From contig NZ_CP097263.1 in NCBI RefSeq assembly GCF_028622115.1, positions 9,931,501 through 9,995,500 of the forward strand: a stretch of 64,000 nt of DNA, read 5' to 3'. A program made the translations under genes and the position numbers. Each line of letters begins with the position of its first letter. Position 1 is the first letter of the stretch. This document shows positions 1 to 64,000 of the stretch, in pieces. The notes under the pieces are model-generated. The model had not been told where the DNA came from and did not search any database. It saw only the letters and a program-made list of their open reading frames with translations. This DNA comes from Kutzneria chonburiensis (GTDB lineage: Bacteria; Actinomycetota; Actinomycetes; Mycobacteriales; Pseudonocardiaceae).

Positions 1-386
1 CCGATCGCCGTCGGGGAGATGCGGTCCGGCCCGGCGTTGACCAGGCTCGGGTCGACCGACAGCGCGTCGACGCCGGCCGAGGCCGAGGTGGGCAGCGGAG
101 CGTTGCCGGGCTCGGAATCGATGATGACGTGGCGGTTCTGGTCGGTCAGCACGATCCGCCGGCCGAGCTCCTGCGCCAGCACCGTCACCTGCTGGCCGAC
201 GCCGTCCCAGCTCGGGTGCCGGGCCGCGTAGCCGACCAGGTCGTCGTAGATCTGGTTGCCGGAGCTGATGGCCTGCCCCTGCTCCTGCTGGATGGCCACG
301 CTGGTGGTCTGGATGGCCAGCCAGGCCGTGGCCGCGATGGAACAGGCGGCGACCACAATGGACAGTGCCAGCAGCCGGGTCAGCAC
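1..386 (-). CDS. Sensor histidine kinase, N-terminal part (partial at left edge)
   Basis: Only the first 128 or so residues lie in the window. The GTG start shares one base with the TAG stop of the response regulator, so the two are translationally coupled. Residues 4-24 form a hydrophobic membrane segment (LLALSIVVAACSIAATAWLA), followed by a hydrophilic extracytoplasmic stretch (QQEQGQAISSGNQIYDDLV onward) typical of the sensor loop of a two-TM histidine kinase. The kinase core is beyond the edge. It is inferred to phosphorylate the OmpR-type regulator upstream and to respond to an envelope signal, probably linked to the divergent ABC pump operon. Confidence 0.8.
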   Translation of the reverse strand, partial: MLTRLLALSIVVAACSIAATAWLAIQTTSVAIQQEQGQAISSGNQIYDDLVGYAARHPSWDGVGQQVTVLAQELGRRIVLTDQNRHVIIDSEPGNAPLPTSASAGVDALSVDPSLVNAGPDRISPTAI

Positions 387-1078
387 TAGGGCCTCTCCTC
401 GGCGGTCAGCTTGTAGCCGACCCCGTACACGGTGACCAGCCGGACCGGGCGGCGCGGGTCGGGCTCGATCTTCTTGCGCAGGTTCATCACGTGCACGTCG
501 ATCGTGCGGTCGGTGATGTAGCGGTCGAAACCGTGCAGGCGGGCCAGCAGCTGCTGCCGGGTGAACACCCGGTCCGGTTGCCCGGCAAGGGTTTCCAGCA
601 GCAGGAACTCGCCGGGCGTGCACTCGACCCGCCGGCCGTCGCTGGTCACGATGTGCCGTCCGGGATCGATGACGATGGGGCCGACCCGCAGCAGCTCGTC
701 CGGCTCGGCCGCGCGCCGGCCGCGGCGCAGCAGGGTCCGCACCCGGGCGACGAGCTCGCGTGGGCTGAACGGCTTGGTCATGTAGTCGTCGGCGCCCAGG
801 TCCAGGCCGAGCAGCAGATCGTCCTCGGTGGACCGCGCGGTCAGCATCAGCACCAGCACGTCCGATTCGGACCGCAGCACCCTGATCACGTCCAGACCGT
901 CCACTTTGGGCATCATGACGTCCAGCACCAGCAGGTCGGGCCGGCTGGCCCGGACCGTGTCGATCGCGGCCCGGCCGTCGCCGACCACGACAACCGTGTG
1001 TCGCTCACGCTCGAGATAGCGGCGGACCAGCTCCGCCTGCTTCTCGTCGTCCTCGGCCAGCACGATGTGGGCGCACAT
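386..1078 (-). CDS. OmpR/PhoB-family response regulator
   Basis: A 230-residue two-domain regulator of normal family length. The receiver domain has the acidic pair D10/D11, phospho-acceptor D53 in LLVLDVMMP and the conserved Lys of DDYMTKPFSP near residue 103. The C-terminal winged helix (about 130-228) ends with the typical RPVRLVTVYGVGYKLT. The ATG start is the first in frame after the divergent intergenic region. It precedes and overlaps its kinase gene and is divergent from a lipoprotein/ABC efflux operon 78 bases away, so control of that operon is the natural inference. No operator was identified with confidence. Confidence 0.93.
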   Translation of the reverse strand: MCAHIVLAEDDEKQAELVRRYLERERHTVVVVGDGRAAIDTVRASRPDLLVLDVMMPKVDGLDVIRVLRSESDVLVLMLTARSTEDDLLLGLDLGADDYMTKPFSPRELVARVRTLLRRGRRAAEPDELLRVGPIVIDPGRHIVTSDGRRVECTPGEFLLLETLAGQPDRVFTRQQLLARLHGFDRYITDRTIDVHVMNLRKKIEPDPRRPVRLVTVYGVGYKLTAEERP

Positions 1079-1156
1079 GGCACCGATGATAGTTCCGCCA
1101 CGCGGAAGCCACCGGATCCTGACAAGTTCCACACAACCGTCGGTGATGGTGTCGGC

Positions 1157-1690
1157 ATGAGCAAACTCCTCGGCCTGGCGGCGCTGGCCGTGGTGTTGGG
1201 CGCATGCTCGACGACCGCCCCGCCGCCACCGCAGGTCGCGTCCATCGAAGGCGGCAGCGCCGCGCCGACCACCAGCGCCACGAGTGTGGCCGGCCGTCCG
1301 CAGTGGCGGCTGGACAGCACCGACGAGGAGGTCAAGAAGCTCTGGTTCGCCTATTACGCCTGCCTGGGCGAACACGGGCACAAGATGATCCCGGAGCGGG
1401 GGTCGCCGGACCAGAACAGCCACACGCCGCAGGACAAGGCGGCCGAGGACGCCTGCCTGCACACGATGCCGCTGGAGCCGGACGAGCTGGACAAGTCCAA
1501 GAACCCGCACTTCCTCGACGACTACCACGTGTACATGAAGTGCCTGACCGACAAGGGGATGCGGGTGCACGCCATCGACCCGTTCGGCACCGGCTGGACC
1601 TTCGACGACGGCGTCACGCAGACCTTGTCCAACGACCAGCAGATCAAGGTCGAGCACGACTGCCAGGCCCAGTCGTTCGCCAACCACTGA
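1157..1690 (+). CDS. Secreted lipoprotein of unknown function
   Basis: 177 residues starting MSKLLGLAALAVVLGACS, a clear lipoprotein signal peptide with lipobox LGAC (Cys about 17). The mature part has a Thr/Ser/Pro-rich linker, then a soluble domain with four spaced Cys (YACLGEHG, EDACLHT, YMKCLTD, EHDCQAQ) that could form two disulfides outside the membrane. It is the first gene of the operon with the adaptor, ATPase and permease (13 bases to the next start). Small four-Cys lipoproteins of this kind are common in actinomycete MacB-like operons, but I do not recognise a named family. Substrate or signal capture for the pump is a guess from position. Confidence 0.8.
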   Translation: MSKLLGLAALAVVLGACSTTAPPPPQVASIEGGSAAPTTSATSVAGRPQWRLDSTDEEVKKLWFAYYACLGEHGHKMIPERGSPDQNSHTPQDKAAEDACLHTMPLEPDELDKSKNPHFLDDYHVYMKCLTDKGMRVHAIDPFGTGWTFDDGVTQTLSNDQQIKVEHDCQAQSFANH

Positions 1691-1703
1691 AGGAGAACGG
1701 GAA

Positions 1704-2771
1704 GTGGCAGCGCAGGGCCGCCGTCGGGCGGTGATCGGGATCGCCGTGCTGGTCGTGGTGGTCGGCACGGTGCTGGGGGTGGCGTGGATCGACTCCCGAC
1801 ACGGCTCGTCGGCCGCCGTCACCGCTCCGCCTTTGGCATCGACCGTGGAAGTCAAGCGGATGGACCTGACCAACGGGCAGTCCTTCGGTGGCACGCTGGG
1901 CTTCGGCGCGCCGCAGACGGTGAAGGGTGCCGGGGCGGGCGTGGTGACGAAACTGCCGGCGGTGGGGGACATCGCGGCGCAGGGCAAGGCGTTGTACTGG
2001 GTCAACGACAAGCCGGTTCCCGTCTTCTTCGGTGACACACCGCTGTTCCGCAAGCTCGACGGGCCCACACTGAAGGGGGCTGATGTCGCCGTGGTGGCGG
2101 CCAACCTGAAGGCGTTGGGGTACAGCGTCGGTGTGGTGGCGGCGAAGGATCCGTCGTTCACGCCGGCTCTTGCGGCGGCGTTGAAGAAGTGGCAGAAGAG
2201 CGTCGGTCTGGACGACACCGGCACGCTGGATGTCGGTCAGGTGATGGTGCTTTCCGGCCCGATGCGGGTGAATTCCGTGACGGCCCAGTTGGGTGATGCG
2301 GTCACGGGTGACCTGTTGTCCGTGACGTCGACCAAGAAGGTCGTCACCATGCCGGTGGATGCCACCGAGGTCGGGCAGATCAAGACCGGCGCGGCGGTGA
2401 CGATCATGCGGCCGGACAACAAGACCGTTTCGGCCGAGGTGACCGCCATTTCGACCACTGTGGACGGTGGCGGCAAGGATCAGACTGCCAGTGGGCCGCC
2501 CAAGCTCGCCGTCACGGTGACGCCGGACGATCCGTCCACTTTGGCCGATCTGGACGCCGCGTCCGTGCAGGTTCAGGTGACCACTTCGGTCCACAAGGCA
2601 GTGTTGGCCGTGCCGGTCGGCGCGCTGGTGGCGTTGCGGGAGGGTGGTTACGCCGTGCAGACGCCCGACGGCAAATACCTGGCCGTGCAGACCGGGATGT
2701 TCGCCAACGGCATGGTGGAGGTCAGCGGCAACGGGGTCGCCGAGGGGCTGAAAGTGGTGACCACGTCGTGA
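1704..2771 (+). CDS. Membrane-anchored periplasmic-adaptor (HlyD/MacA-like) protein with peptidoglycan-binding-like domain
   Basis: 355 residues from a GTG preceded by AGGAGAACGGG. Residues 9-29 are a signal anchor. Next comes a lipoyl/barrel-sandwich-like part ([22 protein letters not shown]), then a helical insert resembling the PG_binding_1 fold (LKALGYSVG...[19 protein letters not shown]), then beta-barrel and membrane-proximal domains ([40 protein letters not shown]). Gram-positive adaptors of this layout couple an ABC exporter to the cell wall. The stop overlaps the ATPase GTG by four bases. Role: adaptor of the MacB-like transporter encoded by the next two genes. Confidence 0.88.
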
Positions 2772-3451
2772 CTCCGGTGCTGGAGTTGGCCAACGTCAGC
2801 AAGCACTATCCGGGCGTCACCGCGTTGGACTCGGTGTCGCTGGAGATCGAATCCGGTGAACTCGTCGCCATCGTCGGGCCTTCGGGTTCGGGCAAGTCGA
2901 CCATGCTCAACATCATCGGCACCCTGGACCTGCCGTCCGAGGGCACGGTCCGGCTCGGCGGCCTGGACGTGACGACGTTGTCCGACCGTCGGCTGTCGGC
3001 GTTGCGTGGGCGATGGCTCGGCTTTGTGTTCCAACAGTTCCATCTCACCGACGGGCTGACCGCCGCACAGAACGTCGCCACCGGGCTGCTCTATGCCGGC
3101 GTGCCGCGGCGGCAGCGCCGCGATATGGCTTTGGACGCACTGGACCGGGTTGGGCTGGCCCATCGGGTCGACCATCTGCCGCAACAGCTTTCCGGCGGTG
3201 AGCGGCAGCGGGTGGCCATTGCTCGGGCCGTGGTCAACGATCCCGCGCTCGTGTTGGCCGACGAGCCGACCGGCGCGCTGGACACCGTGAACGGGCAGGC
3301 TGTGCTGGAGTTGTTGCGGCGCTTGAACGATGACGGCACCACCATCGCCGTGATCACGCACGACCGGGACATCGCCGCCGGCCTGCCGCGGCGCGTCGAG
3401 ATGCGTGACGGCCGGCTGGTCGCGGACACCCGTGCCGGGAGCCTGGTGTGA
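2768..3451 (+). CDS. ABC transporter ATPase, MacB/LolD type
   Basis: 227 residues with a full ATPase motif set: Walker [10 protein letters not shown] (about 37-45), Q-loop in VFQQFHL, signature LSGGERQR (about 141), Walker [14 protein letters not shown] and switch His in ITHDRD. The short single-domain layout and [15 protein letters not shown] are typical of the MacB/LolD group that works with FtsX-like permeases by mechanotransmission rather than ordinary transport. The GTG start overlaps the adaptor stop and its own stop overlaps the permease GTG by four bases, so all three are coupled. Likely exports or clears a peptide, antibiotic or lipoprotein substrate. Confidence 0.95.
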
Positions 3452-4656
3452 CAACTCTGGACACCCACCCCGTTCGGCTGTCGTTCGGCGATGTGCTCCG
3501 GCTCGGGCTGCTCGGCGTCAGCAGCCGCAAGATGCGCACTGTGTTGTCGGCGCTGGGAATTTCCATCGGCATCGCCACCATGGTGATCGTCACCAGCATT
3601 CCCGCGTCCAGCCAGCAGGCGCTGCTCGATCAGCTGACCGCCTTGGGCACCAACCTGTTGCGGGCCGAGCCGCAGCAGACGCAGGGCAATCCCGTGCTGC
3701 TGCCCGAGGACGCCATGGGCATGGTCAAGCGGATCGGGCCGGTGACCGCGGCCGCGCAGGTCGCCAACGCGCACAAGTCCGTGCACCGCAACGACAAGAT
3801 CGACCCCAACGCCGACTCGGGGTTGACCGTGTTGGCCAGCAGCACCAACCTGTTGTCGGCGGTCAACGGCTCGATGCACGTCGGCAGGTTCCTCGACGAC
3901 GCCAGTGCCAACTTCCCGACCGTCGTGCTCGGATCCGTTGCCGCGTCCCGACTTGGCTTTGTTGACCTGGTTCCGGGCCAGCAGCCGCCGCAGGTCTACA
4001 TCGGCACGCAGTGGTTCACCGTGATCGGCATCCTCAACCCGATGCCGTTGAACCCCGATCTTGAACGGGCCGTGCTGGTCGGGTGGGGCGCGGCCAAGCA
4101 GGTGTTGGGCTTCGACGGGCATCCGACCGTCGTCTACGTGAAGGCCGACGAGGACGCCATCCAGGACGTCCGGGCCGTGCTCGGGCCGACTTTGTATCCG
4201 CAGCTGCCCGGCCTCGTGCAGGTGTCGCGACCGTCCGATGCCTTGGCCGCCAAGCAGGAGACCAGGACCACCTTCTCCGGTCTGTTCCTCGGGCTGGCCG
4301 GTGTCGCGTTGCTCGTCGGCGGCGTCGGCGTGGCCAACACCATGGTCATCTCCGTGTTGGAGCGCCGCCGGGAGATCGGTCTGCGGCGGGCGCTCGGCGC
4401 CACCCGTGGCCAGATCCGTGGCCAGTTCCTCACCGAGGCCGCTGTTCTCTCGGGTCTCGGCGGTCTCGCCGGCACCCTCATCGGCGTCGTCGCCACCCTC
4501 GCGTACACCGGATACCAGGGCTGGCCCGTGATCATTCCCTTCGCCGCCCTCGGCGGCGGGCTCGCCGGGGCCGTGCTCATCGGCGTGCTCGCCGGCATCT
4601 ATCCGTCCGTCCGGGCCGCTCGGCTCACCCCGACCCAGGCGCTCGCCGCGCCGTGA
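3448..4656 (+). CDS. FtsX/MacB-like ABC transporter permease
   Basis: 402 residues. One TM segment near the N-terminus (about 30-50), a long extracytoplasmic MacB-type domain (about 55-270), then three C-terminal TM segments beginning [20 protein letters not shown]. The cytoplasmic coupling stretch [20 protein letters not shown] and the terminal [12 protein letters not shown] are diagnostic of the FtsX-like family. It completes the lipoprotein-adaptor-ATPase-permease operon. A second, related permease is cut by the right edge of the window (63772-64000). Confidence 0.94.
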
Positions 4657-4713
4657 CATTAGGGGTTCTTACCGAACCGCCGAAAGCGGTCGTTCCCGTG
4701 TTGGACTGTTCCC

Positions 4714-5415
4714 ATGGCCTTCGACGACCTTCGCGCGCTGTTCGTCAACTGCACGCTCAAGCGGTCCCCCGAGATCAGCAACACCGACGGGCTGATCGAC
4801 ATCAGCAGCGGCATCATGGCCCGCAACGGCGTCACCGTCGAGGTGTTGCGGGCCATCGACCACGACATCGCCGTCGGCGTGTGGCCCGACATGACCGAGC
4901 ACGGCTGGGCCACCGACGCCTGGCCGGCGCTCTACGAGAAGGTGCTCGCCGCCGACATCCTCGTGCTGTGCGGGCCCATCTGGCTCGGCGACAACAGCTC
5001 CGAGATGAAGAAGGTCATCGAGCGCCTCTACGCGTGTTCACATCTGTTGAACGCTTCCGGCCAGTACGCCTATTACGGCCGGGTCGGCGGCTGTCTCATC
5101 ACCGGCAACGAGGACGGCATCAAGCACTGCGCGATGAACGTGCTCTACAGCCTCCAGCACCTCGGCTACACCGTTCCGCCCCAGGCCGACGCCGGCTGGA
5201 TCGGCGAGGCCGGTCCCGGTCCGTCCTATCTGGACCCCGGTTCCGGTGGGCCCGAGAACGACTTCACCAACCGCAACACGACCTTCATGACGTGGAACCT
5301 CATGCACATGGCTCGGATGCTCAAGGACGCCGGCGGCATCCCCGCCCACGGCAACCAGCGTTCCGAATGGGACGCCGGCGCCCGCTTCGACTTCCAGAAC
5401 CCCGAGTACCGCTGA
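4714..5415 (+). CDS. Flavodoxin-family NAD(P)H-dependent oxidoreductase
   Basis: 233 residues starting at ATG. The fold of NADPH-dependent FMN reductases is visible: strand LRALFVNCTLKRSPEISNTD forms the phosphate loop for FMN, and ILVLCGPIWLGDNSSEMKKV matches the second flavin-contact loop (P-I/T-x-W-x-G). It ends with a Tyr/His-rich tail. It probably transfers electrons from NAD(P)H to quinones or other small acceptors in the cytoplasm. It sits 57 bases after the permease operon and may be transcribed with it or alone. The substrate cannot be told from sequence. Confidence 0.85.
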   Translation: MAFDDLRALFVNCTLKRSPEISNTDGLIDISSGIMARNGVTVEVLRAIDHDIAVGVWPDMTEHGWATDAWPALYEKVLAADILVLCGPIWLGDNSSEMKKVIERLYACSHLLNASGQYAYYGRVGGCLITGNEDGIKHCAMNVLYSLQHLGYTVPPQADAGWIGEAGPGPSYLDPGSGGPENDFTNRNTTFMTWNLMHMARMLKDAGGIPAHGNQRSEWDAGARFDFQNPEYR

Positions 5416-5448
5416 CCCGTTTCGAGCCGCCCCCGAATCAATCCAACC

Positions 5449-5559
5449 AGATCAACCTGGCAACGCCGGCCGGCCGAGGTCGACCACGATCGCCGCGACG
5501 GGGGTTCCCAGGTTCGCCGAGTAGGCTGGAAAACGGGGGCTGCTCAGCGCAGTTGATCT
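5449..5559. repeat. 111-base dispersed repeat, copy A, with 8-base terminal inverted repeats
   Basis: The element starts AGATCAAC and ends GTTGATCT, perfect 8-base inverted ends. A second copy of the same length lies at 10979-11089 in opposite orientation. Hand alignment gives about 93 of 111 positions identical with no gaps, including a 32-base block containing GCCGAGTAGGCTGGAAAAC. Weaker similarity continues about 25 bases outward at one edge (GAGCC...ATCCAACC). It lies between the flavodoxin gene and the GMC oxidoreductase and encodes no obvious gene. Confidence 0.85.
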
Positions 5560-5652
5560 CGATGTGAGCGGGGTCGGTTCCTTTGCCGCACTTGGTTGCC
5601 TGATCGATCGGCCTGGGCGTCGATGATGTTCGAGCTGGCTAGCATCGGCGGT

Positions 5653-7206
5653 ATGGAGTCCTTTGACTACGTGGTCATCGGCGCCGGCAGCGCCGGGTGT
5701 GTGCTGGCGAACCGGCTGACGGAGGACGGCGAGACCCGGGTCCTGCTGCTGGAAGCCGGTGGATCGGACGACGTGGTCGAGGTGCAGATGCCGGGGGCTT
5801 GGTCGGCGCTGCTCGACACGGAACGGGACTGGGCCTACACGTCGATGCCGCTGGCGACTACGGGCCGCGCGGTGAACGTGCCGCGGGGGCGAATGCTGGG
5901 CGGCTCGTCGTCGATCAACGCGATGATCTACATCCGCGGCAACCGAGCCGACTACGACGGCTGGCGCGACGAGTTCGGGGCCAAGGGCTGGGGGTACGAC
6001 GACGTGCTGCCCTACTTCGTGAAAGCGGAGAGCAATGCGCGGCTGGCGGGCCCCTGGCACGGCGCGGACGGACCGCTCCGCGTGGAGGACCCGCTCTACA
6101 CGCATCCCCTGAGCCGCGACTGGGTCGGGGCGGCGGTCGACTGGGGACTCGCGGACAACAAAGACTTCAACGGGGCGACGCAGACCGGCGCAGGGCTGTA
6201 CCAACTCACCTGCCGCGACGGGCGGCGCTGGTCGGTCGCGGACGCCTACCTGCACCCGGTGGCCGATCGCGCGAACCTCACCGTACGCACCGAGGCCACG
6301 GTGACGCGGATCCTGATCGAGAAGGGTGCCGCGACCGGGGTCGTCTACCGCAGGGCCGGAGTCGAGCAGACGGTCCGGGCCGACGGCGAGGTGCTGCTCT
6401 GTGCCGGAGCCATCGCGTCGCCGCAACTGCTGATGCTGTCCGGCGTCGGCCCCGCCGAGCACCTGCGTGAACACGGCATTGAAGTGCTGCTCGACGCGCC
6501 GGCGGTCGGTACGGGCCTCCAGGATCACGCCTCGGCGCCGCTGGTCTGGAACACCCACGGCGCGACCGACCAACGCGACCTCGCCGAAAGCGAAGAGGCG
6601 CTGGCCCAATGGGTGAGCGACCGCCGCGGGCCGCTGACCTCGAACATCGCCGAGGCGGCACTGTTCTTCTCCACCACCGGATCGGCGGTGCCTGACATCC
6701 AGGTCCACGCCGGCGCCACCACCTTCTGGGACGACGGCCGGGGACACTCCGACCAACCCGGTGCCGGTGCGACGGTCACGCTTCTCACCCCGGAGTCACG
6801 GGGCGAGGTCCGGCTGCGGTCGGCCGAACCGACGGACCACCCGAACATCGACTTCCGGTTCTACGAGCACCGAACCGACCTGGAGACGTTGATCACCGGT
6901 CTGGAGATGGTGCTCGACATCGCCGGACACGAACCGCTGGCGTCGCACCTGACCGGACCGCTGCTGCTGAACACCGCCACACCGGACCGCGCCCAGTTGG
7001 CCGAGTACGTGCGGCGCTACACCCAAACGCTCTACCACCCGGTCGGCACGTGCGCGATGGGCGCGGTGGTCGATCCGCGGCTACGGGTCCGTGGTGTCGA
7101 CAATCTGCGCGTCGTCGACGCTTCCGTGATGCCGGCGGTGGTCCGCGGCAACACCAACGCCCCGGTGGTGATGATCGCGGAGAAGGCGGCGGACCTGATC
7201 AAGTGA
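5653..7206 (+). CDS. GMC-family flavoprotein oxidoreductase (choline dehydrogenase-like)
   Basis: 517 residues from the ATG of MESFDYVVIGAGSAG; the dinucleotide fold begins right at the N-terminus, so longer starts are not needed. FAD-binding GxGxxG (GAGSAG), GMC signature 1 region PRGRMLGGSSSINAMIYIRG, signature 2 region GAIASPQLLMLSGVGP, and C-terminal catalytic region YHPVGTCAMG with NTNAPVVMIAEKAADLI. The FAD-linked enzyme oxidises an alcohol to an aldehyde or ketone in the cytoplasm; the substrate is unknown. The stop is only 4 bases from the converging MarR gene stop. Confidence 0.93.
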   Translation: MESFDYVVIGAGSAGCVLANRLTEDGETRVLLLEAGGSDDVVEVQMPGAWSALLDTERDWAYTSMPLATTGRAVNVPRGRMLGGSSSINAMIYIRGNRADYDGWRDEFGAKGWGYDDVLPYFVKAESNARLAGPWHGADGPLRVEDPLYTHPLSRDWVGAAVDWGLADNKDFNGATQTGAGLYQLTCRDGRRWSVADAYLHPVADRANLTVRTEATVTRILIEKGAATGVVYRRAGVEQTVRADGEVLLCAGAIASPQLLMLSGVGPAEHLREHGIEVLLDAPAVGTGLQDHASAPLVWNTHGATDQRDLAESEEALAQWVSDRRGPLTSNIAEAALFFSTTGSAVPDIQVHAGATTFWDDGRGHSDQPGAGATVTLLTPESRGEVRLRSAEPTDHPNIDFRFYEHRTDLETLITGLEMVLDIAGHEPLASHLTGPLLLNTATPDRAQLAEYVRRYTQTLYHPVGTCAMGAVVDPRLRVRGVDNLRVVDASVMPAVVRGNTNAPVVMIAEKAADLIK

Positions 7207-7210
7207 GCCG

Positions 7211-7702
7211 TCAGGACCAGGCGGCATCGGGTGTCGCGACGGCGGGCTCGCCACCGGCCTCGGCGAAGGCCGACAGGGCGTCGACCAGGCCGACGCGCGT
7301 CGGCTCCGGCATCCGGGCGACGATCTTGGCGATCTCCTTGCGGCGGCGGGCGGTGACCTGGCGCACCACCCGTCGCCCCTCGGCGGTGAGCTCGATGACG
7401 ATCTCCCGCCGCGACGCCGGATTGGTCTCCCGCACGACCATGCCGGCGGCGACCAGGCGGTCGACCATGCGGCTCGCGGTGGACGGGTTGACCCCGAGCT
7501 GGTCGGCCAGCGCGGCGTGCTTGACCGCGCCGACGGAGTTCAGGATCACCAACAGCCGGAACTGGGCCAGCGTGATCGTCTCGTCCACGGCGGCGATGGA
7601 CCGGGCGGACACCGCGACCAGCAGCCGCGAGGCCGTGAGAACGGCGTCGGTGACGGCGTCGACATCCGTGGACTCGGCGAGTTCGCCCGGTGTGCGCGGC
7701 AT
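7211..7702 (-). CDS. MarR-family transcriptional regulator
   Basis: 163 residues with winged-helix core ITLAQFRLLVILNSVG, recognition region LADQLGVNPSTASRMVDRLV and wing GMVVRETNPASRREIVIELT. Length and order fit MarR dimers. It is the second gene after a FAD monooxygenase on the same strand, 55 bases away, and a 13-base palindrome (TTGCATAGTGCAA) lies just upstream of that monooxygenase. The inferred role is repression of the monooxygenase-marR unit, relieved by a phenolic or similar ligand. Confidence 0.92.
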   Translation of the reverse strand: MPRTPGELAESTDVDAVTDAVLTASRLLVAVSARSIAAVDETITLAQFRLLVILNSVGAVKHAALADQLGVNPSTASRMVDRLVAAGMVVRETNPASRREIVIELTAEGRRVVRQVTARRRKEIAKIVARMPEPTRVGLVDALSAFAEAGGEPAVATPDAAWS

Positions 7703-7757
7703 GCCACCAGTGTGCCTCAGGCCCGTGCGAACAGTGCGAACGTGTGCGGGGCGCGCC

Positions 7758-8852
7758 TCAGGCACTCCCGGACAAAGCGGGCACGGCGTCCCGAATCGCG
7801 ATCTGCCAGCGGGTGGTCGGGGCGACCCAGCCGGCCGCGCGCCGACCGGCCCGCTGCACCTGCCGCACCGTGGGCAGCAATCCCTGCTGGTACGCCGCCA
7901 TGCCGGTACGGAGATCCACGGACCGGACCAGCGAGTCGGCCAGCCGGAAGGCACCTAGCAGTGCTAGCGACGCGCCGTGACCGGCGAGCGCGGAGACGGC
8001 CGCGGCGGCGTCGCCGACGAGCACGGTCCGCCCCACGTGCCAGGTGGCCAGCTCGACCTGCGACACGGGCGCGTGGTGCAGATTTTCCGGGCAGTGCGCG
8101 AGGGCCCGGTCGACCACCCACCCCATGCCGGCGCAGCGGTCGCGCACCTCGGCGACGGGATCAGTGGGGGAGCGGTCGCCGCGGTGCACGAGGAACGCGG
8201 CGATGCGACCGTCGGCGGTCCGGCTGAACCCGGCCTGCCGGTCGGCCAGGCTGAGCACCTTCAACTCCGTGCCGAGACGCCGGCCGAGGTCGTCGTCCCG
8301 AAACAGGAAGGTCGAGCAGTGCTGGCCGAGCGGCCGCACGTACAGGCGGTCCGGCCCGAACACCAGCCGCCGCACGGTCGAGTGCAGGCCGTCCGCGCCG
8401 ATCAGGGCGTCGGTGGCGTGCACGCTGCCGTCGGACAGCTTCACCCTCATCGGCCCGTCGCCGTCTTCGACGGCCTTGACTTCGACGCCTCGCAGCACCT
8501 GCACGCGTGACGGCAGCGCCGCGATCAACGCCGCCTCCAGGTCGCCGAGCATGATCGTCAGCAGTCGTCCGCGCAGCAGGGTGGCCGTCGCGAGATAGCT
8601 GACGGTGGCCAGGGTGCCGCCGTCCTGGTCGACGTACACGATGGCCGGGATGTGGCGCCGCCGGGCGTTCAGTGTGGGCAGCACGCCCATCCGGTCGAGC
8701 ACGTCGTAGCCGGCGCCGCCGACGTCGAGCAGGTGCGCGGCGTCGCGGGGCTGCTCGTCGCGATCGACGAGCAGCACGTCCCAACCGTGCCGGCCGAGCC
8801 ACCACGCCGTGGTCAGCCCGGCCACCCCGGCGCCGCACACGAGCACCCGCAT
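7758..8852 (-). CDS. FAD-dependent monooxygenase (PHBH/TetX-like)
   Basis: 364 residues. N-terminal FAD Rossmann motif VLVCGAGVAGLTTAWWLG with E/D-type strand end LLVDRDE. The DG motif region is ALIGADGLHSTVRRLVFG, and the second FAD contact is RTVLVGDAAAAVSALAGHGASLAL, matching the GDAAH..P..G region although the usual Pro is absent. These enzymes hydroxylate aromatic or polyketide-type substrates with NAD(P)H and O2. The gene precedes a MarR regulator, an arrangement common in xenobiotic-inducible systems. The substrate is not recognisable. Confidence 0.9.
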   Translation of the reverse strand: MRVLVCGAGVAGLTTAWWLGRHGWDVLLVDRDEQPRDAAHLLDVGGAGYDVLDRMGVLPTLNARRRHIPAIVYVDQDGGTLATVSYLATATLLRGRLLTIMLGDLEAALIAALPSRVQVLRGVEVKAVEDGDGPMRVKLSDGSVHATDALIGADGLHSTVRRLVFGPDRLYVRPLGQHCSTFLFRDDDLGRRLGTELKVLSLADRQAGFSRTADGRIAAFLVHRGDRSPTDPVAEVRDRCAGMGWVVDRALAHCPENLHHAPVSQVELATWHVGRTVLVGDAAAAVSALAGHGASLALLGAFRLADSLVRSVDLRTGMAAYQQGLLPTVRQVQRAGRRAAGWVAPTTRWQIAIRDAVPALSGSA

Positions 8853-8886
8853 TGCCCCTCCGGTCCGTTTTGTCGAGCCCTGAGTC

Positions 8887-8899
8887 TTGCATAGTGCAA
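8887..8899. promoter_or_regulatory. Candidate MarR operator TTGCA-TAG-TGCAA
   Basis: A perfect 5-base inverted repeat with a 3-base spacer, 35 bases upstream of the monooxygenase start. Size and symmetry fit a MarR dimer, and a MarR gene is the next gene in the same unit. Assignment is from position and symmetry only. Confidence 0.5.
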
Positions 8900-8953
8900 C
8901 AGTCGGTGGCGGTAGAATGGCTCACGACGCGGGACTCCTCGGGCAGCGTAGGC

Positions 8954-8967
8954 TGCGAACGTTTGCA
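8954..8967. promoter_or_regulatory. Candidate LacI-type operator TGCGAACGTTTGCA
   Basis: A 14-base near-perfect palindrome (one mismatched pair) with the central CG typical of LacI/GalR operators. It ends 20 bases before the start of the dehydrogenase at 8988, which is followed by a LacI-family gene on the same strand. Confidence 0.55.
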
Positions 8968-8987
8968 CACCGCCGTTGAGGAGTGTC

Positions 8988-9911
8988 ATGGCTCTACCGA
9001 GCATCGGCTGGATCGGCGCGGGGCGGATGGGCGCCGCCCTGGTCAGACGGCTCAGCGCCGCCGGCTACGAGGTGGCCGTGTACAACCGGACCCGGGCCAA
9101 GGCCGAGGCGCTCGGGGTGACCGTCGTCGACCGGCCGGTCGACCTGGCCGGCCGCGACATCGTGTTCACCATGGTCGCCGCCTCGGCCGACCTGGAGCAG
9201 GTCACTTCCGGCGCGGACGGCCTGTTCACCGACCCCGACGTGGCGCCGCGCGTCGTGATCGACTCGTCCACGGTGTCCGAGGAGGCCTCCGCCGCCGTTC
9301 GGGTGGCCGCTCGCAAGCGCGGCTCGGAGCTGCTGGCCGCCCCGGTCAGTGGCAACCCGAAGGTCGTGGCCGCCGGCAAGCTGACCCTGGCCGTGTCGGG
9401 TCCGCGCCCGGTGTTCGACGAGGTCGAGCCGGTGCTGCGGGTGCTCGGCCGGGGCGTGACCTACGTCGGCGACGACGAGGTCGCCCGGCTGGTGAAGATC
9501 GCTCACAATGTGTTCCTCGGCGTGGTCATCCAGTCGCTGTCGGAGATCACCGTGCTGGCCGAGAAGGGTGGCGTCAGCCGCTCGGCGTTCCTCGAGTTCC
9601 TCAACGACTCGGTGCTGGGATCGGTGTTCACCCGGTACAAGTCTCCCGCGCTGGTCAACCTGGACTTCACCCCCACCTTCACGATGCCCTTGCTGCGCAA
9701 GGACTTCGACCTCGGCCTGGCCGCCGCCCGCAGCCTGGAGGCGCCGATGCCCATCGCGTCGGCCGCCGCCGCGCTGGTCGCCTCGGCCGTCGGCGCCGGT
9801 CACACCGAGGAGGACTTCGCCGCGCTCGTGCTGGAGCAGGCCCGCCGGGCCGGGCTCATCCTGGAGCCGGAGGACGTGTCAGTGGATGATGGGTTGACTC
9901 CGGACGAGTGA
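8988..9911 (+). CDS. Beta-hydroxyacid dehydrogenase (3-hydroxyisobutyrate dehydrogenase-like)
   Basis: 307 residues. ATG chosen because TTGAGGAG lies just before it. N-terminal NAD(P) fold IGWIGAGRMGAALVRRL; second strand end YNRTRAKAEAL suggests NADP preference. Substrate loop DSSTVSEEAS and GSELLAAPVSGNP, and catalytic Lys in RLVKIAHNVFLG, as in the family. Length is normal. It reversibly oxidises a short beta-hydroxy acid or semialdehyde. It lies behind a LacI-type operator and 58 bases before a lacI-like gene, suggesting sugar- or metabolite-responsive control. Confidence 0.9.
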   Translation: MALPSIGWIGAGRMGAALVRRLSAAGYEVAVYNRTRAKAEALGVTVVDRPVDLAGRDIVFTMVAASADLEQVTSGADGLFTDPDVAPRVVIDSSTVSEEASAAVRVAARKRGSELLAAPVSGNPKVVAAGKLTLAVSGPRPVFDEVEPVLRVLGRGVTYVGDDEVARLVKIAHNVFLGVVIQSLSEITVLAEKGGVSRSAFLEFLNDSVLGSVFTRYKSPALVNLDFTPTFTMPLLRKDFDLGLAAARSLEAPMPIASAAAALVASAVGAGHTEEDFAALVLEQARRAGLILEPEDVSVDDGLTPDE

Positions 9912-9969
9912 GTTCGCCGCGTCCTCACCATTGCGGTCACGATGCCGGCGCGGTCAATATGCTGGCGCG

Positions 9970-10980
9970 ATGGACAAGCCCGCGACCATCAAGGACGTCG
10001 CCGATCTGGCCCGCGTGCACGCGGCGACCGCGAGCCGTGCGCTGAACCCGCAGACCAGGGACAAGGTGAGCCCGCGCACCGCGGCCCGGATCGTCGAGGC
10101 CGCGCGGACCTTGGGCTACTCGCCCAACTCGGCCGCGCGCAGCCTGCGGACGCGGACGTCGTCGGTGGTCGGCGTGGTCATTCCCGACCTGCGCAACCCC
10201 GTGTTCCCGCCCATCGTGCGGGGCGTCGAGGACGCCCTGCGGGAGGCCGGGTACCTGGCCCTGCTCGGCAACACCGACGGTGACGCCGAGCGGGAGCGGG
10301 ACCTGCTGGCCACCATGCGTGGGCAGCAGCTGGCCGGGTTCATCCTCGCCACCAGCAAGCGCGACAGCCTGCCGTTCGGGCCGGACGTGTCCGTCGTCCT
10401 GGTCAACCGCCGCACCGACGCCGGCGACGTCGCCTCCGTCGTCGCCGACAGCCGAGCCGGCGTGCACGCCTTGGTGAATCTGCTGGTCGAGCGGGGGCAC
10501 TCCCGTATCGCCCATCTCGCCGGCCCGCAGGACACCTCCACCGGTGTCGAGCGGCATCGGGCCTTTCTGGACGGGCTCGCCGCGCACGACCTCGCACCCG
10601 TCGGCGTCGAGGTGTGCGCCGCCTTCAGCGAGCAGGCCGGCTTCGAGGCCACCCACAAGCTCCTCGCCGCCGTGCGGCCCACCGCGATCGTCGCCGGCAA
10701 CGACATGATCGCCCTCGGCTGTTACGGCGCGCTGGCCGAGCTCGGTCTGCGCTGTCCCGAGGATGTCTCGGTCACCGGTTTCAACGACATGCCGTTCGTC
10801 GACAAGCAGCGGCCGGCGCTCACCACCGTGCGTATCCCCCACTACGACATCGGCTACGAGGCCGCCCGTCTCCTGCTGGAGCGCATCGCCGCCCCCGCCT
10901 CCCCGCCCAAACGCGTTGTCCTGCCCGTCGAGCTCATCGTCCGAGGCTCGGTCGCCGGTCCCGCCGCCGATCGCGCGTAG
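9970..10980 (+). CDS. LacI-family transcriptional regulator
   Basis: 336 residues with N-terminal HTH TIKDVADLARVHAATASRAL and hinge helix NSAARSLRTRTSSVVGVVIP, followed by the periplasmic-binding-protein-like effector domain (VTGFNDMPFVDKQRPALTTV near the end). The ATG is 8 residues before the HTH, as usual. It probably binds the palindrome at 8954-8967 and controls the upstream dehydrogenase. The TAG stop overlaps the terminal AGATCAAC of the 111-base repeat copy B by two bases. The effector is unknown. Confidence 0.93.
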   Translation: MDKPATIKDVADLARVHAATASRALNPQTRDKVSPRTAARIVEAARTLGYSPNSAARSLRTRTSSVVGVVIPDLRNPVFPPIVRGVEDALREAGYLALLGNTDGDAERERDLLATMRGQQLAGFILATSKRDSLPFGPDVSVVLVNRRTDAGDVASVVADSRAGVHALVNLLVERGHSRIAHLAGPQDTSTGVERHRAFLDGLAAHDLAPVGVEVCAAFSEQAGFEATHKLLAAVRPTAIVAGNDMIALGCYGALAELGLRCPEDVSVTGFNDMPFVDKQRPALTTVRIPHYDIGYEAARLLLERIAAPASPPKRVVLPVELIVRGSVAGPAADRA

Positions 10981-11089
10981 ATCAACTGTGGTGAGCTGCC
11001 CCCGTTTTCCAGCCTACTCGGCGAATCTGGGAATCCCGCTCTGCGCGATCTTGGTCGACCTCGGTCGACGGGCGTGTTCATGTTGATCT
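10979..11089. repeat. 111-base dispersed repeat, copy B (inverted relative to copy A)
   Basis: Same length, same perfect 8-base ends (AGATCAAC / GTTGATCT) and about 84 percent hand-counted identity to the reverse complement of 5449-5559. It begins inside the stop codon of the LacI gene. The two copies bracket about 5.4 kb holding the GMC, MarR/monooxygenase and dehydrogenase/LacI genes. Confidence 0.85.
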
Positions 11090-11139
11090 GGTTGGATGGG
11101 AATCGGGGGGCTCAATTCGGGGGCACAAGATCCCCGGGA

Positions 11140-13187
11140 TCACATCGCCGCGATGATGTTGGCCGGGGTGAGGGGGAGGTGGCGGACCCGGATGCCCAAG
11201 GCCGAATGCACGGCGTTGGCGATGGCGGCGGCGGTGGGGCCCTGGGCGGTCTCGCCGGCACCGAGGCTGGGCTGATCGTTGTCCACGATCACGACCTCGA
11301 CGGCGGGAATCTCGGAGAACCGGAGGATGGGGTAGGACTCCCAGTCGGTGCTGGTGACGCGTGACCGGGAGAAGCGCACCTGCTCCTTGATGGTCCAGCT
11401 GGTGCTCTGGATGGCGCCACCCTCGACCTGGTTGCGAAGGCCGTCGGGACTGATCACGGCGCCGGCGTCGACGGCAAGGGTGAGGCGCTTGACGCGAACC
11501 GAGGTCTCGGCCTCGACCTCGGCAACGACGGCGCAATAGGCGCCATGGTTGCTGTAGCGGGCGAAAGCGAAGCCCCAACCCTCGCGGTGGGAGGACCAAC
11601 CGGCGGTGTCGGCGGCGGCGGTGATGACGGCCTGCGCGCGAGGGTCGGTCAAGTGGCGCAGGCGGTAGGCGACGGGATCCTCGCCGGAGCGGGCGGCGAG
11701 TTCGTCCACAAAGGACTCGATGGCGAAGACGTTGGCGTAAGCGCCTAGCGCCCGCAGGGACGAGGTGCGAAGGGGCATCTCCAGCAGGCGGTGCTTGCTG
11801 ACGTGCTTGCCGGGAAACGCGTACAGCGGCACGGAATTGCGCTCGGAACCGCCGCCGCCGGCGAAAGGGGGTCCATGGAGACCGGTGGGGGAGTGCCGGT
11901 TCGCAGCTGGGCGCCGAGTAGGGAAGGGGTGTCGAAGAGGCCGGGGCGGGAAACGTGGCCATTGCTGTAGACGTCCTGCCGCCAAGCGACGACGTCGCCG
12001 GAAGATGAGAGATCGGCCTCGATGTGCACGGCCATGGCAGCGCCGAAAGGAGCCCAGCCGAGCTCGTCGGCACGAGACCAGACGACCTGGACGGCCTGCC
12101 CGTTGACGGCCCGAGCCAACAGGACGGCGTCGAAAGCGGCGTCATCGGCACCGTTGTGGCCATAAGCCCCGGCGCCCTCGACATGGTGCACGGTGACCTG
12201 GTCGATGGCGACGCCGAGCGCCCGGCAGATGTCCCGGCGCAAGTGGTAGACGCCCTGGCTGTGGGTCCACAGCTCCAGCTTGTCGCCGTCCCAACGGGCG
12301 ACGCCACAAGAGGGAGCCATTGAAGCATGGGCGATATAAGGCCGCGAGTAGGTGGCGCTGAGGGTTGTCACGCCACCGTCCGAAGTGGACTCGTCGACGA
12401 GAACGACGTCCTCGGTGTCACGAGACATCAAGAAGTCGGGCAAGGCATCGACGTCGGGCAGGCTGTCGTGTTCGGCCCATTCGCAGCGCAGCAATTCGGC
12501 GGCGCGCAGGGCGGTCTCCTCGCGAGCGGCGATCACGCCCAGGAAATTGCCGTCCCGTACGACCTCGACACCGTCCAAAGCTGCGGCAGCGCTGCTGTCC
12601 AAGGAAACGAGCGTCGCGCCACGGGAAGGCGGCCGGACGACGCGGCCGTACAGCATGCCGGGCAACGACAAATCGTGGATGAAACGGGGACGGCCGTAGA
12701 CCTTGTCGGGAATGTCCAGACGGCCGGGACTGGTGCCCACCACCCGTCGCTCGGCGACGGGCTTGGGCGACACGGATCCGGTGGCCTCGATGCGGAGGTC
12801 GACGTCGTCGACCAGATCCCAGTAGCTGACCGAGCCGTTGATCACACCGTCCACAACGGACAGATCGGAAGTTCCCAACAGCTTCGACGCGGCAGCAAGG
12901 AACAGGGCACGGACCTCGGCGCCGACCTGGCGCAGCGCGGCGCCGGAGTCCTCGATCGACCGGCTGCCGGCGGTGATCGCCTCGTCAGGGCTGGAATCGG
13001 TGGTCAGAGGCACCATGCGGATCCGGCCGTACGCGACGTCCAGCTCATCGGCAGCGATTTGCGCCAAAGCCGACAGAATGCCCTGCCCCAGCTCGACTTT
13101 GCCGCAACGGACATCAACGGTGCCGTCAGGCTGCACCGTAATCCAGTGCGACAGAAGGGGATTGTTCGCCAGATTCGCCGGGATCAC
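11140..13187 (-). pseudogene. Molybdopterin-binding large subunit of a xanthine dehydrogenase/isoquinoline 1-oxidoreductase-type enzyme, frameshifted
   Basis: The reading frame from GTG at 13187 (VIPANLANNPLLSHWITVQP) carries domains such as GKVELGQGILSALAQIAADE and YGRPRFIHDLSLPGMLYGRV, then loses homology after LLGAQLRTGTPPP. The C-terminal third continues in another frame (ERNSVPLYAFPGKHVSKHRL, LRALGAYANVFAIESFVDEL, LGAGETAQGPTAAAIANA). The total of 2048 bases is one base short of a whole frame; the break is near 11860-11890, where the coding strand has two runs of five C. One lost base would explain it. Partner of the 2Fe-2S subunit upstream, with which it overlaps. Genuine decay and sequence error are both possible. 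Confidence 0.85.
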
Positions 13188-13633
13188 TGGGCGGCCTTCA
13201 GTACCGCACGGACCATGCGATTGTGCGCCCCGCACCGGCAGAGGTTGCCGTCCAAGGCTTCCCGGACCTCGTCCTCCGACGGCCCGGAATTCCGGGCCAG
13301 CAGGGCGGTTGCCGTCATCACCACACCCGACAGGCAGTACCCGCACTGCGCCGCTTGCTCATCGATCATGGCGCGCTGCAAGGCGGAATCGCCAAGTCCT
13401 TCCACGGTCAGGACTTCCTTGCCCTCGACCGACCACAGTGGAGTGTCGCACGAGTGCACGACCTGTCCGTCGACGAGCACGTTGCAGGACCCGCACAGCC
13501 CGAGTCCGCAGCCGAACCGCGTGCCCTTCAGCCCCAGCTGATTGCGCAGCGCGTACAGCAACGGGGTGTCACGGTCGGCCGCGACCGTCACCTCGGCCCC
13601 GTTGACCAGTAGGGAGAACGTCTCGTCGCTCAC
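13184..13633 (-). CDS. 2Fe-2S subunit of a molybdenum hydroxylase
   Basis: 149 residues from GTG. Plant-type ferredoxin cluster RFGCGLGLCGSCNVLVDGQVVHSC, then the second 2Fe-2S helical domain with EQAAQCGYCLSGVVMTAT and GNLCRCGAH. This is the small-subunit pattern of the xanthine oxidase/CO dehydrogenase/isoquinoline oxidoreductase group. Its TGA overlaps the large-subunit GTG. No FAD (medium) subunit gene is adjacent, matching the two-subunit isoquinoline 1-oxidoreductase-like branch that passes electrons to another acceptor. Confidence 0.93.
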   Translation of the reverse strand: MSDETFSLLVNGAEVTVAADRDTPLLYALRNQLGLKGTRFGCGLGLCGSCNVLVDGQVVHSCDTPLWSVEGKEVLTVEGLGDSALQRAMIDEQAAQCGYCLSGVVMTATALLARNSGPSEDEVREALDGNLCRCGAHNRMVRAVLKAAQ

Positions 13634-13644
13634 CCGGGTAAACG

Positions 13645-14547
13645 CTATTCGCCGTCCTCGCCGGCCGTCAACAGCACTTCGACCAGTCCCAACAGGGTGC
13701 TGAGCGCCCGGCTGGGCCGGTGGTCGGCCAGGCACACCAGCGTCACCCGCCACTGCACGTCCACCTCGGCCAGCTCGATGGGCGCCAGGTCGGGCCGGTG
13801 CACGATGTCCAGGTCCGGCACGACCGCGATGCCCAGCCCGGCCCGCACGTAGTCGGCCACCACGCGCAGGTCGGCCACCTCGGCCACCACCCGTCGGGGC
13901 CGGCCGGCCGCGTCGAAGGCCCGGTCGACGGCCATCCGGTTGCCGAAGCCCCGTGGCAGGTCGACAAAATCCTCGCCGGCCAGTTCGCTGACGGTCAGCG
14001 CCGCCCGGTCGGCGAACCGATGGTCGGGCGGCACCAGCACGACGTACGGGCGGCGGTCCAGCTCCCGTGACCACAGGCCGGCCAGGTCGGCCGCCGGCAG
14101 CGCGAGCAGGGCGGCGTCGAGGCGGCCGGCGCGGACGTCCTCGGCCAGCCCGACGGAGCCGTGCATCGACGCGGTCAGATGCAGGTCGACCAGCGGATAC
14201 TGCCGGTGGAACGCGCCGAGCAGGCCGGGCAGGTCGAGCACGCCGACGCTGATCATGGTGCCGATGCGCAGGCTGCCGCGGAGCCCGGCGCCGGCCTCCT
14301 GCACGACCGATCGGGCCCGGTCCAGCTGGGCCAGCGTCGCCTTGGCCTCGGGCAGGAAGGCCGCGCCGGCCGGGGTGAGCGCGACGGCCCGGGTCGACCG
14401 GTCGAACAGCGTGGTGCGCAGGTCCGACTCCAGCGACTTGATGCCGGCCGACACGGTCGACTGCACGGCTTGCAGCTGCAGCGCGGCCCGGGTGAAGCTC
14501 AGTTCCTCGGCCACCGCGACGAAGTACTCCAGCTGGCGGGTGTCCAC
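13645..14547 (-). CDS. LysR-family transcriptional regulator
   Basis: 300 residues from GTG (VDTRQLEYFVAVAEELSFTR), the usual LysR N-terminus. HTH LQLQAVQSTVSAGIKSLESD, then effector-binding domain with ERPYVVL-like motif RRPYVVLVPPDHRFA. It is divergent from an MFS exporter, with an inverted repeat TTATC-N10-GATAA between them, and lies 11 bases after the 2Fe-2S subunit start on the same strand, so it may be transcribed with the hydroxylase. It probably controls the MFS gene and itself. Confidence 0.93.
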   Translation of the reverse strand: MDTRQLEYFVAVAEELSFTRAALQLQAVQSTVSAGIKSLESDLRTTLFDRSTRAVALTPAGAAFLPEAKATLAQLDRARSVVQEAGAGLRGSLRIGTMISVGVLDLPGLLGAFHRQYPLVDLHLTASMHGSVGLAEDVRAGRLDAALLALPAADLAGLWSRELDRRPYVVLVPPDHRFADRAALTVSELAGEDFVDLPRGFGNRMAVDRAFDAAGRPRRVVAEVADLRVVADYVRAGLGIAVVPDLDIVHRPDLAPIELAEVDVQWRVTLVCLADHRPSRALSTLLGLVEVLLTAGEDGE

Positions 14548-14555
14548 GCCGTCGA

Positions 14556-14575
14556 TTATCTCATCACATCGATAA
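14556..14575. promoter_or_regulatory. Candidate LysR operator TTATC-N10-GATAA
   Basis: Five-base inverted repeat spaced by ten bases, in the 83-base gap between divergent LysR and MFS genes and 8 bases from the LysR start. Position and spacing resemble LysR activation-site boxes. Confidence 0.45.
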
Positions 14576-14630
14576 CTGTGACCAGGATCTTTCGTTGGAC
14601 TCGATGAAGGCGTCGACCCACACTCGAGGC

Positions 14631-15836
14631 ATGACTTCCACGCTGATGGCCGCACGCCCCACGCCGCGGTTGGGCCACGGCGCCGGCTTCCGGGTGGTGG
14701 CCGCCGCCTTCCTGCTGGCGCTGGCCTTCTCCACGCTGCCGACCCCGCTCTATCCGCTCTACCAGCAACGCGACGGCTTCCCGACCGTCGTGATCACGGT
14801 CGTGTTCGCCGCCTACGCGCTCGGCGTCGTGGCCAGCATCTACCTCGTCGGCCACGTCAGCGACTGGCTCGGCCGCCGCCGCGTCGCCCTGGCCGCCGTG
14901 CTGGCCGAGGCCGTTGCGGCGGCGGTGTTCCTGACCTGGCCGGACGTGCCGGGGCTGATCATCGCCCGGTTCGTCGGCGGCGTCGGCATCGGCGCGCTGA
15001 CCGCGACCGCCACCGCGCACCTGGCCGAGCTGCGGGCCCTGGCCCACCCGGGCCGCGACGCCGGCCTGTTCTCGTCCATGGTCAACATGGCCGGCCTCGG
15101 CCTCGGACCGGTGATCAGCGCGCTGCTCGCCGGCCATGTCACGGCCCCGCTGAGCACGCCGTACGCGATCTTCCTGGTGGCGTTCCTGATCACCGCGGGC
15201 GCCATCACCTTCGTACCTGAGACCGTGGAACGCAACGAAAGCGCCATTCACTACCGCCCGCAGCGCGTGTCGGTGCCGCACCACGCGCGGCCGGTGTTCT
15301 GGGCCGCCGCCGCGGTCGCCTTCGCCGTCAACATGTTCAGCGGCCTGGTCGGTGCCCTCGCGCCGACGCTGTTGCGTGGCACGTTCCACGATCCATCGCT
15401 GCTGGTCGGCGGCCTGGTCGCGATGTCGGTCTTCGCGGCCGCGGCCGGCGCGCAGCTGCTGGCCAAGGGCCAGCCGTTGCGGCGGCAGCTGCTCATCGGC
15501 CTCGGTGCGCTGGTGTTGTCGCTGGTCGCGATCCCGATCAGCGTGCTGACCGGCAGCGAGCTGCTGTTCGCCGCCGGCACGGTCGTCGGCGGCGCCGGCA
15601 TGGGCCTTGGTTTCCGGGTCGCCCTGGCCCGCGTCGCCACGGTCGCCACGCCTGAGCTGCGCGGCGAGACGCTGGCCGGCGTGTTCCTCGCGTTCTACCT
15701 GGGCCTTGCGCTGCCGGTGCTGGTCGTGGGCATCGCGTTGACCGCCCTGCCCAGCCTCCCGGTGCTGGTGGTGTTCAGCATCGTGCAGCTGGTGATCTTG
15801 TTCTGGGCCGGCCGGCGGCTGTTCGCGGCATCGTGA
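14631..15836 (+). CDS. Major facilitator superfamily transporter
   Basis: 401 residues from ATG at MTSTLMAARP (CGAGG five bases upstream); earlier ATG and TTG codons would only add a hydrophilic leader. About 12 hydrophobic segments; motif A is visible in VGHVSDWLGRRRVALAAV and again in the second half less clearly. Helix five region FSSMVNMAGLGLGPVISALL fits drug-exporter types. It probably effluxes a small molecule, under the divergent LysR regulator. The stop is four bases before the methyltransferase GTG. Confidence 0.9.
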   Translation: MTSTLMAARPTPRLGHGAGFRVVAAAFLLALAFSTLPTPLYPLYQQRDGFPTVVITVVFAAYALGVVASIYLVGHVSDWLGRRRVALAAVLAEAVAAAVFLTWPDVPGLIIARFVGGVGIGALTATATAHLAELRALAHPGRDAGLFSSMVNMAGLGLGPVISALLAGHVTAPLSTPYAIFLVAFLITAGAITFVPETVERNESAIHYRPQRVSVPHHARPVFWAAAAVAFAVNMFSGLVGALAPTLLRGTFHDPSLLVGGLVAMSVFAAAAGAQLLAKGQPLRRQLLIGLGALVLSLVAIPISVLTGSELLFAAGTVVGGAGMGLGFRVALARVATVATPELRGETLAGVFLAFYLGLALPVLVVGIALTALPSLPVLVVFSIVQLVILFWAGRRLFAAS

Positions 15837-15840
15837 GGGC

Positions 15841-16581
15841 GTGATCCAGTATCGGACCGTCGACAAGCTCGCGGCACGCATCGCCCTGCACGGCTACGGC
15901 ACGAACCGACAGTCATGGTCGGAATGGGTCCGCGAACGCTTGCCGTGGCAGCAAGGTGAGCGCGTGCTGGAAGTCGGTGCCGGAACCGGCGCCTTGTGGC
16001 CGGTACGACCGGAATTCGCGCTCATCGCCTCGGATTTCTCCGCAGCGATGTGCAACGCCTTGAGAGACAAGGGATTCGCGTCGGCCCGATGCAGTGCCGA
16101 CGCCCTTCCCTTCGCCGACGCCACGTTCGACGGCGCGCTCGCGTGCCACATGCTCTATCACGTTCCCGAACCGGCCGAGGCCATCGCCGAGCTGCGGCGC
16201 ATCCTCAAACCCGGCGGACGGCTGGTCGCCACCACCAACGGCGGCGGGCACATGGCCGAACTGTGGGACATCGCCAAGACCGTCGGCCTGCCGATGTCGT
16301 TCCCGGAGGCCGTCGATCTCTCGTTCCGTGCGGAGAACGCGATCGCCTTGCTGAGCGGCGACTTCGACGACGTCGAGCTGATCCGCTACGAGGACGAGCT
16401 GGTGGTGCCGACGCCCGAGCCGGTCGTCGCCTACCTGGCCAGCTGTGTGGACCGTGACCTCACCGACGGGGAGTTGTCCGTGCTGCACAACGAAGTCGCG
16501 AGCCGGGGAACGATCCGCATCCGCAAGCATTCCGTGCTGATCGGGGCAGAAGCGCGTGGCATGCTGGAGGCCCATACGTGA
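15841..16581 (+). CDS. Class I SAM-dependent methyltransferase
   Basis: 246 residues starting with GTG directly after the MFS gene. Motif I GERVLEVGAGTGALWPV binds SAM, motif II-like ALPFADATFDGALACHMLYH and motif III LRRILKPGGRLVATTNGGG follow: the Methyltransf_11 pattern. Tight spacing with the MFS gene before and the nitroreductase after (10 bases) suggests one operon. The acceptor is unknown; cytoplasmic. Confidence 0.9.
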   Translation: MIQYRTVDKLAARIALHGYGTNRQSWSEWVRERLPWQQGERVLEVGAGTGALWPVRPEFALIASDFSAAMCNALRDKGFASARCSADALPFADATFDGALACHMLYHVPEPAEAIAELRRILKPGGRLVATTNGGGHMAELWDIAKTVGLPMSFPEAVDLSFRAENAIALLSGDFDDVELIRYEDELVVPTPEPVVAYLASCVDRDLTDGELSVLHNEVASRGTIRIRKHSVLIGAEARGMLEAHT

Positions 16582-16591
16582 GGAGACGACC

Positions 16592-17182
16592 GTGGACTTC
16601 GCCGATGTGCTCCGGGCCCGCCGGATGGTGCGCAGCTACCGCCCCGACGCGGTGCCGGAGGACGTGCTGCGCCGGATCGTGCAGGTCGTGCACCGCGCGC
16701 CCAGCGCCGGTTTCAGCCAGGGGCACCGGCTGATCGTGGTCACGGACCCCGAGCTCCGCGGCAAGATCGCCGAGCTGACCGAGGCGCCGTACGTGGAATC
16801 GGGCATGAAGCCGTGGATCTCGGTGGCGCCGGTGCTGATCGCCGTCGGCGTCCGCGAGGAGTCCTACCACGAGCGCTACCGCCAACCGGACAAGGTCACC
16901 GACGAGGGCGACGAAGGCAACTGGCCGGTGCCGTTCTGGTGGTTCGACAGCGGCAGCCTGCTGGTGATGCTGCAACTGGCCGCGGCCAACGAAGGCCTGG
17001 CCACCGGCTTCTTCGGCCCGCACGCGGACGGCCTCGAGGAGCTCATCGGCCTGCCCAAGGACGTCGGCCTGTCCGGCTTCCTCACCCTCGGCTACTCCGA
17101 CGACAACGCCCGTGGCGTCACGGCCAGCCTTACCCACCGGCCGAAGCGGATCCCGTTGGAGGACCTGGTCACCTGGCGTTAG
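16592..17182 (+). CDS. Nitroreductase-family FMN oxidoreductase
   Basis: 196 residues from GTG, with GAGGAG upstream overlapping the methyltransferase end. The N-terminus DFADVLRARRMVRSYRPDAV is the family's FMN-contact start (RR..R.Y). RAPSAGFSQGHRLIVVTD and the C-terminal ATGFFGPHADGLEELIGLP / TLGY match nitroreductase motifs. A dimeric flavoprotein reducing nitro, quinone or similar groups with NAD(P)H. Its end overlaps the converging CocE gene by 14 bases. Confidence 0.9.
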   Translation: MDFADVLRARRMVRSYRPDAVPEDVLRRIVQVVHRAPSAGFSQGHRLIVVTDPELRGKIAELTEAPYVESGMKPWISVAPVLIAVGVREESYHERYRQPDKVTDEGDEGNWPVPFWWFDSGSLLVMLQLAAANEGLATGFFGPHADGLEELIGLPKDVGLSGFLTLGYSDDNARGVTASLTHRPKRIPLEDLVTWR

Positions 17183-18719
17183 GGATCACCGGCAGCGACA
17201 GCCGGCTGGGGCGGGCCGGTCCGAAGTGGACGGTGTTCTCGGCGACCACCACATCCTTCGGCCCGGCCGCCGCGACCACGCCGCCCGTGTTGGGATTCCG
17301 GTCGTAGCGTGGGAAGTTGCTGCTCGTGACCTCGAGCCGGATGCGGTGCCCAGGCAGGAACACCGTGGACGTCACGGAAAGGTCCAGGGTCAGCTCGTAG
17401 ATCCGGCCCGGCGTCAGGAGTTCCGGGGCGGACAGGGAGTTGCGGTAGCGGGCGCGCAGCATGCCCTCGCACAGGTTGATCGCCGTGCCGTCGGGGTGCA
17501 CGTCGACCAGCTTGCCCATGAAGTCCGTGTCAACGGCGTCACTGGACACAAAAAGGGTCAACGAGACGTGACCCGTGACCTCCAACGGATCGGCCAGCAC
17601 CGGGCCGGTGAAACACAGCACGTCGTCCCGGACCTCGACCGGCCGCTGATCACGCGGGCCTGCGTCGGCGGCCAGCGTGTTGCCGCCGATCGTCGGCACC
17701 GGGTCGAGCGGGTCGTACCGGTACATCAGACTGCCGGACGTCAGGGGCTGGCCGGACAGTGTTCCGTCACCGAGGAAGTAGTCCATCCGCCGGGTGTCGG
17801 GCAGCGGCCAGCTGGGCTCGTCGCGCCACTGGTCGATGCCCATCACGAAGATCCGCACCGGCGCGGAGTCGTCCGGCTTGCCGCGCAGCCACTGGTCGAA
17901 GAAGCGCAGGTGTGCGTCGGTCAGATTGGCGCCGCGGTAATCCTGGCTCAGATGGGTCCACGGCCCGATGATGAGCCGTTCATTGTGCGAGCGCACGGTT
18001 TCGTTGACGAAGATGTCGTACCAGCCGCCGACGCTCAACGCCGGCGTCTTGGCCGCCGGGGCCAGCCGCTGCCAGTAGCCGTCATGGTCGGGGTGCGCGA
18101 AAACCGTGTCCAGCCAAGGGAAATGCCGGGCCAGCACGAAATGGTCGCGGGTCGGCAGCGTATCGAACTGCTGTCGCATGATCTCCGGGAGGTCCTGTGC
18201 CGCACCGGCTTTCATTGCCTCGCCGGCCGCGTTGGCGGTGATCCAGGTCAGCACGGTGTGCAGCGACATCGCGCCGCCGGGGGAGTACCACGGCGCCAGG
18301 TAGAAGTCGGCAGTGCCGAAGGTCGGGGCGATGGCCTGCGCCAACTCCGCCGACTGCCACTGCACCGCGCCCTGGTAGGACGCGCCGAAGCCGCCGATGT
18401 TGCCGTCACACCAAGGCTGTTCCCGCAGCCAGGCCATCGTGTCGGCGCTGTCGGCCGCCTCGGTCTCGTGCGGCACGTGCATGCCCTCGGACCGCGCGGT
18501 GCCGCGGCAGCACTGGATGACCACGGCGTAGCCGGCGTCCAGCAGGGCGAACAGGTTCGGCCGGTTGCCGCCGTAGCTGGCGATGTCGTCCTTGCCGTAC
18601 GGGGTGCGCAGCAGCAGGACCGGGGCCGGCCGCTCATCGGCCGGTCGCCAGATGTTCGTGGCCAGCGCGACGCCGTCCCTGGTCACGATCGGCACGTCGG
18701 TGTCCACGAGGTAGCGCAT
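17169..18719 (-). CDS. CocE/NonD-type serine hydrolase
   Basis: 516 residues, usual CocE/X-Pro dipeptidyl-peptidase family length. Alpha/beta hydrolase part (1-310): early VPIVTRDGVALATNIWRPA, oxyanion strand LLLRTPYGKDD, nucleophile elbow GFGASYQGAVQW (Ser in GASYQG). The C-terminal jelly-roll domain (GPVLADPLEVTGHVSLTLFV; LPGHRIRLEVTSSNFPRYDR) is typical. Hydrolyses an ester or amide, probably in the cytoplasm since no signal peptide is seen. Single gene divergent from the GNAT cluster. Confidence 0.92.
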   Translation of the reverse strand: MRYLVDTDVPIVTRDGVALATNIWRPADERPAPVLLLRTPYGKDDIASYGGNRPNLFALLDAGYAVVIQCCRGTARSEGMHVPHETEAADSADTMAWLREQPWCDGNIGGFGASYQGAVQWQSAELAQAIAPTFGTADFYLAPWYSPGGAMSLHTVLTWITANAAGEAMKAGAAQDLPEIMRQQFDTLPTRDHFVLARHFPWLDTVFAHPDHDGYWQRLAPAAKTPALSVGGWYDIFVNETVRSHNERLIIGPWTHLSQDYRGANLTDAHLRFFDQWLRGKPDDSAPVRIFVMGIDQWRDEPSWPLPDTRRMDYFLGDGTLSGQPLTSGSLMYRYDPLDPVPTIGGNTLAADAGPRDQRPVEVRDDVLCFTGPVLADPLEVTGHVSLTLFVSSDAVDTDFMGKLVDVHPDGTAINLCEGMLRARYRNSLSAPELLTPGRIYELTLDLSVTSTVFLPGHRIRLEVTSSNFPRYDRNPNTGGVVAAAGPKDVVVAENTVHFGPARPSRLSLPVIPNAR

Positions 18720-18781
18720 GGGGCCGATCGTGCAGCATCGTCCGTGCGCTGTCGAACCGGTATCTCTGGCATTGTTGGGCC

Positions 18782-19306
18782 ATGAACCCGTTCGCCTCGC
18801 CGTTGGTCATCACCGGGAACGGCCTGCTGCTGCGGGATTTCACCGAGACCGACCTGCCCGTGATGGTCGATCTTTTCGACGACCCCGATGTGGCGCTGCG
18901 CACGCCCATCGCCTCGCCGTTCGACCTGGCCGCCGCGCGGGAGTACCTGGCGGCCATGCGTCGGACCAGGGCCGAGGAGAACCGGCTGCACCTGGCCATC
19001 ACCCGGCCGGGCGAGGACGTGCCGCTGGGCATGGTGTTCCTGCGGCCGGCGCTGTGCATGGTCGGCTACGTCATCGGCAAGCGGCACCGGCGGCAGGGAC
19101 TGGCCCTGCGGTCGGCCCAGGTGATCACCGAGTTCGCGTTGCGCACGGTCGGGCTGCCGCACGTGCTGCTGGAGATCGAGGCCGAGAACACCGCCAGCGT
19201 GGCCGTGGCCCGGGCGCTCGGGGCCCGGCGCAGCGACGCCGATCCGGTGGAAGTCGTGTCGAAAGGCCGGTCGCTGCGGCTCGACACGTGGATCATCGAG
19301 CCGTGA
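18782..19306 (+). CDS. GNAT acetyltransferase, RimJ/RimL type
   Basis: 174 residues, a single GNAT domain: LLLRDFTETDLPVMVDLFDD at the start, acetyl-CoA loop YVIGKRHRRQGLALRSAQVI and C-terminal ENTASVAVARALGARRS. Acetylates a small molecule or protein N-terminus. The TGA overlaps the GTG of the double-GNAT gene, so it is coupled to the following three paralogues, though its own sequence is of a different GNAT subgroup. Confidence 0.88.
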   Translation: MNPFASPLVITGNGLLLRDFTETDLPVMVDLFDDPDVALRTPIASPFDLAAAREYLAAMRRTRAEENRLHLAITRPGEDVPLGMVFLRPALCMVGYVIGKRHRRQGLALRSAQVITEFALRTVGLPHVLLEIEAENTASVAVARALGARRSDADPVEVVSKGRSLRLDTWIIEP

Positions 19307-20286
19307 CGCCGGAGATCCGGCTCGTCGACCCGCTGGCCGAGGACGTCGACGAGCACGTTGAGCTGCACCTGGCCGTGAGCCGCGTGGACTACCCGAATGT
19401 CGCGCCGCCGACGCGGGAGACCGTGCAGACCCGGCTGCGGAGTCCGGACATCGATCTGGGCGAGAGCCTGGCCTGGACCGCGCGGGTCGACGGGCGGCTG
19501 GCCGGCGCGTTGGGCACGCAGCTGCCCGTGGACGGCAACGAGCACCTGAGCATGATCCGCCTCGTCGTGCACCCTGATTTCCGCCGGCAGGGCATCGGCA
19601 GCCGGTTGCTGCACACCGCCGCCGAGGCGCTGCGGGCGCGGGGGCGGGTGATCGGCGAGGTGTCCCGGGTCGAGTCCAACTCGCCCGGGTCCCGGTTCGC
19701 CGCCGCGCTGGGTTTCCGCACCGTCAACACCTCCGTGTTCCAGCTGCTCGAGTTCGCCGAGGTCGACCCGGCCATCTGGGAGGTGCCGGTGCCGCTCGGC
19801 TACCGGCTCGTACGGTGGATCGGGCAGGCCCCCGAGTACCTCGTCGAGTCGTACGTACGGGCCCGGCACGCCATCGGCGACGCCCCGCCCGGCGAGTCCG
19901 CCTTCCGCACCCCGTCGTGGACCGTCGCCCGCCTGCGGCGTCTCGAGGCCGGCTACCGCTCCAACGGCATCGAGCGCCGCGTCGTCGCCGCCGTCGACTC
20001 CGACGGCGACGTCGTCGGCATCACCGAGCTCGACCTCCAGTCCCTGCGCCCCGACCTCGCCGCCCAGCGCGACACCGCCGTGCTCGCCGCCCATCGTGGG
20101 CACGGCCTCGGGCAGGCCATGAAGGCCGCCATGCTGCGATGGATCACCGCCGACCGACCCGACCTCCGGCGGGTGTGGACCTCGACGGCGACCGCCAACC
20201 AGTACATGGCCGACGTCAACCACCGCCTCGGTTTCGCGACGGTGCGCAGGTACAGCGTGGTAAACCGAGAACTCGACGGTTTGTGA
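19303..20286 (+). CDS. Double-domain GNAT acetyltransferase, paralogue 1 of 3
   Basis: 327 residues, two GNAT halves. The first half has a canonical acetyl-CoA loop VVHPDFRRQGIGSRLLHTAA and ends GFRTVNTSVFQLLEF; the second half, after a linker GYRLVRWIGQAPEYLVESY, has a shorter loop AAHRGHGLGQAMKAAMLRWI and ends VNHRLGFATVRRYSVVN. This layout resembles mycothiol-synthase-like proteins, where only one half is catalytic. Start GTG overlaps the preceding stop. Substrate unknown. Confidence 0.88.
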   Translation: MTPEIRLVDPLAEDVDEHVELHLAVSRVDYPNVAPPTRETVQTRLRSPDIDLGESLAWTARVDGRLAGALGTQLPVDGNEHLSMIRLVVHPDFRRQGIGSRLLHTAAEALRARGRVIGEVSRVESNSPGSRFAAALGFRTVNTSVFQLLEFAEVDPAIWEVPVPLGYRLVRWIGQAPEYLVESYVRARHAIGDAPPGESAFRTPSWTVARLRRLEAGYRSNGIERRVVAAVDSDGDVVGITELDLQSLRPDLAAQRDTAVLAAHRGHGLGQAMKAAMLRWITADRPDLRRVWTSTATANQYMADVNHRLGFATVRRYSVVNRELDGL

Positions 20287-20302
20287 CACCGGGGGAGATC
20301 CG

Positions 20303-21282
20303 ATGCTGGAGATACGGACCTTCGACGGGCGACGGGCGACCGAGGCCCAGATCGACGAGTGCCACGAGCTGCGGAGCGCGGTCTATGTCGTGGACTATCC
20401 CGATCTGCCGGTGCAGACCAGGCAGGAGACGGCGGCGGGCCTGCGGACGCCGTCGGCGCAGCATGCTGACGAGCTGAGATGGCAGGCTCGCCTGGACGGG
20501 TGGCTGGTCGGGCAGGCGATGGCGGGCCTGCCGGGTGACGGCAATGAGCACATCCGGGCGTGCACATCTCGGTGCATCCGGACTACCGGCGGCGGGGGAT
20601 CGGCTCGGAGCTGATGGAGACGATCATCCCGGTGCTGCGGGAGCGCGGCCGCAAGGTGATGGAGGGGTACTACATCACCGAAGGCAGCACGGGGGAGCAC
20701 TTCACGCGGGCACAGGGGTTCAAGGTCGTGCACACGCGCGTGGCCCAGATGCTGACGTTCGCCGAGGTGGATCCGGGACTGTGGGAGGTCGCCACCCCGG
20801 AGGGCTACCGGCTGGTGCGGTGGATCGGCCACGCCCTGGACGACCTCGTCGAGTCCTACTCCCGCGCCCGAGACGCCATCGCTGACGCCCCGACCGGTGA
20901 CTCCACGTACGTCACGCCGGATTGGTCCGTGGCCAGCATCCGTCGGCTCGAAGCGGAGAATCGCGAGCAGGGCGTGGAATGGCGCACGGTGGTGGCCGTG
21001 GACGAACGGGGCGAGGTCACCGGCCTGACCGAGGTGGAGCGGCTGCCGCTGAGCCCCGATCGGCTGTTCCAGGGCGATACGGCAGTGCTCGCGGCCCATC
21101 GCGGCCACGGCCTCGGGCTGGCGATGAAGGCTGACATGCTGCGCTGGCTGACGGCCGACAACGACGGTCTGGACCACGTCTGGACCTCGACGGGCACGAC
21201 CAACGTGCACATGGTCGCCGTGAACGCGAAGCTCGGATTCAAGACCGTGCGGCGGTCGAACGTGGTGAGCAGGAAGCTATGA
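20303..21282 (+). pseudogene. Double-domain GNAT acetyltransferase, paralogue 2 of 3, frameshifted
   Basis: Starts MLEIRTFDGRRATEAQIDEC and follows paralogue 1 closely up to DGNEHIRA, then homology jumps frame at 20560/20561 and continues VHISVHPDYRRRGIGSELM to the end (GFKTVRRSNVVSRKL). One added base after GCG restores NEHIRAVHISVHPD, which aligns residue for residue with NEHLSMIRLVVHPD of paralogue 1. Everything else is intact, which favours a recent lesion or a base-calling error over old decay. If real, a restart at GTG 20560 would give only the C-terminal three quarters. Confidence 0.85.
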
Positions 21283-22301
21283 CACTGGACATCCGGCCGT
21301 TCGACGAAGCCGAGATCGACGAGTACCACGAACTCCGGCTGGCCCTCTACCGGCACGACTTCCCGGAGCTGCCGACGCCGACCAGGGAAGCGACGGTGTC
21401 AACGCTGAGCCGGCACGGCGACCGCCTGCTGTGGACGGCGCGTCGGGATCAAAGGGTGGTCGGGAAGGTGAGCGTGCTCCTGCTCGACGACAACGAGCAC
21501 CTTGCGGTGGTCGACGTCGCGGTCCTACCGGAGCTGAGGCGGCAGGGCATCGGCACGGCGCTGCTGGACTTCGTGCTGCCGCACGTGCGCGACCGCGGCT
21601 GCACGGTGGTCGAAGGCGGGTACGTGAAGCTGGACGGCCCTGGCGGGAGCTGGACGCGGAATCGCGGGTTCCGAGAGGTGCAGAGCACCATCCTGCAGAT
21701 CCTGGAGCTGGGCGAGGTCGACCGTGCGCGGTGGGCGGTGGATACGCCCGAGGGGTATGAGCTGGTGCGGTGGCGCGGGCACGTACCCGATGAGCTGGTG
21801 GCGTCGTACGCCGAGGCCCGCCGGGCCATTGCCGACGCGCCGTGGGGCGAATCGGCCGAGCATCCGCCGGACTGGACGGTGGAGCGGGTGCGCCGGATCG
21901 AGGTGGAACGCCGTGAGCAGGGCATCGACCTCCGCACGGTTGCCGCGGTGGACACGCACGGCACGGTGGTCGGACTGACCGAGGCGGAGGCCCGGCCCAA
22001 GGATCCGACCAGGCTGATGCAGGGCGACACGGTGGTGCTCAAGGCTCATCGCGGACACGGGCTGGGCGTGGCGATGAAGGCCGAGCTGCTGCGCTGGTTC
22101 ACCGCCGAACACGGCGCCCTCGAGCAGGCGTGGACCAGGACGGCGGCGGCCAACACGTACATGGCGGACGTCAATCACCGGCTGGGCTTCGCCACGGTGG
22201 GCCGGTACGGCGCGGTGGCCGGGCCAATCGGCACGATTGGCTCGGAATTTCGACCGATCGTCGGGTCGGACGGGGGCAACCCGGACTGTTACGCGGGGTA
22301 G
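21279..22301 (+). CDS. Double-domain GNAT acetyltransferase, paralogue 3 of 3
   Basis: 340 residues; ATG overlaps the stop of paralogue 2 (ATGA). Same order of features: MTLDIRPFDEAEIDEYHELR, first loop VLPELRRQGIGTALLDFVLP, linker GYELVRWRGHVPDELVASY, second loop KAHRGHGLGVAMKAELLRWF, and VNHRLGFATVGRYGAVAG. The last 25 residues (IGTIGSEFRPIVGSDGGNPD...) have no match in the other two and look like read-through of a shifted terminus. Acetyltransferase with unknown substrate. Confidence 0.86.
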   Translation: MTLDIRPFDEAEIDEYHELRLALYRHDFPELPTPTREATVSTLSRHGDRLLWTARRDQRVVGKVSVLLLDDNEHLAVVDVAVLPELRRQGIGTALLDFVLPHVRDRGCTVVEGGYVKLDGPGGSWTRNRGFREVQSTILQILELGEVDRARWAVDTPEGYELVRWRGHVPDELVASYAEARRAIADAPWGESAEHPPDWTVERVRRIEVERREQGIDLRTVAAVDTHGTVVGLTEAEARPKDPTRLMQGDTVVLKAHRGHGLGVAMKAELLRWFTAEHGALEQAWTRTAAANTYMADVNHRLGFATVGRYGAVAGPIGTIGSEFRPIVGSDGGNPDCYAG

Positions 22302-22370
22302 CCGTTGCGCCGACCGGCGGTAGCTGGTAGTCCACGGGTGCACCCTGCCGATAGTGGAAATGGAACCAGC

Positions 22371-23162
22371 ATGCGGCTGTCCGTCATCACCGACGAGATC
22401 GCGCCCGACCTGGACACGGCGCTGCACGAGTGCGAGGCGCTCGGCCTGTCCGCGGTCGAGCTGCGCAGTGTCGGCGGCCGCAACGTGGTGCACCACGAGC
22501 AGGCCCGGCTGCGGGAGTTCCGGGACGCGCTCAGCGCCGGCGGCTTCGAGTGCCCGGTGGTGGACACGCCGTTCCTGAAGGCGACGAAGGCGATCTGGGA
22601 GCACCTGGACCGCGGCATGGAGATCGCCGACCTGGTCGGGGCCAAGGCGATCAGGGTGTTCTCGGGCCTGCGGGTCGACGACCGGGACTGGTACCTGCCG
22701 TGGCTGGCCGACGTGCTGTCGGCGGCGGCCAACCAGGCCCGCGCGGCCGGTTTCACGCTGCTGCTGGAGATCGACGAGGCCTGCATGGTGGCCACGGTGG
22801 CGGAGGCGGACGAGCTGCTCGGCAAGATGGCCCCGGGCCTGCTGGGCGTGGTCTGGGACCCGGCCAACGAGGCCCGCTTCCGCGACACGGAGCCGGACGC
22901 GGTGAACTGCGGCAAGGTGGCGGAGGCGGTGGCCCACGTGCACGTCAAGGACTACGCGCGCGGCGAGGGCTGGGTGAAGCCGGGGGCCGGCATCGTGGGC
23001 TGGGAGGCCCAGCTGCGTGGCCTGGCCGACGCCGGCTACGACGACTACCTGTCGATCGAGACGCACTACTCGGCGCCGGTCGGCGGCACCGTGCAGGCGA
23101 CGCGGGACAGCGTGGAGTCGTTGCGGCGCATCGCCGAGGCGAGCGGCGTCGCCCTGCTATGA
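22371..23162 (+). CDS. Sugar phosphate isomerase/epimerase (xylose-isomerase-like TIM barrel)
   Basis: 263 residues starting MRLSVITDEIAPDLDTALHE. The AP-endonuclease-2-like TIM barrel is seen in metal-ligand strands TLLLEIDE, GVVWDPANE, VAHVHVKDY and DYLSIETHY, matching the Glu, Asp, His and Glu ligands of the family. Interconverts keto-sugars or inositol derivatives, cytoplasmic. The end overlaps the converging LuxR gene by 6 bases. Confidence 0.88.
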   Translation: MRLSVITDEIAPDLDTALHECEALGLSAVELRSVGGRNVVHHEQARLREFRDALSAGGFECPVVDTPFLKATKAIWEHLDRGMEIADLVGAKAIRVFSGLRVDDRDWYLPWLADVLSAAANQARAAGFTLLLEIDEACMVATVAEADELLGKMAPGLLGVVWDPANEARFRDTEPDAVNCGKVAEAVAHVHVKDYARGEGWVKPGAGIVGWEAQLRGLADAGYDDYLSIETHYSAPVGGTVQATRDSVESLRRIAEASGVALL

Positions 23163-23969
23163 CGGCAGCAGCCCGGCCTTCTGCGCCCGCAACACGGTGG
23201 TGAGCCGGTCGGACGTGCCGAGCTTGCGGTAGATGTTCTCCAGGTGCTTGTGGACGGTCCGAGGCGACGCGCCGAGCCGGTTGGCGATGCCGCCGGCGGT
23301 CAGCCCGGAGGCCAGCAGCGACAGCACGGTGACCTCACGGTTGGTCAGCTTCAACGCGGCGGCTCGTTCCGGACCGTGAATTGCCTTGTCCTGCCAGAGC
23401 TTCAGCTGCCGCACATGGCCGTCGACCCGGCGCAGCAACGGTTGCAGCCGGCGCACGAAGGTCCGCTCCCGGTCAGTGAAGTCCATCCCGGACCGCCCGA
23501 CCACGAAACCCCGGTTGGCGCCGGACAAGTCGTGCAGCGGCAGCGCGATATGCCTTGTCGCGCCGGAGGTTTCCCGCAGCGAACTGAACGTCTGGGTTGA
23601 CCGCCACGTGCGGTCGTCCAGCAGATCGCTCACGGTCCGCGGCTCGCTGTCGCCGGTCTCGGCGTAGTGGCGCACCAACGGATGCAGCGGCATCCGGGAG
23701 CGTTCCTCGGCGGACGGCGGCAGCACGCCGCGGTACCACGGCGTCCACACCTCGACCTCGTCCAGCACAATCACGCGGCTGACGAACCGGTGGCTGCGGG
23801 ACAGCACACACGTGGTGCCGTGCAATGATCGGACCAATTCGTCGGCCACGAGCGACCACGTCCGGTCCACATTGCGGCTGTCCATCACCGCAACGGCCAG
23901 GTCGAGCATCCGCTCGTAGTCGCGCGCAGCCAGTTCCGCCACGGGCACCCCCGCACTCGTCGCCGGCAC
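23157..23969 (-). CDS. LuxR-family transcriptional regulator
   Basis: About 270 residues from GTG (a second GTG seven codons later is possible). The C-terminal LuxR HTH is clear: ALKLTNREVTVLSLLASGLT then GGIANRLGASPRTVHKHLEN and IYRKLGTSDR. The N-terminal 190 residues resemble a GAF-like sensor (IALPLHDLSGANRGFVVGRS) rather than a receiver domain, so it is probably an orphan ligand-responsive regulator. Target genes unknown. Confidence 0.87.
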   Translation of the reverse strand: MPATSAGVPVAELAARDYERMLDLAVAVMDSRNVDRTWSLVADELVRSLHGTTCVLSRSHRFVSRVIVLDEVEVWTPWYRGVLPPSAEERSRMPLHPLVRHYAETGDSEPRTVSDLLDDRTWRSTQTFSSLRETSGATRHIALPLHDLSGANRGFVVGRSGMDFTDRERTFVRRLQPLLRRVDGHVRQLKLWQDKAIHGPERAAALKLTNREVTVLSLLASGLTAGGIANRLGASPRTVHKHLENIYRKLGTSDRLTTVLRAQKAGLLPS

Positions 23970-24039
23970 GGTACACGGCAGCGCGCCCCTCGTCGCGCCC
24001 CGCGCCCGTTCGTCTCAACGCGACGGCGGCCGATCGGGT

Positions 24040-24831
24040 TCAGCGCAGCTGCTCGACCACCTTGCCCAAGTCCTGCTCACGGTCGGCCAGCCGGTCCAGC
24101 TGCTCGTGCACGGTGCGGGCGAGCGGCAGGTCGGCCGACAGCGCCGCGAGCGCGACATCCTTGGCCGCCAAGCGAATCGGGTAGTACACGCCGTCGGCGA
24201 AGGCCCGTGCCGCCGCCCCGCCGAGCGGGCTGTTGCCCAGGGCCGCCTTGACCAGATCGTCGGGCAGGCCGTAGGCGGCGGCGAGTTTCATCGCCTCGGC
24301 GATCTCGGTGACGCCGACGATCACGGCCGTGATGATGACGATCTTCAGCGCCGAACCGGCCCCTTGCCGGCCGCAGCGGGTGATCCGGCCGAACTGCGCC
24401 AGAATCGCCTGCACGGGCGTGGGATCGCCGCCGACCAACAGCACCAGTTCACCGGCGGCCGCCCGGTCGACGCTGCCCAGCACCGGGGCGTCGATCGCGG
24501 TGACGCCTTCGGGCAGCTTGGCCACGACGTCGGCGAAGGACTGCGGGCCGATGGACGACATGTCGATCAGGTAGGCGCCGGGCCGCAGCGCGGGCGCCAT
24601 GGCGTCGACCACCGCGTGCACGGCGTCCGGGTCGGCCAGCATCGTCACGACGACGTCCGCGTCCCGCACGGCTTCGGCCGGTGTGGATGCGACTTTCGCA
24701 CCGTCTGACGCCACCAACTCCGCTTTGGTGGCGGTCCGGTTCCACACGGTCAGCTCGTAGCCGGCGGCCAGCAGGCGGCGGGCCATCGGCAGACCCATCG
24801 AGCCGAGCCCAAGAAACGCGATCTTCTCCAT
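24040..24831 (-). CDS. NAD(P)-dependent beta-hydroxyacid dehydrogenase
   Basis: 263 residues from ATG of MEKIAFLGLGSMGLPMARRL. GxGxxG nucleotide fold, WNRTATKAELV second strand, DMSSIGPQSF substrate loop, and catalytic Lys in GSALKIVIITAV. Slightly shorter than the usual 290, missing part of the C-terminal helices. It is divergent from a LysR gene 50 bases away, which probably regulates it. Not closely similar to the 8988 paralogue. Confidence 0.9.
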   Translation of the reverse strand: MEKIAFLGLGSMGLPMARRLLAAGYELTVWNRTATKAELVASDGAKVASTPAEAVRDADVVVTMLADPDAVHAVVDAMAPALRPGAYLIDMSSIGPQSFADVVAKLPEGVTAIDAPVLGSVDRAAAGELVLLVGGDPTPVQAILAQFGRITRCGRQGAGSALKIVIITAVIVGVTEIAEAMKLAAAYGLPDDLVKAALGNSPLGGAAARAFADGVYYPIRLAAKDVALAALSADLPLARTVHEQLDRLADREQDLGKVVEQLR

Positions 24832-24880
24832 GGCCTCGACGCTACGAGTACGGCAGCGATGCCACCAGCGAATGTCTAGC

Positions 24881-25774
24881 ATGGCTGGCATGCCTGACGC
24901 GCATGAGTTGTCCAGCGGTTTGCTGCGGGTCTTCGTCGAGGTCGCCCGGCTCGGTTCGTTCACGGCGGCGGGCACCCGCCTCGGCTACACGCAGTCGGCC
25001 ATCTCGCGGCAGATCTCCGCGCTGGAGGACGAGGCCGGCACGCCGCTGTTCGACCGGCTGCCGCGCGGCGTCCGGCCGACCGAGCCCGGCCGCCGGCTGC
25101 TGCCGCACGCCGAGGCGGTGCTGGACCGGCTGGAGGCCGCCCGCCGGGAGCTGGCCGACCTGCGCGAGCTGGCGACCGGCCGGCTGCGCGTCGGCGCGTT
25201 CGCCACCGCCGACGCCTCGCTGGTGCCCAAGGCGATCGCCGCCTTCAGGGCGGCCTGTCCGGCCGTTGTCGTGACGTTGACCGAGATGTACACGCCGGGG
25301 CTGGTCGGGCGGCTCCGGGACGGCGAGCTGGACGTGGCGATCCTGTCCGGCGACGGCCCCTTTGACGGGCTCGACCTGCGCAAACTCCGTGACGACACGA
25401 TGCTGGTGGCGCTGCCGGCCGGGCACCGGCTGGCCCGGCGGCGCCGGGTGCGGCTGATCGACCTGGCCGACGAGGAGTGGATCGCCGGCAGCGACCGCCC
25501 GGAGCAGACGCTGATCAGCTCGTGCCTGGCCAACGGCTTCCGGCCCCGCATCGGCTTCGTGGCCCGGGACTGGCTGGCCAAGCAGGGCTTCGTCGCGGCC
25601 GGGGTCGGCATCACGCTCATCCCGTCCATCGCCGCCGAGTCGGTACGGCCGGACATCGCGCTGGTGCAGCTGCATCCGGACGAGGTGCCGGTACGGGCGG
25701 TGCACGCCGCGACCCCGGCCGGGGTCGCGCTGTCACCTGCGACTCGCGCGTTTCTGGACATTGTGAACGACTGA
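24881..25774 (+). CDS. LysR-family transcriptional regulator
   Basis: About 297 residues; ATG at 24881 or 24890, both before LSSGLLRVFVEVARLGSFTA, the LysR N-terminus. HTH GTRLGYTQSAISRQISALED; effector domain has PLFDRLPRGVRPTEPGRRLL and VAAGVGITLIPSIAAESV. Divergent from the dehydrogenase at 24831. Normal length. Typical role: activator of the divergent gene in response to its substrate. Confidence 0.92.
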   Translation: MAGMPDAHELSSGLLRVFVEVARLGSFTAAGTRLGYTQSAISRQISALEDEAGTPLFDRLPRGVRPTEPGRRLLPHAEAVLDRLEAARRELADLRELATGRLRVGAFATADASLVPKAIAAFRAACPAVVVTLTEMYTPGLVGRLRDGELDVAILSGDGPFDGLDLRKLRDDTMLVALPAGHRLARRRRVRLIDLADEEWIAGSDRPEQTLISSCLANGFRPRIGFVARDWLAKQGFVAAGVGITLIPSIAAESVRPDIALVQLHPDEVPVRAVHAATPAGVALSPATRAFLDIVND

Positions 25775-25829
25775 TTTCGTTGCCAAGAAGCGTTGACAGT
25801 ACTGATTCAGTTGGTGTTTGCTCCCGGAC

Positions 25830-27461
25830 ATGCCGCGTACGGAGATGTTCCGGTTCCTGCGTCGAGTCGCGACCGATCACGCCGCCGCCGCGCGGCTGGG
25901 TATGCCGGTCATGGAGTTCCGCGAGGCGCGGGTGGCGCGGGCCGCCGGCACGATGAGCCGCCGGGACGTGCTCAAGATCTTCGGCGCGTCGGCCGCCGTG
26001 CTCGGCGCGGCCAGCGTCTTACGTGCACCGAAAGCCGCAGCCGTGGCGTCCGGCGCCACCAAATCCCGCGTTGCTGTCATCGGGGCGGGCATCGCCGGCC
26101 TGAACGCGGCGCTGGCGTTGGCCGACGCCGGCGTGCGCTGCACGGTCTACGAGGCGAACGACCGCATCGGCGGGCGCATGTACTCCGAGCGTGACTACTG
26201 GGGCGGGCAGGTCACCGAGTACGGCGGCGAGCTGATCGACACCGACCACACCGTCATCCGCGACCTGTGCCGGCGCTTCGGCATCGGCCTCACCGACATC
26301 CACGCCGCCGAACCGGCCGGCAGCGTGGATGTCCTGTACTACGAGGGCTGCTACCGCTCGCACGCCCAGTTCGTCGCCGAGTTCCAGCCCGTGTACAAGG
26401 CTTTGCAGGCTGACATCCATAAGGCCGGCGAGGATGCCCCGACCTGGGACTCGTCCACCCCCTTCGGCGTCGAGCTGAGCCGGATGTCGGTGCGGGAGTG
26501 GATTTCCACCCGTGTGCCCGGCGGCTACTCGACGTGGATCGGCCGTTTCCTCGACGACGCGTACGTGGTCGAGTACGGGCGCGACACCGAGCAGCAGACG
26601 GCGATCAACCTGGCCTACATGATGATCGACCAGGCGGACCTGTCCGAGCCGGCGATCTGGGGCGCCTCCGACGAGCGCTACCACATCACCGGTGGCAACC
26701 AGACCCTGCCCGAAGCCATCGCGGCGGCCTTGCCCAACGGCACCGTTCAGCCCGGTCACCGGCTGGAAGCCTTGGTGCGCAACGGAGACGGCACTCAGAC
26801 CCTGCACTTCGACACCGGCGCCGTTCGCGTCGACCACACGATTCTGACCGTGCCCCTCGGGGTGTTGCAACGGCTCGACCTCAGCCGGGCCGGCTTCGAC
26901 GCCCGGATGAGGGGCGCGGTTTCCTCGTTGCAGATGGGTTTCTGCACCAAGCTGCATCTCCAGTTCGGCTCGCGGCCATGGGTCGGCCGTGGACCCTGGC
27001 CCGGCGTCGCCAACGGGATCAGCTTCTCCGACACCGGATATCAGCAGGTGTGGGACGCGACCACCGGGCAGCCCGGCCGTCAGGGCGTCGCCATCCAGTA
27101 CGGCGGCGGCAGTGGCGCGCTGGAGTTCCAGCCGGCCGAGCCGTTCTCCGATGCTCGGTCGGGGTACGTGCGTGCCGCCGCCCGGCAGAAGCTCCAGCAG
27201 TTCGGCGTGGTCGTGCCCGGGATCGGAAAGGCCTACGAGGGCAAGGCGACGCTGGCCGCGTGGCACCGGAATCCGTACAGCTACGGGGCATACAGCTGCT
27301 ATCCGGTCAACTACTGCCACCGGTTCGCCGGCTACGAGGGAACGCGGCAGGGCAACGTCCACATCGCCGGCGAGCACACCTCCGTCGACTCCCAGGGGTA
27401 CATGAACGGCGGCGCGGAATCCGGTGCCCGCGCCGCCGCCGAACTGCTAGCCCTGCTCTAG
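25830..27461 (+). CDS. Tat-exported flavin monoamine oxidase
   Basis: 543 residues. An unusual 40-residue segment (MPRTEMFRFLRRVATDHAAA...) precedes the twin-arginine motif SRRDVLKIFGASAAVLGAAS. FAD motif VIGAGIAGLNAALALADAG, YEANDRIGGRM dinucleotide second motif, and C-terminal FAD contact VHIAGEHTSVDSQGYMNGG are amine-oxidase hallmarks. Oxidises a primary amine or amino acid outside the membrane, giving H2O2 and ammonia. The end overlaps the converging glycosyltransferase by 15 bases. The ATG could instead be the later one before SRRD. Confidence 0.9.
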   Translation: MPRTEMFRFLRRVATDHAAAARLGMPVMEFREARVARAAGTMSRRDVLKIFGASAAVLGAASVLRAPKAAAVASGATKSRVAVIGAGIAGLNAALALADAGVRCTVYEANDRIGGRMYSERDYWGGQVTEYGGELIDTDHTVIRDLCRRFGIGLTDIHAAEPAGSVDVLYYEGCYRSHAQFVAEFQPVYKALQADIHKAGEDAPTWDSSTPFGVELSRMSVREWISTRVPGGYSTWIGRFLDDAYVVEYGRDTEQQTAINLAYMMIDQADLSEPAIWGASDERYHITGGNQTLPEAIAAALPNGTVQPGHRLEALVRNGDGTQTLHFDTGAVRVDHTILTVPLGVLQRLDLSRAGFDARMRGAVSSLQMGFCTKLHLQFGSRPWVGRGPWPGVANGISFSDTGYQQVWDATTGQPGRQGVAIQYGGGSGALEFQPAEPFSDARSGYVRAAARQKLQQFGVVVPGIGKAYEGKATLAAWHRNPYSYGAYSCYPVNYCHRFAGYEGTRQGNVHIAGEHTSVDSQGYMNGGAESGARAAAELLALL

Positions 27462-28568
27462 CAACATCTTCGCCGCGACCTCTGTCCCATCCGTACGGAC
27501 AGTGCCGGCAACCTCCTTGGCGCGGGCGGCGGTTGCGGGGTCGAGGGCCGTCGCCAGCGCGGCCGACAGGGACTCGTAAGTCGGCGTCGGGCCGTCGTGC
27601 GCCGCCCCGATGCCCAGCTCCGCTACCCGGGCCGCGAACAGCGGCTGGTCGGCGATCTGCGGCACGACCACCTGCGGCGCGCCGGCCCGGGTGGCGGTGT
27701 GCGTGGTGCCCGCGCCGCCGTGGTGGATCACCGCCGCGACGCGGGGGAACAGCGCCTGCTGGTTCACGTCGCCGACGACAAAGCAGTCCTCAACGTCGAG
27801 ATCCGCCCAGCCACGGGCCAGCACGACGCGACGACCCCGGGCGCGGAGGATGTCCACGGCGAGACGGCCGAGCTCCGGGGCGGCGTGCAGGTGCATGCTC
27901 CCGAAACCCACGTACACCGGCGGTTCCCCGGCGTTCAGGAACTCCTCGAGCTCGTCGGACAGCGGGCGGCTGTCGGGCAGGATCCACGCCCCCGTCTGCA
28001 CGACATCGAGCTCCGTCACACCCTCCAACGGGCAGATCACCGGGTCCGCCGCCAGCCACGGCCGGTCCGTGAACACGTGATCGCGCACGTTGTCCACCGG
28101 CGGCAGGCCGAGCTCGGTCAGGTGCTTGTTGAGCGGCTGCTGGTAGAAGGCGTTGATCCGGGCCACATCGGTCTGCCAGACGGCCTTCTGCAGGCCGTAG
28201 AGCTGGTAGCTGGCGAACACGTAGCGAATGCCCAGCTGCTCGGCGACCGTACGTGCCCCGGCCGGCATGAGCCCGGCGGCCACGATCGCGTCGGCGCCCT
28301 CGGCCGTCTTGGCCAGGATGTCGAATCGGGCGTCGACCAGCCCGGCCGCCAACCCGAACGGGTCCGGCTTGGCCACCGACATCAACTCGCGCACCGACGG
28401 CCCGAGCGGCACGTGCGGCACGCCGGCCCGGTCCATCAGCGTCACGAACTCCTCGTCCGGCGGCGCGCACACGACCGCCTCCGAGCCCAGCTCGCGCAGC
28501 TTGGCCGCGAGCGCCACGATCGGCTCGACGTCGCCGCGCGAGCCGTACGTCAACAACACCACACGCAT
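27447..28568 (-). CDS. GT1-family (MGT/GtfA-like) glycosyltransferase
   Basis: 373 residues. N-terminal acceptor domain starts MRVVLLTYGSRGDVEPIVAL, typical of glycopeptide-type GtfA/B enzymes and macrolide glycosyltransferases. The C-terminal nucleotide-sugar site is VAAVIHHGGAGTTHTATRAG with APQVVVPQIADQP. Transfers a sugar from an NDP-sugar to an aglycone in the cytoplasm. No biosynthetic core gene is nearby, so it may serve detoxification (as Mgt does for macrolides) rather than assembly. Confidence 0.92.
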   Translation of the reverse strand: MRVVLLTYGSRGDVEPIVALAAKLRELGSEAVVCAPPDEEFVTLMDRAGVPHVPLGPSVRELMSVAKPDPFGLAAGLVDARFDILAKTAEGADAIVAAGLMPAGARTVAEQLGIRYVFASYQLYGLQKAVWQTDVARINAFYQQPLNKHLTELGLPPVDNVRDHVFTDRPWLAADPVICPLEGVTELDVVQTGAWILPDSRPLSDELEEFLNAGEPPVYVGFGSMHLHAAPELGRLAVDILRARGRRVVLARGWADLDVEDCFVVGDVNQQALFPRVAAVIHHGGAGTTHTATRAGAPQVVVPQIADQPLFAARVAELGIGAAHDGPTPTYESLSAALATALDPATAARAKEVAGTVRTDGTEVAAKMLLEQG

Positions 28569-28624
28569 GTGGTTGCCCCCATTTTTGCTGGTAACAGGCT
28601 TACGGCGGGCAATGATGCGGCACA

Positions 28625-28650
28625 CCCCGGGCCTTGCCGCAAGGCCGGGG
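28625..28650. terminator. Hairpin terminator after the membrane-protein gene
   Basis: CCCCGG and CCTTG pair with CAAGG and CCGGGG with one bulged G and a 3-base loop. It lies 28 bases beyond the stop of the gene ending at 28678 (minus strand) and before the glycosyltransferase start. No T-run, as usual for high-GC actinomycetes. Confidence 0.6.
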
Positions 28651-28677
28651 GTCCGCTATAAATTGAGAGGGGAGAGA

Positions 28678-29853
28678 TCAGCGCCAGCGGGTGAGATAGA
28701 CCTGGCGCGCCGCCAGGCTCACCGCCAGATGGTCGACCAGCGGCTCGAAGAAGGACCGCCGATAGCGCTCGTCGGTGACGGTGGACGCGACGAAGTACAG
28801 CGCCGAGAACGCGGCCAGGAAGATCGACACGTGCAGCAACTGGTTGGGCACCGGCACCTGCACGCCGAACAGGTTGCCGACCGTCGGATTCTGGTTGCTC
28901 CACGCCTTCATCACCTCGGGACGCACCGCGAGCACGCCGAACACCACGAAGAACACGAACATCACCACGCCGAACACGGCGGCCTGGAAGGCCTCGGCCA
29001 GCACGAGCACCAGCACCATGTTGACCCGCTCGACCGGGCGCAGCCGCACCGGGCCGGCGGCAACGGGTTCGTCCAGAAAGGACTCCAGCGGGCTGCCGCG
29101 CAGCTTGCCCGGATCGACCGCCGGCAGGGCGGCGCCGGCCAGGGTGCGCACCTCGTCGGACAGCATCGCGCCGAGGAACAGCAGCGCCGCCACCGCGAAC
29201 AGGCCGGCCACCAGCCACATCTGCTGGCGCGTCAGCACAGCCGTGGCCTGCCAGAGTTCCGCGGTGAAGAAACCGAACACGGTGAACAGCAGCAACAGCG
29301 GCAACGCCCGGCTGGCCATCGTGCCCAAGGTGCCGAGCTGGCGGACGGCCGCACGCACCGCCCAGGCCAGCACCGACCCGCCGCCGACGACCGTCACGGC
29401 CAGCGCCCCCAGCACCTGTAGGACATTGACCACGATTTGCAGCACGATGTCGTCGGTGGTGCCCATGAGCTTCTCGAGCACGGGAAAGGCCAGCGCGTAG
29501 AAGGCGATGACCACGATAGCCGTCACGGTCGCAGCCCGGTCGGGTTCGCCGGTGGTGTGCCGCCGGAGCCAGCGGTTCGCCAACCACGCGCCGACGGTCG
29601 GGAACACCACCCAGCCGATGAGCAGGGCGTCGTACCCGAGCAGGTAGGCGTCGTTCTGTATCAGCCGTTCGAAGTCCTCGTCCGAGGTGCCGTCGATCAG
29701 TGCCAGTGCGTCCACGACGAAGCCCAGCACGATGAGAAAGGCCAGCGCCGGCACGCTGCGGACCAGCACGTGGGTCGGCCGGCCACGCACCACCGACGGC
29801 AGTCCCCGGCGTCGGAACCATTGTTCGACCGGGTGGCGCTCCCGGTCCACCAT
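28678..29853 (-). CDS. Multi-pass membrane protein of unknown function
   Basis: 391 residues with about eight hydrophobic segments: VPALAFLIVLGFVVDALALI, LLGYDALLIGWVVFPTVGAW, TAIVVIAFYALAFPVLEKL, IVVNVLQVLGALAVTVVGGG, LPLLLLFTVFGFFTAELWQ, LVAGLFAVAALLFLGAML, VLVLVLAEAFQAAVFGVVMF and SIFLAAFSALYFVASTV. Charged ends lie outside the membrane. No catalytic motif or transporter signature was recognised. It follows aspS on the same strand by 114 bases and ends in a hairpin, so it may be its own unit. Confidence 0.8.
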   Translation of the reverse strand: MVDRERHPVEQWFRRRGLPSVVRGRPTHVLVRSVPALAFLIVLGFVVDALALIDGTSDEDFERLIQNDAYLLGYDALLIGWVVFPTVGAWLANRWLRRHTTGEPDRAATVTAIVVIAFYALAFPVLEKLMGTTDDIVLQIVVNVLQVLGALAVTVVGGGSVLAWAVRAAVRQLGTLGTMASRALPLLLLFTVFGFFTAELWQATAVLTRQQMWLVAGLFAVAALLFLGAMLSDEVRTLAGAALPAVDPGKLRGSPLESFLDEPVAAGPVRLRPVERVNMVLVLVLAEAFQAAVFGVVMFVFFVVFGVLAVRPEVMKAWSNQNPTVGNLFGVQVPVPNQLLHVSIFLAAFSALYFVASTVTDERYRRSFFEPLVDHLAVSLAARQVYLTRWR

Positions 29854-29967
29854 GTGCCTGCCCTTGCCGGTTGACGAATGACCACAGTGGCCGGTCGCGA
29901 GTGTAGCCGCCGGGTGTCCAGCCAGGTGGCGGTTGGTTCCGGCGCACTGGCGGGTGTGCCGGAACCG

Positions 29968-31229
29968 CTACGGCGTGAGTCGGTGCAGGTCTCGGGGAAC
30001 AACGTCGTCTGCCGGATGTTGGCCACGCCCAGCAGCCGCGCCGTCCACCGCTCCAGTCCGATGGCGAAGCCACCGTGCGGCGGCATGCCGTGCGCGAACA
30101 TCGCCAGGTAGCTCTGGTACGCCTCGGGCGACTCGCCGCGTTGCGCCAGCGCGGCGAGGTAGTCGGCGTGCCGGTGCAGACGCTGCCCACCGGTGACGAG
30201 TTCCAGACCGCGGAACAGCAGGTCGAAACTGTTGCTGTAGTTGGGGTCCTCGGGTGACGGATGGGTGTAGAAGGGACGTTTGGCCATGGGATAGCCGGTG
30301 ACGAAAAGGAAGTCCGAGCCGTGTTCGCGCAGCGCCCACTCGGACAGCCACCGCTCGTCGGCCGGGGCCAGGTCGATCTCGTCCTTGCCGCCCAACAACT
30401 TCTGTGCCTCGGCGAAGTGGATGGCCGGGATCTCGGCCGGCACCTCGGGCAACTCTGCTTTCAGCAGTGCGACGGCTTCCGAACGGGCCGCCACCGACGA
30501 CAGCATGCCGGCGATGGCCTCCCGCAGCACCGCCATCACGTCCCGGTGGTCGGCGATGAACCCGATCTCCGCGTCGAGACTGGTGTACTGGGCCAGGTGC
30601 CGGGCGGTGTCGTGCGGCTCGGCCCGGAACACCGGCCCGACCTCGTACACCCGCTCGAACACGCCGACCATGGCCTGCTTGAAGAACTGCGGCGACTGGG
30701 CGAGAAAAGCCTTGCGTCCGAAGTAGTCGATGCCGAACACGTTCGCGCCGGACTCGGTGGCCGAGCCGACGATCTTCGGCGTGTGGATCTCCGTGGCGCC
30801 CAGGCCGTCCAGCGCACTGCGGAACCCGGCGACCGAGGCGGCCGAGATCTCGAACCGGGCCCGTAGCAACGGATGTCGCAGCGACACCGGCGCACTGTCC
30901 AAAATGGTCGGCAGCGTCGCCGGCACGGTCGGCCGGTACAGGTCGAACGGCGGTGGCACAACGGCTTCGCCGAGCACGGTCAGCACCGGCTCGGTCAGCT
31001 CGACGCCGCCCGGCGCCTTGGGGTTGGCGGTGACCAGGCCGGTCACCTCGACAACGGTCTCCTCGGACGGCGCGGGACCGGACGTGACCACCTGGGTCAG
31101 CCCGGAGCGGTCGCGCACGACCACGAACGTCACGGATTTCAGCTCACGGCCGCGGTGCACCCAGCCGGCGACGCGAACGCGTTCGCCGACGTGCGAAGGG
31201 AGTTCCGCGGACAGGACACGGGCGATCAT
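29968..31229 (-). CDS. aspS: Archaeal-type aspartyl-tRNA synthetase (class II), frameshifted at its last codons
   Basis: About 422 residues: N-terminal OB anticodon domain (RVRVAGWVHRGRELKSVTFV), motif 2 region (GPVFRAEPHDTARHLAQY), motif 3 GFAIGLERWTARLLG. It lacks the large GAD insertion of bacterial AspRS, so it is the short archaeal/non-discriminating type that can also charge tRNA-Asn. The frame reads ...QTTLFPE then runs on; one extra C in the CCCC run at 29994-29997 restores LFPRDLHRLTP followed by a stop, the family terminus. ATG at 31229 is preceded by GGAG; a GTG two codons earlier is possible. A T-box leader precedes it. Confidence 0.88.
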
Positions 31230-31230
31230 C

Positions 31231-31440
31231 GCCACTCCAGTGGTCGAGTCGACCCCTTGGGAGTGCGGGCGAGAAGGGAAACTCGCGGTGCCACCGCACT
31301 TTCGCTCCCGCCGGAGCGGGAACCTCGTTCACTGCCACACACTCGGGAGTGTCTTCACCGGGGGACGCGGGACCGCCTTCGCAGCTACCGGCGGCTCTCT
31401 GACCCGCGTCGGTCCCCGGCTACTTGTCTCCGTCACCGTG
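31231..31440 (-). ncRNA. T-box riboswitch leader of aspS
   Basis: Read on the minus strand: Stem I base GGAG/CTCC, specifier-loop sides ACAAGTAG and TGAAGACA with specifier GAC (Asp) at 31353-31351, a long GC helix, and a distal loop with AGAGAG. Then comes a Stem III hairpin (CGCTCC-GGCG-GGAGCG), then the T-box core GTGCGGTGGCACCGCGAG with the tRNA-pairing bulge TGGC at 31293-31290. Downstream CACTCC (31265-31260) can pair with GGAGTG (31238-31233) covering the Shine-Dalgarno of aspS, so control looks translational. The specifier matches the enzyme, which strongly supports the call. Confidence 0.88.
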
Positions 31441-31478
31441 TTGCGGGGCAGCGTATCCGATGCCGCCCCCGGTCCGCC

Positions 31479-33038
31479 TCAGGATTTCAGCACGCGCTCG
31501 TGCAGCTCGGTGACCACCCGCCGGGCCGAGGCGAACGCGCCGGCCTGCCAGGTCACCAGGAAGGTCAGCCAGTCACCGGCGAAGTACACCCGCCCCTGCG
31601 GCTCGTTGAGCAGCCGATAGGACGGCGCGTCGGTGGGAATCGCCCAGCCGCCCTCGATGTACGGGGTTCGGTGCCAGGCAACGGAGAACGAGCTGGCCAG
31701 CTCGGTCCGGTACTTGTCGCCGTGGATCCGCACACCCTGCGCGACCGCCCGGGCTTCCCGCTGCGCCGGCGTCAGCTGTCCGTAGGCCACAGCGTGATCA
31801 CCGGTGTTGTAGTAGCCGATCAAGGTGCCCCGCCGGCCGTGGTAGCCGTGCGAGGGATACCAGACGTGGTCCAGGTCCAGATCGGTCTCGGTGATGCCGC
31901 CGTAGATCCGGTGGTCGGTCTCCCACCAGCGGCTCCGGTACTCCAGGCCCATCTTGCCGACGGGGTCGCCGTGATAGGTGGACAATGCGGCCTGCACGCC
32001 CGCGCCCAGGTTGTGCGGGATCTTGGCGGTGACGTGCGGCGGCATCGCGGCGATGCAGTAGTCGGCGTCGATCCGCTGCGGCTGGCCGTTTCTGGTGTAC
32101 GTGACGGAAACCCCGTTGTCCCCGTTGGTGATCCCGGTGACGGCGCAGCCGGTGCGCACCCGCGCGGGCCCGATCGCCCGCACCAGCGCGGCCGGGATCC
32201 GGTCCATGCCGCCGACCGGCTGGAACATCAGCATGGCCTGCTCGTACTCGAGCTCGAACGAGAAATGCCGGCCGACGCCGCTGGCCAGCACGTCCGACAG
32301 CGACGGCGGCGGGCCCAGCACGGTGCCGCGCTGCTCGGCCGCGCCCGGATCGACGGAGAAGCCACGGCGCAGCGATCCCGTGTACTTGTGCTGCGTTCCG
32401 ATGTCGCCCCAGTCCTCGAGGAACGCCAGCAGCCGCTGCTTGTCGTCGCTGGTCAGTGCACTGTCCAGGGCGCCTTGGTCGGTGGCCTTGGCCAGGAGTT
32501 CGCTGACGTAGCCGTACACGTCGGCCTTGGCCGTCCGGTAGCGGACCGGCGCGGTCATGCCCTCGTGGTAGATCAGCGCGCTGGCGTTGACGTTGGTGAA
32601 GACCTCCAGCGGAATGCCCAGCTCACGGCAGTAGTCCAGGGTCACCATCCACTGCGCCAGCCGCGCCGGCCCGGCGTTCATGTACTCGCCGTCGGAGAAC
32701 CGGCCGACCTGGGTCCGCCCGTCGAGATCGGTCTGGCGGGTGCCGCCGCGGACGGTGAAGTTGCGGCCGCCGGCGACGTCCCGGGCCTCGAGCACCGTGC
32801 AGTCGTAGCCGGCCTTGCCGAGCTCGTACGCGCTGGCCAGGCCGGCGATGCCGCCGCCGAGAACGATCACCTTGGCCGCCGCGCGGCCGCCGAGCGTGAA
32901 GTCGGACGGCCGCGGCGGCTGATAGTCCGGTGTGCCCATGGCGGTCGGCGCGAGGCCGAGCGCGCCCATCGTCGCGAACATCGCGCCGGCCCCGCCCGCG
33001 GCACCGACCGCGGCCAGGAAATCCCGTCGAGAAATCAT
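31479..33038 (-). CDS. Tat-exported flavin amine oxidase (L-amino-acid-oxidase-like)
   Basis: 519 residues beginning MISRRDFLAAVGAAGGAGAM, a compact Tat signal. FAD motif VIVLGGGIAGLASAYELGKA, VLEARDVAGGRNFTVRGG (the LAAO-type GGR motif with Asn), C-terminal GRVYFAGDWLTFLVTWQAGA. Oxidises an amine or L-amino acid outside the cell. It lies upstream of the aspS T-box on the same strand, with 39 bases between its stop and the leader; a shared transcript is possible. Divergence from the 25830 oxidase is large, so this is not a recent duplicate. Confidence 0.91.
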   Translation of the reverse strand: MISRRDFLAAVGAAGGAGAMFATMGALGLAPTAMGTPDYQPPRPSDFTLGGRAAAKVIVLGGGIAGLASAYELGKAGYDCTVLEARDVAGGRNFTVRGGTRQTDLDGRTQVGRFSDGEYMNAGPARLAQWMVTLDYCRELGIPLEVFTNVNASALIYHEGMTAPVRYRTAKADVYGYVSELLAKATDQGALDSALTSDDKQRLLAFLEDWGDIGTQHKYTGSLRRGFSVDPGAAEQRGTVLGPPPSLSDVLASGVGRHFSFELEYEQAMLMFQPVGGMDRIPAALVRAIGPARVRTGCAVTGITNGDNGVSVTYTRNGQPQRIDADYCIAAMPPHVTAKIPHNLGAGVQAALSTYHGDPVGKMGLEYRSRWWETDHRIYGGITETDLDLDHVWYPSHGYHGRRGTLIGYYNTGDHAVAYGQLTPAQREARAVAQGVRIHGDKYRTELASSFSVAWHRTPYIEGGWAIPTDAPSYRLLNEPQGRVYFAGDWLTFLVTWQAGAFASARRVVTELHERVLKS

Positions 33039-33095
33039 GTGTGCCACCCCGGTCGCGAGGCTGGCACAGCTGGGCCGCGACCGGCGCGGGAACAC

Positions 33096-33560
33096 CTAAA
33101 TTGCCGGTGGGTTCAGCCGATCGTGCAAGGCCGCGAGCCCGGCGGCGAAGGCGGCGAAGTCCTTGCGGCTCATGCCGTCCACGAACAGATCGCGGACCAG
33201 GGCGGCATGTTCGGGCGCGGCCTCGCGCAGCTTCTGCCAGCCGGCCTCGGTGAGGGCCGCGACGATGCCCCGCTCGTCGCCGGCGCAGCCACAACGCCGC
33301 ACCAGACCGGCCTTCTCCAGCTGCCCGACCTGGTAGGTGAGACCGCTCTTGGACGTCACGGCGGCACCGGCCAGGTCGGTCATGCGCAGCCGGCCCTCGG
33401 GCGCCTCGGCCAGCCGGGCCAGCACCTCGTACTGCTGGTGCGACAGCCCCGCGTCCCGCTTGAGCTGCTGGTCCACCAGCCGGTTGATGGCCGCGCCGGT
33501 GCTCAGGAACTGCTTCCACGCGGTCAGTTCGCGCTCGTCGAGCCAGTTCGGGTCGGCCAT
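33096..33560 (-). CDS. MarR-family transcriptional regulator
   Basis: 154 residues from ATG of MADPNWLDERELTAWKQFLS (another ATG three codons earlier). Helix-turn-helix LRMTDLAGAAVTSKSGLTYQ, wing GLVRRCGCAGDERGIVAALT with two close Cys (CGC) in the wing, which is unusual and could sense redox or metal. Divergent from an aldehyde dehydrogenase (111-base gap), its likely target. Confidence 0.9.
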   Translation of the reverse strand: MADPNWLDERELTAWKQFLSTGAAINRLVDQQLKRDAGLSHQQYEVLARLAEAPEGRLRMTDLAGAAVTSKSGLTYQVGQLEKAGLVRRCGCAGDERGIVAALTEAGWQKLREAAPEHAALVRDLFVDGMSRKDFAAFAAGLAALHDRLNPPAI

Positions 33561-33671
33561 GGCCCACATCGTACAAATTTCAACAGAGGCCGCTTGACGA
33601 GCGGTGTCGTCCGCGCCACACTGGTGTGCGGATGACGAATGGATGTGCGCACAGCGAACACGGGAGTGTCT

Positions 33672-35132
33672 GTGACGATCAAACGAGACCTGGTCATCGG
33701 CGGCGAGGACGTTCCGGCGCTGGACGGCCGCACGACAGAGGATCTCAACCCGTACACCGGGGAGGTGTACGCGGTGGTCGCGGCCGGTGGAGCGGCCGAC
33801 GTCACGCGCGCGGTGGACGCCGCCCAGCAAGCGTTTTCCACCTGGTCGACGACCTCGCCGGGGGCCCGCCGCCGGATCTTCCTCAAGGCGGCCGACATCC
33901 TGGAGTCCCGCACCGCCGAGGCGGTGGCGCTGATGGCCGAGGAGGTCGGCGGCGTGGCCGGCTGGGCCCAGTTCAACGTCGGCCTGGCCGCCGGCATGCT
34001 GCGTGACGCGGCCGCCTCGATCGGGCAGCCGCTCGGCGAGGTGCTGTCCACCGAGACCGAGGGGCAGCTGTCGCTGGCCCTGCGTGAGCCGGTCGGCGTG
34101 GTGGCGGCCTTTGCACCGTGGAACGCCCCGATCATCCTGGGCACGCGGTCGCTGGCCGTGCCGCTGGCCGTGGGCAACACCGTGGTGCTCAAGCCCAGCG
34201 AGGACGCGCCGCTGTCCTGCGGCCTGTTCCTGGCCGACGTGCTGCGCGAGGCCGGACTGCCGGCCGGGGCGTTGAACGTCGTGACCAACGCGCCGGCCGA
34301 CGCGGCCGAGGTCGCGCGCACCCTGATCGCGGACAAGCGGGTCCGGGTCGTCAACTTCACCGGCTCCACCCGGGTCGGCCGCATCATCGGCATGACCGCG
34401 GCCGAGCACGTCAAGCCGGCCGTGCTCGAACTCGGCGGCAAGAACGCGCTGCTGGTGCTGGAGGACGCCGACCTCGACTACGCCGTGAACGCCGCCACCT
34501 TCGGCGCCTTCCACAACGCCGGCCAGATCTGCATGTCGGCCGACCGGCTGCTGGTGCACCGCTCGGTGGCCGAGGAGTTCACCGCCAAGCTGGCCGCCAA
34601 GGCCGCGTCGCTGCCGCACGGCGACCCGACCGACCCCGGCACGGTGATCGGCCCGCTGATCACCGCGTCGGCCGCCCAGCGGGTGTCCGAGCTCGTCGCC
34701 GACGCCGTGGCCGCCGGCGCCTCGCTCCGGGCCGGCGGTGGTGACGCCGACGCAAGCCGCTATCCGGCGACGGTGTTGTCCGGCGTCACCCCGGACATGC
34801 GGATCTTCACCGAGGAGATCTTCGGGCCCGCGGTCACCGTGACCACAGTGGACGACGACGAGCAGGCCATCGCCATCGCCAACGACACCGACTACGGCCT
34901 GACCGCCGGCGTCATCACCGAGGACTCCCGCCGCGGCCTGGCCATCGCCCGCCGGCTCCGCACCGGCATCGTGCACGTCAACAACCAGACCGTGGACGAC
35001 GAGCCCCAGGTGCCCTTCGGCGGCGTGAAGTCCAGCGGCTACGGCCGGTTCGGCGGCCGGTGGGGCGTGGAGGCCTTCACCGCCACCCGCTGGGTCACCG
35101 TGGCCGGCCAGCACAACCACTTCCCGTACTGA
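33672..35132 (+). CDS. Aldehyde dehydrogenase family protein
   Basis: 486 residues from GTG at VTIKRDLVIGG, with GGGAG five bases upstream; an ATG 11 codons earlier has no such site. NAD fold GSTRVGR, catalytic Glu in VLELGGKNALLVL, catalytic Cys in AGQICMSADRLLVH, and GYGRFGG near the end. Closest in pattern to vanillin/benzaldehyde dehydrogenases (GQICMS). Oxidises an aldehyde to the acid with NAD(P) in the cytoplasm, probably controlled by the divergent MarR. Confidence 0.93.
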   Translation: MTIKRDLVIGGEDVPALDGRTTEDLNPYTGEVYAVVAAGGAADVTRAVDAAQQAFSTWSTTSPGARRRIFLKAADILESRTAEAVALMAEEVGGVAGWAQFNVGLAAGMLRDAAASIGQPLGEVLSTETEGQLSLALREPVGVVAAFAPWNAPIILGTRSLAVPLAVGNTVVLKPSEDAPLSCGLFLADVLREAGLPAGALNVVTNAPADAAEVARTLIADKRVRVVNFTGSTRVGRIIGMTAAEHVKPAVLELGGKNALLVLEDADLDYAVNAATFGAFHNAGQICMSADRLLVHRSVAEEFTAKLAAKAASLPHGDPTDPGTVIGPLITASAAQRVSELVADAVAAGASLRAGGGDADASRYPATVLSGVTPDMRIFTEEIFGPAVTVTTVDDDEQAIAIANDTDYGLTAGVITEDSRRGLAIARRLRTGIVHVNNQTVDDEPQVPFGGVKSSGYGRFGGRWGVEAFTATRWVTVAGQHNHFPY

Positions 35133-35227
35133 GGCCACGTAGGGGTCCGTCTCAGGGTTATCCCCCGATACGACACTGCCTCACGTCCTATACCGTGCGT
35201 CATCGGACCTCAAAGGGGAGTGAGTCG

Positions 35228-35956
35228 ATGCGCAGGGTGCTGGGGGCTGCCGGCTTGGTCGTGGCCGGAGTGTGGGTGATGTCGGGGTGTAGCCACCTGC
35301 TGCCGCCGCAGTCGATGACCGAGACCAAGACGCTGGACCAGTCGGTCACCTCGATCAAGCTGGACGGCCGGTCCGGCGGTGTCACCGTGCACGGGCAGGC
35401 CGGGCTGGCCAAGATCACGGTGCAGCGGAAGATCACGTACCACGACACCACGCCCAAGCAGGACACCTACCGGGTCGACGGCGGCGTGCTGGTGCTCAGT
35501 GGCGACTGCGGCACCAACTGCTCCGTCGACTACGACGTCACCGCGCCGGCCGGGCTGCCGGTCAGCGGCAAGACCGACAACGGCGGTGTCGAGCTCCGCA
35601 ACGTCGGGGCGGTCGACGTGACCACGAGCTCGGGCGAGATCGACCTGGCCGACGTGGCCGGCACGGTGAAGGCCGAGACCAGCAACGGCGAGATCACCGG
35701 ACGGGGGCTGCGCGGCGGGAACGTGCAGGCCAAGACCAGCAACGGCCGGATCGACCTGGCGCTGCTGGAACCGGGCGACGTGACCGCGCGGACCGACAAC
35801 GGCGACATCAAGCTGGCCGTGCCGGCCGGCGGCTACCGGGTGACCACGCAGAACCACAACGGGCACCGCAAGATCGGCGTCACCGAGGACCCGAACGGCA
35901 AGAACACCCTGGACCTGGGCAGCGACAACGGCGACATCGAGGTGGCACAGGCCTAA
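35228..35956 (+). CDS. DUF4097-type beta-solenoid lipoprotein
   Basis: 242 residues, ATG after AAGGGGAG. Signal peptide with lipobox VMSGCS. The rest is a run of short repeated strands (VTTSSGEIDLADVAG, AETSNGEITGRG, AKTSNGRIDLALLE, ARTDNGDIKLAVPAG, DLGSDNGDIEVAQA), the DUF4097 adhesin-like solenoid. Anchored outside the membrane; function unknown. The leader holds CAGGGTTATCCCCC, a possible regulator site. Four-base convergent overlap with the next gene. Confidence 0.88.
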   Translation: MRRVLGAAGLVVAGVWVMSGCSHLLPPQSMTETKTLDQSVTSIKLDGRSGGVTVHGQAGLAKITVQRKITYHDTTPKQDTYRVDGGVLVLSGDCGTNCSVDYDVTAPAGLPVSGKTDNGGVELRNVGAVDVTTSSGEIDLADVAGTVKAETSNGEITGRGLRGGNVQAKTSNGRIDLALLEPGDVTARTDNGDIKLAVPAGGYRVTTQNHNGHRKIGVTEDPNGKNTLDLGSDNGDIEVAQA

Positions 35957-36312
35957 CCGGCCCGGTTGCTCCGCCGTCGCAGCGGGAGCCAGGTCACCAG
36001 CACGAACACGCTGAACAGGTTGAGCAGCAGCCAGGTCGGATGCAGCAGTGCCGCCGGCAGCCGCGACCAGTTCAGGTACCAGTTGGCCAGCAGGTCGAGC
36101 ACGATCACCGCGAAGGCCAGCGTCACCCCGTGCCGCTGGTCCAGCGCGACCAGCACGGCGGTCAGCGGATCGATCACCAGTAGCGCGGTGAAGAACACGG
36201 CCAGTGGCGCCGGGGTGTCGGCGTAGCCGCCGGCCAGCAGGTCGATCGCGTGGGTCGTGGTGCCGACGAGGAAGCCGACCACGTAAACGGCACGCACGAT
36301 CCACCAGGGCAC
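35953..36312 (-). CDS. Small membrane protein, four TM segments
   Basis: 119 residues from GTG (VPWWIVRAVYVVGFLVGTTT). Hydrophobic stretches at about 4-24, 35-55, 62-80 and 92-112, ending TWLPLRRRSNRAG with positive inside charge. The length and pattern fit small conserved actinomycete membrane proteins of unknown role. The start is chosen at the first plausible GTG next to the first TM; no strong ribosome site is visible. Confidence 0.7.
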   Translation of the reverse strand: MPWWIVRAVYVVGFLVGTTTHAIDLLAGGYADTPAPLAVFFTALLVIDPLTAVLVALDQRHGVTLAFAVIVLDLLANWYLNWSRLPAALLHPTWLLLNLFSVFVLVTWLPLRRRSNRAG

Positions 36313-36388
36313 AACCCGGACATTACGCGAGCGCCGCGGCCGGTGTTGCTCGGAACCGGCCGCGGCGTCCCCGTTCAGGACAGCACGG

Positions 36389-39300
36389 TCAGGAAAGAAC
36401 GGTCGGGACGTTGTAGCCCTCGACCAGCAGCCGGGGCTGCGACACCGACTTGCGCGGTGCCACGCTGACCGTCTTGCTCTCGCCCGGCAGCAACCAGAAG
36501 TAGTTGTCGCCGTAGAGCGTGGGCAGCACGCGGTCCTTGCCGTTGTGCTCACGCAGCGACAACCGGACCATGGCCGCCACCGTCTTGCCGGTGTTCTTCA
36601 CCACCGCGCTGTACGAGTCGCCGCTCTGCTTCAACGACACCGATACCGACGTCGCCGCGACCTGGTTGAGCGCCCGCATGTCGGTGTCGTTGCGGTAGCG
36701 CCAGTACGTGTTCTCCGACAACAGGTTGCCCGCGCTGTCGGTCATCCGCAGCCGCAGCAGGTGCAGCGCCGGCAGGGAATCCGTGAACGGCACCGTGAAC
36801 GAGGCCGTCACCGAGGACGGCGCGATGTCGACCTTCGCGCTCTGGGCCGCGCCCAACGCCTTGCCGGCCAGGTCGTACAGCTGCGCCGACACCGTGGCCC
36901 CGGACACCGTGACCGGCGTGTGGTTGAGCGCGCTGATCTTCCAGTCGACCAGGCTGGCCTGCACGTGGTGCGGCTCGCAGCCCTTGCGGGAGCCGTAGTA
37001 GCTGCCGTTGACGTCCATGTCGTAGTCGTAGGTCTGCCACACCGTGCTGTGCCAGGCCGGGTGTGACATCCACAGCAGCACGCCGCGGGCGTCGTTCCAC
37101 AGCACCGCGTTCCACGCCTCGAAGATGGCGCGCATGCTTTCGTAGTTGATGAACTGGGCCTTGCGGCAGAACTCCTCCAGCCCGCTGGCCGGGGCCAGCC
37201 GGGCCGAGATGGCGTCGACGTAGGTCTGCGGCCGCTGGTTGCCGTTGGCCGACCAGTCGTGCAGGTACCAGGACGGGCCGATCGGCCAGCCCGGGTCGCC
37301 GTCGCCGACCAGGTTGCGCATCGACTCCACCACCGACACCGTCGGCAGGCCGATCTCGCTCCAGAAGCCGTGCGTGACGCCGTAGTAGTTCTTCGGATCC
37401 TGCCAGAAGTACGGCCCGTCGCCGCTGATCACGCCGCCGGCCGAGTTGCTCTGGTACATCAGGTCGCAGCTGCCGGTGACGATCTCGCGCAGCGGCGTGT
37501 CGATCGAGTCCGGCGGCGAGCCCTCGTTGCAGCCGAACCACACCACGGTGCACGGGTGGTGCCGGTAGCGCAGCACGGTGTCCTTGGCCTGGGCCAGGAA
37601 GATGTCGTGGTTGGCCGGGTCGGCCGAGAAGCCGTCCCAGAACTCGTTCCACAGCAGCAGCCCGTACTTGTCGCAGGCCGCGAACAGCTCCTCGCGGTAG
37701 CTGCACCCGATCCAGTTGCGGATCAGCGTGAAGTTCATGTCCCGGTGCATCGCCACCAGGTTGTCCACGCGCTCCGGCGGCATCCGGCGCAGCAGCTCGT
37801 CCCAGCCCCACGCGCCGCCGCGGATGAACACCTTGACGCCGTTGACGAAAATCGTCATCGGCACCGGGGAGTTGTCCACCGCCTTGGCGTCGGTCCAGGT
37901 GTTTCCGTCGTTGGAGACCTGGAGCACGAAGGTCGCCGCGTAGGCGTACTCCCAGGTCAGGTTGACCCGGTCGAAGGTCTGCGGCGAGCCGAGGTCGACC
38001 TGGATGTACTGGTCGTCCTCCCAGGCCGAGGCCCAGCGGGTGTTGGGATCGCCGTCGACGGCCAGGCTCGGCGGGCGGCTCGGGTCGTCGACCGAGGACG
38101 CCGTGGCCGGCTTGTTCAGGGCCAGGTCGACGGTCGGCGCGGCGCTGTTGACCACCGACAGGTTGTACAGCGAGATGCCGTAGCTGGTGGCCCGCTTGTG
38201 TCCCTGGAGCCGGAAGTAGCGGGCCGTCTGCACCGGGAAGTCGACGGTCTGGTCGGCCCGGTTGTTCTTCATCGTGATCGGCAGGTTGTAGTCGTAGCTG
38301 ATCTTGCGGATGCCGAACTCGACCGACCGCTTGTCGCTGGTCCTGCCGCCGGCCGTCGCCGTCATCTGCAACGTGTGCAGGTTCGGGTCGCCGTAGCCGT
38401 TGGGCCACCACAACTTCGGATTGGCCAGCTTGAGCTGTGGGTAGGCCGTCGGGTCGAACTTCACGTCGACCTGCTGGCCGCCGGCGACCGTGACCGTCTT
38501 GCTCAGCTTGACGTTGTCGAAGGACGCGGCGACGGTGACCTGCTGCGAGCTCGACGAGGCGTTGCGCACCGGCACCGTGATGGTGAGCTCGGCGGCGCTC
38601 AGGTCGGGCAGCTTCGGCAGCACGGTGTCGATGCGCGCGTCACCGAGCACCGCCGCGCCGGTCGAGCGCAGCCGGACGTGGTCCCAGATGCCGGCGACGC
38701 GGTCGCGCACGGCCGGCATCCAGTCCCAGCCCGAGGCCGCGACCAGAGTGGGGGAGTTGGCGAAGATGCCGCCGCCGGCGTCCACGAAGGACTGGCCGGC
38801 CGGGCCCTTGTCGCCGGGGCTGCCCGGGAACGGGATGGGCGTGATCTTCACGGCCAGCGCCTGGTCGCCGCTGCCGCGCAGCGCGCCGGTGACGTCGAAG
38901 ACCGCGCGGCCGAACGGGTGCGACAGCGAGCCGATCGACTTGCCGTTGAGCCACATGTCGGCGGTGTTGTTGACGCCGTCGAACTCCAGCCAGACGAACC
39001 GGCCGGCGCTGGTGTCCAAACCGGACGGAAGCGCGAAAGTCCTTCGGTACCACCAGGAGTGCCGGGCCAGTGCCTCCGGGATGACCATGTTGTTCATGCC
39101 GCGCACCGGGTCGGGGAAGTGTCCCTGCTCGACCAGCGAGGCCAGCACCGTGCCCGGCACGGTCGCCGGCACCCAGTTGTCGGTGTTGACCGACGGGCCG
39201 GACAACGCCGAGCCGTCCTGGCTCGGCGCGAAGTCGTCCATGGTCAGAACCCAGCCGGACTCCACCGGCACGGTGCCGTCGGCGGCCACCTTCAGCGCCG

Positions 39301-39979
39301 GCGGCGTGCGGTGCTGCGACGGCCAGTTCGTCCAGCCGGTCACCTGCGGGCGGCTGGCCCTTGTCGTGCCGTAGACCTGGAAACCGTTGATACCTAACGG
39401 GTTCGTGGTGGAGCGGGCGAACGACGTGAACCGCACCCAGCGGGCGTTCACCGGGTTGTCCAACGCGATGGTGTTGACCGCGCCGGTGCCGGCGGTGGTG
39501 CTGTGGACCGTGGTCCACACCTCGCCGTCGGTCGACACGTCCAGCGCGTACGAGGTGGAGTAGCTGGTCAGGATCTCCAGGCCGTTGGTGCCGTTGCGGG
39601 ACTTGGAGAAGTCGAAGGCCGGGTCGCCCGGCTTGGCGTCGAAGGTCAGCACGATCTTGCTGACCTGGCACGCCGCCTGGAGGTCGACCACCATCCACTG
39701 CGGATCGCCGACGGCCGCGCGCCAGCCGCTGCCGCGCAGGCCGACCTGGGCGACGCCGTCCACCGCGAAGGAGCCCGGCGTCGCCGCGTAGTCGGTGGAG
39801 GACACCGTCACCGGCCGGAACAGGGCCAGGTCGGCCGGCGCGCCGGCGGAGGCCTGCGCATCGGTCGCTGCCTCGGCGACGCCGGGCAGCGCCGCCGCGA
39901 GGCCGAATCCCGCGAGCATGGTGACCCCGGTGGCCAGGAATCCCCGTCGCGACAGCCCGTCTTCTTCGACCTGCGTCAT
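36389..39979 (-). CDS. Exported GH2-family glycosidase (exo-beta-glucosaminidase/mannosidase-like) with two discoidin domains
   Basis: 1196 residues. Tat signal LSRRGFLATGVTMLAGFGLA; F5/8-type discoidin domain about 40-205 (ALFRPVTVSSTDYA...RWVRFTSFA); GH2 sugar-binding domain about 240-410; Ig-like domain to about 560. A second discoidin domain (DLALNKPATASSVDDPSRPP ... DQYIQVDLGSPQTFDRVNLT) sits inside the fold, just before FVNGVKVFIRGGAWGWDE of the catalytic barrel. Acid/base Glu is in VVWFGCNEGSPP and the nucleophile Glu probably in FWSEIGLPTV. It attacks an extracellular polysaccharide such as chitosan oligomers or mannosides. A LacI-type operator lies upstream. Confidence 0.9.
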   Translation of the reverse strand: MTQVEEDGLSRRGFLATGVTMLAGFGLAAALPGVAEAATDAQASAGAPADLALFRPVTVSSTDYAATPGSFAVDGVAQVGLRGSGWRAAVGDPQWMVVDLQAACQVSKIVLTFDAKPGDPAFDFSKSRNGTNGLEILTSYSTSYALDVSTDGEVWTTVHSTTAGTGAVNTIALDNPVNARWVRFTSFARSTTNPLGINGFQVYGTTRASRPQVTGWTNWPSQHRTPPALKVAADGTVPVESGWVLTMDDFAPSQDGSALSGPSVNTDNWVPATVPGTVLASLVEQGHFPDPVRGMNNMVIPEALARHSWWYRRTFALPSGLDTSAGRFVWLEFDGVNNTADMWLNGKSIGSLSHPFGRAVFDVTGALRGSGDQALAVKITPIPFPGSPGDKGPAGQSFVDAGGGIFANSPTLVAASGWDWMPAVRDRVAGIWDHVRLRSTGAAVLGDARIDTVLPKLPDLSAAELTITVPVRNASSSSQQVTVAASFDNVKLSKTVTVAGGQQVDVKFDPTAYPQLKLANPKLWWPNGYGDPNLHTLQMTATAGGRTSDKRSVEFGIRKISYDYNLPITMKNNRADQTVDFPVQTARYFRLQGHKRATSYGISLYNLSVVNSAAPTVDLALNKPATASSVDDPSRPPSLAVDGDPNTRWASAWEDDQYIQVDLGSPQTFDRVNLTWEYAYAATFVLQVSNDGNTWTDAKAVDNSPVPMTIFVNGVKVFIRGGAWGWDELLRRMPPERVDNLVAMHRDMNFTLIRNWIGCSYREELFAACDKYGLLLWNEFWDGFSADPANHDIFLAQAKDTVLRYRHHPCTVVWFGCNEGSPPDSIDTPLREIVTGSCDLMYQSNSAGGVISGDGPYFWQDPKNYYGVTHGFWSEIGLPTVSVVESMRNLVGDGDPGWPIGPSWYLHDWSANGNQRPQTYVDAISARLAPASGLEEFCRKAQFINYESMRAIFEAWNAVLWNDARGVLLWMSHPAWHSTVWQTYDYDMDVNGSYYGSRKGCEPHHVQASLVDWKISALNHTPVTVSGATVSAQLYDLAGKALGAAQSAKVDIAPSSVTASFTVPFTDSLPALHLLRLRMTDSAGNLLSENTYWRYRNDTDMRALNQVAATSVSVSLKQSGDSYSAVVKNTGKTVAAMVRLSLREHNGKDRVLPTLYGDNYFWLLPGESKTVSVAPRKSVSQPRLLVEGYNVPTVLS

Positions 39980-40005
39980 GCCCTGCTCCCAATCCCGTCG
40001 CAGCG

Positions 40006-40021
40006 TTGACAACGTTGCCAA
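40006..40021. promoter_or_regulatory. Candidate LacI-type operator TTGACAACGTTGCCAA
   Basis: A 16-base palindrome with one mismatched pair and a central CG, 27 bases upstream of the GH2 start. It has the size and symmetry of LacI/CebR-type operators that control actinomycete glycosidases. No LacI gene is adjacent, so the regulator would be elsewhere. Confidence 0.55.
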
Positions 40022-40113
40022 GACCCTGCTGGAGCGGTGTGACAGTGTCAAGAAGACAAGCAAGACAGGAAATCAGGACTTCGACATCGTTGTCACCGAG
40101 CGGCCACCGGGGG

Positions 40114-41139
40114 TCAGCTCCCCGCGACCGGCTCCGGCTGTTTCGGGAAGTGCTTGACGATCTCGGCCAGCCACCTGGCCGGATGTGTGGCCGTCGCCGC
40201 GCCGCCCGGCATGGCCCGGGCCAGCCGCACGCCTTCGACCAGCGCGTCGGTCGCGGTCTTGGTGTTGTACCGGTCCTGCACCCACTGCCGGCCGGCCCGG
40301 CGAACGTCGTCCTGGTCGGGCCGGTCGAGCAGCTCCAGCGCCTTGTCGGCCAGCTCGTCGGTGGCCAGCTCGGCGATCGGCCAGGCCGACGGCGAGTCGA
40401 ACAGCTCGGCACCACCGCCGCCGGTGTAGCCCGTGACCAGGCAACCGGCGGCCATCGCCTCGGCGGCGGGCAGCCCGAAGCCCTCGCCCTCGGGGGATCC
40501 GAGCGCGATGAACACCGAGGTCTCGCCCAGCACCCGGGCCACTTCCTCGTGCGAGACGCCGTTGATGTCGTGCAGCTCGACGCCCTGGCTGCGCGGATCC
40601 GAGCGCAGCAGCCGGCGCAGCAGCGTGCTCTCCATCGGGCGCTTGCGGGACATCCACGCGACACGGCGGATCCGTTCGGCACCCGGCCGGAACAGTTCGG
40701 CGTCGATCACGTTCGGCACCAGGTGCGGCTCGAAGCCGGGCAGCGCGCGTCGCAGCATGTGCACGCCGGCCTGCGACACCGTCCACAGCGCCGGGCGCGT
40801 CGCCCAGCCCGGGTACGGCTCGACGTCGGCCGTGCCGAGGAACGTGATGTAGTGGCCCTGCGAGTAGATCACTGTGTGCCCGCCCGGCGCCGGGTCGTAG
40901 TCCGGCGCCACCGCGACCTCCGGCAGCAGCAGGACGTCGTCCTGGTCCAGCTCCAGGGTCATGCCTGACAACGTTGGCACGTCGTCGTCGAACCAGGTGT
41001 AGCGGAAGCCGGGCGTCGGGGTCCAGCGATACGCCTCCACCCCCGCGGCCCGGAGCAGTGCCACCTGCTGGCTGAGCACCCTGATGCCGCCCAGCGGGAA
41101 CTGCATCTCGAACGACGCGTAGACAACTCGACCGGCCAC
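40114..41139 (-). CDS. GT4-like glycosyltransferase
   Basis: 341 residues from GTG preceded by GGGGAG. C-terminal GT-B donor site: SPEGEGFGLPAAEAMAAGCL with VTGYTGGGGAELF, the E-x7-E region of family GT4. The N-terminal half (GRVVYASFEMQFPLGGIRVL, LLLPEVAVAPDYDPAPGGHT) is less typical, lacking a clear GGxG near the start except PLGGIR. Cytoplasmic sugar transfer; acceptor unknown. Single gene upstream of the GH2 enzyme, same direction, but 134 bases apart. Confidence 0.87.
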   Translation of the reverse strand: MAGRVVYASFEMQFPLGGIRVLSQQVALLRAAGVEAYRWTPTPGFRYTWFDDDVPTLSGMTLELDQDDVLLLPEVAVAPDYDPAPGGHTVIYSQGHYITFLGTADVEPYPGWATRPALWTVSQAGVHMLRRALPGFEPHLVPNVIDAELFRPGAERIRRVAWMSRKRPMESTLLRRLLRSDPRSQGVELHDINGVSHEEVARVLGETSVFIALGSPEGEGFGLPAAEAMAAGCLVTGYTGGGGAELFDSPSAWPIAELATDELADKALELLDRPDQDDVRRAGRQWVQDRYNTKTATDALVEGVRLARAMPGGAATATHPARWLAEIVKHFPKQPEPVAGS

Positions 41140-41233
41140 GGTGTCTCCCCAGGAATTCAACAACTGTAGAACAACAGCATATGAGCTCGACTCGGCCGCG
41201 GGACACGGTGCGGCGCAAGGACTGCCCGATCGG

Positions 41234-42015
41234 TCAGACCAGTGACGCGAACAGCTTCGCCGTCACAGAGCCGGGATCCGCGGTCATCAGCACCACCTGC
41301 TGGTCGTCGTCCGGCAGGTGCAGGACATCGCAGTCGACCTTGATCGGGCCACGGGCGTGCTCGAGGGTCTTCGTGCGGTGACCGGGTGTGCGGACCGGGT
41401 TCGTGGCCCAGATGTGCCGGAATTCCGTGCTGGCATTGAGATCGGCGAGCAGGTCGCGCAGGCGCGGGTCGTCGGGGTAGCGGGCGGCGGAACTGCGGAG
41501 GCGGGCCACAGCGATCTCGCCGAACTCCTCGGCCCCGGTGCTGCGATGCAGGTCGGGGTGCAGGAACCGGCGTCGGGCGAGGTTGGGCTCCGTCTTCAGA
41601 TCGCCGAGCAAGGCCTCGGCCAGCGGGTTCCAGGCGATGATCTCGTACGTCGCGTCGGTGACGACCGCACCGGTCTCGGGCAGGCGGCGCAGCATGTCGG
41701 CGACGTGTGGACGAACCGTGCTCACCGGTGTCTGTGCGGGGAAGACGGTGTCGGCCAGCCGAAACAGGTGCCGGCGCTCGGCTTCTCGGAGCCGGAGCGC
41801 AGTGGCCAGGGCGTCCAGGATGCGGGGCGACGGCCGGGGACCGCGGGCCTGCTCCAGCCGGGCATAGTAGTCCACCGACATCGCGGCCAGGCCGGCGACC
41901 TCCTCGCGGCGCAGGCCCGGCGTGCGGCTGCGGCCGGTCCGGGGCAGGCCGACGTCCGCGGGGCGCAGGCCGCCGCGGCGGTCGCGCAGGAAGCGGGCCA
42001 GCTCCTCCTCGGCAT
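41234..42015 (-). CDS. MmyB-type helix-turn-helix regulator; start needs one added base
   Basis: About 260 residues: XRE-type HTH (LARFLRDRRGGLRPADVGLP, GLRREEVAGLAAMSVDYYAR) then the MmyB/PAS-like ligand domain (DATYEIIAWNPLAEALLGDL; RDLLADLNASTEFRHIW). The frame has no ATG, GTG or TTG before the HTH. An ATG at 42015 is out of frame by one base; ATGGCCGAGGAG instead of ATGCCGAGGAG would give MAEEELARFL, the normal family start. So either one base is missing or a rare start is used. Divergent from the SDR gene, its likely target, as is common for this family. Confidence 0.82.
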
Positions 42016-42067
42016 GGTATCGATTGTGCCTGGTTGCCGGGTTGGTTCGCGAGGCATGGTGGCTGTC

Positions 42068-42754
42068 ATGACCATCGCACTGGTGACCGGCGCCAACAAG
42101 GGCATCGGCAAGGAGATCGCCCGTCAGCTCGTCGAGGCCGGCATGACCGTCCACATCGGATCGCGTGACGCGGCACGCGGCCGTTCCGCGGCCGCCGAGA
42201 TCGGTTGTTCTTCCGTCGTGTTGGACGTGACCTCCGCCGACAGCATCGCGGCCGCCGCCGCTGAGCTCTCGACGCTGGATGTGCTGGTGAACAACGCCGG
42301 CATCATGGTCGACGGATTTCCGCCTACTGAAGCCGATGTGGCGTCGTTCCGCCGTACGTACGAGACCAACGTGTTCGGGGTGTTGGCCGTCACCAACGCT
42401 TTCCTGCCGGCATTGCGGCGTTCGTCGCATCCTCGGATCGTGAACGTCTCCAGCGGCACCGGATCGTTGACGTGGAGCGGTTCTCGCTACGTCGGCGACG
42501 GCTCCGGCGCGGCGTACCGGTCGTCCAAGACCGCTTTGAACGCGCTGACCCTCTACTACGCGCAGGCGTTGCCTGACTTCAGGGTCAACGCGTTGGCCCC
42601 GGGTTTGCGTCGCACCGACCTCAACTCCCGCGCCGCCGCCAGCGACGGCGACCCCGCCGAGGCCGCCGCCGGTGCCGTGCGCTTGGCCCTGCTGCCCGAC
42701 GACGGCCCCACCGGCACTTTCGTGTCGTGGGACGGAACTCCGGCCCCGTGGTGA
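42068..42754 (+). CDS. Short-chain dehydrogenase/reductase
   Basis: 228 residues. TGxxxGxG motif LVTGANKGIGKEIARQL, NNAG in VLVNNAGIMV, catalytic Ser in NVSSGTGS and the YxxxK in YRSSKTALNA. An ATG four codons earlier is possible. Reduces or oxidises a carbonyl with NAD(P)H. Divergent from the MmyB-type regulator by 52 bases; this regulator-SDR pair is frequent in actinomycetes. Confidence 0.92.
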   Translation: MTIALVTGANKGIGKEIARQLVEAGMTVHIGSRDAARGRSAAAEIGCSSVVLDVTSADSIAAAAAELSTLDVLVNNAGIMVDGFPPTEADVASFRRTYETNVFGVLAVTNAFLPALRRSSHPRIVNVSSGTGSLTWSGSRYVGDGSGAAYRSSKTALNALTLYYAQALPDFRVNALAPGLRRTDLNSRAAASDGDPAEAAAGAVRLALLPDDGPTGTFVSWDGTPAPW

Positions 42755-42755
42755 T

Positions 42756-43751
42756 CTACGCGATGTTGCGCCAGCCGGCGCGGTAGAACCACAGGCGACC
42801 GGTCGAGTCCACGTAGAGGTCGCCGTTCTGGCCGCCCGCCGGCGGCGTCGCCGCGTTACCCGGGGTGAGGCGGATCTGCGCCGCCCCGCCCGTGAACACC
42901 CTGCCGCGGGCACTCAGGCTCGTGCCGACAACCCCGTTGGCCGAGTTGCTCACGCCTTGCACGCCCGTCTCGGCATCGGCGTCCCCCGTCACCGCCGCCG
43001 GCGTGACCTGCTGGCCGCTGCGTTGCACCGCGATACCGATGACGCCCGTGCCCTGCGTCGTCGTGGCCAGGCCACGGACCCCGTAGCCCTCGTTGGCGAT
43101 GCCGTGTACCCCGCTGTTGTTGCCGGAGTGCCCGTACACCCCGATGGCTTCGTACGCGCCATCCCCGAACACCCCGAAACCGGCGGGGTTCTGGCAGTTC
43201 CCGTGCACGCCGGCCGTGCCGAAGGACTGGGCCGACACACCCTCCTTGTCGCTGGAGAAGCCGTAGACCCCGGACGATCCGGACCAGCCGATGCCGGCCA
43301 CACCGACCGGATCGGTCACCCGCATCACCGTGCGGTAGTCCTCCGGGCAGATCCCGATCACGCCGGCGCGGGTGTGACCGTGGCCGACGACGCCGTAGTC
43401 GACACCGGCGCCGAAGATCGCCCCGGACAACCGGTTCGCCGTGTTGGCCGCGTCGTTGCGGGCCGTCAGGGCGTCGCTGTCCGGCCCGTTCACGGTGAAC
43501 CCGGTCGGGGTGGTCGAGGTGTTGGAGTCCCCGAGGATCACCGGCGGCCCACTGGATGGCGCCGCCGCCGCTTCCGGCGCCACGGCGATTCCTCCCACCG
43601 TCAGCGCCGCCGCCCCCACCGCCGCACGTTTGAACATGCCGCGCTGGTTCACCGGCTCCGCCGCCGTCAGCTCGTCGATCCGGGCCGACAGCCGGCGGTT
43701 CTCGTCTTCCAGCCTGCGCAGCCGGGCCAGCAGTTCCTCGTTGTCGGACAT
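42756..43751 (-). CDS. Exported coiled-coil plus GVxG-repeat protein, copy 1
   Basis: 331 residues. Residues 4-32 are a leucine-zipper-like coil (EELLARLRRLEDENRRLSAR), then QRGMFKRAAVGAAALTVGG, which looks like a membrane or Tat-like export segment ending near APEAAAAPS. From about 110 to 270 come about nine short repeats of the form GVxGxx (YGVVGHG, GVAGIGW, GVYGFS, GVHGNC, GVFGDG, GVYGHSG, GVHGIA, GVRGLA, GVIGIA), a beta-solenoid or tail-fibre-like fold. The C-terminus GDLYVDSTGRLWFYRAGW resembles end caps of such fibres. Function unknown; paralogue of the next gene. Confidence 0.82.
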   Translation of the reverse strand: MSDNEELLARLRRLEDENRRLSARIDELTAAEPVNQRGMFKRAAVGAAALTVGGIAVAPEAAAAPSSGPPVILGDSNTSTTPTGFTVNGPDSDALTARNDAANTANRLSGAIFGAGVDYGVVGHGHTRAGVIGICPEDYRTVMRVTDPVGVAGIGWSGSSGVYGFSSDKEGVSAQSFGTAGVHGNCQNPAGFGVFGDGAYEAIGVYGHSGNNSGVHGIANEGYGVRGLATTTQGTGVIGIAVQRSGQQVTPAAVTGDADAETGVQGVSNSANGVVGTSLSARGRVFTGGAAQIRLTPGNAATPPAGGQNGDLYVDSTGRLWFYRAGWRNIA

Positions 43752-43807
43752 GGACTTCAGTGTCGTGGCGAGAGGTCGTCGGTGTCGGCGTCCCATCGGG
43801 TGCCCGA

Positions 43808-44812
43808 TCAGGCGAGCTTGAGCCAGCTGCCCTGCTTGCAGTACCAGAGATTGCCTGCGGAGTCGGCGTAGAGGTCACCGGTCTGGCCGTTGGCCGGCGG
43901 GGTCGCCGACTTGCCGGGCACCAGTCGGACCTGCGCCGCCCCACCGGTGAACACGCCGCCCCGCGCGGAACCGCTCGTGCCGACGACTGCGTTGGCCGTG
44001 TTGCTCACGCCCTGCAGGCCGACCTGGGCGTCGGCGTCGCCGGTGACCGCCGCCGGCGTGATCGACTGGCCGCTGGCCTTGATGGCGATGCCCATGACGC
44101 CGGTGCCCTGCGGGGTGTTGGCCAGGCCGCGAATGCCGTAGCCCTCGTTGGCGATGCCGAGCACTCCGCTGTTGCGGCCGGAATGCCCGTACACGCCCAC
44201 CGCGCCGTACGAGCCGTCGCCGAACACGCCGATCCCGTTGTCGTTCTGGCAGTTTCCGTGCACACCGGCTGTGCCGGTGCTGACGCCGGTGACGCCTTCG
44301 TTGTCGACCGACCGGCCATAGACCCCGGCCGCACCGGGGTTTCGGCCGATGCCGGCCACGCCGGCCGGCTGGGGCACTGTGAGCAGGTCCTTCTCGTCCA
44401 GCGTGCTCATGCCGACCATCCCGACATGGCTCTCGCTCATCCCGACGACGCCGTAGGTGAACGTGCGGCCGCGGATCGCGCAGGCCAGGCTGTTCCGGTC
44501 GGCGGCGCCGGTGTTGTTGACGTCGAGGCCCGGCGCGTTGATGGCGTCCATCATCATGCCGGTGCTGCTCGTGCCCATGTTCATCACGCCGAACCGGATC
44601 GGCAGCCCGTCGCCCTCACCCGCCGCCGCTTCCGGCGCGGTGACCACCTCCGCCCCTACCGCCAGCGCCGCCGCGCCCAGCGCCACGCGCTTGAACATGC
44701 CGCGCCGGTTGACCGGTTCCTCCGCCGTCAGCTCGTCGATGCGGGCGGCCAGCCGGTGGTTCTCGTCTTCCAGCTTGCGCAGTCGGGCCAGCAGCTCTTC
44801 GTAATCGGGCAT
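43808..44812 (-). CDS. Exported coiled-coil plus GVxG-repeat protein, copy 2
   Basis: 334 residues, same plan as the preceding paralogue: zipper EELLARLRKLEDENHRLAAR, export segment NRRGMFKRVALGAAALAVG, then GVxG repeats (YGVVGMS, GMVGMS, GVAGIG, GVYGRS, GVTGVS, GVHGNC, GVFGDG, GVYGHSG, GVLGIA, GIRGLA, GVMGIA) and cap GDLYADSAGNLWYCKQG. Here the export segment begins NRRG, closer to a twin-arginine signal. The two genes are 56 bases apart on the same strand and look like a tandem duplication with diverged middle parts. Probably surface fibre or assembly scaffold; no homologue with known function recognised. Confidence 0.82.
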   Translation of the reverse strand: MPDYEELLARLRKLEDENHRLAARIDELTAEEPVNRRGMFKRVALGAAALAVGAEVVTAPEAAAGEGDGLPIRFGVMNMGTSSTGMMMDAINAPGLDVNNTGAADRNSLACAIRGRTFTYGVVGMSESHVGMVGMSTLDEKDLLTVPQPAGVAGIGRNPGAAGVYGRSVDNEGVTGVSTGTAGVHGNCQNDNGIGVFGDGSYGAVGVYGHSGRNSGVLGIANEGYGIRGLANTPQGTGVMGIAIKASGQSITPAAVTGDADAQVGLQGVSNTANAVVGTSGSARGGVFTGGAAQVRLVPGKSATPPANGQTGDLYADSAGNLWYCKQGSWLKLA

Positions 44813-44895
44813 AGGGCCCAGTGTTGCGGCCGGGCCGCTGTGCTGTCCCGTCCGACGGGGTGCCCGATCGCGCCGAGCTGTGGCACGGTTGCCTG

Positions 44896-46989
44896 GTGTC
44901 CTACGACGTGCTGTTCGAGCCGGTGGCGATCGGTCCGGTCGTTGCCCGGAATCGGTTCTTCCAAGTGCCGCACTGCAACGGCATGGGATATCGCGACCCG
45001 TCGGCCGAGGCGGCGATGCGTGGCGTGAAGGCCGAGGGTGGCTGGGCGGTGGTCTGCACGGAGGAGACGGAGATCGATCCCTCCAGCGACTTGACGCCGT
45101 CGATCGAGCTGCGGCTGTGGGACGACCGTGACGTGCCGGCGGTGGCCCGGATCGCTGAGCGTATCCACGAACATGGGGCGCTGGCCGGTATCGAGCTGGT
45201 CCACAATGGACTTCACGCGGCCAATCTGATGTCCCGGATCGCGCCGATGGGGCCCAGTGCGCTGCCGGTGGTTGGCAGCAACCACCCCGTCCAAGCGCGG
45301 GCGATGACCCTGGCGGACATCGCCTCGTTACGCGAAATGCATCGAGCCGCCGTCCGGCGGGCGTTGACCGCCGGCTATGACCTGATCTACGTCTATGCCG
45401 CACACGGCTACGGCATGCTGGAGCACTTCCTGTCGCCGCAACACAATCACCGCTCCGGCGCCTATGGTGGAACCCTGATCAACCGGGCCCGGCTGCTGCG
45501 TGAGGTGCTGTCCGACACGCGAGAACTGTGCGACGGCAAGGCGGCCGTGGCGTGTCGGCTGGGCGTGGGTGGCGGGGCCGACGAGACGGCGTTGTCGGCG
45601 GCCGAGACGCGCGAGGTCGTGCACGAACTCCGTGACCTGCCGGACCTGTGGGACTTCGTGGCCGGGCCGTGGTCGCTGGACTCCAACACCTCGCGGTTCG
45701 GGCCGGAAGGTGAGCAGGAAGCCGCGGTTCGTGGGCTGAAGTCGTTGACGTCCAAGCCCGTTGTCGGCGTGGGCCGGTTCACCTCGCCCGACGCCATGGT
45801 GCGGCAGATCCGCACGGGCATCATGGATTTCATCGGTGCCGCCCGGCCGTCCATCGCCGATCCCTTCCTGCCGGCCAAGATCCGGGACGGGCGGCTGGAC
45901 GAGATCCGGGAGTGCATCGGCTGCAACATCTGTGTGTCCGGGGACCACACGCAGTCGCCGATCCGCTGCACCCAGAACCCCAGCATGGGCGAGGAGTGGC
46001 GACGCGGCTGGCACCCGGAGCGCTTGCGCCCCAAGGACTCTGACGCCCACGTGCTCGTCGTCGGCGCCGGCCCGGCCGGTCTCGAAGCCGCAATGTCCTT
46101 GGGGCGACGGGGATATCGCGTCACGTTGACCGAACGTTCCCGTGCACTCGGCGGCCGTGTGCGTCAGGAGGCCGTGTTGCCCGGGCTCGCCGCGTGGATC
46201 CGCGTCGTCGACCATCGGGAGACCATCCTGGCCAAGCTTCCGACCGTCGATGTGTACTTCGAGAGCGCCATGACCGCCGATGACGTGCTGGAACACGACT
46301 TCACCCACGTCGCCGTCGCCACCGGCTCCCGTTGGCGCGCCGACGGCGTCGGCCGAGCCCATCCCCTCGGCCTGCCCATCGACCTCGCCGCCCAGGTCCT
46401 CACCCCCGAGGACCTCTTCTCCGGTCTGCGCCCCCGCGGTCCCCGTGTCGTCGTCTACGACGACGACCACTACTACCTCGCCGCCGTCCTCGCCGAGCTG
46501 TTGGCCCTTGAGGGCTTCACCGTCGAGCTCGTCACCCCCGCCGCCAGCGTGTCCGAGTGGACCGCCAACACCATGGAACTAGCCAAGATCCGCCGCCGCG
46601 TCATCGAAGCCGGCATCACCGTGCACACCTCCCGCTCCGCCCTTTCCCTCGCCGCCGACGCCCTCCACACCGCGTGCGTCTTCACCGGCACCCAACGCAG
46701 TCACCCCACCGACACCGTCGTCCTGGTCACCGCGCGCCTACCCGTCGACGACCTCGCCCACTCCTTGCTCGCCCGCCAACCCCACTGGTCCCACCTACGT
46801 TCCGTCCGCGCCATCGGCGATGCCTTCGCCCCCAGCACCATCGCCGCCGCCATCTGGTCTGGCCGCGACTACGCCGAAACCCTCGACGCCATGCCCACCC
46901 CGTTCCGCCGCGAGATCACCAGTCTCGAAAGTCGCTCTCCTGGGGCGGCGTCGGATCGATCCCGACAGCCCGGAGGTCGTCCGCGGTGA
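44896..46989 (+). CDS. Old-Yellow-Enzyme-family NADH:flavin oxidoreductase with 4Fe-4S and FAD domains
   Basis: About 697 residues from GTG (VSYDVLFEPVAIGPVVARNR). N-terminal FMN TIM barrel (1-345); cluster motif CIGCNICVSGDHTQSPIRCTQNP (C-x2-C-x3-C-x11-12-C type); then FAD/NAD Rossmann domains (VLVVGAGPAGLEAAMSLGRR; GPRVVVYDDDHYYLAAVLAE). This is the trimethylamine dehydrogenase / 2,4-dienoyl-CoA reductase class. The barrel lacks the typical His-Tyr-rich loops of dienoyl-CoA reductase, so a dehydrogenase of small amines or enoates is possible. The last 25 residues overlap a converging gene and look non-homologous. Confidence 0.9.
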   Translation: MSYDVLFEPVAIGPVVARNRFFQVPHCNGMGYRDPSAEAAMRGVKAEGGWAVVCTEETEIDPSSDLTPSIELRLWDDRDVPAVARIAERIHEHGALAGIELVHNGLHAANLMSRIAPMGPSALPVVGSNHPVQARAMTLADIASLREMHRAAVRRALTAGYDLIYVYAAHGYGMLEHFLSPQHNHRSGAYGGTLINRARLLREVLSDTRELCDGKAAVACRLGVGGGADETALSAAETREVVHELRDLPDLWDFVAGPWSLDSNTSRFGPEGEQEAAVRGLKSLTSKPVVGVGRFTSPDAMVRQIRTGIMDFIGAARPSIADPFLPAKIRDGRLDEIRECIGCNICVSGDHTQSPIRCTQNPSMGEEWRRGWHPERLRPKDSDAHVLVVGAGPAGLEAAMSLGRRGYRVTLTERSRALGGRVRQEAVLPGLAAWIRVVDHRETILAKLPTVDVYFESAMTADDVLEHDFTHVAVATGSRWRADGVGRAHPLGLPIDLAAQVLTPEDLFSGLRPRGPRVVVYDDDHYYLAAVLAELLALEGFTVELVTPAASVSEWTANTMELAKIRRRVIEAGITVHTSRSALSLAADALHTACVFTGTQRSHPTDTVVLVTARLPVDDLAHSLLARQPHWSHLRSVRAIGDAFAPSTIAAAIWSGRDYAETLDAMPTPFRREITSLESRSPGAASDRSRQPGGRPR

Positions 46990-47227
46990 AGACGTCGTCG
47001 CGACGCTCGTGAAGCATGATGCTGAGCAGCGAGTCGAGCAGCTCGAGGTGCAACTGCCGGGATTGTTCGGCCAGGTCGTTGATCCGGCCCATGCGGTCGT
47101 AGATCTCCTCCTGCCGCCCGGTTTCCTCCAGCCTGCGGACCAGCAACCCGGCTTCGAGCCAGCCGTCCGATGGCGTGGTGATGCCGGCGTAGCACCGGGC
47201 GGTCTTGTTGAACAGCATGAACATCAC
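46916..47227 (-). CDS. Small conserved-looking soluble protein; true start probably 47298 in a shifted frame
   Basis: From GTG 47227: 103 residues (LFNKTARCYAGITTPSDGWL, LLDSLLSIMLHERRDDVFTA), mainly helical. Protein-like sequence continues upstream in frame (RPVALSHDSLTGADRV) without a start, while an ATG at 47298 (MEEIRYDR) lies 15 bases after the cytochrome gene but one base out of frame. A single missing base between them would give an about 127-residue protein. Third gene of the MsrP-like/cytochrome b operon. No family recognised. Overlaps the converging flavoprotein by 74 bases. Confidence 0.6.
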   Translation of the reverse strand: MMFMLFNKTARCYAGITTPSDGWLEAGLLVRRLEETGRQEEIYDRMGRINDLAEQSRQLHLELLDSLLSIMLHERRDDVFTADDLRAVGIDPTPPQESDFRDW

Positions 47228-47313
47228 CCGGTCGGCGCCGGTCAGCGAATCGTGGCTCAGTGCGACAGGGCGCGTCGGTCGTAGCGGATCTCCTCCATGC
47301 GCCGGACGGTACC

Positions 47314-47946
47314 TCAGTCCGGGTCGATCCAGCGCGGATGTTCTTTGCGGGCCCAGTCCTTGCGGACGTAGCCGGTGCGCATCCCCTGCCGGGCCAACGG
47401 ATCCCGGTAGGCCATCCGGATGTGTCCGATGATCACGACGGCGATGGCCAGCGCGAGCCAGTCGTGCACGAAGATGGCGCTGCTGCGGGGAATCCAGGGC
47501 AGCAGGCCGCCGAACCACATGAGGAGGCCGGTGAACAGCATGACCGGCACGGCGCCGGCGATCCATGACGCGTAGAGCTTCTGGCCGGCGTTGAACTTGC
47601 CGGCCTGGCGTCCGGGACGGCGTCGTAAAGCGAGGCGGAGCCACTCGGCGTCGTACTTGGCGAAGCGGTTGAGGCGCTTCAGTTCGGCGCGGAAATCCGG
47701 GGACAGGAGGCCGAGGAGCACGGGAACGGGGAGCAGGATGCCGGAGAACTCGTGGACGGCCACGACGAGGAGCCGGCGTCCTACGAACTCGGCCAGCGGG
47801 CCGAAATACAGGCAGGCGGCGGTGCCGAGGCATAACGCCATCAGCCAACCGGTGGTGCGATGCACGAGCCGCGGCACGCGCCCGAATCGCTGGATCCGCT
47901 CGGTGCTGGACTGCACAGCGTGGTCAGAGCCAACCGTCGACGGCAT
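47314..47946 (-). CDS. Cytochrome b-type membrane protein (four TM, di-haem)
   Basis: 210 residues. TM helices at about 33-50, 60-80, 130-150 and 160-178. Four candidate axial His: RLVHRTTGW, VAVHEFSG, FVHDWLALA and IIGHIRMAY, enough for two b haems. Its start overlaps the molybdoenzyme gene end by 23 bases, so the two are translated together. Inferred role: quinol-linked electron donor to, or acceptor from, the exported molybdopterin protein, as MsrQ does for MsrP though by a different protein family. Confidence 0.85.
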   Translation of the reverse strand: MPSTVGSDHAVQSSTERIQRFGRVPRLVHRTTGWLMALCLGTAACLYFGPLAEFVGRRLLVVAVHEFSGILLPVPVLLGLLSPDFRAELKRLNRFAKYDAEWLRLALRRRPGRQAGKFNAGQKLYASWIAGAVPVMLFTGLLMWFGGLLPWIPRSSAIFVHDWLALAIAVVIIGHIRMAYRDPLARQGMRTGYVRKDWARKEHPRWIDPD

Positions 47947-48589
47947 AGCCGTAGTCCTCCCAATAGCCCTGCTGCACGCGGTCGGTGACGGTGATTCCGG
48001 ACAGCCACTTGGCCGACTTGTAGAAGTACATCGGCGCCACGTAGAGCCGTACGGGTCCGCCGCGCTCGTGGGTCAGGGGCTGGTCCTGGAGCTTGAGCGC
48101 GGCCATCACATCGGGGCGTCGGGCCTGCTCCAAGGTGAGGCTTTCCGTGTACAGGCCGTCGAAGCAGGTGAAACGGATGGCCTTGCCCTCCTTCTTCACG
48201 CCGACGGTGTCCAGCAGTGTCGAGAGCGGCACGCCGGTGAAGGCAGCGTTCTCCACCTTCCAGCCGTCGGTGCACTGCACGTCGTGCACGACCCGGCGCT
48301 GCGGCAACGCGGCCAGATCGGCGAGGGTGAACGTTCGGGGCCGATCCACCAGTCCGTCCACGGTGAGCTGGTAGTTCGTCTCGTTCTTGACCGGAACCGA
48401 GGCCGTCACGCTGAAGTAGCGGAATCCGCCGCTGTTGGGCAGCAGGCCGGTCACGCCGACCGGGTCCGCGTCCAGCAGCTTCTGCCAGCCGCCCTGTAGC
48501 GCCGGGGCCGCCGCGATGCCCGCCGCGCCCAGCCCCAGCATCGACAGCAGCACCCGCCGCCCGATCGGTTTGCCCTCGTTCTCACGCAC
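47924..48589 (-). CDS. Exported molybdopterin oxidoreductase (MsrP/sulfite-oxidase fold)
   Basis: 221 residues with Tat-like start GKPIGRRVLLSMLGLGAAGI. Sulfite-oxidase fold core: YQLTVDGLVDRPRTFTLADL, molybdenum-ligand Cys in VHDVQCTDGWKVENAAFTGV, and GGPVRLYVAPMYFYKSAKWL near the end. Shorter than sulfite oxidases because the dimerisation domain is absent, like E. coli MsrP (YedY), which repairs periplasmic methionine sulfoxide. Coupled to the cytochrome b gene. Confidence 0.9.
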   Translation of the reverse strand: MRENEGKPIGRRVLLSMLGLGAAGIAAAPALQGGWQKLLDADPVGVTGLLPNSGGFRYFSVTASVPVKNETNYQLTVDGLVDRPRTFTLADLAALPQRRVVHDVQCTDGWKVENAAFTGVPLSTLLDTVGVKKEGKAIRFTCFDGLYTESLTLEQARRPDVMAALKLQDQPLTHERGGPVRLYVAPMYFYKSAKWLSGITVTDRVQQGYWEDYGYAVDGWL

Positions 48590-48659
48590 GCCACGAGCTT
48601 ATGCGCACCGCTCTAACCGGTGTGTAATTTGTGGGCAAGTTGGCGGGATGTGTGCGCCG

Positions 48660-49365
48660 CTACGTCTGGTCGACAAGGGCGAGATAGGCGTCGAGCTGGG
48701 CGGCGCCGGCCAGGAGATGACGGCTGCGGGCGATGAGACGCTGCTGCCAGGCGTCGAGGAAGGTGCGCAGTGCGTCCGGGCCGCCGCTGGCCCGGAGGGA
48801 TTCGATGAACTGGGCGACATTGCGGAGTGGATAGCCGCCCCGACGCAGTTGCCGCGCGATCTCGGCATCGCGGACAGCGTCGCCGGCGTAGACGCGGTAA
48901 CCGGTCGGATGGTCACGGCCGGGGCGGAGGATGCCGGCCGACTCCCAGGTCCGCAGGGTCGCCGGGTGCACGCCAAGCCGCCGCGCGAGTTCGCCGACGG
49001 TCAGCGGCGGACCGTGGAAAACCGTAAGGGCGTCATCGGTGAGGCCTGTGAGAGTGGAGGCGACTTCGGCGAGGGCGGTGCGGTCGCTGCTGAGCGAGAC
49101 GTGGGCGGCGTCGATGAGGCGATACGCGGCATCGACGTCGCGACGGTGCACGGCGCGCATGATTTCGACGGCGGGTTGGTGGCCGTGTCCGAGCCGAAGG
49201 GCGAGGAAGGCCCGCAGGGCCTGGGCGTGCAACGGGGTGTAGCGCCGGTGCCCGGACTCGGCACGGTCGGCGGGCGGCAGGACCCCGGCGTCGTCGTAGT
49301 TGCGGATGGCCTGGGCCGACAGGCCGTGCTCCCGGGCCAGGTCGATGGGTCGCAGTGTGCACCAC
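48660..49365 (-). CDS. Tandem-MerR regulator (TioE-like); N-terminal frame broken
   Basis: Two MerR helix-turn-helix units in one chain: LRPIDLAREHGLSAQAIRNY...GVLPPADRAESGHRRYTP, then PLTVGELARRLGVHPATLRT...GILRPGRDHPTGYRVYAG, ending in a helical tail. In the frame of both HTH units the first start codon is TTG 49232, after the first HTH. GTG 49365 precedes it but is one base out of frame around 49355-49362 (VVH then LRPIDLA). So a one-base error or real lesion is likely. Divergent from the erythromycin-esterase homologue, which it probably controls. Confidence 0.8.
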
Positions 49366-49422
49366 CGTTTGAGGTTTTGGACCAGGAGCTGCTGGTCAAG
49401 GTCGGAAAAAGTTCACTCGAAT

Positions 49423-49441
49423 CTTCAACGATAGCGTCAAG
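49423..49441. promoter_or_regulatory. Candidate MerR-type operator in the divergent promoter
   Basis: CTTCAACGATAGCGTCAAG is an imperfect dyad (CTT-N-ACG / CGT-N-AAG half-sites around CTAT), 24 bases before the esterase start. It contains TTGACG on the minus strand, a possible -35 for the regulator. Similar ACGT-centred dyads serve actinomycete MerR proteins. Confidence 0.4.
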
Positions 49442-49464
49442 GGGGCAAGCCTAGGGAGGATGAC

Positions 49465-50676
49465 ATGTCCGCTGGTGGAGTGCTGGACGGGATCGGTCGC
49501 GGGGCGGCTGACGGCGAGGATTTGGGACGAGCGCTGGACGAGATACTGGCCAACCGGACCACGCGTGTGTTGGCGCTGGGCGAGCCCACACACGGCGTGA
49601 AGGCGTTCCCGGTGCTGCGCAACGACCTGCTGGAGCAGCTGGTCAAACGGGGCTTCAGGTCGGTGGCGTTGGAGATCGACCTGTTTGCCGCGGAGGCGGT
49701 CGACGACTACGTGCGCGGCAACGCGGCAGACCTCGACGAAGTGATGGAAAGCGGATTCAGTCACGGCTTCGGCCGCATACCCGGCAACCGCGAGTTGGTG
49801 GCATGGCTGCGGGAATACAACACGGGAAAGGCCGCGGGGGCGAGGGTTCGTTTCTACGGTTTCGACGCACCCACCGAGACCGGGGCGGCACCGAGTCCGA
49901 GGTGGGCATTGATCGCGGTGCGGGACTTCCTCCCGGCCGCGCTCCGCCCGCAGTCGGCGACTGAGCTGGACGAGCTGCTGAGCACCGACGACGAGTGGAC
50001 GAACCCGGCGGCGATGTACGACCCCGGGGCGTCGATCGGCAACTCGCCACGGGTGTCGGCGTTGCGAATCGTGGCCGACGACCTGGCCAGCGCGCTCCGA
50101 CGGGCCGCCCCCAGCCTGAGCTCCGGGGATCCGGCCGGCTACGCCCGGGCGGAGACACATGCCCGGGCCGCCAAGGGTGTGCTGCGATACCACGCGGCAA
50201 TGGCCCGAACCGCCCCCGATCGCGTCGGGATGCTGATGAGCCTGCGCACCGAGATGATGGCCGACAACCTCCTGGCCATCACGGCCAAGGAACAGCACCG
50301 CGGCCCGACCCTCGTGTTCGCGCACAACGCCCATCTCCGGCGCGGACAGTCCACCCTGTCCTTCGGCGAGCACGAGGCAACGTGGGCCAGCGCCGGCTCA
50401 CTCGTGGCGCTGAGTCTGGGCGACAGCTACATCTTCGTGGCCACGGACGGCAGCCCTTCCAGCGCCGTCGGCACGCTTCAGGACGCCATGGCCTCAGCGA
50501 CCGACCGCCGCGCCCTGTTCCCGGCGGCGGGGTTGCGCGCGGCGCTGCCGGCGGACATCAGCACCGACGAACCCGTTGTGCGCGGCCACATCCCGCTGAC
50601 GGCAGCCGACCTCGACGCCGCCGACGCGGTCGTCTTCATCACCGACACCGACGGCAAGCAGCACCAGTTCTGGTAG
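49465..50676 (+). CDS. Erythromycin-esterase family protein
   Basis: 403 residues, ATG behind GGGAGG. Family motifs: LALGEPTHGVKAFPVLRNDL (GE-x-x-HG near residue 40), FRSVALEIDLFAAEAVDDY (Glu of LEID) and TLVFAHNAHLRRG (His pair). These match the EreA/EreB/Bcr-136 catalytic residues. It may open macrolide lactones or another cyclic ester; many family members have unknown substrates, so resistance is possible but not shown. Divergent from a tandem-MerR gene, an arrangement typical of inducible drug response. Confidence 0.9.
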   Translation: MSAGGVLDGIGRGAADGEDLGRALDEILANRTTRVLALGEPTHGVKAFPVLRNDLLEQLVKRGFRSVALEIDLFAAEAVDDYVRGNAADLDEVMESGFSHGFGRIPGNRELVAWLREYNTGKAAGARVRFYGFDAPTETGAAPSPRWALIAVRDFLPAALRPQSATELDELLSTDDEWTNPAAMYDPGASIGNSPRVSALRIVADDLASALRRAAPSLSSGDPAGYARAETHARAAKGVLRYHAAMARTAPDRVGMLMSLRTEMMADNLLAITAKEQHRGPTLVFAHNAHLRRGQSTLSFGEHEATWASAGSLVALSLGDSYIFVATDGSPSSAVGTLQDAMASATDRRALFPAAGLRAALPADISTDEPVVRGHIPLTAADLDAADAVVFITDTDGKQHQFW

Positions 50677-50759
50677 TGGAGTCAACGGGCGGCGCAGTGG
50701 TCGGCACGGGGAGGAAGCGGTGTGAGACGGAGCGGGTGTGATGCCCTGGAGGTGAGGGT

Positions 50760-51794
50760 CTAGCGAACGCGGCGGCCGCGGAGGATGACGGCGATGGGGT
50801 TCTCCAGGACGGACAGGTCGGTGCGGGGGTCGGCGGGATAGACGACGGCGTCGGCGGGGGAGCCGGGGGTGAGCAGGCCGAGGCCGAGGAAGGAACGGGC
50901 GGACCACGAAGCGGCGGCGAGGGCGTCGTGGGGGCGGAGACCGGCGGCGACGAGTGAGCGGATCTCGTCGGTGATGCGGCCGGTGGGACGGGAATCGGTG
51001 CCGGCGAGAACGGTGACGCCGGCCTCGACGGCGGCGGCGGTGAGGGGCCCGTGGGCCTCGGCCCCGGAGAGGTACCAGTCGCGGCGAGGGCTGGGATCGG
51101 CAGCCCGGGCCCGAGGGAGACCGCTGGTGATGATGGTCAGCGTGGGGGTGAGCACGCTGCCCTGGGCGGCCATGGTGGGCAGCGCGGAAGGATCGAGGCC
51201 CATGCCGTGCTCGATGGAGTCGACACCGGCGGCGACGGCGGCGAGACCGCCGGCGGCCTGCTGGCTGTGGACGGCGACGCGGCCGCCGACGGCATGCACG
51301 GCTGAGACGACGGAGCGAAGCACGGCGACGGGCACGGGCTCGTCGTCGGGACCCCAGTCGGCGATGATCTTGGCCCAGCCGGAGCGGGCGGCCTGCGCGG
51401 CGGCCATGGCGGGCATCTCGGCATGAGTGGCCCGACGGCCCCAACCGTCGAAGAACTGGCCGTGTTGGGCCAGCCACGGGCCGGCATGCCAAGCGCGGGG
51501 CACGTCGGGATCCCGGCCGAACCATGCCGGCGGCTCGCCGGCGATGCCGGGCGCCCTGATTGCTGTCACGCCGGCGTCGACATGCCGGTGTAGGTCGTCC
51601 CGCAGCAACGCCTCGTCCAACGGGTCGCCGGGCTTCTCGGCGCCGGGATGGGTGTGGGCGTCCACCAGACCGGGCAGCAGCCAGCCCTCGAGGAGCTCGG
51701 CGCCGGGCGCGGGATCGGTGGTCCAGCGGTCGCCGTCGGCAGAGAGGTCGACGACCTCGCCGTCGGGCAGGGCGTTGCCACGTATGCGGATCAC
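50760..51794 (-). CDS. Amidohydrolase (imidazolonepropionase-like metal hydrolase)
   Basis: 344 residues from GTG overlapping the methyltransferase stop. Metal ligands in order: LVDAHTHPG (His-x-His), Lys region WAKIIADWG, RVAVHSQQAAGG, DSIEHGMGLD and TVLAGTDSRP (Asp). C-terminal PADAVVYPADPRTDLSVLEN is the usual small beta-sandwich. It cleaves a cyclic amide, guanidine or similar bond in the cytoplasm. Third and last gene of the cupin-methyltransferase-amidohydrolase operon. Confidence 0.9.
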   Translation of the reverse strand: MIRIRGNALPDGEVVDLSADGDRWTTDPAPGAELLEGWLLPGLVDAHTHPGAEKPGDPLDEALLRDDLHRHVDAGVTAIRAPGIAGEPPAWFGRDPDVPRAWHAGPWLAQHGQFFDGWGRRATHAEMPAMAAAQAARSGWAKIIADWGPDDEPVPVAVLRSVVSAVHAVGGRVAVHSQQAAGGLAAVAAGVDSIEHGMGLDPSALPTMAAQGSVLTPTLTIITSGLPRARAADPSPRRDWYLSGAEAHGPLTAAAVEAGVTVLAGTDSRPTGRITDEIRSLVAAGLRPHDALAAASWSARSFLGLGLLTPGSPADAVVYPADPRTDLSVLENPIAVILRGRRVR

Positions 51795-52579
51795 ACGGTC
51801 CTCCGGGCGGTGAGCAGGAGCATGCCGGCGGGGCTGCGGAGGTCGACGAGGTCGAGACCGGCGGCGCCGAGCCAGGACATGAGCTCGTGTGGGGTGAAGG
51901 AGCGCACGCCGAAGGTGTCCTCGTGCTGCTGCTGGAAATGGCGGTAGGTGGGGCGGGTGGCCTGGCGGTAGGTGAAAGCGGTGAAGAGGCCGCCGGGGCG
52001 CAGGCATCGGGCGACCTCGCGCAGGACCGAGCGAGGCTCGGGAAGAAGCTGCAAAGCGTTGGAGCAGTTGACGGCGCCGAGGATACCGGTGGCGAAGGGC
52101 AGACGGAGCGCGGTGCCGCGGACGATGCGGATGCCGGGAATGTCGGCCCGGATGGCGTCGATCATGGGAACGCTGAGGTCCAACGCGACGACGCGGTCCA
52201 GGCCCAGGTGGTCGATGAGGGTGCGGGTCCACCGGCCGGCACCACAGGCGAGGTCGAGCAGAGGCACGTCGGCAGCGGTGAGATGGGCCCGGAGGTAGTC
52301 GTCCTCGGCCTCCGGGGTCAGGGCGTTCTCCCAGTTCTCGCCCATGATCTGGAGGAAAGCGGTCCGGGTGTGCTCCTCGTACCGGGGCACGTGCAGCGGG
52401 TCCTGGAGGAAGAACTGGCCGAGGCCGCCGCCGGGGGCACGGGAAGCGGGGCCGAGGTCGAGGTAGCCGCCGAGATCGGGATAAAGATGCTCGCAGGCAG
52501 CGCACTCGACGCCGTCGGCGACGGTGGTCAGCGGCCCGACGCAGGTGGGGCAGGCGAGGAGGTCGACGAGGTCAGACAC
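51791..52579 (-). CDS. SAM-dependent methyltransferase with N-terminal zinc-ribbon (Trm112/RlmA-like) domain
   Basis: 262 residues from GTG. N-terminus LLACPTCVGPLTTVADGVEC-AAC carries four Cys (CPTC, C-AAC) like RlmA or Trm112 domains. SAM motif I LLDLACGAGRWTRTLIDHLG, motif II LPFATGILGAVNCSNALQLL, motif III LRPGGLFTAFTYRQAT. It overlaps the cupin gene end by 8 bases and the amidohydrolase start by 4, so the operon is translationally coupled. Small-molecule methylation is more likely than RNA, given the neighbours. Confidence 0.9.
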   Translation of the reverse strand: MSDLVDLLACPTCVGPLTTVADGVECAACEHLYPDLGGYLDLGPASRAPGGGLGQFFLQDPLHVPRYEEHTRTAFLQIMGENWENALTPEAEDDYLRAHLTAADVPLLDLACGAGRWTRTLIDHLGLDRVVALDLSVPMIDAIRADIPGIRIVRGTALRLPFATGILGAVNCSNALQLLPEPRSVLREVARCLRPGGLFTAFTYRQATRPTYRHFQQQHEDTFGVRSFTPHELMSWLGAAGLDLVDLRSPAGMLLLTARRTV

Positions 52580-53657
52580 GGGCGTTCCGTTCCACGTGGT
52601 GATCGGCCTTCGCGCCCATGAAGGCGAGCAGCGAGGTGGTCTCGGCGTCCCAGATGGCCTGTACGGTCCCGGCGTCCCAATCCCCCTCGGCCCGCCAGCG
52701 GCGGTCCAGCTCCTGCTCGGCCTCGCTGAGCTCCCACAGCGCGGGCGTCGGCCACGAGCGGCCGATCCGGGTCGGATCGGCGGCGGCGAGGCAGCGCTCC
52801 AACCGCCGCCGGTCCTCTTCCTCGAGACCGACCACGGCGGCCAGCACGGCCGGGGCGTGCTCACGGAAATGCGCGCCCAGGAACGCCAGCGCCAGCAGCA
52901 CGGACGAGGGCTGGTCCGGACCGACGGCGGCAAGGATCTCGGGCAGCCGCGCGGAAACGAAGTCGTGCGCGGTCTCGGCCAGGATGCCGAGCAGGATCAG
53001 CGCCCGCGCATGCCCAGGGTCCTGCGGTATTCGTTGTGCGGCAAGGACAAGCCCGTCGATCACGTCGCCGAACACCGGGCCCGGCCCGGCGATCAGCCCG
53101 GCCAGGTGCCGATAGGACGAGGCGGTGCCGGGCCCAGCGGCCAACAATGCGACCTGACGGGCCCGCTCGGCCGGATCGTCACGGAAGATCACGGTGCCGC
53201 GTGCCGCCGACTCGGCCGCCATGATGGCGGGATCGGTGGCGGGGTGGACGTCCTCGCCCGGCATTCGCTCCTCGGGCGCCGGGAAGTTGACGACCTGGAA
53301 CATCTCCTCGAACCCGCCAGGCGTGATCAGCATGAGGTAGTGCGCCCGCTCGGAGGTCACCGTGAACCGATGGGCCTTGTGCCGGGGCAGGAACGCCGAC
53401 TGGCCGGCGCGTAACACCCCGTCGCGGTCGCCGACGGTGTACTCGAGTTCTCCTTCCAGCACAACCAGGGTCTCGTCCTCGCGGGAGTGCACGTGCGGCG
53501 GCGTGGCGTAGCCGCGCAGCGCCCGCTGCTCGACGACGCTCAGCGCGCCTTCGGTGTCCCCGGCGGTGACCCGGATCGACATCAAGCCGCCGAGGTGCCA
53601 GAGCTGGCGCGGCAGTTCCGTGGTGCGCCGGGCCAGCAGACCGGGTGGGATCGACAT
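52572..53657 (-). CDS. Cupin-domain protein with C-terminal helical region
   Basis: 361 residues from ATG of MSIPPGLLARRTTELPRQLW. Cupin motif 1 TPPHVHSREDETLVVLEGEL and motif 2 AFLPRHKAHRFTV supply His/Glu metal ligands (about 50-115). After residue 160 the chain is helical and Leu/Ala-rich (HARALILLGILAETAHDFVS, ALAFLGAHFREHAPAV) with no recognised domain. Probably a quercetinase-type dioxygenase or binding protein; first gene of the operon. Confidence 0.85.
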   Translation of the reverse strand: MSIPPGLLARRTTELPRQLWHLGGLMSIRVTAGDTEGALSVVEQRALRGYATPPHVHSREDETLVVLEGELEYTVGDRDGVLRAGQSAFLPRHKAHRFTVTSERAHYLMLITPGGFEEMFQVVNFPAPEERMPGEDVHPATDPAIMAAESAARGTVIFRDDPAERARQVALLAAGPGTASSYRHLAGLIAGPGPVFGDVIDGLVLAAQRIPQDPGHARALILLGILAETAHDFVSARLPEILAAVGPDQPSSVLLALAFLGAHFREHAPAVLAAVVGLEEEDRRRLERCLAAADPTRIGRSWPTPALWELSEAEQELDRRWRAEGDWDAGTVQAIWDAETTSLLAFMGAKADHHVERNARV

Positions 53658-53728
53658 GGCAACCACACTAGCGACCGCGACCGGCCGGCACGGCGGATTG
53701 CGACGAAGGGGCAGTCCACTGCGGACGG

Positions 53729-54619
53729 TCAGAGCCCGACCCGCGAGATCTCGTACCCGTCGGGATAGCTCGGAGTGGCCAGTTCGTCCTGGTAGAGCGG
53801 GGTTTTCCGGACCGGTAGCCAACGGACTACAACACCGCGGGCCTTGAACGCAACCCGGGCCGCGCGGACCGCCCACGCCGGCACCGGACCGACCCCCAAC
53901 GCCGCTCGCAACCGGTCGTCCAGCAGCGCGTTGGCCATGGTGTCGGCGAAGCGGCGGCCGGCCGCCGCCAGCGGGCCGGGCAGCCACGCGGCGAACAGCT
54001 CGGTCAGCTGGGTCCGGGTGGCGTCCCACTGCCGCTGATTCTCAACGGTGTAGGCGAAATTCTCCCGTTCGTACGCATCGAACCAGGCCTCGAACTCGGG
54101 CAGCGTCGGTGGCACGTCCCGTACGCCCATCAGCCGCCCCAGCTCCTGGTAGAACCGGAACATCGCGGTCCGCTCATGGCAGCAGATCGGCCGCCAGGCG
54201 TACCGATCCAGCCACCGCAGCACCGGAATCACGAAGGTGCCCAGCACGTAGACGAATTCGTGGTTGGGGATCCGCCACGGCTGCTCGGGTGTGCTGACCT
54301 GGCGCACCGCCGCGACGTGCACCCGCCGCATCTGTCGCATGGCGGCCAGGCCCCGTTCGTGCTCGAAGCCGTAATGGATGGCCTCGAAGATCAGGATGGC
54401 GGTGTTGTCCAGCCGCCGCTGGGTGTGCCCGGTCATCCGCCCGGTGCGGTCGAGCAGCGCGCTGATGCCCGGCACCGCGAAGGTACGGTAGAAGCCGAGC
54501 TGGATGCCCATGGTCATGTCCCACGGGAATTCCAGCAGGGCCATGTCCCGGTAGATGCGGTGGTAGTCGCACGTCGGGTCGAGCCGCCGGAACTCGCGCA
54601 GCCGGTCGTACCGCCCCAT
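53729..54619 (-). CDS. MpaB-type oxygenase-like protein (DUF2236)
   Basis: 296 residues from ATG MGRYDRLREFRRLDPTCDYH, with GAGGGG upstream (a GTG two codons earlier is possible). Pattern of the MpaB/Lcp-like haem-associated family: TGRMTGHTQRRLDNTAILIF, MRRVHVAAV with conserved His, IPNHEFVYVLGTFVI and ICCHERTAMFRFYQELG. Mycophenolic-acid MpaB cleaves a farnesyl chain oxidatively; latex-clearing proteins cleave polyisoprene. Substrate here unknown. Starts right after the luciferase-like remnant and may share its transcript with the EspR-like gene. Confidence 0.84.
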   Translation of the reverse strand: MGRYDRLREFRRLDPTCDYHRIYRDMALLEFPWDMTMGIQLGFYRTFAVPGISALLDRTGRMTGHTQRRLDNTAILIFEAIHYGFEHERGLAAMRQMRRVHVAAVRQVSTPEQPWRIPNHEFVYVLGTFVIPVLRWLDRYAWRPICCHERTAMFRFYQELGRLMGVRDVPPTLPEFEAWFDAYERENFAYTVENQRQWDATRTQLTELFAAWLPGPLAAAGRRFADTMANALLDDRLRAALGVGPVPAWAVRAARVAFKARGVVVRWLPVRKTPLYQDELATPSYPDGYEISRVGL

Positions 54620-54628
54620 CGACACCCC

Positions 54629-54882
54629 TCACTGAAGCAACGGGGCGATCGTGCCGACCAGCTCGTACGAGCGGCGGCGCGCCGCGTGCCCGTACACCGG
54701 CGTGGTCAGCATGAGCTCCGTCGTGCCGGTCTCGTCCAGGACAGCCTGCAACAGCCCGCGCACCGTGTCCGGCGACCCGACCAGCACGCCACCCGATCGG
54801 ACGGCGATCTCCGCGCGGTCGGAAGCGCGTTGCTGCCCTGCACGATCGGCGAGGTGTCGAGCACGGAAAGGCGGATGGTCAC
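54629..54882 (-). pseudogene. Luciferase-like monooxygenase remnant (internal deletion)
   Basis: Reading from GTG 54882: IRLSVLDTSPIVQGSNA, the usual N-terminus of LLM-class flavin monooxygenases. After about 20 codons a new frame gives SGGVLVGSPDTVRGLLQAVL, ELMLTTPVYGHAARRRSYEL and a TGA at 54629, the usual C-terminus of the same family. About 250 central residues are missing. The GTG overlaps the EspR-like gene's stop (GTGA), so the intact gene was once coupled to it. Confidence 0.8.
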
Positions 54883-55382
54883 GCGTCTTCGTCGTCGACG
54901 AGGGCCTTGGCCAGGGCGCGCATCATCGAGGCCTGCGCACGGGCGGTCCGGGCGTTGACCATGCCGCGCTGGGCCATCTTCGTGACGCCGGAGTCGCGCA
55001 TGGCCTGCTGGAGCTCCTGGGTCGCGGCACGCAGCTCGTCCTGTGCGGCCGCGTTGGCGGCAAGCGTTTGCGCCAGCTTGGCGGCCTGGCCGGCGAGCTC
55101 GCGGTCGACGTCGGCCGGGATCTCGGCGTCGGTGAAGTAGCCGACCTGCACCTGGAAGAAGGAGGCGATGGCCTGGAGGGTGCGCAGCGTGGGGTTCTGC
55201 TTGACGCCGCGGCGCAGCTCGGACAGGTGCGACTCGGACAGCTCGAGGCCGGCGGCCTTGCAGGCGGTCACGACCTCGCGGTTGGTGTAGGCCCGCTCGG
55301 GGGCGTCGGCGGGGCGGCGCACGTCGAACAGGCGGTTCAACCGATCGCTCAGCGTCGTCGGTGTCTCGCGATCGGTGCTCAT
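54879..55382 (-). CDS. EspR-like XRE-family DNA-binding protein
   Basis: 167 residues from ATG. LSDRLNRLFDVRRPA, TNREVVTACKAAGLELSESH, LSELRRGVKQNPTLRTLQAI and FFQVQVGYFTDAE run in the same order as mycobacterial EspR (LSQLRSG...NPS...YFTD). EspR is a dimeric nucleoid-associated regulator of ESX-1 and cell-envelope genes. The C-terminal 80 residues add an Ala/Gln-rich helix before MRDSGVTKMAQRG. Possibly regulates the genes downstream as well as distant ones. Confidence 0.85.
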   Translation of the reverse strand: MSTDRETPTTLSDRLNRLFDVRRPADAPERAYTNREVVTACKAAGLELSESHLSELRRGVKQNPTLRTLQAIASFFQVQVGYFTDAEIPADVDRELAGQAAKLAQTLAANAAAQDELRAATQELQQAMRDSGVTKMAQRGMVNARTARAQASMMRALAKALVDDEDA

Positions 55383-55580
55383 GTTCCGCTCTCCCCAGGT
55401 CGGCGTTGCGGAACCAGTATTCCATGTAGTTGAGATGCGAACCAGCGTCGGGCAGATTTGATGCACATCTGTACCATTTCACTTGAGCGTAGCGAAGCGG
55501 CTCAAAAGTGCTGTACGGTTTCGCTGGTACGGCGAAGCCATCGCCGCCATGCTGTTGCTGTTGCGCGGGGGATGGTGGCC

Positions 55581-55609
55581 GATCCGGCGCTCTAGGGGTG
55601 CGCCGGATC
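55581..55609. promoter_or_regulatory. 10-base-pair hairpin upstream of the copper-linked membrane protein
   Basis: GATCCGGCGC and GCGCCGGATC form a perfect 10-base inverted repeat with loop TCTAGGGGT, ending 36 bases before the next start. It could be a terminator for upstream transcription or a leader hairpin. Confidence 0.5.
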
Positions 55610-55618
55610 GGCTGCCCC

Positions 55619-55635
55619 ATACCGGCATGGGGTAT
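55619..55635. promoter_or_regulatory. Candidate CsoR operator ATACC-N7-GGTAT
   Basis: A perfect inverted repeat (ATACC/GGTAT, spacer GGCATGG) 9 bases before the start of the membrane protein, overlapping CCCCAT-N6-ATGGGG. It has the same half-sites and the same 7-base spacing as the site in front of csoR at 59713-59728. Confidence 0.65.
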
Positions 55636-55644
55636 GTTGGCGCG

Positions 55645-55977
55645 GTGACCTCCGGTGCGCGGCTGCTGACGGTGTTTGCCGTGCTGGCCGGGGTCTTCCT
55701 GATGCACGGGCTGCCGGCGCAGGACTGTTCCGGCGGCGCGATGCCGTCGATGACGGCCGTGGCGCACACCGGCATGGACATGGGATCCGGTCACGGGGGC
55801 GTGTGCGTTTTCACCACGCCTTCCCGCGATCACCCGCCGGTACTGGCCCTGGTGCTGCTGTTCGTCGCCATCCTGCTGACCGTGGTGTGGCGGCCGCTGC
55901 TGGTCGGCGGCCCGAGCCGGCGGGGACCGCCTTCGGGAGCCGAACTGCTGACCATGGTGTGCGTGTCCCGGACGTGA
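55645..55977 (+). CDS. Small His/Met/Cys-rich two-TM membrane protein (DUF6153-like)
   Basis: 110 residues from GTG (VTSGARLLTVFAVLAGVFLM). TM1 about 5-24, external loop CSGGAMPSMTAVAHTGMDMG and SGHGGVCVF rich in Met, His and Cys, TM2 LALVLLFVAILLTVVW, short cytoplasmic tail. The loop could bind copper at the outer face. A CsoR-type operator lies just upstream and a copper-linked lipoprotein just downstream (52 bases). An upstream ATG at 55483 would add 54 residues across the hairpin and operator and is less likely. Confidence 0.75.
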   Translation: MTSGARLLTVFAVLAGVFLMHGLPAQDCSGGAMPSMTAVAHTGMDMGSGHGGVCVFTTPSRDHPPVLALVLLFVAILLTVVWRPLLVGGPSRRGPPSGAELLTMVCVSRT

Positions 55978-56029
55978 CAGGCGCTCGTTGTGAGCCGTCC
56001 TGTTGACCTGTACCGGAAAGACACTCTCC

Positions 56030-56842
56030 ATGTTCACGATCACGCGTGCCCTGGCGGCCGTTGCCGCCGCCGGGGTGTTGACCGCTGCCTGCGGCAGCCC
56101 CGACTCGATGCCGGGCATGGCCCCGACCACCACGTCCTCCCCGATGACCATGGGTGACATGGCCATGGGCGACGGCCTGGCCGCCACCTCCGGCGGCTAC
56201 ACCTTCCAGCCGACCTCGACCACCCTGTCGAGCTCGTTCCAGTTCAAGATCCTCGGTTCCGACGGACGGGCGATCACCGCGTTCGACCCCGAGCAGACCA
56301 AGCTCATGCACTTCTACCTGGTGCGATCCGACCTGACCGGGTTCCAGCACGTGCACCCGACCATGGCTGCGGACGGCACCTGGACCGCGCCGCTGGCCAC
56401 CGCCGCGCCCGGCAGCTATCGGGCGTACACGCAGTTCGTGGTCAAGGGCACGGATGAGGTGCTGAGCCAGCCGGTCAGCGTCCCGGGCGACGCCACGAAA
56501 GTCCCATTGGCAGCGCCCAGCGCAACAACCTCGGTGGATGGCTTCACGTTGACCATCGGCGGCGACAAGCCGATGGCCGGCATGACCCATCAGCTGACGG
56601 TCAGCGTGACCAAGGACGGCCGGCCGGTCACCGACCTCCAGCCCTACCTTGACACGTATGCGCATCTGACGGCGTTCCACGCAACGGATGGCGCTTTCGC
56701 GCACCTGCACCCGCAGGGCAAGGCCGGCGACAAGCTGACCTTCGAGGCGATGCTGCCCAAGGCCGGCGACTGGCGGCTGTTCATCCAGTTCCAGACGGAC
56801 GGCATCCTCCACACCGCCCCCATCACCATCACCGCCGGCTGA
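56030..56842 (+). CDS. Met/His-rich lipoprotein of the copper operon
   Basis: 270 residues from ATG MFTITRALAAVAAAGVLTAA with lipobox TAAC. The mature start has a Met-rich segment (SMPGMAPTT, MTMGDMAMGDG). Two beta domains follow, each with a His cluster: FQHVHPTMAADGTW and AHLTAFHATDGAFAHLHPQG. This HVHP/HLHP layout is common in actinomycete exported proteins next to copper genes. Likely an outer-face copper chaperone or buffer. Ends at a perfect 26-base hairpin shared with copA. Confidence 0.82.
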   Translation: MFTITRALAAVAAAGVLTAACGSPDSMPGMAPTTTSSPMTMGDMAMGDGLAATSGGYTFQPTSTTLSSSFQFKILGSDGRAITAFDPEQTKLMHFYLVRSDLTGFQHVHPTMAADGTWTAPLATAAPGSYRAYTQFVVKGTDEVLSQPVSVPGDATKVPLAAPSATTSVDGFTLTIGGDKPMAGMTHQLTVSVTKDGRPVTDLQPYLDTYAHLTAFHATDGAFAHLHPQGKAGDKLTFEAMLPKAGDWRLFIQFQTDGILHTAPITITAG

Positions 56843-56843
56843 G

Positions 56844-56898
56844 TGCAGGGAAGGACGCCTTACCTGCATTGGATGCAGGTAAGGCGTCCTTCCCTGCA
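56844..56898. terminator. Bidirectional terminator, perfect 26-base-pair stem
   Basis: Two 26-base arms (56844-56869 and 56873-56898) with no mismatch and a TGG loop. It fills the gap between two converging genes exactly: one base after the lipoprotein stop and directly beside the copA stop. No T-run. Confidence 0.85.
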
Positions 56899-59067
56899 TC
56901 AGTGGAAGCGGCGCAGGCGGAGGCTGTTGCTGACGACGAAGACCGAGGAAAACGCCATCGCGGCGCCGGCGATCATCGGGTTGAGCAGGCCGAACGCGGC
57001 CAGCGGCAGGGCGGCCACGTTGTAGGCGAAGGCCCAGAACAGGTTGCCCTTGATGGTGCCCAAGGTCTTGCGGGACAGGCGGATGGCGTCGACGGCGGCC
57101 CGCAGGTCGCCGCGCACCAGGGTGAGGTCGCTGGCCTCGATGGCCACGTCGGTGCCGGTGCCCATGGCCAGCCCGAGATCGGCCCGGGCCAACGCGGCGG
57201 CGTCGTTCACGCCGTCGCCGACCATCGCCACGACCCGGCCCTCACGCTGCAACCGGGCCACGACGTCGACCTTGTCGGCCGGCAGGACTTCGGAGATGAC
57301 GTCGTCGATGCCGACCTCGGCGGCGACGGCCCTGGCAACGGAAGCGTTGTCGCCGGTGAGCAGAACCGGCTTGAGCCCCAACGACTTCAGGCCGGCGACG
57401 GCCTCGGCCGAGGTCGGCTTCACGGTGTCGGAGACCACCAGCACCGCCCGGGCGATGCCATCCCACGCCGCGACAACAGCGGTTCGGCCGGCCTGTTCGG
57501 CGGTCTGCTTGGCGGCGGTCAGCTCCGAGTCGAGCGGCAGGCCCCAACGGCCGACCTGGACCCGGTGGCCGTCCACGACCCCTTGCACGCCAAGGCCTTC
57601 CTCGGCATGGAATTCGGCGACCGCGGGCAGTGAGCTGCCGGCCGCGGCGGCGATGGCGCGGGCGATCGGGTGCTCCGAGGCGTGCTCCAGCGCGCCGGCC
57701 AGCCGCAACGCCTCCTCAGCGGAGACGCCCTCGGCCACGTGCACGGAGACCAGGCTCATCCGGCCCTCGGTGACGGTGCCGGTCTTGTCCAGCACCACCG
57801 TGTCGACCCGCCGCGTGGACTCCAACACCTCCGGCCCCTTGATCAGGATGCCCAGCTGCGCCCCGCGACCGGTGCCGACCAGCAACGCGGTCGGCGTGGC
57901 CAGGCCCAGCGCGCACGGGCAGGCGATGATCAGCACCGCCACGGCGGCGGTGAACGCGGCCTCGGCCGGATGGCCGGTGGCCAGCCACACCACCAAAGTG
58001 GCCAGCGCCAACATGATCACCACCGGCACGAACACCCCGGACACCCGGTCGGCCAGGCGCTGCACGGCCGCCTTGCCGTTCTGCGCCTCCTCGACCAGCC
58101 GGGCCATCTGCGCCAGCTGGGTGTCGGCGCCGACCCGCGTCGCACGGACCACAAGCCGCCCACCGGCGTTGACCGTCGCGCCGACCACGGCGTCGCCGCT
58201 GCGCACCTCGACCGGCACCGACTCGCCGGTGAGCATGCTCATGTCGACGGCCGAACTGCCCTCGGTGATCACGCCGTCGGTGGCGATCTTCTCGCCCGGG
58301 CGTACCACGAACTCGTCGCCGACCCTGAGCTCTCCCAACGGAATCCGCCGCTCGCGGCCGTCACGCAGCACCGCGACGTCCTTCGCGCCGAGCTCGAGCA
58401 GCGCCCGCAGGGCCGCGCCGGAGCGGCGCTTGGACCGGGCCTCGAAGTACCGGCCGGCCAGGATGAACACCGTGACCCCGGCGGCGACCTCCAGGTAGAT
58501 GTCCATGCCGGACATCGTCGCCATGCCGGCCGCCGGCATCGCGGCGTCGCCGAGGAACAGCGCGTACAGCGACCACAGGTAGGCCGCGCCGACGCCCATC
58601 GAGATCAACGTGTCCATCGTCGCGGCGCCGTGCGTCAGGTTGGTCCAGGCGGCGCGGTGGAACGGCAGCGCGCCCCAGACCACGACCGGGCTGGCCAGCG
58701 TCAACGCCAGCCACTGCCAGTTCGGGAACTGGAGCAGCGGGACCATCGACAGCAGGATCACCGGCACGGCCAGCGACGCCGACACGAGCAGCCGCTGCCG
58801 CAGCGGATCGTGCTCCACCGGCGGCTCGACCTTGTCCACCGGCAGCGCGGCGGTGTAGCCGGCGGCCTCGACGACCTGCACCAGGTCCGCGGGCACGACC
58901 GAGTCCGGGAAGCTGACTCGGGCCTTCTCGGTGGCGTAGTTGACGGTCGCGGTGACGCCGTCCACCTTGTTCAGCTTGCGTTCGATGCGGTTCGCGCAGG
59001 AGGCGCAGGTCATGCCGCCGATGGACAGCTCGACCTCGCGCCGGGCGAGCTCGGTCGCCGAAGTCAT
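56899..59067 (-). CDS. copA: Copper-exporting P1B-type ATPase
   Basis: 722 residues from ATG behind GGAGGAG. One N-terminal heavy-metal domain ([16 protein letters not shown]), then eight TM segments with the CPC metal-site helix ([16 protein letters not shown]), actuator TGES, DKTGT phosphorylation motif in [21 protein letters not shown] nucleotide motif and hinge [13 protein letters not shown]. Later helices carry [20 protein letters not shown] and [15 protein letters not shown], matching the Cu(I) class (N/Y and MxxSS). Pumps Cu(I) out, fed by CopZ. Last gene of csoR-copZ-copA. Confidence 0.96.
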
Positions 59068-59125
59068 CGAGGCTCCTCCATGCAGAATGAGTGGCCCGCC
59101 GCCTCCACGCCGACGGGCCATGGCG

Positions 59126-59332
59126 TCAGCCGACCAGCTGGTAGCCGGCCTCCTCGACGGCCGCGCGGATGTCCGCCGCCGGCACGTCGACGTCGCTGAC
59201 CACGGTCAGCCGGCCGGTGGCCAGGTCGACGTCCACCTGCCGGACGCCGGTCACCTCGCTGACCTCCTCGGTCACCGAGCTGACGCAGTGGCCGCAGGTC
59301 ATGCCCTGGACGGTGTAGGTGTTCTCGGCCAT
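59126..59332 (-). CDS. copZ: Copper chaperone
   Basis: 68 residues, one heavy-metal-associated ferredoxin fold with [20 protein letters not shown] (Cu-binding CxxC) and the closing [15 protein letters not shown]. Delivers Cu(I) to CopA in the cytoplasm and to CsoR. 28 bases after csoR and 58 before copA on the same strand. Confidence 0.95.
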
Positions 59333-59360
59333 GGGGGTGGTTGCTCTCCTTCTGCGAGTT

Positions 59361-59642
59361 TCAGGAACGGACAAGACGCGCGATGGCGTCGCCCGCCTCC
59401 TTGATCTTCTCGTCGGCTCCTGCGCCACCCTCGGCGATCGCGTCGGTGACGCAGTGCCGGAGGTGCTCGTCGAGCAGGGACAGCGACACCGCCTGCAACG
59501 CCCTGGTCGCGGCGGAGATCTGCGTCAGGATGTCGATGCAGTACTTGTCCTCGTCGATCATGCGCTGTAGCCCGCGGATCTGGCCTTCGATCCGACGCAG
59601 GCGACGCAGGTGCGCCTCTTTGTTGTCGGCGTAACCGTGCAT
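59361..59642 (-). CDS. csoR: Copper-sensing repressor
   Basis: 93 residues, all-helical CsoR/RcnR fold. The Cu(I) ligand pattern is complete: C35 in KYCIDIL, H60 and C64 in EHLRHCV. HLRRLRRIEGQIRGLQRMI is the family start. As a tetramer it represses its operon and releases DNA when Cu(I) binds. Its own site lies at 59713-59728; a matching site precedes the copper lipoprotein operon at 55619-55635. Confidence 0.96.
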   Translation of the reverse strand: MHGYADNKEAHLRRLRRIEGQIRGLQRMIDEDKYCIDILTQISAATRALQAVSLSLLDEHLRHCVTDAIAEGGAGADEKIKEAGDAIARLVRS

Positions 59643-59712
59643 CGTCGTCCTCCTGTGGTCGGTGGCCCACGACGCGGCCGGCTGCCGGGGGAGTCACGGG
59701 CTCCCGTCCTTT

Positions 59713-59728
59713 ATACCCCTAGGGGGTA
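59713..59728. promoter_or_regulatory. CsoR operator upstream of csoR-copZ-copA
   Basis: ATACC-CCTAGGG-GGTA with the G-tract symmetry typical of CsoR sites (TACCCCTAGGGGGTA). It lies 71 bases before the csoR start. The 7-base spacing equals that of the second site at 55619-55635. Confidence 0.75.
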
Positions 59729-59769
59729 GCGGTACGCGAACCTCGGGTGGCCGGCATCACCCGAAGGAG

Positions 59770-60582
59770 TCAGGCCTTGGTGGCGACGAGCGCCAGGGCG
59801 GGGCCGTGCGGGTGGTCGGGGGTGTCGAAGGCGACCGTCTTGACCTGCCAGCCGAAGTGTTCGAGGGCGGCCATCAGGTCGGCGCGGGAGAGCCAGTTGC
59901 TGTGCGGGGCGCTGCCGCCGCAGAAACCCTTGAGCTGCAAGGCGCTCTCGTACTCGAAGCGGTGCAGGGTGTGCTCGAAGCCCTCGTGCGATGCCGCGGC
60001 CGACGAGGTGAAACGCGGCGACAGCAAGGAGCTGGCCCGGACGATGTCCTCGTCGTAGTAATGGGTCCACAGGAAAAGCGACGAAGCGGCGCGAGCCATC
60101 AAGGCGATGGTCTCGACCGGGGTGCGCATGTGGTAGAGAACCCCGCTGGCGAAGACGAGGTCGAAACGCTCGTCGGTGTCGCGGAGATAGGCCATGAAAT
60201 CGCCGAGCACGAAACGGGCGTTCGGCATGCCGAGCAGTTCCTTGGCGATGAGGCATTTCAGATAGGCCCGGGTCTGCGATTCCACGGCCAGCACGGAGGC
60301 GCCGGCCTTGGACAGCATGAAAGTGTGCCCGCCCTCCAGCGGCCCCAGCTCCAGCACCCGGGCCCCGTCGACGCCGCCGAGCTCGGACAGGGCCCACTGG
60401 ACCCGGTCGTCGGCGAACAGCGGAATGGGCCCGGCGGAAAGGCCGGGCAGCTGTGAGGACCACTCGCCGGCGAACAGATCCACGGCGTTCTGCGGCGACG
60501 GCGCGGCCGTCACGTACTCGTCGAGAATCGACGGTTGAGCGGCTTCGGGCTGACGGCGGAGCCGCGACAAGAGGGAGCGCAC
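59770..60582 (-). CDS. SAM-dependent methyltransferase-like protein
   Basis: About 270 residues from GTG (VRSLLSRLRRQPEAAQPSIL). SAM motif I ARVLELGPLEGGHTFMLSKA, acidic strand VLAVESQTRAYLKCLIAKEL, motif II FVLGDFMAYL, and FDLVFASGVLYHMRTPVETI. The middle (SSLFLWTHYYDEDIVRASSL) fits class I enzymes that act on small molecules. Start uncertain because no strong ribosome site is seen; earlier codons are also open. Single gene, divergent from the next. Confidence 0.82.
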   Translation of the reverse strand: MRSLLSRLRRQPEAAQPSILDEYVTAAPSPQNAVDLFAGEWSSQLPGLSAGPIPLFADDRVQWALSELGGVDGARVLELGPLEGGHTFMLSKAGASVLAVESQTRAYLKCLIAKELLGMPNARFVLGDFMAYLRDTDERFDLVFASGVLYHMRTPVETIALMARAASSLFLWTHYYDEDIVRASSLLSPRFTSSAAASHEGFEHTLHRFEYESALQLKGFCGGSAPHSNWLSRADLMAALEHFGWQVKTVAFDTPDHPHGPALALVATKA

Positions 60583-60635
60583 GGGTGCACGGTAATTGAT
60601 CGCGGCCGGCGGCCGGTTCGGGCTACCCTCCGCCG

Positions 60636-61178
60636 ATGTCCGCGAAGTTGAGCGCGGCGGCCGCCGCGTTGCAGGCGTTGTCCAACCCGGCCCGGCTGGC
60701 GATCCTGGCCGCGATCGCCGACCGCAACCAGCGCCGGGTGCCGGTCGTCCTCGAAGAGCTGGGCGACCTGCGAACAGTGGCCAAGGAAGTGGGCCGGCTG
60801 ACCGAGGCGGGCCTGCTGACCAAGGTCCGCGGCCAGTTCGTCGCCGACCTGACCACGCTGGGCGCGCTGGCCGACGCGGTGGTGGAGGCGACCGCGCTGG
60901 GCCGGGCCATCCCGGCGGATTCGCCGTTGCGGCGTTTTCTCGTGCACGGCCGGATCCGGACGCTGCCCAAACGGCCGGCCGATCTGGACGCGATGGCGGC
61001 GGTGCTGTGCACATTGCTGCCGAACGACCGCACGCTCACCGAGGCCGAGGTCAACGACTACCTCCACCAGGCCGGCGACGACGTGGCCGGGCTGCGCCGG
61101 CTGCTGGTCGACCTGCACTTCGTGCGGCGAAGCGGCTCGGCCGGCTACGAGGTGATCGAGCACCCGATCCACGTGTAA
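60636..61178 (+). CDS. ArsR-like helix-turn-helix protein with DUF2087 domain
   Basis: 180 residues. N-terminal winged helix (AAALQALSNPARLAILAAIA, VAKEVGRLTEAGLLTKVRGQ) and C-terminal DUF2087 (AVLCTLLPNDRTLTEAEVND, DVAGLRRLLVDLHFVRRSG, GYEVI). This combination is seen in stress-linked actinomycete regulators of unknown target. Normal length; ATG start follows the divergent gap from the methyltransferase. Confidence 0.82.
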   Translation: MSAKLSAAAAALQALSNPARLAILAAIADRNQRRVPVVLEELGDLRTVAKEVGRLTEAGLLTKVRGQFVADLTTLGALADAVVEATALGRAIPADSPLRRFLVHGRIRTLPKRPADLDAMAAVLCTLLPNDRTLTEAEVNDYLHQAGDDVAGLRRLLVDLHFVRRSGSAGYEVIEHPIHV

Positions 61179-61302
61179 GACAATTCTGTCGGGCCCTGTG
61201 ACGGTTTAGGGGACAGAAGTGTCTCACCAATTTCGGTAATTCCGTTCGACTGTCTCGACGGGTAGTCTCGGGCCGGAAATCCCCGCGGAATCGGACGGTG
61301 CG

Positions 61303-62244
61303 ATGACATCCGGCTTACGGCACCAGGGTTGTCTGTACGGCAGCGACGCCGAGTTCCTCAGGATGGCGGTCCCGTTCGTCCGCGACGGCCTGGCCCGCGG
61401 CGAACCGGTGCTGGTCGCCACCACTTCGGCCAACCTGGAGCTGCTGCGGGACGCGATGGGCGAGGAGGCCGAGAACGTCGACTACGCCGAGGCGGCCTAC
61501 TTCGGCCGCCGGCCGCCGCAGCGGGCCGCGGCGATCCACCGCTACTGGGGGCAGCACGGCGGCAGCGTGGTGCGGGTGATCGCCGAACCGGTGTGGGCCG
61601 GGCGTTCCCGCCGCGAGGTCGACGCCTGGCAGCGCATGGAGGCCGGGGTCAACGTGGTCCTCGCCGACGCCGACATCCGGCTGATCTGCCCGTACGACAC
61701 CAGAATCGTCGAGCCCGGCATCATCGACGACGCCCGCCGCACCCACCCCGAGTTCGTCACCGGCATGCAGACCCGCCCGTCGGCGGAGTTCATGGCGCCG
61801 GCCGACTTCGCCCGCAGCCACTCGACCGCCGGCACGGTGGCGGTGGCCGGCGACTTCTACCGTTTCGACGGCGATCTCGGCGCGGTGCGGCGGTACGTGC
61901 TGGACAAGGCGACGCCGCTGCTGCCGGACGAGGATGCCGTGGCCACCTTCGGTATCGCGGTAGGGGAGTCGATCACCTATCTGCTGCGGCACGGCATCAG
62001 CGGGGTGTCGGTGTGGGTGCGGGCGAGCGCCGGCCGCGTCGTCTGCACGCTGCGGGGCGACCAGCCGCTGCCGGTGCATCCGTTCGTCGGCTTCCGCCCG
62101 CCGGGCCAGGAACTGGCCGACGGCGACGGACTGTGGCTGACCAACCAGATCTGCGAGTGGCTGGACGTCAGCTCGGACACCGCCGGCTGCACCGTGGAGC
62201 TGGCCGTGCCCGGTCACCGCGCGGCGGAGGCCTTCGGTGTCTGA
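61303..62244 (+). CDS. RsbA-like sensor: MEDS domain plus HATPase anti-sigma domain
   Basis: 313 residues. N-terminal MEDS sensory domain (HQGCLYGSDAEFLRMAVPFV, RGEPVLVATTSANLELLRDA, ADADIRLICPYDTRIVEPGI) and C-terminal GHKL ATPase (FGIAVGESITYLLRHGISGV; DGDGLWLTNQICEWLDVSSD) of the RsbW/anti-sigma type. Such proteins bind a stress sigma factor or its antagonist after sensing a small ligand. Upstream GTT-N13-GGGTAG at 61244-61265 resembles a SigB-type promoter. It faces an HATPase-like/HTH fusion gene (stops 4 bases apart). Confidence 0.85.
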   Translation: MTSGLRHQGCLYGSDAEFLRMAVPFVRDGLARGEPVLVATTSANLELLRDAMGEEAENVDYAEAAYFGRRPPQRAAAIHRYWGQHGGSVVRVIAEPVWAGRSRREVDAWQRMEAGVNVVLADADIRLICPYDTRIVEPGIIDDARRTHPEFVTGMQTRPSAEFMAPADFARSHSTAGTVAVAGDFYRFDGDLGAVRRYVLDKATPLLPDEDAVATFGIAVGESITYLLRHGISGVSVWVRASAGRVVCTLRGDQPLPVHPFVGFRPPGQELADGDGLWLTNQICEWLDVSSDTAGCTVELAVPGHRAAEAFGV

Positions 62245-62248
62245 CCGC

Positions 62249-62713
62249 TCACCGCAGCCCGACGTCCCCGAACCGCTCCTGGATCCGCCGCAGCTCCCGC
62301 AGCCGGGGCTCGGTCTCCCCGCCGGCCCAGCGACTCACGGTCTTGGCCGACACGCCCAGCTGCCGCGCGGCCGCCTCCCGGCTCATGCCCTCGCGCCGCA
62401 GCACATCGGTGATCCAGTCGGCGAACGTCCCACCGGCGGGCGTCGGCTCGGCCGTTTCGGTGACGGTGCGCAGGACGTCGAACTCGACGTAGTCGGGGTA
62501 GGTGCGGCAGGAGACCTGGACCGCGCCGTCCGGCCCGGCGGCGTCCAGCATGGCCCGGAACACGGCGTTGGACACCTCGCGGCCGTCCGCCTCGGCCAGC
62601 GGCACGTCGGCCGCGCACTGCCGGATGAACTCGCGGATCTCCGGCACCGAGCCCGGCCGCGCGGCGAACACGCGCGTGCGCACCTCGATCGGGAGCACCT
62701 CGACCGGTTCCAC
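62249..62713 (-). CDS. HATPase-like/HTH fusion regulator
   Basis: 154 residues from GTG (VEPVEVLPIEVRTRVFAARP). Residues 20-85 read like a shortened anti-sigma HATPase (VPEIREFIRQCAADVPL, GREVSNAVFRAMLDA, VQVSCRTYPDYVEFDVLRTV); residues 105-150 form an XRE/phage-repressor HTH (MSREAAARQLGVSAKTVSRW AG then RRIQERFGDV). The ATPase-like part lacks visible N and G boxes, so it may be only a binding module. Divergent from the hydrogenase small-subunit gene by 89 bases and a candidate regulator of it. Confidence 0.75.
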   Translation of the reverse strand: MEPVEVLPIEVRTRVFAARPGSVPEIREFIRQCAADVPLAEADGREVSNAVFRAMLDAAGPDGAVQVSCRTYPDYVEFDVLRTVTETAEPTPAGGTFADWITDVLRREGMSREAAARQLGVSAKTVSRWAGGETEPRLRELRRIQERFGDVGLR

Positions 62714-62802
62714 GCCTGCCGCCTCTCGCCACGGGCCGTCCCCGGATTTTCGCCGACAACGACCGGATTCACCAGTATCGTTGCCGGCGCGGGAGGCGGC
62801 CG

Positions 62803-63735
62803 ATGAGCGAGTTGCACGTCCTGTGGATCAACGGCGGGCTCGGCTGCGACGGCGACTCCGTCGCGCTGACCGCCGCCACCCAGCCCAGCATCGAGGAGAT
62901 CGTGCTCGGCGGGCTGCCCGGCCTGCCCCGGATCGCCATGCACTGGCCGATGCTGTCCTACGACAACGGCGCCGACTTCATGGCGTGGTGGCACCGGGCC
63001 GACCGGGGCGAGCTGAACCCGTTCGTGCTGGTCGTCGAGGGTTCGGTGGCCGACGAGACGAACAAGGCCGAGGGCTACTGGACCGGCTTCGGCACCGATC
63101 CGAACACCGGCCAGCCGATCACCGCCAGTGAGTGGCTGACCCGGTTGGCCCCCAAGGCCTGGGCCGTGCTGGCCGCCGGCACCTGCGCCGCGTACGGCGG
63201 CATCCACGCCATGGCCGGCAACCCGACCGGCGCCATGGGCGTGCCGGATTTCCTTGGCTGGGAGTGGAAGTCCAAGGCCGGCATCCCGATCGTGTGCGTG
63301 CCCGGCTGCCCGGTGCAGCCCGACAACCTGTCCGAGACCCTGCTGCACCTGCTCATGCAGTACGGCAGCCCGGAGCCGGCGCTGCCGCTGGACGAGTCGC
63401 TGCGGCCGAAGTGGCTGTTCGGCACGACCGTGCACGACGGCTGCGACCGGGCCAGCTACTTCGAGCAGGACGAGTTCGCCGACCAGCACGGCTCGTCGCG
63501 CTGCCTGGTGAAACTGGGCTGCTGGGGCCAGGTGGTGCAGTGCAACGTGCCGAAACGGGGCTGGATCAACGGGGTCGGCGGCTGCCCCAACGTGGGCGGC
63601 ATCTGCATCGGCTGCACGATGCCGGGCTTCCCGGACAAGTTCCAGCCGTTCATGGAACCGCCGGCCGGTGGCGGACGCACGACACATCTGTCCGGCTCGG
63701 TGATCCGGGTGCTGCGCTCCATCCGTACCCGATAG
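62803..63735 (+). CDS. [NiFe] hydrogenase small subunit, actinobacterial (group 1h/5) type, without adjacent large subunit
   Basis: 310 residues, ATG after GGGAGGCGGCCG. N-terminal GGLGCDGDSVALTAATQPSI places C15 and D18 in a C-x2-D motif; the O2-tolerant actinobacterial hydrogenases have a proximal cluster bound by three Cys and one Asp. Further cluster ligands: GTCAAYGGIHAMAGNPTG, VCVPGCPVQPDN, TVHDGCDRASYFEQ, SRCLVKLGCWGQVVQCN, GGCPNVGGICIGCTMPGFPD. Family members oxidise atmospheric H2 at the membrane. The C-terminus stops soon after the last motif, shorter than I recall for HhyS, and no large subunit follows; a terminator and an opposite-strand permease do. Confidence 0.9.
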   Translation: MSELHVLWINGGLGCDGDSVALTAATQPSIEEIVLGGLPGLPRIAMHWPMLSYDNGADFMAWWHRADRGELNPFVLVVEGSVADETNKAEGYWTGFGTDPNTGQPITASEWLTRLAPKAWAVLAAGTCAAYGGIHAMAGNPTGAMGVPDFLGWEWKSKAGIPIVCVPGCPVQPDNLSETLLHLLMQYGSPEPALPLDESLRPKWLFGTTVHDGCDRASYFEQDEFADQHGSSRCLVKLGCWGQVVQCNVPKRGWINGVGGCPNVGGICIGCTMPGFPDKFQPFMEPPAGGGRTTHLSGSVIRVLRSIRTR

Positions 63736-63740
63736 CCGCA

Positions 63741-63766
63741 CCGTGGGGGACCGAAGTCCCCCACGG
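63741..63766. terminator. Bidirectional terminator, 11-base-pair stem
   Basis: CCGTGGGGGAC and GTCCCCCACGG pair perfectly around loop CGAA, five bases after the hydrogenase stop and five before the converging permease stop. Confidence 0.85.
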
Positions 63767-63771
63767 GCTGG

Positions 63772-64000
63772 TCAGGCGAGAGCCTGGGTCGGCGGCAGCC
63801 TGGCCGCGCGCATCGCCGGATACGCCCCGGCGACGGCCCCGGTCAGCGCCGACACGGCAACCCCGCCGACCAGCGCCTCCCACGGCAGGACCGCCGGCCA
63901 GCCCTGGGACAGCGCGTAACCCGTGGTCACCAGGATCCCGATCAGCACGCCGACCACGCCGCCGAGCCCGGCCAGCAGCACCGACTCGGTCAGGAACTGG
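63772..64000 (-). CDS. FtsX-like ABC permease, C-terminal end (partial at right edge)
   Basis: The last 75 residues of a MacB-type permease: FLTESVLLAGLGGVVGVLIG, a TM pair, then YPAMRAARLPPTQALA and stop. The sequence is close in pattern to the end of the permease at 3448-4656 ([12 protein letters not shown]) but clearly not identical. The rest, and any partner ATPase, lie beyond the edge. Confidence 0.88.
   Translation of the reverse strand, partial: QFLTESVLLAGLGGVVGVLIGILVTTGYALSQGWPAVLPWEALVGGVAVSALTGAVAGAYPAMRAARLPPTQALA

Follow-up and report, generated by a model that had tools for sequence, protein, structure and literature searches.

A locus in Kutzneria chonburiensis raises the question of how an actinomycete controls a second aspartyl-tRNA synthetase (AspRS) and when that enzyme is used. 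Within the 64,000-nucleotide stretch of DNA analyzed here (the window), a gene for an archaeal-type AspRS (aspS2, aspartate--tRNA(Asn) ligase, identified by family match and alignment to relatives) occupies positions 29697 to 31229 of the minus strand, and an earlier note had read the segment in front of it, 31231 to 31440, as a complete T-box riboswitch with an Asp specifier. In the accessible parts of the sources, translational T-boxes are described in front of ileS in Actinobacteria (Seliverstov 2005, PMC1262725; PMC7583486), a small number of translational T-boxes are said to have a long Stem I (PMC7583486), and one survey counts 32 actinobacterial T-boxes (PMC2494555). A second AspRS in Actinomycetales is presented as rare, with no role stated in the part of the source available to us (PMC4206432); the same part gives 15 genera with an extra AspRS beyond Deinococcus-Thermus, and the 10 that lack asparaginyl-tRNA synthetase (AsnRS) are primarily Actinomycetales.

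The aspS2 leader is a T-box riboswitch

The window region from 30000 to 33000 was compared with all Rfam families (cmscan, E up to 1). RF00230 matched at 31445 to 31262 of the minus strand (the strand of all leader features below) with 71.1 bits and an E value of 1e-14, aligning over model positions 1 to 219, the full length of the model; no other Rfam family matched in this region at E up to 1. The score falls under the curated cut-off (gathering score, 93 bits), which was counted against our best explanation, as were the leaders of relatives that the model missed (see below). All motifs quoted in the earlier note were found on the minus strand, and they lie inside the proposed segment; the leader itself goes on past 31440, to about 31445. 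Across the whole genome (10.4 Mb, one contig), RF00230 matched two places at E ≤0.001: the window leader and a second place (35.7 bits) that is an ileS leader as judged by the downstream frame.

Apart from the K. chonburiensis genome itself, a homologue of the synthetase was present in 22 of 149 relatives, a patchy distribution. A scan of a collection of species genomes gave 565 confirmed loci, the best 80 of which were taken as named loci; genera among these 80 are Nonomuraea, Streptosporangium, Amycolatopsis, Kribbella, Micromonospora, and Catenulispora. The relatives, the best 80 of 565, and the window together supplied 103 archaeal-type aspS genes, with some genomes seen twice. A T-box motif was found upstream of 101 of the 103 (among the matches listed); the other two were L035, in which the gene start was not covered, and L063, from a metagenome bin. 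These motifs before homologous aspS genes and the E value of the Rfam match rule out a chance match, and the element in the window is a real T-box riboswitch, as the earlier note had claimed. RF00230 was also run on eight aspS2-carrying genomes. It recovered the aspS2 leader, by position, in four; in two Catellatospora genomes and one Nocardioides genome it matched ileS leaders only and missed the aspS2 leaders, and in the metagenome bin it gave no match.

Anatomy of the leader

Stem I (31342 to 31441; supported by Rfam match, alignment, and covariation) is of the long form, with a K-turn and specifier loop at its base and a double T-loop at its tip. Among 52 aligned sequences, 18 of 25 predicted pairs showed at least one two-sided change that kept pairing. 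The 5' side of the specifier loop, written ACAAGTAG and ACAAGUAG, lies at 31420 to 31427 (Rfam match, letters read, and alignment), and the 3' side, written TGAAGACA and UGAAGACA, was read from the letters at 31357 to 31350 and contains GAC. AGAGAG (31395 to 31400), the first half of the elbow-binding double T-loop, was invariant in the 52 sequences, and the distal loop GGUAGCUGCGAA (31378 to 31389) forms the second half by Rfam match and alignment. The Rfam match and the Stem I alignment thus bear out the long Stem I with AGAGAG and a distal T-loop that had been proposed.

Between Stem I and Stem III (31304 to 31323; Rfam match, letters read, and fold prediction) lies an 18-base linker (31324 to 31341) at the place where relatives have Stem II and IIA/B. 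The distance from GAC to UGGN is 60 nt in the window copy, compared with 106 to 108 nt in three other Kutzneria. The window copy therefore lacks Stem II and IIA/B while retaining the long Stem I, and the description of the T-box as complete is inexact in this respect. Stem II and IIA/B are optional in the T-box family, and glyQS leaders occur without them. Four Kribbella leaders that were measured have a similar specifier-to-bulge distance (60 to 68).

Stem I itself varies among homologues. It is very short in Catellatospora and Nocardioides aspS leaders (each at about 7770 to 8000 of its locus): in Nocardioides L111, GAC sits in a hairpin loop, and in the shortened Stem I of Catellatospora L088, L089, L090, and L092, readings of GAC followed by G and of AUC followed by A are both possible. 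A Streptomyces serS leader (L182, 1501 to 1567) has a Stem I without the elbow-binding tip and retains a specifier loop with UCC.

A −10-like element, TACGCT (31450 to 31455), precedes Stem I and was identified by its conserved position before GACGGAG. Of 82 leaders with a located Stem I (among the matches listed), 81 had the pattern TANNNT 20 to 23 nt before GACGGAG, and none of the 82 had it in a control stretch 40 to 60 nt upstream. The leader thus probably has its own promoter, with transcription starting just upstream of Stem I; a plain sigma-70 pattern scan of the window leader found no full promoter.

Specifier codon and tRNA match

Specifier codons were read at a fixed offset from the K-turn, with GAC not required. 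GAC, found at 31351 to 31353 in the window (Rfam match), occupied the specifier position in 93 of the 103 aspS2 leaders and, by eye, in three more (among the matches listed): L027, which the rule misread (it shows GAAGACCCTCC), and L076 and L112, each with one extra base. The remaining rows comprised five leaders with a shortened Stem I and the two without a T-box. A Stem I set was also assembled (78 of 92 sequences, of which 52 were aligned); it had been picked on the letters AGAC, and GAC conservation was therefore taken from the fixed-offset reading and not from that alignment.

A covariance model of Stem I (R1), built from the 52 sequences, matched 31 places in 24 of 199 Streptomyces genomes. 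Thirty Streptomyces leaders belonging to this Stem I family were read: 18 carried GAC, 8 carried UCC, and 1 carried AUC, and the 3 that the rule could not read appeared by eye to be GAC (L173), UCC (L182), and remnant-like (L183). The genes behind UCC leaders L186 and L177 scored as seryl-tRNA synthetase (SerRS) genes (392 and 367 bits; cut-off, 301.65), those behind L187, L179, L180, L188, and L189 encode SerRS by N-terminal likeness, and L132 precedes a gene remnant. Downstream of GAC leaders L178, L162, L169, and L185, genes scanned as aspartate--tRNA(Asn) ligase, and the other Streptomyces GAC leaders precede AspRS genes by likeness. As a separate observation, L132 (about 1500 to 1745) shows a UCC Stem I followed, by eye, by the C-terminal end of SerRS, a decayed T-box serS gene, and L183 resembles another remnant.

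From these readings, the specifier is GAC, for Asp, and it is exchanged for UCC before serS at one position of a homologous stem. The codon changes with the enzyme at that position, an outcome that satisfies the check on homologues called for in the earlier note, and the Asp assignment of the earlier note stands on this switch as well as on the conservation of GAC. Other specifier frames (AGA or ACA, for Arg or Thr) were considered and are ruled out by the UCC switch before serS at the same position. They are also contradicted by the base after the codon, which varies (A, C, or G), and by L076 and L112, in which the extra base follows an unchanged GAC.

In a phylum-wide search, R1 matched 75 of 396 genomes; three places scored over 85 bits and the rest between 27 and 65 bits, and 27 of the latter, when read, resembled ileS, ilvD, and other T-boxes. 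Judged by the leaders read, the switch is kept in many actinomycetes. Elsewhere in the phylum, T-box-like leaders (L141 to L145) precede likely dihydroxy-acid dehydratase genes, as assigned by eye, apparently with GCC in the specifier loop.

One tRNA-Asp(GUC) gene was found in the genome by pattern search, and it carries G73. The T-box bulge UGGC (31290 to 31293; DNA TGGC within GTGCGGTGGCACCGC, bulge UGGCACC) is complementary to the tRNA 3' end GCCA, that is, to an NCCA end with G73, which C would pair and U would pair by wobble. Among 77 loci matching GGTGGNACC in the best 80 of 565, 67 have C and 10 have T as the fourth base of the bulge, and the Streptomyces asp leader L185 has A there. 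Overall, the bulge is in broad agreement, and the U in 10 of 77 and the A in L185 were counted against our best explanation.

Antisequestrator, Shine-Dalgarno masking, and level of control

Downstream of Stem III, the antisequestrator is composed of helix A1 (5' strand AGUGCGG, 31294 to 31300; 3' strand CCGCACU, 31262 to 31268), assigned by pairing across homologues, and helix A2 (5' strand GCGAG, 31282 to 31286; 3' strand CUCGC, 31269 to 31273), assigned by pair covariation. Of the 103 3' modules, 92 were used (9 duplicate modules, L063 without a T-box motif, and L035 were left out), and 60 of these 92 distinct modules were aligned. In the 60 modules, A1 and A2 were paired in 99.0% of 717 cells, and 6 of 12 pairs showed two-sided changes; when the partner was shifted by 1 to 3 columns, at most 63.6% paired. 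Covariation was 0.223, compared with 0.106 ± 0.008 after shuffling, and the number of pair types was reached by 18 of 500 shuffles, statistics that the relatedness of the sequences inflates here and for the third helix described below. A1 formed 7 of 7 pairs in 92 of 92 modules, with the partner strand defined as the best-matching one within a short stretch.

The 3' strand of A1 runs on into CACUCC (31260 to 31265; permutation and fold prediction), the complement of GGAGUG in the Shine-Dalgarno (SD) region (31233 to 31238; homologue strings and fold prediction) before the ATG start codon of aspS2 (31229 to 31227, letters read). The A1 3' strand overlaps the anti-SD strand, so the antisequestrator and the OFF helix formed by CACUCC and GGAGUG (P2) are mutually exclusive. 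Anti-SD and SD strings vary jointly across genera (ACUCC/GGAGU, ACCUCC/GGAGGU, and CACCUCCGG/CUGGAGGUG), and in 22 leaders with distinct anti-SD strings, pairing with the leader's own SD beat permuted pairing, with 4 of 2000 permutations reaching the observed value. The initial expectation that P2 would be present in every homologue was contradicted. Over the SD core, P2 comprised 5 or more contiguous pairs in 56 of 92 leaders. It had fewer than 5 in 32 of 92, two of which had none, and these leaders must rely on masking of another kind.

Fold prediction for the segment spanning Stem III through the start codon gave a ground state with the SD masked and an energy of −48.7, compared with −44.0 when A1 and A2 are forced (a difference of 4.7 kcal/mol); these energies are those of nested folds and give no verdict on a pseudoknot. 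The fold energy of the 81-nt 3' module was unexceptional (z −1.34; 18 of 200 shuffles as good), and a 64-nt piece of it gave z −2.47. SD masking by CACTCC, as first proposed, is thus supported in the predicted ground state of the window leader and extends, with a helix of at least 5 pairs, to just 56 of the 92 homologues.

A pattern scan found no terminator-like site between the antisequestrator and the start codon and one terminator-like pattern at 31298 to 31284, inside the antisequestrator. If the leader were a transcriptional T-box that chooses between terminator and antiterminator, as in Bacillota, this pattern might be its terminator, and a long Stem I with an elbow-binding tip is described as typical of transcriptional T-boxes in the accessible part of one source (PMC7583486). 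The pattern folds the T-box bulge itself, however, and lacks a long U tract; downstream of it, as far as the start codon, the scan showed nothing resembling a terminator, and the A1 3' strand extends into the SD complement, which varies together with the SD. We regard transcriptional control as highly improbable. Control is probably translational and OFF by default, since no terminator is found past the antisequestrator and the predicted ground state masks the SD, and this agrees with the level of control inferred in the earlier note.

A covarying third helix in the expression platform

The loop of the antisequestrator contains UCCCUU (31274 to 31279), which is complementary to AAGGGG (31253 to 31258) in the linker directly behind A1. 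This helix, P1, was assigned by covariation and by permutation of partners, and it takes different forms in different leaders: CCCUU/AAGGG, CCCC/GGGG in Kribbella, CCCAAA/UUUGGG in Catellatospora, GAUCCC/GGGAUC in two Micromonosporaceae, GCCC/GGGC in Nocardioides, and CCCUC/GAGGG in serS leaders. In the alignment, 89.7% of 351 cells were paired, with slid versions reaching at most 69.5%. On the same inflated scale as for A1 and A2, covariation was 0.331 against 0.165 ± 0.016 in shuffles, and two-sided changes were seen in 32 cells against 9.0 in shuffles. Own partners paired better than permuted partners in 1000 of 1000 shuffles with 62 distinct combinations and in 2000 of 2000 with 30.

The same search was applied to other leaders. 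In 17 ileS-type leaders, it gave 9.59 compared with 11.57 for shuffled letters and so did not rise above chance, whereas 19 Streptomyces asp leaders gave 13.11 compared with 8.53 and 8 ser leaders gave 13.75 compared with 5.94. The ileS-type set comprised 17 of 26 leaders, since the pieces read from the other 9 contained no T-box motif, and the assignment to ileS was made by eye from the frame downstream. By these comparisons, P1 is a conserved, covarying third helix of the expression platform that appears to be new and was not seen in the 17 ileS-type leaders compared.

P1 and P2 may form together in the OFF state as an H-type pseudoknot that excludes A1, a refinement of our best explanation toward which we lean slightly. 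With A1 and A2 formed, the loop and the 3' end of A1 would be a dozen pairs apart, a span for which the three-base linker seems too short, and P1 was placed in the OFF state for this reason. Loop lengths of 8, 1, and 14 nt are compatible with an H-type knot, and the covariation and partner permutations of P1, its own version in serS leaders, and the lack of a signal above chance in the 17 ileS-type leaders are all consistent with such a role. Against this, two of five P1 measures were within reach of shuffles (161 and 57 of 500), the outer pair was unpaired in 24 of 57, and P1 was defined by its best match within a short stretch, which means that its presence in 92 of 92 modules is no test in itself. 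In the window, moreover, P1 faces competition from a local hairpin within the linker, and SD masking is already achieved in the nested fold; P1 could act instead in the ON state or in folding.

The AspRS2 enzyme

AspRS2 matched NF003483, named aspartate--tRNA(Asn) ligase, with 513.6 bits (cut-off, 353) and TIGR00458 with 324.9 bits, under the cut-off of 368.4. The best-scoring solved chain was 1n9w (386 bits; residues 4 to 413 align to 2 to 415), and the protein has no bacterial insertion domain. A bacterial housekeeping aspS lies elsewhere in the genome (C1:287219-288961, 692.7 bits). An archaeal-type second AspRS, as had been proposed from the window, is borne out by the NF003483 match, the solved relative, and the additional bacterial aspS, the search for which the earlier note had suggested as a check.

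The part of aspS2 that could be aligned to relatives spans 31229 to 29991. Its last codons (29970 to 29997, minus strand) are out of frame relative to four Kutzneria, and the frame reads into the next gene, to 29697; the break may be either genuine or a sequencing error. The frame break and the missing Stem II suggested a pseudogene, but the dN/dS of the aspS2 body against the four Kutzneria (0.15 to 0.18) does not support decay.

AspRS2 is auxiliary, a spare synthetase beside the bacterial AspRS, because the genome carries the bacterial aspS as well. A bacterial aspS over the cut-off was likewise found in 35 of 37 other genomes with a T-box aspS2 that were queried; the two without it were G741 (Sphaerisporangium corydalis) and G765 (a metagenome bin). 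In the draft genome of S. corydalis (L059), the T-boxed archaeal-type enzyme may thus be the only AspRS.

His and Pro at two positions of the anticodon domain mark nondiscriminating AspRS. AspRS2 and its relatives have H25 and P73 in 10 of 10 readable rows (11 aligned); 1n9w has H and P at these positions, and 1b8a has W and K. No AsnRS match over the cut-off was found in the genome. The nearest relatives, H25 and P73, and the lack of such an AsnRS match support production of Asp-tRNA-Asn, and AspRS2, which resembles nondiscriminating AspRS2 in sequence, probably charges tRNA-Asn. These features, including 1n9w as the best match and the name of the NF003483 family, would also fit an enzyme kept mainly for Asn supply, providing Asp-tRNA-Asn to the amidation route known from Deinococcus-Thermus and Clostridium acetobutylicum. 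The readable aspS leaders, however, specify GAC (Asp) and not AAC (Asn), and in related actinobacteria the bacterial AspRS already serves both tRNA-Asp and tRNA-Asn. Asn supply as the main role is quite improbable on this evidence.

Gene neighborhood and Streptomyces synthetase pairs

Frames around aspS2 in the window and in the best 80 of 565 loci were compared by all-against-all BLAST. A conserved gene neighborhood was rejected for these loci, clusters being mostly confined to Nonomuraea, Kribbella, or Micromonosporaceae. Two clusters that crossed genera (29 and 27 of the best 80 of 565 loci) were frames opposite aspS2 and its leader, and a third (22 loci, window included) was a MarR-like regulator at differing distances and on differing strands. 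In the window, the MarR-like frame lies at 33096 to 35138 (minus strand), within 8 kb of aspS2, a range in which such a frame is also seen at 22 of the best 80 of 565 loci. Two flavin amine oxidases are encoded nearby, at 25818 to 27461 (plus strand) and 31479 to 33095 (minus strand), and both genes matched just one locus, Kutzneria L036, at the threshold used (among the matches listed). A glycosyltransferase gene at 27447 to 28625 (minus strand) is related to the rifamycin-inactivating Rgt (503.7 bits; curated cut-off, 800).

In Streptomyces, T-boxed serS and aspS genes were observed side by side at loci L190, L191, and L192, about 3 kb apart. Genomes G655 and G584 each have a UCC leader with serS about 3 kb from a GAC leader with aspS, and in G706 serS and aspS are likewise adjacent. 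No single conserved set of genes was found between or around these pairs; nearby frames include APH-like matches (23.8 and 25.4 bits; cut-off, 23.2), an RlmN/Cfr-like match (93.3 bits; cut-off, 290), and a JmjC match. The adjacency of T-boxed serS and aspS suggests inducible spare synthetases.

Inducible resistant synthetases have precedent, and AspRS2 may be an insensitive enzyme that uncharged tRNA-Asp induces when a natural inhibitor blocks the housekeeping AspRS. Its auxiliary status in the 35 of 37 carriers queried and its patchy distribution among relatives would fit such a role, as would the Streptomyces neighbors with their weak APH-like and RlmN/Cfr-like matches. On the other side, at the window gene neither an inhibitor nor a biosynthetic cluster could be identified, the genera have no partner gene in common at a constant position, and amino acid shortage would give the same signal and is an equal trigger. 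We put the inhibitor explanation forward tentatively, with the odds somewhat against it.

Discussion

The analysis supports, with a probability of about 0.86, a T-box that senses tRNA-Asp and controls the translation of an auxiliary archaeal-type AspRS. In the proposed ground state, the 3' strand of A1, as CACUCC, would pair with GGAGUG of the SD and block ribosome entry, and the linker AAGGGG could also pair with the antisequestrator loop UCCCUU. tRNA-Asp, with anticodon GUC, would be selected at two points, through the specifier-loop GAC and, at its elbow, through the tip of Stem I. The GCCA end of uncharged tRNA-Asp would then pair with UGGC and hold A1 (AGUGCGG/CCGCACU), and with A1 held, the SD would be freed and AspRS2 made; charged tRNA would be unable to hold A1. 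The spare enzyme would accordingly appear once the housekeeping AspRS falls behind, and it would probably charge both tRNA-Asp and tRNA-Asn, with Asp-tRNA-Asn then amidated. Sequence and covariation underlie the T-box identity, the specifier, the bulge match, A1/A2, P1, and the auxiliary status of AspRS2; we infer tRNA binding, the direction of the switch, the translational level, charging of tRNA-Asn, and the trigger, be it an inhibitor or Asp shortage.

The leader shares features with known systems and differs from each. In common with the ileS T-boxes of Actinobacteria, it has an A1/A2 antisequestrator, a UGGN bulge, and Stem III, and it would use SD sequestration in place of a terminator, as described for the ileS type in the accessible part of one source (PMC1262725). 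It lacks the ultrashort or intermediate Stem I of ileS translational T-boxes: Stem I is shortened and the bulge is UGGU in the six ileS leaders that were read, and no P1 was seen in the 17 tested, whereas the window leader has a long Stem I with an elbow-binding tip, GAC, UGGC, and P1. The whole RF00230 model aligns, yet the leader scores 71.1 bits against 93, is without Stem II, and appears to have a translational platform.

Other parallels concern the enzyme and its regulation. A T-box reportedly controls tRNA-dependent amidation in C. acetobutylicum (Saad 2012, as cited in PMC4206432), likewise a bacterium with extra AspRS enzymes; that system reportedly has Asn specificity, whereas the window leader has an Asp specifier, comes from an actinomycete, and is probably translational. 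The best-scoring solved relative of the enzyme, Thermus thermophilus AspRS2 (1n9w), is named nondiscriminating and archaeal-type, and its gene is not known to be preceded by a T-box.

In the literature searched, T-boxes in front of actinobacterial aspS or serS genes were not encountered, and an earlier description elsewhere is possible. TBDB collects class I and class II T-boxes and includes Asp in its table of specifier usage; its description, in the accessible part, names no actinobacterial aspS or serS family, and its entries may include these leaders (PMC7778990). In light of both points, the system was rated as the same sensor logic with new features. The sensor logic is known. Apparently new, as read from the sequences, are the combination of Asp/Ser specificity with a long Stem I, the conserved third helix in a translational platform, and the targeting of a spare synthetase. 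The window copy, with a long Stem I and no Stem II, and the adjacent T-boxed serS and aspS genes of Streptomyces likewise appear to be new.

A joint reading would combine the separate parts: long-Stem-I translational T-boxes would place spare Asp and Ser synthetases under the control of uncharged tRNA, with Ser reached by codon swap, the OFF state would be an SD-masking H-type pseudoknot built from the antisequestrator's own loop, and the enzymes would act as a shield against natural inhibitors. As a whole we consider this combination unlikely.

The tRNA-Asp-sensing reading bears on the biology of these organisms in several ways. A sensor of tRNA-Asp would tell when the spare AspRS is used, namely, when tRNA-Asp goes uncharged, and would thereby open the enzyme's role to direct experiment. 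Natural variation among the leaders also offers experiments on T-box design, with a long Stem I retained where Stem II is missing, Stem I shortened in Catellatospora and Nocardioides, the codon swapped to Ser, and a third helix conserved in the expression platform. Finally, spare synthetases marked by a T-box may serve as a guide to the producers of natural synthetase inhibitors or to their targets.
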